23,400 nt of DNA, from positions 1 to 23,400 of the IMG/VR virus record IMGVR_UViG_3300048586_000303; one strand, 5' to 3'. Numbering within the stretch: the stretch's first letter is position 1; each line of letters begins with the position of its first letter. Positions 1 through 23,400 of the stretch are shown here, one piece after another. Below the pieces are notes generated by a model. The model was not told where the DNA came from. It saw nothing but the letters and a program-made list of their open reading frames with translations, and made no database searches. Origin of the DNA: a virus. A program made the position numbers and the translations under genes.

Positions 1-269
1 ATGTGGCGGTAGAGATCACCCATGGTCACTGCAAGGCGCGGGTAGGTTTTGGTCATACAGTACCAATCGTGCTCTACAGCAGCATGCACCATCAACGCAC
101 CCATCTCAATCGTACGCACGACGGGGTCGGAAGGGTCATACAGTTCGACAGTGTCGTCTGCGTTACCCGCTTCCAGCAGCGTATCCAAGGCGATGTCCGC
201 CAACGCCTCTGGGTTATAGATATAGCGAGTCATATTTGGCACAATGCTCGCTACTTTAAGGTTTGCCAT
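1..269 (-). CDS. Hypothetical phage protein, 3' part cut by window edge
   Basis: A reading frame on the minus strand starts with ATG at 269-267 and stays open to base 1, giving 89 complete codons without a stop. It begins MANLKVASIVPNMTRYIYNP and continues with an acidic stretch (residues about 35-50). The start is supported by AGAGGTAA just upstream, which overlaps the stop codon of the preceding minus-strand gene; the two genes are separated by only 4 bases (GATC), so they are very likely translationally coupled and share a transcript. I recognise no domain. Its neighbour looks like a virion protein, so a structural role is a guess from context. The C-terminus lies outside the window. Confidence 0.75.
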   Translation of the reverse strand, partial: MANLKVASIVPNMTRYIYNPEALADIALDTLLEAGNADDTVELYDPSDPVVRTIEMGALMVHAAVEHDWYCMTKTYPRLAVTMGDLYRH

Positions 270-273
270 GATC

Positions 274-1443
274 TTACCTCTTGCTCAGTAGATTAAGCTC
301 TTTCTCATAACCCCACCACTGCAGCTCGTTGGTGTCGATGTCCACACGAGGATAGCCGTAGAGGTTACTGTTGATCTTGTTGGTACCGGTGATATTAACC
401 AGACCCTTACCACGAGGTTTGAAGAACTGTGCCCGCGCATTAACAGGCCACATGTCCGGATTGTGCATGCACACGACCTCATTAAACTCCTGCTTAATGA
501 TCGGGTCATTATACTGCACGACATCACACTGCAGTGTAATCGACAGTTGGTCCGTCTCAGTGATGATCTCGTTATTCTGGTTAGGTACGTTCATGAACAT
601 ACCCATAGAGTCGTTCAACGGGTAGGTGGCATTAGCAATACCCATCTTAGTGACATACCGACCCGTCACGTCGGTCACGAAACGATAGATACGCATCTCG
701 TAGTCAGAGCGACGTTGCAGTAGGTTATCCCACCGCGGGTAAAACGACCCGTCCTTCACACGTGATATGTAGTCAGTGTAAAGGTTAAAGAGCGTGGACA
801 CGGGATCGCCAAGGATGTTCCGCAGCGTCAGGTTCAACGTTCGGCTGCCGTTCATTGCTCGTGTGCTGTCCACGTGGGAACGTTGCTCCCGCATATACCC
901 TTCATCGGAGACCCAGACGTCCAGAGAGGAGTCAGGGAATCCAGTAAGGGACAGCATCAGGTTACTGAGCATTGGAATAAAGGCACACTTATTATCAAAC
1001 CCCAAAGTATCCCGGATTTTACCACCAAGCACACCGTAATCGGCAAAAGGCATATGATGCTCAAGGTCTGTAATCCCATCTCGTAAAAGTTGTTCGGTAA
1101 ACAACCCGCACTGTGGATCTAGCATACACATGCAGGCTGCGGTGTAGGACGAATAGCCGCCACGGAGTGCTTCTTGTAGAAGACGCGACACCCTGACGTT
1201 ACGTTCATCGAAGTTCAGATCCGGTCTGGTGAAAAACGTATAACCGACACGGTCGTTGTTCTTCGGAATGATGAGCGGGATATTTCTATGGTTAAAACCA
1301 CTAAAGATATTTGCTATCATTCGTCGATCATCACCACGACCTGACGTAATCCTCACGTTTTCTTTGGCCTGGATCCGATCTTTGAAAGTCTTTTGGTCGT
1401 CCACCAGAGTATATGGTAACTTATCCTTATCATTCTGCGACAT
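274..1443 (-). CDS. Putative virion structural protein (389 aa)
   Basis: A complete 389-residue frame on the minus strand, starting MSQNDKDKLPYTLVDD and ending in ELNLLSKR. It has no signal peptide or obvious membrane segment. The segment around residues 55-80, with IPLIIPKNNDRVGYTFFTRP followed by DLNF, looks like a conserved block that I associate with uncharacterised structural proteins of giant phages, but I cannot name the family. The TAA stop lies inside the ribosome binding site of the next minus-strand gene, so the two form an operon. The ribosome binding site of this gene is weak (AGGAT about 11 bases upstream). It diverges from the plus-strand gene at 1476 with only 32 bases between the start codons. 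Function unknown; a baseplate or tail role is possible but unproven. Confidence 0.6.
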   Translation of the reverse strand: MSQNDKDKLPYTLVDDQKTFKDRIQAKENVRITSGRGDDRRMIANIFSGFNHRNIPLIIPKNNDRVGYTFFTRPDLNFDERNVRVSRLLQEALRGGYSSYTAACMCMLDPQCGLFTEQLLRDGITDLEHHMPFADYGVLGGKIRDTLGFDNKCAFIPMLSNLMLSLTGFPDSSLDVWVSDEGYMREQRSHVDSTRAMNGSRTLNLTLRNILGDPVSTLFNLYTDYISRVKDGSFYPRWDNLLQRRSDYEMRIYRFVTDVTGRYVTKMGIANATYPLNDSMGMFMNVPNQNNEIITETDQLSITLQCDVVQYNDPIIKQEFNEVVCMHNPDMWPVNARAQFFKPRGKGLVNITGTNKINSNLYGYPRVDIDTNELQWWGYEKELNLLSKR

Positions 1444-1475
1444 AGCTAATTACATCCTATATAGTGGGAGCAAGT
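1444..1475. promoter_or_regulatory. Short divergent intergenic region
   Basis: Only 32 bases separate the start codons of two divergent genes. The interval contains an AT-rich core with the 8-base palindrome CTATATAG (1457-1464) and, for the plus-strand gene, the ribosome binding site GGGAG (1466-1470). There is not enough room for two full host-type promoters, so at least one promoter must lie within the opposing gene, or a compact phage-polymerase promoter is used. No transcription start can be fixed from the sequence. Confidence 0.3.
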
Positions 1476-2603
1476 ATGATTGAAGAACTGCAACCCGTTG
1501 TCTCCACGGTGGTCTCCAAAATGGCCGGTCTGTGGCGACAAGGTAATAGCGAGAGCCTGATTGAGGTCTCCAAAAATACCCGTAACGAATTCCTCACACT
1601 GATCGACTCCGAGATCTCGCACCTGCCCTACGCCAATGACATCATGCAAGCGGCACTGTCGCTGGTGACTGGCTACATGGCATCTGCAATCGGTTCGTTG
1701 ATCGAAATCGAAGGTATCAATGACCAGCAAATCCTGGATCAGATCAACACTCGTCGTGATCCGATCGAGGCGCTGCTGGGTACCGGCGCCAGTGTCTATA
1801 AATTCGTAGGCACTGAGAACTGGGGGATCGGTTTGCCCAACCCTATCGAGTCTGCAAACCTGCTGGTGTCTCAAATCAAGAGCGTCGGTACTGAAGCAGA
1901 AGGCGCAGATCGCCAGGGCGAAGACGGCTTCGGTCTCGGTCGTTCCACTCAGGCAGATATCCACGAGCTGGCTAACCTCTCCGTAGGTAAATCGTTCGAG
2001 GTCGTGTTCGCTGCCAATGGTAACAAGAAAACCGTGAACATGCAGGCACGTCTGATGGTGTCTGACGTAGACGAAGAGACTATGATGAGCATCCTGCGCT
2101 CCGGTAGTCCGCTGAATAACCTCGCTGAGCGTAAGATCAAAGTCCGTGCCGGTAGTCTCCACTGGTTCTATGATCTGATCCTGTTGAACGACCTGATCGA
2201 TGAAGCGCGTAAGACCCGCATCAAGGACAAGTCCAAGTTCTATCAGCACATGCTCCGCAAGCGTTCCGCGAACTTCCTGTCTGGTCTGTTCTCACTGCGC
2301 CCATCCGTGAACAATGCATCTGCAATCCTGGGTATCACCTCCAAGCGTGCCGAAGAGTTGGCGCTGGAACTCGGTGACGATCTGGACGACTTCGCTACAC
2401 GTGAGCGTCTGTTCCAGGCGACCTATGCGATGATCCTCTTTGTTGTGGACACCAAATGGGAACGCGTTACCTTCTACCATCGCTCGCTCGATACGTTCAC
2501 CCGTGTGTCTGTTGACGCACTGAAACGCGCGAACAAGAACGGTGGCGTGGCAATCGAAGACGTACTGCGCGCTTATACCGCTGGCGCTGCTCCCGCTTTC
2601 TAA
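1476..2603 (+). CDS. Putative virion/head structural protein (375 aa)
   Basis: Starts at ATG 1476 (MIEELQPVVSTVVSKMAGLW), preceded by GGGAG with 5 bases of spacing; an upstream in-frame GTG at 1464 would overlap that ribosome binding site and is rejected. The protein is soluble and mixed helical, with a Gly/Glu/Asp-rich probable linker at about residues 128-155. Leu is mostly CTG and other codons mostly end in C or G, as in the inner-body and capsid genes, suggesting high expression. It heads a run with the next three genes: the TAA stop is part of the TAAGGAG ribosome binding site of the following gene. No known domain is visible. The position before an inner-body-type protein suggests a head or internal virion component, possibly matching the phiKZ gp89-gp97 cluster; this is inference. 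Confidence 0.6.
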   Translation: MIEELQPVVSTVVSKMAGLWRQGNSESLIEVSKNTRNEFLTLIDSEISHLPYANDIMQAALSLVTGYMASAIGSLIEIEGINDQQILDQINTRRDPIEALLGTGASVYKFVGTENWGIGLPNPIESANLLVSQIKSVGTEAEGADRQGEDGFGLGRSTQADIHELANLSVGKSFEVVFAANGNKKTVNMQARLMVSDVDEETMMSILRSGSPLNNLAERKIKVRAGSLHWFYDLILLNDLIDEARKTRIKDKSKFYQHMLRKRSANFLSGLFSLRPSVNNASAILGITSKRAEELALELGDDLDDFATRERLFQATYAMILFVVDTKWERVTFYHRSLDTFTRVSVDALKRANKNGGVAIEDVLRAYTAGAAPAF

Positions 2604-2615
2604 GGAGTTACCTCA

Positions 2616-3551
2616 ATGAGCCTTTACCAATACGTCAGTAAACTGATGCCCAGCACTGAAGCTAAGGCAATCAAAGAGAACCTCAATCTCTCCCTGGAGC
2701 GGATTGGTGGTAATCTGTTGCCTGGGCTGGATATGCTGATCACCAGTCTGCCGCACGAATACAAGTGGAAAACCCGGGACATCACGTCAGCGATGGAGGC
2801 CATCGTTGGCGAGGTCAGATCACACACCAGCCTCAAGCTGCCGCGTGATGCATCTGGTCCGGAAACGATCCGCGCTGTACTGCAGAACCTGTCCCGTACT
2901 ATCCCGTACGTGTCGGGTGAGATCAACAAAACGTTCGATAACTCGATTTTCAAAACGGGTTTGACGTTTACCAAAGCTACCCTGCTGCAATACTCCGAGA
3001 CAGTGGACTTCGTGGTAACCTATACCTCGACGTTCATGAACTGGCTGACTGCAGTGGAGTACAACACCCTGGATGGACGTGATCGCAATCGCGGTATCCC
3101 GCCGGGTGAACTCGAGTATCTGCTGGCGAACATCAACAACTACACCATGGCTCTGCGTATTATGGCGCATAACCAGGATGAGTTGAAGAAAGGCCTGCGT
3201 GCTCTGCCCCAGATGCGTATCGCTGAAAGTGCTGAAGCCGAAGCTGAACAGCTGGCTCTCGGTGGTGGTGACGGCAACCCATTCGGGTTCGCTCAACTGC
3301 CCTGGCCGCTTTCTGTATGGTACCATTATCGTCTCCGTCGTGTAGAAGCCCAGGCTCAGGAATACGAGCGTGCTGAAGCCATGGAGCGTGCGGTAGCTTA
3401 CCGTATCATGCTGATCAAGCAAAAGCTGGCTTCCGGTGCAGGCGATGCAGCCTTGGAAAAGGAACTGCAGATCCAGGAAGAACGGTACAACGACATCGGC
3501 TATGAGATCAGTAAGCTGAAGAAGCGTTACAAACTCGAAGACGAGGCGTGA
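2616..3551 (+). CDS. Putative virion structural protein with C-terminal coiled coil (311 aa)
   Basis: ATG 2616 follows TAAGGAG (2601-2607), which includes the stop of the previous gene, with 8 bases of spacing. The first 200 residues are mainly helical. Residues about 207-215 are Glu/Ala-rich (ESAEAEAEQLA), then comes a short Gly-rich turn (GGGDGNPFG) and a hydrophobic aromatic patch (LPWPLSVWYHYRL). The last 75 residues are charged and heptad-like (RRVEAQAQEYERAEAMERAV, then KEL..EERYN..ISKLKKRYK), predicting a coiled coil. The product is not recognised by motif. Operon position and codon bias suggest a virion component made together with its neighbours. The next gene starts one base after its stop. 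Confidence 0.6.
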   Translation: MSLYQYVSKLMPSTEAKAIKENLNLSLERIGGNLLPGLDMLITSLPHEYKWKTRDITSAMEAIVGEVRSHTSLKLPRDASGPETIRAVLQNLSRTIPYVSGEINKTFDNSIFKTGLTFTKATLLQYSETVDFVVTYTSTFMNWLTAVEYNTLDGRDRNRGIPPGELEYLLANINNYTMALRIMAHNQDELKKGLRALPQMRIAESAEAEAEQLALGGGDGNPFGFAQLPWPLSVWYHYRLRRVEAQAQEYERAEAMERAVAYRIMLIKQKLASGAGDAALEKELQIQEERYNDIGYEISKLKKRYKLEDEA

Positions 3552-3552
3552 T

Positions 3553-4164
3553 ATGGATACACGCGCTATGCACGAACTCTCTGAGCTCATCGACCGCTAC
3601 CATCATCAACCTGGTACGCAGCAGCTGACTCAGTTTGAGGTTAATACACTGCGACAACTCGCGGACGTACTGATCTACAAACCCAGAGAGGCCAAGTCTT
3701 TTGATGTATTTGATATGGGACTCCGTATCTCCATCCATTATATGTGGGTGGTTCGCGAGATCGTGAATCAAAACATCATCGAGCGGATTGGCACGTCCAG
3801 TCGTACTGTCCAGGATTACTTCAACCGTAACATGCGTTTTGTCGAGACCGGCGAGACCAGCGGGAAGAACGTAATCTGGGATGGCATGATTGTGGCTGCG
3901 ATCAAAAACGGTTTGCGGGAACCTGGTGCCAACCTTGTAGGGAACATTGGCACTACATTGTTATGGGACAACCGTAGCCCCGATCCCAGGGCAGGTATCT
4001 CCGACAAAAATACATTTAGGCCGCTTTATACCGCACCTCTTTGTATGAGCGATGCAGCCCTGGCGCTTCGCTGGATCTCGAGAACGTCCGGATTTGAGGA
4101 AATGATGCTGTTTATTGCAAGAATAGCAGAGATTTACTTCCTCGTTCGGGAAAAGCATGACTGA
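3553..4164 (+). CDS. Hypothetical phage protein (203 aa)
   Basis: ATG 3553 lies one base after the TGA of the preceding gene (3549-3551), with GAGGCG as a modest ribosome binding site, so translation is probably coupled. The product (MDTRAMHELSELIDRYHHQP) is a soluble alpha/beta protein with no recognisable catalytic motif. Codon use is less GC-biased than in the two upstream genes, suggesting weaker expression. It is the last gene before the strong leader at 4172-4215, and I see no terminator between it and that leader, so read-through into the next gene is possible. Function unknown. Confidence 0.6.
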   Translation: MDTRAMHELSELIDRYHHQPGTQQLTQFEVNTLRQLADVLIYKPREAKSFDVFDMGLRISIHYMWVVREIVNQNIIERIGTSSRTVQDYFNRNMRFVETGETSGKNVIWDGMIVAAIKNGLREPGANLVGNIGTTLLWDNRSPDPRAGISDKNTFRPLYTAPLCMSDAALALRWISRTSGFEEMMLFIARIAEIYFLVREKHD

Positions 4165-4171
4165 CTAATCA

Positions 4172-4215
4172 GTCGACAAATATTTGTCCAAACACCTGTA
4201 TAAGGAAAGAGCTAT
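4172..4215 (+). promoter_or_regulatory. Late-gene leader/promoter candidate (inner-body gene)
   Basis: GTCGACAAA starts exactly 44 bases upstream of ATG 4216 and overlaps the 14-base perfect palindrome GACAAATATTTGTC (4175-4188). The 25 bases 4199-4223, covering TATAAGGAA, the ribosome binding site, the start codon and ATGGCACG, match 17024-17048 of the capsid gene at 23 positions. The same GTCGACAAA also sits 44 bases before the capsid ATG. Conserved ends with a variable middle suggest a functional promoter/leader rather than a recent duplication. The polymerase that reads it cannot be read from the sequence. Confidence 0.5.
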
Positions 4216-5550
4216 ATGGCACGCGTAGGTAGCCGCATTGGCAACGAAGATTACGACAACCAAGTTGTTGACGTCGAAGGCGAAATCATGGAGCGCCCGG
4301 AAGATTCCGTGGAGACCCAGCTGATCGAAGTCGACAACGAAACCCGCGACGCCGATGTCCTCGACATCGACGCTGACCAACTGGACGCCGACACCGCTCA
4401 ACTCGAGCGTCATGCCGACAACGTTGCCGCTTCCCTGGAAGACGGCGGCATGGACGAGACCGCTGCTCGTGCCACCGAAATCGCCGTTGAAGACATCTCC
4501 GGCCGTTGGAACCTGACCACCCGTCGCCTGGGTACCGAGAACTTCGCTTCTGGTACTGGCCGTGTGTCTGCCACCCGTCTGGGCCTGGAATCCATCATCG
4601 ACACCATCAAGGGCGCCTGGGAGCGTTTCCTCGAGTGGATGCGTGAGCGCTTCCAGTCCATGAAGGATGTATGGCGCAAGTACGTCAACGCCGGCAAGTC
4701 ATTCAAGAAACGTGCTCAGAAACTGCGTGAGCGTGTGAACAAGCTGAACGGCTCTCCGGAAACCGACGCCAAGGTCTCCATGAAGAAGATCTGGATGCTG
4801 GCCTGTGGTGAGAAGGTCAACAAGGTCGACTACGGCAAGATGGGCGGCGAGAAGGTGTTCGATGCTGGCGCTGCTGCCATCGAGATGTCCTTCGACGCGG
4901 CCGAGAAATCCTGGGCCTCTACCGGTGAACTCGGTAACGCCATCGTTCCGGGCGAGAAGCTGATCCCCAACGGCTTCAAGTTCAACCTGAACGGTTCCGA
5001 ATCCAAGTTCAACAAGATGTTGCCGGCTGGCATCGATCGCAAAGGTAGCGTGAAGATCCACGCCCTGCCTGGCGCTCTGCTGTTCGTGTACAAGAAGACC
5101 GCCCAGACCGGCGAGCGCTTCAAAGGCGTTGCTGGTGCCGAGAAGTTCGCTGCTCAGGACAACATCCTGTACGCACAGCTGAAACTCGAAGACGTTCTGG
5201 ACCAGGAAGCCCCGGTTCTGTCCGTTGACGAGATGCACGCCTACCTGGACGATATCATCGGTATCGCCAGCGGCTTCGAGAAGTTCATCCAGAAGTACTC
5301 CTCCGTGGAGCGCAAGATGACCAAACTCGAGACCGAGCTGAAGCGCGCGATCGAGAAGGAAGGTAAGGCCGGTGGCGACACCGCCGAGAAACAGGCCAAG
5401 ATGAAGGAGACCTCTCTGAAAGTTGAAGTCTCCAAGATCAACCTGTCCAACGCCATCCAGCAAGACCGTCTGGTACAAGGTACCGCACGTAACATCTGCC
5501 AAGGCGGCATGATCTACGTGACCGAGTCCATGCGTCAGTACAAGGACTAA
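4216..5550 (+). CDS. Putative internal head (inner body) protein with propeptide (444 aa)
   Basis: ATG 4216 (MARVGSRIGNEDYDNQ) follows TAAGGAAAG. Residues 1-95 are very acidic (many Asp/Glu, e.g. VLDIDADQLDADTAQLE) and unlike the rest, which is helical, basic in places (residues about 130-180) and rich in Lys/Glu helices at the C-terminus. At residues 106-108 the sequence GTE precedes NFASG; this fits the S/A/G-X-E site of the phiKZ head-maturation protease gp175, so residues 1-108 could be a removable propeptide. Earlier sites (SLE 73-75, ATE 86-88) also fit. Codon use is extremely GC-ending, as in the capsid gene, and the leader is shared with it; a strong terminator follows. Length and layout resemble phiKZ inner-body proteins (gp93/95/97 type). 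The role in packing or ejection of DNA is inferred, not shown. Confidence 0.5.
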   Translation: MARVGSRIGNEDYDNQVVDVEGEIMERPEDSVETQLIEVDNETRDADVLDIDADQLDADTAQLERHADNVAASLEDGGMDETAARATEIAVEDISGRWNLTTRRLGTENFASGTGRVSATRLGLESIIDTIKGAWERFLEWMRERFQSMKDVWRKYVNAGKSFKKRAQKLRERVNKLNGSPETDAKVSMKKIWMLACGEKVNKVDYGKMGGEKVFDAGAAAIEMSFDAAEKSWASTGELGNAIVPGEKLIPNGFKFNLNGSESKFNKMLPAGIDRKGSVKIHALPGALLFVYKKTAQTGERFKGVAGAEKFAAQDNILYAQLKLEDVLDQEAPVLSVDEMHAYLDDIIGIASGFEKFIQKYSSVERKMTKLETELKRAIEKEGKAGGDTAEKQAKMKETSLKVEVSKINLSNAIQQDRLVQGTARNICQGGMIYVTESMRQYKD

Positions 5551-5572
5551 TCCCCAGGGTTAGCCGACTAGA

Positions 5573-5607
5573 CCAGAGAGGCCCTTCGGGGCCTCTCTGG
5601 TTTTTTT
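5573..5607 (+). terminator. Rho-independent terminator after inner-body gene
   Basis: A perfect 12-base stem (CCAGAGAGGCCC / GGGCCTCTCTGG) closes a TTCG tetraloop and is followed by seven T residues (5601-5607). It lies 22 bases after the TAA stop. Confidence 0.95.
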
Positions 5608-5637
5608 GTCGATGACCTTCATTTGGAGGATAAAGCT

Positions 5638-7344
5638 ATGCCAACACTATTTCTTGAAATACCTGATCACGCTAACACGATCAGACGATCCAGTATGCTG
5701 GGTGTGGTGTTAAACACACTGGAGCAGTTGGGTCTGGATAAAGACTACTTGCATTACACTGACGTGGATAACAACGTAGCACAGCCAGGTACCGCCTTAG
5801 GGGACGCACAGGACGTTAAGTTCGGTAGCGAGAACCGGATCATGGTGGAGATGGAGGAGCGTCGAGATAGCTTTAACCTGGTAGACCGAGGGTTGGGTTA
5901 TCGTTTCCATGTCCCGATTTTCAAAGACACCAAGTGGGGCATCCTAGTTACACCAGCATGTGCCAGACATAACATCACTTGTAACTTGACCAATCGGTTT
6001 AAATCACGTGGTGAGGCATCGGAGTGGGTTAACTATATGCATCGCCGGGTAGCAATGTTCGGTGATGTGTTTGAGACAGAAGCCTCGTTCCACTATCCGA
6101 TTCCCGCTGAGGTGGTCACGGTACTGAAGATCATGTATCTGACAGGCTGCCGCCGCTTAAACCCTACGGAGTCGTTTGAGGATTACCTGAAAAGACACTG
6201 GCATCCTAACGTTACGACTCTGACTACCGATACTGGAGTGGGTGCGCAGTTGGCGGTACGTACGACGTTCGGTCGTATTATCGTTGTGATGGAAGGTTCT
6301 GGGGATATTGTAGCCGAGAAAGAAGATGATAGTGGTGCGTTTGTCGCTAAGCTTACGCTGACATATCAGCTGGACTGGCCAGAGGGGTTAAAGCTGGAGT
6401 ATCCGTGCGTAGTGAATAACTCCATGATACCGCTGCAACTGTGGCATATTAGTGAGTTGCCTGGCACGGCCAACATCGACAGCTATGAGAAGATCGATGT
6501 AGTCGCTGCGCAGGATGCGCTAACTACACATCATGAGCGTATGCCGCTCCCAGTGGTCATGCCGCCAATCGGTCACCCGGAGCTACACACCAGCCACCGA
6601 CCTGCAAGTCAGGTTGATCTGATTATCATGTTCCTCGAGTTTGGCAATGAGTTACCCGAAGTTACCCCGGCCGAGGATTTGGCTGCGAGTACAGTCAAAT
6701 GGTTGTGTAACTTAAACGACCTGGGTAATATCACGCTCTCACCAGAGACCATCGAGTATATCAAACTGTCCCACAGCACCAACGCGGACGGTTTGGATTC
6801 ACTGATCAAAGTTTATACGTATAGGCATATGTATGCCATCCATAACGCCACTTACGTGGACGAGAATGGCGATGTGTGGTTACGGGATACTGAGATCAAT
6901 CTGGAGGAGGAGTATCGCCTGTCAATCACACTGGAGCTGAACTTTAAACTGCTGACCGAGCAGGGAAAAGAACACGTTAAGAATAGCATCCCGTGGATAA
7001 TTCAGGTTATCAAAGACTTCTTCCCACAGATTATTCCTGAATGGCCTTGGTTGTTCCCAGGATGGCCTATCGACACGGTAGACCCATCACACCCATACTG
7101 GCCGACAGAGCGCCCCTGGCTGCCGTGGAGTAACCCCACGTGGCCTGACGATTATGTCGAGTGGTGGGTGGATGATGAGCTGGCTATTGGTGACATTATC
7201 ATCAAACCTGATGACACGGTAGATGTATCGTTTGACCCATCGCATCCCTCGTGGGATGAGTTGATAGACGATGTCGCCAATAACAACAAAGAGATCATTG
7301 CCAAGGCAATTCACTATACAGGTATTATTGCATTAAGGAACTGA
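5638..7344 (+). CDS. Putative tail/baseplate structural protein with Trp/Pro-rich C-terminal segment (568 aa)
   Basis: Start chosen at ATG 5638 (MPTLFLEIPDHANTIRRSS), 7 bases after GGAGGA (5625-5630); an in-frame TTG at 5623 overlaps that site and is rejected. The first 460 residues form a mixed, beta-rich protein without a named domain. Residues about 467-512 are strikingly rich in Trp and Pro (nine Trp, e.g. EWPWLFPGWP, then RPWLPWSNPTWP, EWW), and the motif DPSHPxW occurs twice (DPSHPYW and DPSHPSW), bracketing a low-complexity hydrophobic region. It is first in a four-gene run whose other members look like baseplate parts. The segment could pack against another tail subunit, a membrane or a carbohydrate. 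Chimallin (phage nucleus shell) was considered because of the length, but nothing in the sequence supports it. Confidence 0.55.
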   Translation: MPTLFLEIPDHANTIRRSSMLGVVLNTLEQLGLDKDYLHYTDVDNNVAQPGTALGDAQDVKFGSENRIMVEMEERRDSFNLVDRGLGYRFHVPIFKDTKWGILVTPACARHNITCNLTNRFKSRGEASEWVNYMHRRVAMFGDVFETEASFHYPIPAEVVTVLKIMYLTGCRRLNPTESFEDYLKRHWHPNVTTLTTDTGVGAQLAVRTTFGRIIVVMEGSGDIVAEKEDDSGAFVAKLTLTYQLDWPEGLKLEYPCVVNNSMIPLQLWHISELPGTANIDSYEKIDVVAAQDALTTHHERMPLPVVMPPIGHPELHTSHRPASQVDLIIMFLEFGNELPEVTPAEDLAASTVKWLCNLNDLGNITLSPETIEYIKLSHSTNADGLDSLIKVYTYRHMYAIHNATYVDENGDVWLRDTEINLEEEYRLSITLELNFKLLTEQGKEHVKNSIPWIIQVIKDFFPQIIPEWPWLFPGWPIDTVDPSHPYWPTERPWLPWSNPTWPDDYVEWWVDDELAIGDIIIKPDDTVDVSFDPSHPSWDELIDDVANNNKEIIAKAIHYTGIIALRN

Positions 7345-7345
7345 T

Positions 7346-8692
7346 ATGGCCATCGGCAGAACCCCGGCTCGTATTGTTCGTGAGGGTGAGAGCATCGTGT
7401 CTGTTAACACGGTGCCTAATCCTAACCTGGACGGTATCACGGAATACAAGCCTAAGGCAGTAGAACGCCCTGAGCGTACAGCGGTGGTAGACACCGCTTA
7501 TCTGGACCATAGCCGCTTAGCTACACACATCGGCGGTTCTATACTGAACTGTGTGTACTATTCTCAGGTGATTGGTAAAGATGATGCGCTACGCCCACAG
7601 GCGTTGGATGCATCTAATGTACACCAGCAGTATCATTGCTACCGCGATATGGTACTGCGACTGACTACGCCGTTTAACCCTAGCGTACAAGACATCGACA
7701 CCAAAGAGTTCAGACTCGCTGGTGAGGCGGATATGTACTACATGCTGCCGCCTAACGTAGGCGACATGTTTGTATGCGACGCGGGCTCAGGCAACACAGC
7801 GATCATCACCGTAACTCGTACTGAAAAACTGAGTTACATGAAGCACTCGGCTTATCGTGTCGAGTTCCAGTTGGTGGCCATTAATGATATGGCACGTCTA
7901 GAAGACTTGGAAAAGAAAACCATCCGGGTCTATTACTACGACGAGTCACTGTTGGCGTATTTTAACTCGCCGTTCTTAACCGAAGATGCAAAGCAGCGCT
8001 ATGACCTCTGTGGTCGCGTATACGACGATCTTCGTGAATACTACATCAATATGTATTGGGACCCTCAAATGCGCTCATATCGCGTTCCAGGGCCTAATAC
8101 GATGATTGTATTCGATCCGATGTTGACGGAATACTGTCGATACATCGGGTTAGAGGATATCGCACGGCCTGCTACCAACTATAACATCGGTTCTTTGGAT
8201 TTATCCAAAGTCCAGACGTTGTGGTGGTTGATCAAAGGAGAGAACCTGGAAGCACTGAAACACGTGACTCCAGACGTCAGACTGTATACGACCCGATCGT
8301 TCCGTGTGCATTATGGCATCAAGAACATCTCGTATTCTCGGTACACGCATACGTTCTATCCGATCGAACGTAGACCGTTCACGCCATACGAGGAGCCGCG
8401 TATGTCACCATCTACGTTCATCTACCCCGAGTCAGAACCTAGCGAGCAGTTCCCTGTAATAGGTAAAGCGTCGTATGTGTTCAGCGAAGCGTTCTATAAG
8501 CAAGAAGCGGACAAGCTAACACTGCTGGAGCGTCTGATCACGACAATGGTGGATAACAAAGCAGTAGACGTGGCCCAGGTGTTAGAGATCGCTAAAGCAG
8601 TACGTGAGCGAGGGTATCTGGACCAGTTCTACTTTATCCCGATGATCCTAACCCTACTGGGTTATGCAAAGAGGAGACCGATATGGCTGTAG
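7346..8692 (+). CDS. Putative tail/baseplate structural protein (448 aa)
   Basis: ATG 7346 comes one base after the previous stop (TGA 7342-7344), with TTAAGGAA as ribosome binding site. The protein (MAIGRTPARIVREGESIVSV) begins with a polar, probably extended 45 residues, then an aromatic-rich alpha/beta region (many Tyr, e.g. RVYYYDESLLAYFNSPF). I see no enzyme motif or membrane segment. The gene overlaps the next by 10 bases and is embedded between tail-like genes, so it is probably a virion protein; wedge or fibre-attachment roles are guesses. Confidence 0.55.
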   Translation: MAIGRTPARIVREGESIVSVNTVPNPNLDGITEYKPKAVERPERTAVVDTAYLDHSRLATHIGGSILNCVYYSQVIGKDDALRPQALDASNVHQQYHCYRDMVLRLTTPFNPSVQDIDTKEFRLAGEADMYYMLPPNVGDMFVCDAGSGNTAIITVTRTEKLSYMKHSAYRVEFQLVAINDMARLEDLEKKTIRVYYYDESLLAYFNSPFLTEDAKQRYDLCGRVYDDLREYYINMYWDPQMRSYRVPGPNTMIVFDPMLTEYCRYIGLEDIARPATNYNIGSLDLSKVQTLWWLIKGENLEALKHVTPDVRLYTTRSFRVHYGIKNISYSRYTHTFYPIERRPFTPYEEPRMSPSTFIYPESEPSEQFPVIGKASYVFSEAFYKQEADKLTLLERLITTMVDNKAVDVAQVLEIAKAVRERGYLDQFYFIPMILTLLGYAKRRPIWL

Positions 8693-9339
8693 ATACGTTT
8701 GCGGAGCGACTGTTCCACCGGTATTATCTGGTGAACATCCCTGCACATGACTACTACCATCCGGAGTTTATCGCAAAGTTCGGGATGCATGTGCATCCCG
8801 ATCCGGATATCGCCAAGGCGATGTTGAAGGACCGTATCCAAGACCACATGGCACCCGCTATGATCGCGTCCTGGGCCTCCGAAGACATCGACATCAAATT
8901 CGCCGACCCCAAAGACGTTGTAAAAGTCTTCAAGGACATCATGGGCCATCTCGCCGATTGGCGAGACCACCTAGAGACTATGCCGTTGTTTGTAGAGGTG
9001 CCGCTGGAGGGCCTGCATCAGTTCCATATGCTCGCTCGCAAGCTGTATCAAGATGCAAGGGAATATGGTCTGGCCGATGACAGAAAACGTAGACTACCAC
9101 AGTATCGTCGCACGATGCTTTTCCGTAATGTCTCGTACAACAAGAACGATAACCCGTTTAACTTCAAGTTCAACGGCGCTATCTGGCAGGAGCTGCTGGC
9201 TTCTGCAGAGTTGGCAGGGTGTAATACCAAGCGTTATCGAGATCCAGGCCTGGAAGAGTTGGACATCGGTGTGTCCGGCGCTAAATCATTAGGATCGACC
9301 AATGTCAATATCGCAAATCGATATAATCGTTCGAGATAA
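8683..9339 (+). CDS. Hypothetical tail-associated protein (218 aa)
   Basis: ATG 8683 lies inside the last codons of the previous gene (10-base overlap including its TAG), preceded by GAGGAG (8671-8676). The product (MAVDTFAERLFHRYYLVNIP) is mostly helical with many His and Asp residues early (PAHDYYHPEF, GMHVHPDPDI) and a low-complexity end (STNVNIANRYNRSR). The His/Asp residues are not spaced in a way I can assign to a metal enzyme. Its 3' end overlaps the next gene by 38 bases. The tight packing suggests fixed stoichiometry with its neighbours. Function unknown; a baseplate role is inferred from context. Confidence 0.55.
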   Translation: MAVDTFAERLFHRYYLVNIPAHDYYHPEFIAKFGMHVHPDPDIAKAMLKDRIQDHMAPAMIASWASEDIDIKFADPKDVVKVFKDIMGHLADWRDHLETMPLFVEVPLEGLHQFHMLARKLYQDAREYGLADDRKRRLPQYRRTMLFRNVSYNKNDNPFNFKFNGAIWQELLASAELAGCNTKRYRDPGLEELDIGVSGAKSLGSTNVNIANRYNRSR

Positions 9340-10618
9340 CATCGAGAAGATGCGTGAGATCCCACCTAAGCAGTGGGAGCTTATCATCAACATCGACGAT
9401 ATCCGCATCAAAGCGCACGCGGTGGCGTCGCTGAACATGAACGAGAACTACCTAGAGGACGCCTTTGGTGAATACACGGTAGTTGCTATGTTTCAACCAT
9501 CCGACTTGACCAACGTGATATTCCCCGGCGCTAACCGACTAGAAGGCACGCTGGTTGCAAAGGACCGTTTAGGTATTGTAAGGTTCACCTACAAATATCG
9601 TCTGGTGTTAACAGAGAACCAGGACCCACGACTGGCCAATAACAGTTCTAAGTCTAGCGATATCCGCGAGTTAAACAATATCTCGCTAGTCACAGTGTCT
9701 TTCCAGATGATGGACCACGCATCGTTTGACCTGAGACTGGAACAGCACGGCGACATGTATCAAGACATGACAACGCTGGACGCGTTGGTACATGTATTGG
9801 CACAGCACCAGTTGAAAGATGACTACGGACAGGCTGATGCGGTAGCTGGGTTTGATATCACCAAGGGACATATCGAAACCAAACGGAATATAACGATTAA
9901 AGACGGCACGTTTGTAAAGGGCGTCTCTGACTATCTGCAAGAGCGGTATGGTGTATATAGCCAGGGTTGTGCTTGCTTCCTAAAAGACAAGATGTGGTAC
10001 ATATTCCCACCCTACGGTGTGGTGTCTGAAGGGGACAACACCAAGAACTTCCGCTTGGTTGTAATTAACGCACCGCCTGACAAATACACGAATATCCAAC
10101 GTAACTATCGGTTGGAAGGCACGACTGCTACGATCATTGCCACAGGTAACACAAGCCACAAAAACACCAGCGACGTAGACGCGTTAAACGGTGCCACTGG
10201 CGTAATGTATGCTAAGGGCGGTGCGCTATTAGGGGGGACGTCCAGAAAAGAAGCAGGCGTGATGTCAGGCGCTGAAAATTACATGAAGGAATACGGCACG
10301 TCAGAGTATCGTGGTAAAGAGAAAAACATCGCGGTACCTCAACGTACGTTCGTGTCAAACGAGGCTATCCTGACGACCACACTCGCTGCGAAAGCGGGGG
10401 ATATCGTTAAGGTAGTGTGGCAACACGGCGATATCCGTAAGCTCAGACCTGGTTGTGCGGTGACATTCATTACGCAAGACGAACGTCGCATCAAGACCCT
10501 GTACGGTACACTACTGGCGGCAGAGAGTTTCTCCAGTATCCCTGAGGGTGGTATCGCTGAACGCATGCACGTTGAAAACGTTACACTGACACTGTTCCTG
10601 AAACGTAACCCAGGATAA
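9302..10618 (+). CDS. Putative baseplate hub-like protein (438 aa)
   Basis: ATG 9302 (MSISQIDIIVRDNIEKMREI) is preceded by AGGA (9291-9294) with 7 bases of spacing and overlaps the end of the previous gene by 38 bases. Residues about 1-115 are beta-rich, like a barrel domain. The middle has a pattern seen in tail hub proteins of the gpD/T4 gp27 type: TTLDALVHVLAQHQL, later a helix and aromatic strand pair (SDYLQERYGVYSQG, KDKMWYIFPPYG). Residues about 290-350 are Gly/Ala/Ser/Thr-rich and probably flexible. The C-terminal 90 residues return to beta structure (GCAVTFITQDERRIKTLYGT). The hub call is a pattern-based inference; a generic virion protein is the fallback. No terminator follows directly. 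Confidence 0.45.
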   Translation: MSISQIDIIVRDNIEKMREIPPKQWELIINIDDIRIKAHAVASLNMNENYLEDAFGEYTVVAMFQPSDLTNVIFPGANRLEGTLVAKDRLGIVRFTYKYRLVLTENQDPRLANNSSKSSDIRELNNISLVTVSFQMMDHASFDLRLEQHGDMYQDMTTLDALVHVLAQHQLKDDYGQADAVAGFDITKGHIETKRNITIKDGTFVKGVSDYLQERYGVYSQGCACFLKDKMWYIFPPYGVVSEGDNTKNFRLVVINAPPDKYTNIQRNYRLEGTTATIIATGNTSHKNTSDVDALNGATGVMYAKGGALLGGTSRKEAGVMSGAENYMKEYGTSEYRGKEKNIAVPQRTFVSNEAILTTTLAAKAGDIVKVVWQHGDIRKLRPGCAVTFITQDERRIKTLYGTLLAAESFSSIPEGGIAERMHVENVTLTLFLKRNPG

Positions 10619-10671
10619 AAAATACAGCGGCTACAATACTATGTAGAACGCACCCTAACCAAGAGGTAAGT

Positions 10672-11589
10672 ATGTACCATAACCCTAACAACGTGATCGT
10701 CGTACACGGCATGGACGAGTACGCGGTTAACCATCTGTACGCCACCCTGAAACTCACCGACGTACCGCCACTGCCTGAAAACTACCGTGGCGACGTGCGC
10801 TGTGTACGTGAGTGCATCACTCGAAACTCCGGTAAAGCCTGGGAGTTGCAAGTGTACATCCAGGGCGAGCAAGCCGCCGGTACGGCCGAATGGGTACTGC
10901 ACCACAGCACCGTGTTCGCGGACGTGACCGAGAAAGCAGAAGACATCTTCAACATCAACGTCATGGCCCGCAAGTTCAAAGCGATCGCTAAAGCCTATGC
11001 GGCACTGGACTGGCATGCCAAGCCCAGCTCTGTGTACCTGATCGCAATGCGTGTAGCGCAGATGATGCACGACAATCCCAAGCTCGAGATCATCGATTAC
11101 ATCACCAACGAGATCTTCCAGGAGGAAGAGTGCACCGAGGTAGAAACCATCGGTATGTTGGAAGTCCTGGGTGCACAGTACCACGATATCCGTCGTGTGG
11201 ATACTATCGTGGTATCACGTTCGGTTCGTGTAGGTATCGAGCACGATCATGAGATTCTGTGCTGCTGGCCAGTTGTAGTGTGCAACAACAAGATCTCCTT
11301 TAACCAGTACATCCCTGGTCCGGTGATCTCCATGGGTAACCTGGCACGTCATCACAAAGTGATTGACATGAACACCAAAGATATTCGCTGGGCATGCTCT
11401 GCACAGTTTGAGATCGTTCAGGAGGACAAGGCGGCCGGCACCGCAATGCTCAAGAAATACCATGCTGAGAACGATACCTGGATAACCTACGACTGCGGCT
11501 TTGCTGGTATTCGTCCGGTCTACACCGACGGTCAGGTAGAAGCAGCCGGCGTAGTGGCGAAGGACGAGCCTTTTGTAGCGGTACACTGA
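10672..11589 (+). CDS. Unknown phage protein, separate transcription unit (305 aa)
   Basis: ATG 10672 follows AAGAGGTAAG. The 53-base gap before it contains TACAATACTATG (10632-10643), a possible promoter core. The protein (MYHNPNNVIVVHGMDEYAVN) looks globular and alpha/beta with scattered Cys and no catalytic motif I can name. Codon use is GC-ending and close to that of the chaperonin and capsid genes, unlike the tail genes just upstream, and a strong terminator follows at 11600. Together this suggests a unit expressed at high level on its own. Placement next to the chaperonin may be coincidental or may mean a folding-related partner or client; nothing in the sequence decides this. Confidence 0.6.
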   Translation: MYHNPNNVIVVHGMDEYAVNHLYATLKLTDVPPLPENYRGDVRCVRECITRNSGKAWELQVYIQGEQAAGTAEWVLHHSTVFADVTEKAEDIFNINVMARKFKAIAKAYAALDWHAKPSSVYLIAMRVAQMMHDNPKLEIIDYITNEIFQEEECTEVETIGMLEVLGAQYHDIRRVDTIVVSRSVRVGIEHDHEILCCWPVVVCNNKISFNQYIPGPVISMGNLARHHKVIDMNTKDIRWACSAQFEIVQEDKAAGTAMLKKYHAENDTWITYDCGFAGIRPVYTDGQVEAAGVVAKDEPFVAVH

Positions 11590-11599
11590 TCCGCACGCC

Positions 11600-11632
11600 C
11601 TAGAGCCCCTTCGAAGGGGCTCTAGATTTTTT
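11600..11632 (+). terminator. Rho-independent terminator before chaperonin gene
   Basis: A 26-base perfect palindrome (11600-11625; CTAGAGCCCC arm, centre TTCGAA) is followed by A and six T residues (11627-11632). The preceding gene stops at 11589. Confidence 0.93.
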
Positions 11633-11637
11633 GACAC

Positions 11638-11647
11638 ATATATTATC
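11638..11647 (+). promoter_or_regulatory. AT-rich promoter candidate upstream of chaperonin gene
   Basis: ATATATTATC lies just after the terminator and 35 bases before the chaperonin ATG. The same ten bases occur at 20066-20075 upstream of the gene at 20097. It resembles the TATATTAC-like AT-rich element reported for phiKZ early promoters as I recall it. Because a terminator isolates the chaperonin from upstream genes, some promoter must exist in 11633-11670, and this is the most distinctive sequence there. Confidence 0.4.
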
Positions 11648-11682
11648 AGTGTGATGTACCACCCTAATCATTGGAGTTTGTG

Positions 11683-13236
11683 ATGAAATCTAAAGTAATG
11701 TTTTCCGGTAATGAAGCTCGTGATGGTCTGCGCCGCGGTGTAGACAAATTGTTCCTGGCTGTGGCCAGCACACTCGGCCCGTACGGTTCCAGTGTCATCA
11801 TCGAGAACGACAACCGTAAAGATAATGCCCCGACGGTCACCAAAGACGGCGTGTCTGTAGCCCGTGTAGTCAACTGGGACGATCAACTTGAGCAACTCGG
11901 TGCTCGTATCGTGCTGCAGGCTTCCAGCCAAGCCGATACTAAATCCGGCGATGGTACTACTACTACTGTGGTCCTGGCCAAGGCCCTGGTAGACGCTGCA
12001 AGCAAAATCGTTGCAAATGGCGAGCTGTCCATCGTGGTTAAAAAGCGTTTGGACAAACTGGCAGAAGATGTGGTCGCGTATCTGGAGCAGTACTCCGAGA
12101 AGTTCGAAGTCACTGATGAGGTTATCGCAAACGTAGCGCGTATCTCAGCAAACGGTGACAAAGCATTGGCGGATGTAGCCCTGGCCGCAGTGCGTGCGGC
12201 TAATGGCGGTCCTGTGACCGTTAAACCGTGGCGTGCGGAAGTGGACGAAGTCGAGGCACTGGAAGGTTCCATCATTACCGGTACCCCGATCAGCACAGAC
12301 GTCGTACCGCGCGATGACTCCACCCAGACTTTCGCGTTCCCGAACGTAGTCGTATTGGATGCTCGTATATCCATTGAGCAAGCCCGTGCATTGGCTAGCG
12401 CGTACAGCGGCACCCGTCCGTTGGTCATCTTTGTTACCGGCGCACGCGACGGCGTAGATGAATGGGTTGCTGAATGGAACTCCATCCCGGAGTCTCAGCC
12501 GGTGATTATCGTTGAAACCCCAGGGGCAGGGCAGAACCGTCGTCGCTATCAAGCGATCCTGGCGGAGATGGCAGGTACTGGGATCACCACTAACGTGCAG
12601 CATGTGGATGTGGGCACCTTTGCCGAATTCACCGTGTCCCAGCGCTACATGTGTATCTTCACACGTGCCAATATGCAGCCGACCATCGATGCATTGATCA
12701 AACAACGAGATAGTGAAGTCCGAGGTAGCCAGAAGTACAAACACCTGGACAACACGCTGCGATTCGTGCTGGGCCGTCGTGTAACTATCTCCGTAGGTGG
12801 TCTGACTGATGCCGACACCAAAGAGCGCAAAGACCGTATGGTCGATGCTGTTTCTGCAATCGAGTGTGCGAGAGATGGCGTCATCCCTGGCGGCGGCACT
12901 GTATTGGCACAGCTCGCCAACATGCACAAGGACACCGAACTGGCTGAAGCGCTGATGTTGCCGATGGCCAAAATCTACATGAACGGTGGCATGAACGACG
13001 TGGAAGCGTTGGCTACTGTGAAAAAGTCCTGCGAAGACGCCCGTGCAAACCAGAAAGACTATCCGCTGTTCTACGACCTGCTGGCCGGTGAATACGTGGA
13101 TCTGCTCGATGCAGAGTACGCTGTGTACGATCCTGTACGTGTTACCATCAACGCCATTCGTGCGGCGTGTGCGGTAGCGGGCACTGTGATCACCAGCAAC
13201 TGCTGCCTGGTAGAAGACCGCAACGGTCACTTCTAA
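11683..13236 (+). CDS. groEL: Phage-encoded GroEL-type (group I) chaperonin (517 aa)
   Basis: ATG 11683 (MKSKVMFSGNEARDGLRRGV) follows TTGGAG with 6 bases of spacing. Group I chaperonin signatures are in order: TLGPYGS (30-36), TKDGVSVAR with D55 (E. coli D52), GDGTTT with D90 (E. coli D87, ATP hydrolysis), VDAVSA with D388 (D398), PGGG (402-405), YDPVRV with D483 (D495). Equatorial, intermediate and apical domains are therefore complete (apical about 185-365). The apical region is strongly diverged: where E. coli has GYLSPYF (198-204), this protein reads TPISTDV, losing Tyr199 and Tyr203, which contact substrate and GroES. The Gly-Gly-Met tail is absent; the protein ends EDRNGHF. Phage EL gp146 is a related chaperonin shown to work without a co-chaperonin; no groES is visible here. 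Likely cytoplasmic ATP-dependent folding of phage proteins. It forms its own unit between two terminators. Confidence 0.95.
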   Translation: MKSKVMFSGNEARDGLRRGVDKLFLAVASTLGPYGSSVIIENDNRKDNAPTVTKDGVSVARVVNWDDQLEQLGARIVLQASSQADTKSGDGTTTTVVLAKALVDAASKIVANGELSIVVKKRLDKLAEDVVAYLEQYSEKFEVTDEVIANVARISANGDKALADVALAAVRAANGGPVTVKPWRAEVDEVEALEGSIITGTPISTDVVPRDDSTQTFAFPNVVVLDARISIEQARALASAYSGTRPLVIFVTGARDGVDEWVAEWNSIPESQPVIIVETPGAGQNRRRYQAILAEMAGTGITTNVQHVDVGTFAEFTVSQRYMCIFTRANMQPTIDALIKQRDSEVRGSQKYKHLDNTLRFVLGRRVTISVGGLTDADTKERKDRMVDAVSAIECARDGVIPGGGTVLAQLANMHKDTELAEALMLPMAKIYMNGGMNDVEALATVKKSCEDARANQKDYPLFYDLLAGEYVDLLDAEYAVYDPVRVTINAIRAACAVAGTVITSNCCLVEDRNGHF

Positions 13237-13245
13237 TCAAACAAC

Positions 13246-13279
13246 AGGGAGGGCTTCGGCCCTCCCTAGTTTCTTTTTT
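13246..13279 (+). terminator. Rho-independent terminator after chaperonin gene
   Basis: A perfect 9-base stem (AGGGAGGGC / GCCCTCCCT) with a TTCG loop is followed by AGTTTCTTTTTT. It lies 9 bases after the chaperonin stop. Confidence 0.93.
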
Positions 13280-13294
13280 GTCAAGGAGATAGAA

Positions 13295-13735
13295 ATGTTA
13301 CAAGCAACACCCAGAATGGTCGATCGCGTACGTGAAGAAACCGGACTATTGGTACATCACATCATCACATCCAATTCCGAAAAGTTAACCGTACGTCGCA
13401 TGGATCATATCCATGTCGAGGTAAGAATTCCTAAGAAGAACTGGTTCAGATACTTCGACGCTGTCAAGGCAAACTACATCCCAAAACCGCTACGTGAGTT
13501 GGATGAGGGGTATACTACTGATGTAATTTCGCAGATAGTAAATCTAAAGTATGAGGTATCTCCAGTGATCTTCAATTACCTCGAATTGAACAAGCCTGTC
13601 GTATCGTATAACCACAATGTAACCAAAGGCACCCTCACGGTGACATATTTCGATGAAACCAGGACCTTTGAGCTAGCCAAGTTGTTTAAACGCGACGAGT
13701 ATGATAGAGACTATATCAAAACTATCAACGGGTAG
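13295..13735 (+). CDS. Hypothetical small phage protein (146 aa)
   Basis: ATG 13295 (MLQATPRMVDRVREETGLLV) follows a good AAGGAGA site with 6 bases of spacing, right after the chaperonin terminator, so a promoter must lie nearby or be supplied by read-through. The protein is basic, alpha/beta, with the strand-rich centre typical of small soluble phage proteins. No motif is recognised. The next gene begins 5 bases after its TAG stop, so they are probably co-transcribed. Codon use is mixed (AT-ending codons common), unlike the chaperonin. Confidence 0.55.
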   Translation: MLQATPRMVDRVREETGLLVHHIITSNSEKLTVRRMDHIHVEVRIPKKNWFRYFDAVKANYIPKPLRELDEGYTTDVISQIVNLKYEVSPVIFNYLELNKPVVSYNHNVTKGTLTVTYFDETRTFELAKLFKRDEYDRDYIKTING

Positions 13736-13740
13736 TTGCT

Positions 13741-14259
13741 ATGCCGTACAGTATTCGCTTCAAATATATGCTGTGTGGTCAATCCAAACACATTGCCGGT
13801 ACCATCGTTAACTATAAGCAACACCAAGACGGTATCGAAGTGTGCGGTCATTATATTCCATTCACCGATATCCTAGAGGGACCTACGTATTGTTTGAGAG
13901 CAGACATACGTGACTACATCAACTTTAGGAGTATCGAGATGAGTGCATTGAAGGGACGCGTAGATCCAAACATTGAAGAGTTTCATGCCGTAGCCAAAGC
14001 ACATCGCGTGAAATTGAAAGAGCACTTCTCCAACCACCATCACCCCGACGAGGTAGAAGCGCTAGTGGCGTACTACGACCACTGGACACGAAATAATAAC
14101 ACGAGTGGCATCAAGGCAATAGAGCAGTACGCGGCAGAGATGAAACAGAATGCCAAACTTATTATCATGGAGCTAAGGAATCAAGACAATGTTGAGAGAA
14201 AGAGAAGAGTCACCCGTCATACACACTACGGAAGCAGACAGCCTAACCGAAGTCGCTAA
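13741..14259 (+). CDS. Hypothetical phage protein (172 aa)
   Basis: ATG 13741 (MPYSIRFKYMLCGQSKHIAG) sits 5 bases after the previous stop; the only ribosome binding candidate, GGGTAG, overlaps that stop and is weak, so translational coupling is likely. The C-terminal 30 residues are strongly basic (KRRVTRHTHYGSRQPNRSR), which may bind nucleic acid. A His-rich patch (FSNHHHPDEVEALVAYYDHW) occurs around residue 100. No family is recognised. The last 71 bases overlap another frame starting at 14189. Confidence 0.5.
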   Translation: MPYSIRFKYMLCGQSKHIAGTIVNYKQHQDGIEVCGHYIPFTDILEGPTYCLRADIRDYINFRSIEMSALKGRVDPNIEEFHAVAKAHRVKLKEHFSNHHHPDEVEALVAYYDHWTRNNNTSGIKAIEQYAAEMKQNAKLIIMELRNQDNVERKRRVTRHTHYGSRQPNRSR

Positions 14260-14347
14260 GAACCACCCGTTCGAGCGGCATCACCGCGGGACTTTCCGAC
14301 ACCTCGTCGGTAAAAACGCCCAATTGTTGTCTGCTTATAAAGTCTAA
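14189..14347 (+). CDS. Short frame (52 aa), probable 5' part of an interrupted gene
   Basis: ATG 14189 follows TAAGGAA (14175-14180... spacing 8), a good ribosome binding site inside the end of the previous gene. It encodes MLREREESPVIHTTEADSLT and on to LLSAYKV, then TAA at 14345-14347. After the TAA the same frame remains open for 39 further codons up to ATG 14465 and on to the stop at 14777-14779, so the two pieces look like one 196-codon gene split by a single stop. Alternatively this is an independent 52-residue peptide. No motif is recognised. The region 14260-14464 holds no other gene that I can support. Confidence 0.5.
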   Translation: MLREREESPVIHTTEADSLTEVAKNHPFERHHRGTFRHLVGKNAQLLSAYKV

Positions 14348-14464
14348 TTCAGAGACAGTATCCTGAATCTCCTACCTAACAACACATACGAGCTGATCCT
14401 TTCTGCAAAGCTCGTACACTCGGACCCTCCGTTACCCGGATACGTCGTTCGAGAGATTGCGCTG

Positions 14465-14779
14465 ATGACGGCGTTGAAATCCTATGAGGAAGGCAAGATC
14501 CTGGTGACTGATGAGGCAATGGAGCGGCTGGGACTGCACAACAAAACCCACTACTGCAATAGCATTGTCGAAGCCATCAAACTCGCTACACAGCACCGTA
14601 ACATCACATACGGCTACGGTGAAGATGAGATTGACGCAACGTTCATAGTGAACACCGGAATAGGGCAAGTAGTCTATAAGCTCAATTTCCACGCGGCGAT
14701 CAAAGAACCCATCGCTATTATCGGTCGTCTGATCAAACACATCAACGATCGTTATAACGAGATACTATCGAGAGATTAA
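14465..14779 (+). CDS. Hypothetical phage protein (104 aa), possibly 3' part of an interrupted gene
   Basis: The first usable ATG of the downstream open frame is 14465 (MTALKSYEEGKILVTDEAME); the only ribosome binding candidate is a weak GAGAG about 9 bases upstream. The product is a small alpha/beta protein with no known motif. In the same frame, sense codons reach back from this ATG to just after TAA 14345-14347, reading FRDSILNLLPNNTYELILSA and onward; that stretch has protein-like composition and contains no ATG, GTG or TTG. So this 104-residue version may be an N-terminally clipped remnant of a longer protein starting at 14189. A terminator follows directly. Confidence 0.5.
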   Translation: MTALKSYEEGKILVTDEAMERLGLHNKTHYCNSIVEAIKLATQHRNITYGYGEDEIDATFIVNTGIGQVVYKLNFHAAIKEPIAIIGRLIKHINDRYNEILSRD

Positions 14780-14782
14780 ACA

Positions 14783-14818
14783 GAGGGGAGGGCCGAAGCC
14801 CTCCTCCTCTTTTTTTTT
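14783..14818 (+). terminator. Rho-independent terminator between convergent genes
   Basis: GAGGGGAGGGC / GCCCTCCTCCTC pairs around a CGAA loop with a one-base bulge, followed by nine T residues (14810-14818) on the plus strand. On the minus strand the loop reads TTCG but only a short T run (TGTTT) follows, so it is probably weak there. It separates genes ending at 14779 (+) and 14822 (-). Confidence 0.88.
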
Positions 14819-14821
14819 CGT

Positions 14822-16369
14822 TTAAGCAGCCCAAGACAATCCCAGATCGCTTTCGGGTAGTCGAGCAGAACCTTCATTGACTGAAGCCAGTGTAAGCTTA
14901 ACTTCTTTATCAATGTCCCATGGCAAGATGCCGACAGGCCCAAATGGAATAACGCAGTAGCGATGCGATACAGGTGTATCGATAATAGTACGGTGTTTAC
15001 CACGTTGTACTTCGAGGTAGCTACCCTCCTGACGATCTTGTATACCAATGAACAGCTCACCGTCCACCACGTTATCTACAGTAGTGCAGCGGTCGTAATA
15101 ACCACGACCTGGCAGGTTACGTACGTAGGTAAACGGATCCATCGCTTTGAACGCTTTCGCAGCAGGCGACAGTTGATGCGGTGAAATCATTACAGCACTA
15201 CGACGAGTGGTGTCGTTGATACGTGCAGTACCCAAGTCCTTAAAGCGACGATACCAGTCACGGACCTCACTACCGGGCACACCATTACCCAGGCCAGTCA
15301 TCTTAGCTTCGCCAGCATAGTCCACTCGGACGCCCAGTACTTGGTAACCATCAGCTTCAAACGCTTCGATAGTTTCACGCAGTTCAGTAATACCAAACTC
15401 ACTACCGGTGTGACGTTCGAACTCGATGTCCCAACCGTTCTCTTGTACTTTGGACTTGATATACTGCTCAGCTTCCGCAGCGTCAAAGTTGGTCACGTCC
15501 ACGGTCTCACCGGTGAAGTGTTCTTTAACCATGCGGTAGATGATTGGCATGTTGATCTCGAGGTCGTTCTCCAGCGAGATATCAAGCCACAGACCTTTCT
15601 TGCCCGGTTCCACAAAGTCCTCGGCTTTGTTAAACAGAGCCATACTGAGGTAGAGAGACAAACTGAACGTTGTCTTTGCGTTATGCGGCAATGCAGGTAT
15701 TACGATACATTCACCTGGACGGACACCGTTATTAACGCCGAACATCCGGTTCATGTCTTTCCAGCCGACCTTGTAGGACTTACCGTTAATGACCTCTTTA
15801 GATCTCGACAGTGCTTTACTGATACTGCCGTCATTACGAGTACTAACGGATTCTACAAAACTACCCGGCTTACCTTTACGACGTTTAGGCTTTGCCGTTT
15901 CCAACGCAGTCTGTAGCTCGGCTATAATATCGTCATCACTGATATTACGCTGATCTACACGAGACAGTGAACTAATCAGTGTGGATTTAATTTTTGCCTT
16001 AGTGACCACCTTATACAGTTCAGTCGTCAGCGAAGCGACGGTGCGACGTGCTTCTTCCTCGCCGACACCTTCGAACAGGTCTTTCAGCGCTTTCTCCGCA
16101 CTGGTATCGAATGGGGAGTAAACCTTCAACCCAGTCAATAAAGTACGGACGTCGAATTTGGCGTTGCCAGAGATGATGTCGTCTATATACTTTTTGAGAT
16201 AGACTAGCGTAGCACGCTCGTCACCTTCGCTGACAGTCTCAGGCAACTTAACGTTTTTGATGGCGTCTTTGATAAGGCGATGAAATTCACCTGCACAGGC
16301 CTGGTATACGGTCTCACAGTGCAGGATTGATACACATTGTATGAGTGTAAGCTTATCTTCGTTTAACAT
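14822..16369 (-). CDS. DnaB/SF4-family helicase-like ATPase with altered Walker A (515 aa)
   Basis: Start ATG 16369 (MLNEDKLTLIQCVSILHCET), preceded by AAGGGTGAG. An N-terminal helical half (1-200) leads into a RecA-like ATPase: RPGECIVIPALPHNAKTTF (217-235) aligns with the DnaB Walker A, with K232 and T233 kept but the usual Gly before Lys replaced by Ala; DISLEND (263-269) matches the DnaB SLE block with catalytic E267; VLGVRVDYAGEAK (344-356) is Walker B with D350; SPHQLSP (396-402) corresponds to the sensor SQL motif; KHR (458-460) matches the KQR arginine-finger block. The length fits replicative helicases, so unwinding at the phage replication fork is the likely role. The altered P-loop could lower activity. 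It is the only minus-strand gene in 1476-23400. Confidence 0.8.
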   Translation of the reverse strand: MLNEDKLTLIQCVSILHCETVYQACAGEFHRLIKDAIKNVKLPETVSEGDERATLVYLKKYIDDIISGNAKFDVRTLLTGLKVYSPFDTSAEKALKDLFEGVGEEEARRTVASLTTELYKVVTKAKIKSTLISSLSRVDQRNISDDDIIAELQTALETAKPKRRKGKPGSFVESVSTRNDGSISKALSRSKEVINGKSYKVGWKDMNRMFGVNNGVRPGECIVIPALPHNAKTTFSLSLYLSMALFNKAEDFVEPGKKGLWLDISLENDLEINMPIIYRMVKEHFTGETVDVTNFDAAEAEQYIKSKVQENGWDIEFERHTGSEFGITELRETIEAFEADGYQVLGVRVDYAGEAKMTGLGNGVPGSEVRDWYRRFKDLGTARINDTTRRSAVMISPHQLSPAAKAFKAMDPFTYVRNLPGRGYYDRCTTVDNVVDGELFIGIQDRQEGSYLEVQRGKHRTIIDTPVSHRYCVIPFGPVGILPWDIDKEVKLTLASVNEGSARLPESDLGLSWAA

Positions 16370-16391
16370 GACTCACCCTTGGAGTTCTGAG
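16370..16391. promoter_or_regulatory. 22-base divergent start region
   Basis: The helicase-like gene (-) and the unknown gene at 16392 (+) start only 22 bases apart. The interval is filled by the two ribosome binding sites: AAGGGTGAG on the minus strand and TTGGAG (16379-16384) on the plus strand. Promoters must therefore lie inside the opposing coding regions, so the mRNA leaders would be complementary. Confidence 0.4.
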
Positions 16392-16979
16392 ATGGCACGA
16401 ATCGTTTATATCCCTAGATGGCTAAAGGAAATACTTGACGGGGAAAAAATACCGCTCGACGGAGTTATCAGCCGTCCTTTGTCCGAGCTACTCCCTAATC
16501 GTCAAGACCTTCTAATCTATATGAAGAGTCAACGTGATTTTATTAAATATCTCACGGTGCAAGAAACGCCTATTTCTGTGGAGCAGCGCTTGGCACTCAA
16601 CGAAAAAGCCATGACTCTACTCTATCAAGAGCATTGGCCGAGTGGGGTAGATGAAGTCAACTACCACATGGCGCTCAACGACAAGATCCCTGATTACGAG
16701 CTGCTTCATTTGGATAGTGATGCCGCGAGTATCCACGACCTCACTTTTGAAGTCGTTAGCCATGAAAGTATGCCGATCGTTTTCGTTATCGGTAAGTTGT
16801 CCCCAGGTGCGGAGTCTGAAATCCCCGTTTGGAAAAAAACATTATTCCTTATGAGGGAAATTCTCAAGTCTTCATACACGCAGCAACGGTTGCACGTAGG
16901 CGGACTGGATCGCTCCGGCTTTGTAAATCAGAACGAAACACTACTATCCTTTTATGTGGGAAACGTAGCGTTTCTTTGA
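16392..16979 (+). CDS. Hypothetical phage protein (195 aa)
   Basis: ATG 16392 (MARIVYIPRWLKEILDGEKI) is placed 7 bases after GGAG (16381-16384); in-frame ATGs at 16341 and 16368 would overlap the start of the divergent helicase gene and lack a ribosome binding site. The protein is soluble, with a helical first half and a hydrophobic strand (PIVFVIGKLSP) around residue 135. No motif is recognised. It directly precedes the capsid leader, with no terminator in between. Codon use is mixed and AT-richer than in the capsid gene. Confidence 0.55.
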   Translation: MARIVYIPRWLKEILDGEKIPLDGVISRPLSELLPNRQDLLIYMKSQRDFIKYLTVQETPISVEQRLALNEKAMTLLYQEHWPSGVDEVNYHMALNDKIPDYELLHLDSDAASIHDLTFEVVSHESMPIVFVIGKLSPGAESEIPVWKKTLFLMREILKSSYTQQRLHVGGLDRSGFVNQNETLLSFYVGNVAFL

Positions 16980-16991
16980 AACAGCCAGCAT

Positions 16992-17040
16992 TTTTTGTCG
17001 ACAAAAAGTGTTAATTTAAACGTTATAAGGAATAAGCTAT
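16992..17040 (+). promoter_or_regulatory. Late-gene leader/promoter candidate (capsid gene)
   Basis: TTTTTGTCGACAAAAA (16992-17007) is a 16-base perfect palindrome. GTCGACAAA begins 44 bases upstream of the capsid ATG, exactly as at 4172 before the inner-body gene. Downstream, 17024-17048 matches 4199-4223 at 23 of 25 positions, including TATAAGGAA and AGCTATATGGCACG. The stretch between is AT-rich (GTTAATTTAAACG). Probable strong late promoter with a shared ribosome-loading leader. Confidence 0.5.
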
Positions 17041-19335
17041 ATGGCACGTCAGTCCGTATCCGGAACTCAGGTGCAGGAAGTAGCCGAACGCATTAAGCGT
17101 TTCAACGCTGCAGCCCTGAACGCTGGCACCTCCAAAGTAGGTGTCGAGAACTTCATCAACGCCAACCAGTCCTACGACCTGGGTCGCGATGCCGTCGAAA
17201 AAACCATTCGCACCGTGATCGGTCAGTCCATGGGCATCAAAGTCGGCAACGAAGCCGCCGAAGGCCAGGTTACTCAAAACCAGATGGAAATGGCTATCAG
17301 CCAGAACCACACCAAGGCCCAGATCCGCGCTGCTGCCAACATCATGGCCGTTGCTCAACACGGCAAACTCGGCCTGGAGCAATACCACAAGCAAGCGATC
17401 GCTGAAGTCGGCCCCGCCAGCAAAGGCGTGAACGATATCGGTATCGTACAGGTAGGTAGCTACGGCTACAACTCCATGCCTGCCGGCGAATACTTCAACA
17501 ACAACGCCGAGCTGGACAAGCACGTTGGTGCCTCCATCGACTTCAACCTGCAAGCGGCCCGCCAGAACGACGAGTGGGAGCACATGTTCCCGACCGTTAC
17601 CCTGGACCCGTCCGAAATCGGCATGGAAGTTGACATCAACCTCCTGTACGTACACCAGCAGGTGCGTCATGCGATGAACCGTAAGGACAACATGCCTTAC
17701 AAACGTCGCAACATCATGGATGCTGTAACCGATCCGACTGTGTTCGACGACAACACCATCAAGTTCCATCCGTACTTCAAGGAAGACCCGGCCGGCGACT
17801 ATCGCGAGTACTTCGTACCGGAAACCCTGAAGCAGCCGACCTTCCCGGTCAGCGACAGCCACAGCGTCCGTACCAACCCGCTGCGTTTCGGTACCGGCGA
17901 GAAGCCCCTGTTGAGCCTCTCCGCTCATCCGGGTTCCACCTCTGCCACCTCTCGTGACGAGACCGATGAATTCGATCCGCGTTTCCGTATGCAGGATCTG
18001 TTCGTTCTGATCTCCGGCCAGGCACAAGACCCGGCCAAAGACGAAGGTCAACTGGTGCACTTCTCCACCCTGAACCTGCCGAAGTCCGCCTTCCAGCTGG
18101 CTCAGGAAGGCAACCGCCGTACCCTGCTGCTGCACTTCCGCGAAGCGCGTTTCAACCTGACCGGTGCCCGTAAGGACGTCGCAGGTAACGAAGTCGTTGC
18201 TCTGTCGAACGTGAAAGACGGCGAGTACATGGTGACCTTCACCGTGGAAGTCAACGCAGAGATCAACCTGCAAGATGGTATCGAGAAGCACGCTCGTGCG
18301 TTCCTGACCATCGAGAAGGTCTACGACAAAGACGGTACCGAGATCGACACCAAGTCCGGCCCGGGCAAAACCCTGCTGGAGAGCTTCAAGCTGACTCCGT
18401 ACGCGTACAACTGGGCTGCCACCCTGTCCAACGCCAACCGTCGTAGCCGTGGTACTCTGCTGGACAACCAAGCAGAAGCCGAGCGTTACAAGACCACCCT
18501 GCAGTCCCCGATCACCATGCAGAAGCCGGTGAACTCTGGTGCTGCTCCGGAAGAGTCCCAAGTAGCCAACCTGATCCTGGCCGCCCGTATGCGTAACAAC
18601 GCTCAGGCCGGTACCAAGCTCCTGAACTACGAAGAGACTCTGGCTGAAGTTTACGCCGGTCACGTCAACAAGTACGAAGTCGCCTCTATCGAAGGCGTCG
18701 GTCGTTGGTACGTCCACCCCTGGTACGAGAAGAAGACCTTCGATGCGCTGGAGCAAGTTGCTGCGCTGCAGTCTTCCGACATCCCGGGTCAGCTGCGTGT
18801 TGCTATCCTGAACATGCTGCGCGATCAGGTCAACCGTGCGTTCCTGGAATCCCGTTTCGAGCCGGCTCTGCAAGTGTACTCCAAGTACACCGTGAACCGT
18901 CCGACCATCGGTATCCTGACCGACCCGGTCCTGCGCAACTGGTTGTGGATGCAAGGTGATACCCGCGCCCTGGGCGATGGTTTCAACTACTACATCGACC
19001 ACACCTACGATGAGCGCTTCCGCGACACCATCCGCTGGTACTTCAGCACCACCACCGAAGGTTTCCACGCTCTGCACTTTGGTGCGTTCCTGTGGGTATC
19101 CGAGCTGGTGACTGCTACCAGCATGTCCCGTGACAGCCGTATCGCTGATGAACTGACCGTTCAGCCGCGCTGCGAGCACATCGTCAACTGCCCGATCATG
19201 GGCCGTGTGGACGTGGTCAACCTGTCCAAGTTTGTTGTCAGCCAAGGTGGCATCGTCACCAACGCCAAAACCGCTCTGGACGACGCGATCGACGAAGAAG
19301 AAGTACCGGTAGGTCCGACCCCTGGTCAGCCGTAA
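17041..19335 (+). CDS. Probable major capsid protein, phiKZ gp120 type (764 aa)
   Basis: ATG 17041 (MARQSVSGTQVQEVAERIKR) follows TATAAGGAA. The length matches phiKZ-type capsid proteins (about 750 residues). The N-terminal 160 residues are helical, rich in Ala, Asn and Gln, and hold several S/A/G-X-E sites suited to a gp175-type head protease (GVE 34-36, GNE 69-71, GLE about 111-113, AGE about 148-150), fitting a cleaved scaffold-like region. The rest is mixed beta with acidic C-terminus (DDAIDEEEVPVGPTPGQP). Codons are almost entirely host-preferred, GC-ending types; it has its own leader and strong terminator, as expected for the most abundant virion protein. A candidate RNA polymerase beta-N gene downstream repeats the phiKZ gp120-gp123 order. 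The identification rests on length, context and general resemblance; no alignment was run. Confidence 0.75.
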   Translation: MARQSVSGTQVQEVAERIKRFNAAALNAGTSKVGVENFINANQSYDLGRDAVEKTIRTVIGQSMGIKVGNEAAEGQVTQNQMEMAISQNHTKAQIRAAANIMAVAQHGKLGLEQYHKQAIAEVGPASKGVNDIGIVQVGSYGYNSMPAGEYFNNNAELDKHVGASIDFNLQAARQNDEWEHMFPTVTLDPSEIGMEVDINLLYVHQQVRHAMNRKDNMPYKRRNIMDAVTDPTVFDDNTIKFHPYFKEDPAGDYREYFVPETLKQPTFPVSDSHSVRTNPLRFGTGEKPLLSLSAHPGSTSATSRDETDEFDPRFRMQDLFVLISGQAQDPAKDEGQLVHFSTLNLPKSAFQLAQEGNRRTLLLHFREARFNLTGARKDVAGNEVVALSNVKDGEYMVTFTVEVNAEINLQDGIEKHARAFLTIEKVYDKDGTEIDTKSGPGKTLLESFKLTPYAYNWAATLSNANRRSRGTLLDNQAEAERYKTTLQSPITMQKPVNSGAAPEESQVANLILAARMRNNAQAGTKLLNYEETLAEVYAGHVNKYEVASIEGVGRWYVHPWYEKKTFDALEQVAALQSSDIPGQLRVAILNMLRDQVNRAFLESRFEPALQVYSKYTVNRPTIGILTDPVLRNWLWMQGDTRALGDGFNYYIDHTYDERFRDTIRWYFSTTTEGFHALHFGAFLWVSELVTATSMSRDSRIADELTVQPRCEHIVNCPIMGRVDVVNLSKFVVSQGGIVTNAKTALDDAIDEEEVPVGPTPGQP

Positions 19336-19357
19336 TCCGTAACTTTGGTACGTTACT

Positions 19358-19390
19358 CAGGAGGGGCTTCGGCCCCTCCTGTTATTTTTT
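19358..19390 (+). terminator. Rho-independent terminator after capsid gene
   Basis: A perfect 10-base stem (CAGGAGGGGC / GCCCCTCCTG) with TTCG loop is followed by TTATTTTTT. It starts 22 bases after the capsid stop. Confidence 0.95.
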
Positions 19391-19436
19391 GCTGTGTCTT
19401 CTTATATATGTAAATCGACCAGACGAGTGCATAGCT

Positions 19437-19613
19437 ATGGGACATACACACATCTTTGGCGTATCACTGCCTTATAATAGAACAACCATTACTTCACACG
19501 GCGACCTAACCCGCGTCAAGCGGGTTATTAAAGTGACCGGCATGCCTTTGCAATTCGTTATTTTGCTCTATACACGCATGTCTATGTTTAACCGACTGCG
19601 AGGGAAATCGTAA
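19437..19613 (+). CDS. Small hypothetical protein (58 aa)
   Basis: ATG 19437 (MGHTHIFGVSLPYNRTTITS) gives a 58-residue basic product ending RLRGKS. The ribosome binding site is poor (only GACGAG some 10 bases upstream), and a TTG-initiated extension back to 19389 would begin inside the terminator T tract, so it is rejected. Support is the TAATG overlap with the next gene, typical of coupled phage genes, and mixed codon use like the genes that follow. An AT-rich stretch TTATATATG (19402-19410) between the terminator and this gene could belong to a promoter. No motif. Confidence 0.45.
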   Translation: MGHTHIFGVSLPYNRTTITSHGDLTRVKRVIKVTGMPLQFVILLYTRMSMFNRLRGKS

Positions 19614-19906
19614 TGTTTCACGAACCTAGCGATGTAGGTACTCTTCGACCTATCGTCATACGCGGCTGTGACGATATTATCGATGAGATGGTTTCTAGAG
19701 GTACGCTTAAAGAATGCGTATCGTATCCCGACCTTCCTGGTAGCCTGGCCGTTCAACCGATGTACCGACACATTACCGAGCCGATGCCGGTGACCCGCGT
19801 TATGCCTATATTGGAGTTACATGATGTTTTATTACGATCTTCACGTGCCGCTGAGGCCGACGTACGAGTTTCAGATAACGGCGAGAGTGAAACGGATCCG
19901 GTCTAA
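19613..19906 (+). CDS. Small hypothetical acidic protein (97 aa)
   Basis: ATG 19613 overlaps the previous stop (TAATG) and is preceded by GAGGGA. The product (MFHEPSDVGTLRPIVIRGCD) has an acidic C-terminus (AAEADVRVSDNGESETDPV) and no named motif. Its 3' end overlaps the next gene by 83 bases in another frame. That overlap is unusually long, so one of the two frames may be shorter than annotated, but both have plausible ribosome binding sites. Confidence 0.45.
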   Translation: MFHEPSDVGTLRPIVIRGCDDIIDEMVSRGTLKECVSYPDLPGSLAVQPMYRHITEPMPVTRVMPILELHDVLLRSSRAAEADVRVSDNGESETDPV

Positions 19907-20063
19907 CGCCCAACGTTACCGGTTTAAAGCACTCAAAGGCAATACTCTGCAACACCCTGGCTGGGTGTATTGGGGCCAGGCTGTAGCGTATAACGCTAAG
20001 AATGCGTTATCCGAAATCCTGTACACGCACATCTGCAATAACCACAGTTCCACGAAAGCTTAG
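19824..20063 (+). CDS. Small hypothetical basic protein (79 aa)
   Basis: Of two adjacent ATGs (19821, 19824), the second lies 7 bases after TTGGAG (19811-19816), the spacing used by other genes in this window, and is chosen. The product (MFYYDLHVPLRPTYEFQITA) is basic with Arg/Lys clusters (ARVKRIRSNAQRYRFKALKG), which may mean RNA or DNA binding, and contains an aromatic patch (HPGWVYWGQAVAYNAK). No family is recognised. The TAG stop forms part of the inverted repeat at 20059-20079. Confidence 0.5.
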   Translation: MFYYDLHVPLRPTYEFQITARVKRIRSNAQRYRFKALKGNTLQHPGWVYWGQAVAYNAKNALSEILYTHICNNHSSTKA

Positions 20064-20079
20064 ATATATATTATCTAAG
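20059..20079 (+). promoter_or_regulatory. Inverted repeat with ATATATTATC element before gene at 20097
   Basis: CTTAGATA (20059-20066) and TATCTAAG (20072-20079) form a perfect 8-base inverted repeat around TATAT. It contains ATATATTATC (20066-20075), identical to the element upstream of the chaperonin. The ribosome binding site GGAGG (20081-20085) follows one base later, so in RNA the hairpin would abut it. It could be a promoter, an operator or a translation-control hairpin; there is no T tract, so it is not a terminator. Confidence 0.4.
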
Positions 20080-20096
20080 TGGAGGCAATGACAAAA

Positions 20097-21050
20097 ATGG
20101 GATATCTAGCTATTAATCCTGTTTGCGACATTGCTGGAGACATCAATCGAGGTTCGTTTGCCGTAGATACGTTTTACGATAATCGACTTGGTGAATCCGT
20201 TGGTGTTATGTTTCGTAACGGGATAAACTCGATAATTTCACCAGTGGGATCAAAACGTTCTGCAGACGGTGTGCTGGACATAACTGTAGTGTACCGATGT
20301 CAGGGTCACTCGCAGCTAAACCAGTTCTATAACTTTCTGGAGCGTAACCCCCACCTGGCGAATAAATACAGGGAGGTCGTAAAAGATGATACGTCAGTAA
20401 GGTTACTGTACCGCATTAGTCGTGAAGATCTGGTGAACAGCGATGCGTTCTACATCGATGATCTGGATATCACGCTTACGCTGAATCCGTTGAACGGGTT
20501 AGGTGAGCATGCACGCGTCTATATGCAAGCTGAAGAAGCTGTAGCGTACAAGAAGTTTATTGATGAATCTCCACTCGGTGTGAAGGTTTCATCACCCTAT
20601 GTGTCTGAGAAGGTCAGGGTGTTATTTGGCGGGAGAGTTGTTGAGGTCCCTAATGAACCTGGTGCGACAACGATTGTTGCAACCACTTACAGCATGGATC
20701 AGAAGACACTCAAGGTCGAAGAGATACCGTTAGACGGCAGACATGTGTGGTACAGTGAGGAAGCTGCGAAGCTAGATGAATCACTGGCGAAATCGGAAGA
20801 TAATGCATCCGGTGGATACGGCCATTATTATACTGCAGTAGATAAGCGTACCGACGACTCAGGAGGTGTGGGTAGAGAGATAGGTAAAGAGCTGACCAAT
20901 CTCGTTGATGCTTATGATAAGGCAGTCGTTGCACAGCGCAGCGAACAGCTTGCACGTCTTAAGCACACGCAAGCGGTAGTGGGCGATACGCTAAAACTAG
21001 CGGACACCACTGCTAAACTAGGAGCTAAGATTCTGGACATCATCCCATGA
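20097..21050 (+). CDS. Hypothetical phage protein (317 aa)
   Basis: Three in-frame starts compete: GTG 20079, ATG 20088 and ATG 20097. GGAGG ends at 20085, leaving 2 bases to 20088 (too close) and 11 to 20097, so 20097 (MGYLAINPVCDIAGDINRGS) is preferred with reservation. The first 200 residues look alpha/beta; a polar Gly/Ser/Asp-rich linker (SEDNASGGYGHYY, then DDSGGVGREIG) leads to a C-terminal helix with heptad character (VVAQRSEQLARLKHTQAVV). The stop overlaps the next gene's start (ATGA), so the product is co-translated with the RNA polymerase-like protein. By position it could match phiKZ gp121/gp122, which does not give a function. Confidence 0.6.
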   Translation: MGYLAINPVCDIAGDINRGSFAVDTFYDNRLGESVGVMFRNGINSIISPVGSKRSADGVLDITVVYRCQGHSQLNQFYNFLERNPHLANKYREVVKDDTSVRLLYRISREDLVNSDAFYIDDLDITLTLNPLNGLGEHARVYMQAEEAVAYKKFIDESPLGVKVSSPYVSEKVRVLFGGRVVEVPNEPGATTIVATTYSMDQKTLKVEEIPLDGRHVWYSEEAAKLDESLAKSEDNASGGYGHYYTAVDKRTDDSGGVGREIGKELTNLVDAYDKAVVAQRSEQLARLKHTQAVVGDTLKLADTTAKLGAKILDIIP

Positions 21051-22684
21051 TGAAGGATGCGATGGCCGCAATGCACGCGCGGCTACCAAAGATGAACCCT
21101 ATCATCTGCGAAGGATTGGCATACCACCAGTCTAAATCGAACGGAATCGAGCAGACTGTTGCGGGATATCTAAAAAGTGCGTTCAGGCGGGAAGGTGAGT
21201 ACAACGGCGAGGGGTTGCCGGACAGCTTCCAGTATACGCATATGACAACAACAACACCGCTGGAGGAATTCAGACTGCGTACGGACCGCATCAAAAACGT
21301 GTATGCTCGTAGATCAGGATATGATCTGGCGACTACTTATACGTATGTGGTCAAAGCGCATTTCGAAAATAACGGGGATACTTTTGAAAGACCAATAGCG
21401 ATACCTTATGCGTTGTTGGGTAATATCACGTATATTCGTGGTACGAAGTATGGAATCTCTAACGTCATGAAAACCCGGGGGCCGTCCAGAACTCCAAAGG
21501 GGTATTTCGTAGAGTTTCCGCGTCACAAAGTTCAGTTTGAATCGCTGATTTACAATTACGACATAGATGGCAAAACGGAGCACGTGCTGATTCCCACAGC
21601 TGTGAACCTGCATGCTAAAACTGTTAAGCGCGCCTTTCGTCCCGTCGTTGTCGGGTGGCTGCTTGCCAAATATGGCGTAACTGAGATGTTCTCCAGGTTT
21701 GCAGGGATTGACGTAAAAGTCATTGCCTCCGACGACCCTGCATTGGCGGACATCGATCAGTCGAAATATGTTATTTGTCGAGCGCCTATACCGCGTCGAG
21801 GGATGCATTGTCAAATTGTACTCGTGGCGCCACGAGATGCGTTAACGCCTGCAGTCAAAGTGCTGATAGGCGGTGTGCTGTATATTGCCTCTGTAGACAG
21901 TGCACATGTTACCGTGGAAGAAGCGGACAAGCTCGAGCGTTGGCAGATCATGTTAGGTTTCATGATCTATGGCGCTGGGGGTAATCGTTCCGTGATCCAC
22001 ACATTAGAGGAGATGCAGACTCACCTGACTAGCATTGAGCGTTTTATGGACGCTAAGTTTAAGCGTGAACTGTTTACCGTCAACATACCTAGCGAGGACA
22101 TCTACGAGTTCCTCTACTATATAGTAGAGGCTATGACCAAGAAATCAGCGACCGAGTCTAAAGACATCGCGGATCTGTCTGGGCGTTTCCTGTCACCTGT
22201 GGAGTATATGCTACGTGATCTGAGGGAAGCTGTGTTCGATACCATGTACTCGATTACGCGTCAAGCGCGGAAAGATCGTGGTAGAGCGATCCCCACTAAA
22301 CAGATCAAATATGTAATAGACAGCGGCATTCCAATCGATCGTGTGACCAAGATGAACGTGTCACACGGTGAGGTTGCAGCATTCATGTCCGCATCCGATA
22401 ACTACTACCTTGCCCAAACGGCAAACTGTATTGACCAAACTGAGGCACGTAAGATGCCAGGACGTTCCGGTGGCACCTCCAGCCTCACGGATCCGTCAAA
22501 ACACATCCACTGGTCCTTCATCACAATCGGCAGTTGCTGTTGGTTACCGAAGTCATCACCTTACGGTAGCTCTCGGATCAACCCGTATGTGACGATCGAT
22601 ATGGAAGGACGTGTGTTAATGAACCCTGCCCACGCCGAAGACATGCGTAAAGTCCAGGCTGACCTGGATATGAAAGGAATTTAA
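21047..22684 (+). CDS. Putative phage multisubunit RNA polymerase, beta N-terminal-type subunit (545 aa)
   Basis: ATG 21047 overlaps the previous stop (ATGA); a second ATG at 21050 is equally possible. Residues about 116-140 (PIAIPYALLGNITYIRGTKY, then GISNVM) resemble the beta-subunit segment where phage polymerases read a hydrophobic 'I..GG.I.I.G..Y.ISPV' pattern, and residues about 190-220 (RPVVVGWLLAKYGVTEMFSR) resemble the following 'KYGL.E.F' block. Giant phiKZ-like phages split the RNA polymerase beta and beta' chains over several genes; phiKZ gp123, the beta N-terminal piece of the non-virion enzyme, lies three genes after the capsid gene, matching the location here. The catalytic DFDGD motif belongs to beta' and is not expected. 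The role would be transcription of late phage genes without host polymerase. Family assignment is from memory of motifs plus synteny. Confidence 0.6.
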   Translation: MMKDAMAAMHARLPKMNPIICEGLAYHQSKSNGIEQTVAGYLKSAFRREGEYNGEGLPDSFQYTHMTTTTPLEEFRLRTDRIKNVYARRSGYDLATTYTYVVKAHFENNGDTFERPIAIPYALLGNITYIRGTKYGISNVMKTRGPSRTPKGYFVEFPRHKVQFESLIYNYDIDGKTEHVLIPTAVNLHAKTVKRAFRPVVVGWLLAKYGVTEMFSRFAGIDVKVIASDDPALADIDQSKYVICRAPIPRRGMHCQIVLVAPRDALTPAVKVLIGGVLYIASVDSAHVTVEEADKLERWQIMLGFMIYGAGGNRSVIHTLEEMQTHLTSIERFMDAKFKRELFTVNIPSEDIYEFLYYIVEAMTKKSATESKDIADLSGRFLSPVEYMLRDLREAVFDTMYSITRQARKDRGRAIPTKQIKYVIDSGIPIDRVTKMNVSHGEVAAFMSASDNYYLAQTANCIDQTEARKMPGRSGGTSSLTDPSKHIHWSFITIGSCCWLPKSSPYGSSRINPYVTIDMEGRVLMNPAHAEDMRKVQADLDMKGI

Positions 22685-22687
22685 GAA

Positions 22688-23400
22688 ATGGCCTATAAGC
22701 TCGATGATTTTATTGATGATGTTGCCGATCTGCTGAAGAAGACTGCTCGTAAGTCTGATTTGGTGCAAGATCTGTACGACGACATGCGTGACTCCTCTTC
22801 ACTACAGAAGCTCGCGGATGAAGTTGTAGAAGACATCTACGAAGATGCGGATAAGGACGACTGCCTGTTTGACAGCCGTGGTCGTGTCAATGAGAACCTC
22901 GTTCAAGAAGCGATGGGTGCTGTGGTGGGTATGCTCGCCAGTAAGCAACTCAACGATCGTGAGTGGGATGACCTCAGCGACAAAGTCTACGATGCACTGA
23001 TGGATGGCATCGAGATCTATAAGGACGCGGTGGATCGTCTGGATCGTAACGATTACGACACTCGTGATCGTGGTGGTAGTCGTCGTGAGCGTAGCTCTCG
23101 TAGCGGGGGTCGCCGTGATCGTGGTCGCACCCGTGATAACGATCGCGAGTCCCGCCGTAATTCCCGGACCTCCAACCGAGACAGACCGAAACGTACCAGC
23201 CGTACTGGCGTATCTACCCGTGACGATCGTAAAGATCCGACCAAACCGGTACGTCCGTATAACAACCGTGCGTCTAACCGCCGCGAAGAAGAGGAAGAAG
23301 CACCAGTCGCTTCTCGTCACGATATCGCAGCAGCCCTGGAAGACACCGGCATTACCACCGTCGCCAAGCTGATGTCCGACATCGTAGACGAAGGATTCCA
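22688..23400 (+). CDS. Acidic helical protein with Arg/Ser-rich region, 3' end outside window
   Basis: ATG 22688 (MAYKLDDFIDDVADLLKKTA) follows AAAGGAA with about 8 bases of spacing and lies 3 bases after the previous stop. The frame is open to the window edge: 237 complete codons. Residues 1-115 are strongly acidic and helical. Residues about 118-199 are low-complexity and Arg/Ser/Asp-rich (e.g. DTRDRGGSRRERSSRSGG, RRDRGRTRDNDRESRRNSR) and must be disordered and very basic. EEEEE (200-204) ends that block, and a folded helical part resumes (HDIAAALEDTGITTVAKLMS). The composition suggests RNA or DNA binding or condensation. Codons are GC-ending with CGT frequent. No family is recognised. Its location next to the polymerase-like gene allows a role in transcription or RNA handling, but this is speculative. 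Confidence 0.75.
   Translation, partial: MAYKLDDFIDDVADLLKKTARKSDLVQDLYDDMRDSSSLQKLADEVVEDIYEDADKDDCLFDSRGRVNENLVQEAMGAVVGMLASKQLNDREWDDLSDKVYDALMDGIEIYKDAVDRLDRNDYDTRDRGGSRRERSSRSGGRRDRGRTRDNDRESRRNSRTSNRDRPKRTSRTGVSTRDDRKDPTKPVRPYNNRASNRREEEEEAPVASRHDIAAALEDTGITTVAKLMSDIVDEGF

Follow-up and report, generated by a model that had tools for sequence, protein, structure and literature searches.

Organization of the locus

The window, i.e. the whole stretch of DNA that was analysed, is a virus record of 23,400 bases and a fragment of a phiKZ-like jumbo phage. This assignment follows from the helicase, the capsid identities and the phage GroEL; no close relative of the phage was present in the searched collections. 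A DnaB-like helicase, encoded at 14822-16369 on the minus strand, shares 40.7% identity with the helicase of Vibrio phage pVa-21 (KY499642) and approximately 35% with the SPN3US-, Derbicus- and Machina-type enzymes. For the major capsid protein (17041-19335), identity with its pVa-21 counterpart is 38%. The nearest relatives that searches with the helicase and the capsid brought up reach no more than about 37-41% identity. A stretch of 743 nt (19336-20078) separating the capsid gene from the long gene that follows contains small overlapping ORFs only.

Three orphan genes are located between the phage GroEL and the helicase, and the last of them is the interrupted frame described here (Table 1). 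The GroEL-type chaperonin just upstream of this unit (11671-13236; PHROG 5725, E = 1e-83) is about 28-30% identical to the best matches listed in phage records, and its start is likely ATG 11683 rather than TTG 11671. The stem-loops of the two terminators are exact inverted 19-nt copies (13248-13266 and 14786-14804) that flank the unit 13295-14779, and the window holds only these two copies. The three-orphan unit may represent an exchangeable cassette.

Table 1. Features of the orphan unit and its borders (positions in the window).
Feature	Position	Strand	Remarks
Intrinsic terminator after GroEL	13246..13267	+	stem-loop exactly reverse-complementary to that at 14786-14804
First orphan gene of the unit	13295..13735	+	146 aa; no significant family match
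Second orphan gene of the unit	13741..14259	+	172 aa; no homologue found; overlaps ORFa by 71 nt
ORFa	14189..14347	+	52 codons from ATG; TAAGGA site, SD energy -6.0; likely N-terminal part of an interrupted gene
Interrupting in-frame TAA	14345..14347	+	TAA ends 9 of 17 other window genes
Start-free stretch in the ORFa frame	14348..14464	+	39 sense codons; weak-to-moderate coding signal
ORFb	14465..14779	+	clearly coding, 104 codons; either the C-terminal part or a separate gene
Alternative in-frame GTG start	14504..14506	+	strong SD-like AGGAAGG upstream, duplex energy -8.5
Intrinsic terminator ending the three-gene unit	14785..14806	+	5 nt past the frame end; minus-strand hairpin also for the convergent helicase gene

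Sequence and translation agree with the layout given in the preliminary description, in which 52 codons run from ATG 14189 to TAA 14345-14347 and the frame continues through ATG 14465 to the stop TAA 14777-14779. They likewise agree that the 39 sense codons behind the first TAA lie in the frame of ORFa and contain no ATG, GTG or TTG. The interruption is codon 53 of a joined frame of about 196 codons. ATG 14189 falls within the upstream ORF, and the resulting overlap of 71 nt compares with a maximum of 38 nt elsewhere in the window.

The candidate starts differ in quality. A good ribosome site had been described for ATG 14189, and its energy of -6.0 is indeed within the range of the other genes. 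ATG 14465 is weakly preceded, as had also been described: its energy is -3.0, a level that 40% of the ATGs in the window attain. GTG 14504 has an energy of -8.5 and could be the start of a shorter C-terminal protein.

Coding signal and similarity searches

The preliminary description held that open, protein-like sequence lacking a start is hard to explain unless both pieces once formed one protein. The composition is indeed coding-like, but the argument is weaker than claimed. In random sequence of this composition, 39 stop-free codons have a probability of ~0.18, and an open frame alone is therefore weak proof. At gene starts in the window and in four related phage loci, an upstream open extension of at least 39 codons was found in only 4 of 78 cases.

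For a more specific measure, codon usage was trained on the window genes, with a leave-one-out scheme over the genes for the reference distribution. On this scale, 14261-14464 (67 codons, stop excluded) ranks at the 10th percentile among coding windows and at the 98th among off-frame windows; for 14348-14464 the corresponding values are the 15th and the 98th percentile. ORFb has a score of 0.450, higher than every off-frame window of the same length. The coding score before 14465 is low for genes of this phage, and the first 60 codons of two other window genes score lower still (-0.02 and -0.03). GC content by codon position points in the same direction as the codon score, with 0.60/0.34/0.61 for 14261-14464 compared to 0.56/0.38/0.60 in all genes (permutation p = 0.0007, uncorrected for the choice of this place) and 0.59/0.33/0.59 for 14348-14464 (permutation p = 0.0075). 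A simulation with independent codons is less favourable: it puts 14261-14464 (67 codons) in between what random and what coding sequence would give, with 2% of the random and 0.1% of the coding simulations lying beyond the observed value. The empirical windows were preferred over the simulation, since real coding windows are more dispersed than simulated ones. Overall, composition gives moderate support to coding in 14261-14464. As in a pseudogene, a single in-frame stop lies within a frame that is otherwise open through 14779 and is flanked by coding-like composition, moderate for 14261-14464 and strong for ORFb.

Similarity searches gave no homologue of either the joined protein or ORFb by tblastn in 50,697 phage records, in peptide-pattern scans of IMG/VR and of species genomes, or in 42 related virus records. 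The pattern-based scans catch close relatives only, so that a distant homologue may be missed. In an exact-pattern scan across the stop a second copy was absent, and sequence searches of Pfam, PHROGs and the PDB returned nothing meaningful. A profile comparison of the joined protein with three small-gene families from relatives of pVa-21 gave no match. Two hits were rejected. A tblastn match in Aeromonas phage CF8 spans the stop (residues 28-97, E = 3) but is regarded as chance because it is out of frame inside a gene of 1306 aa; a 27% match in the related record L080 (E = 0.018) is situated inside a long repetitive protein and was likewise taken as chance. Two single-sequence structure models, whose mean pLDDT values of 35.5 and 38.8 indicate very low confidence, disagree around residue 93.

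Interpretation of the interrupted frame

Presumably, a single orphan accessory gene of some 196 codons occupies 14189-14779 and carries one nonsense codon at position 53, a reading that we consider probable. The preliminary description had proposed that the two pieces were one protein. This is favoured by the composition of 14261-14464 and by a start that is good at 14189 but poor at 14465, from which we infer the former unity of the pieces; a homologue of any part that could prove it was not found in the collections searched. The terminator directly behind the frame end and the unaltered meaning of the stop codon are in line with a joined gene. TAA terminates more than half of the other window genes, so the code is not a reassigned one, and the listed window genes contain no internal TAA. 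The 71-nt overlap with the upstream ORF, the low score before 14465, the failure of the searches to find a homologue of the joined protein and the discordant low-confidence models count against a joined gene.

Several causes of the interruption had been put forward, of which a nonsense change or a sequence error is favoured here, and read-through or re-initiation is not. The TAA would be either a genuine mutation of recent date in the phage that was sampled, or else a variant or an error of the metagenome contig. A recent event is suggested, as the frame has gathered no further stop or break. In the contig as it stands, the first ribosome site would give rise to a peptide of 52 residues, and little or none of the C-terminal part would be produced. 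Re-initiation at ATG 14465 is unlikely, given its distance of 117 nt from the stop and its weak ribosome site.

The main rival explanation takes ORFb as an independent, complete gene with its start at ATG 14465 or GTG 14504, and ORFa and the 39 codons as intergenic sequence or a remnant that is open by chance. We regard this as rather unlikely. In its favour, open stretches of this length are not rare by chance, as calculated above, the strong coding signal begins only at 14465, and GTG 14504 is preceded by the strong SD-like stretch. Moreover, weak energies also occur in two other window genes (-3.0 and -3.8). However, this explanation does not account for the coding-like codon score and GC distribution of 14261-14464. 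Same-strand neighbour genes in the window are mostly within 81 nt of each other, whereas a gene beginning at 14465 would leave a gap of 205 nt after 14259 in a compact unit. The SD-like stretch, finally, coincides with Glu-Glu-Gly-Lys codons and is easily fortuitous.

It is improbable that ORFa, with 52 aa, and ORFb are two small genes sharing a frame by chance. The start of ORFa is good, and short accessory genes are common at this place in relatives, but the coding-like composition between the two would be left unexplained and ORFb would still have no good start at 14465. Even less probable is a displaced C-terminus, in which ORFa would belong to the upstream gene 13741-14259 by a frameshift (an error or a programmed event) and ORFb would be independent. 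Within the overlap, the end of the upstream ORF shows no independent coding signal, and the helicase-adjacent gene of pVa-21 encodes 184 aa compared to 172 in the upstream ORF. The upstream ORF is, however, not detectably related to the family of this 184-aa gene, a slippery site is not evident on inspection of the overlap, and neither frame is clearly preferred there. Very improbable, lastly, is a regulated read-through or recoding of the TAA that would yield products of 52 and 196 residues from one message: the frame past the stop is open and coding-like, but the TAA is followed by T (TAA-TTC), a CARYYA-type motif is absent from this context, the downstream fold is not unusual (z = -1.5), neighbouring genes usually end in TAA, and an Rfam search of the interruption for intron-type RNA found no family at the gathering level. 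The same database gave two sub-threshold sRNA matches at or near the terminator.

Returning to the favoured nonsense-interrupted gene, the finding is ordinary and matters little. If it is real, an orphan accessory gene beside a phiKZ-like helicase is being lost, consistent with the variability of this block among relatives. For annotation, ORFa and ORFb should be marked together as a probable interrupted gene, not as two proteins.

Comparison with related phages

In all relatives inspected, small genes that differ among phage groups lie between the genes for virion proteins and the helicase. The phiKZ-like jumbo phages pVa-21 and pVp-JHP1101 resemble the window in the order of virion proteins, a block of small genes and a convergent DnaB-like helicase, followed by a hypothetical gene and the major capsid protein. 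In contrast to the window, no GroEL is annotated at the equivalent place, and their small genes (152, 146 and 184 aa, one of them a winged-helix regulator) are without detectable similarity to the three genes of the window. In the equivalent block of pVa-21, the gene at 10616-11074 of record L003 encodes a winged-helix protein that matches Penicillinase_R (E = 4e-7) and has relatives in other virus contigs.

Jumbo phages of the SPN3US, Derbicusvirus, Erskinevirus and Machinavirus types also carry variable small hypothetical genes beside a DnaB-like helicase, which have no detectable relation to those of the window. OBP and Pseudomonas phages of 210 kb are among the matches listed but are distant, with helicase identities of about 21-24%. 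The comparison with EL and OBP that had been suggested is uninformative, because OBP and the 210-kb Pseudomonas phages are distant and the nearest syntenic relatives hold different genes at this place.

Ordinary nonsense-interrupted phage genes, be they pseudogenes or contig variants, differ from 14189-14779 in that no intact relative representing the ancestral state was found for the latter. They share with it the arrangement of one stop in an otherwise open, coding-like frame.
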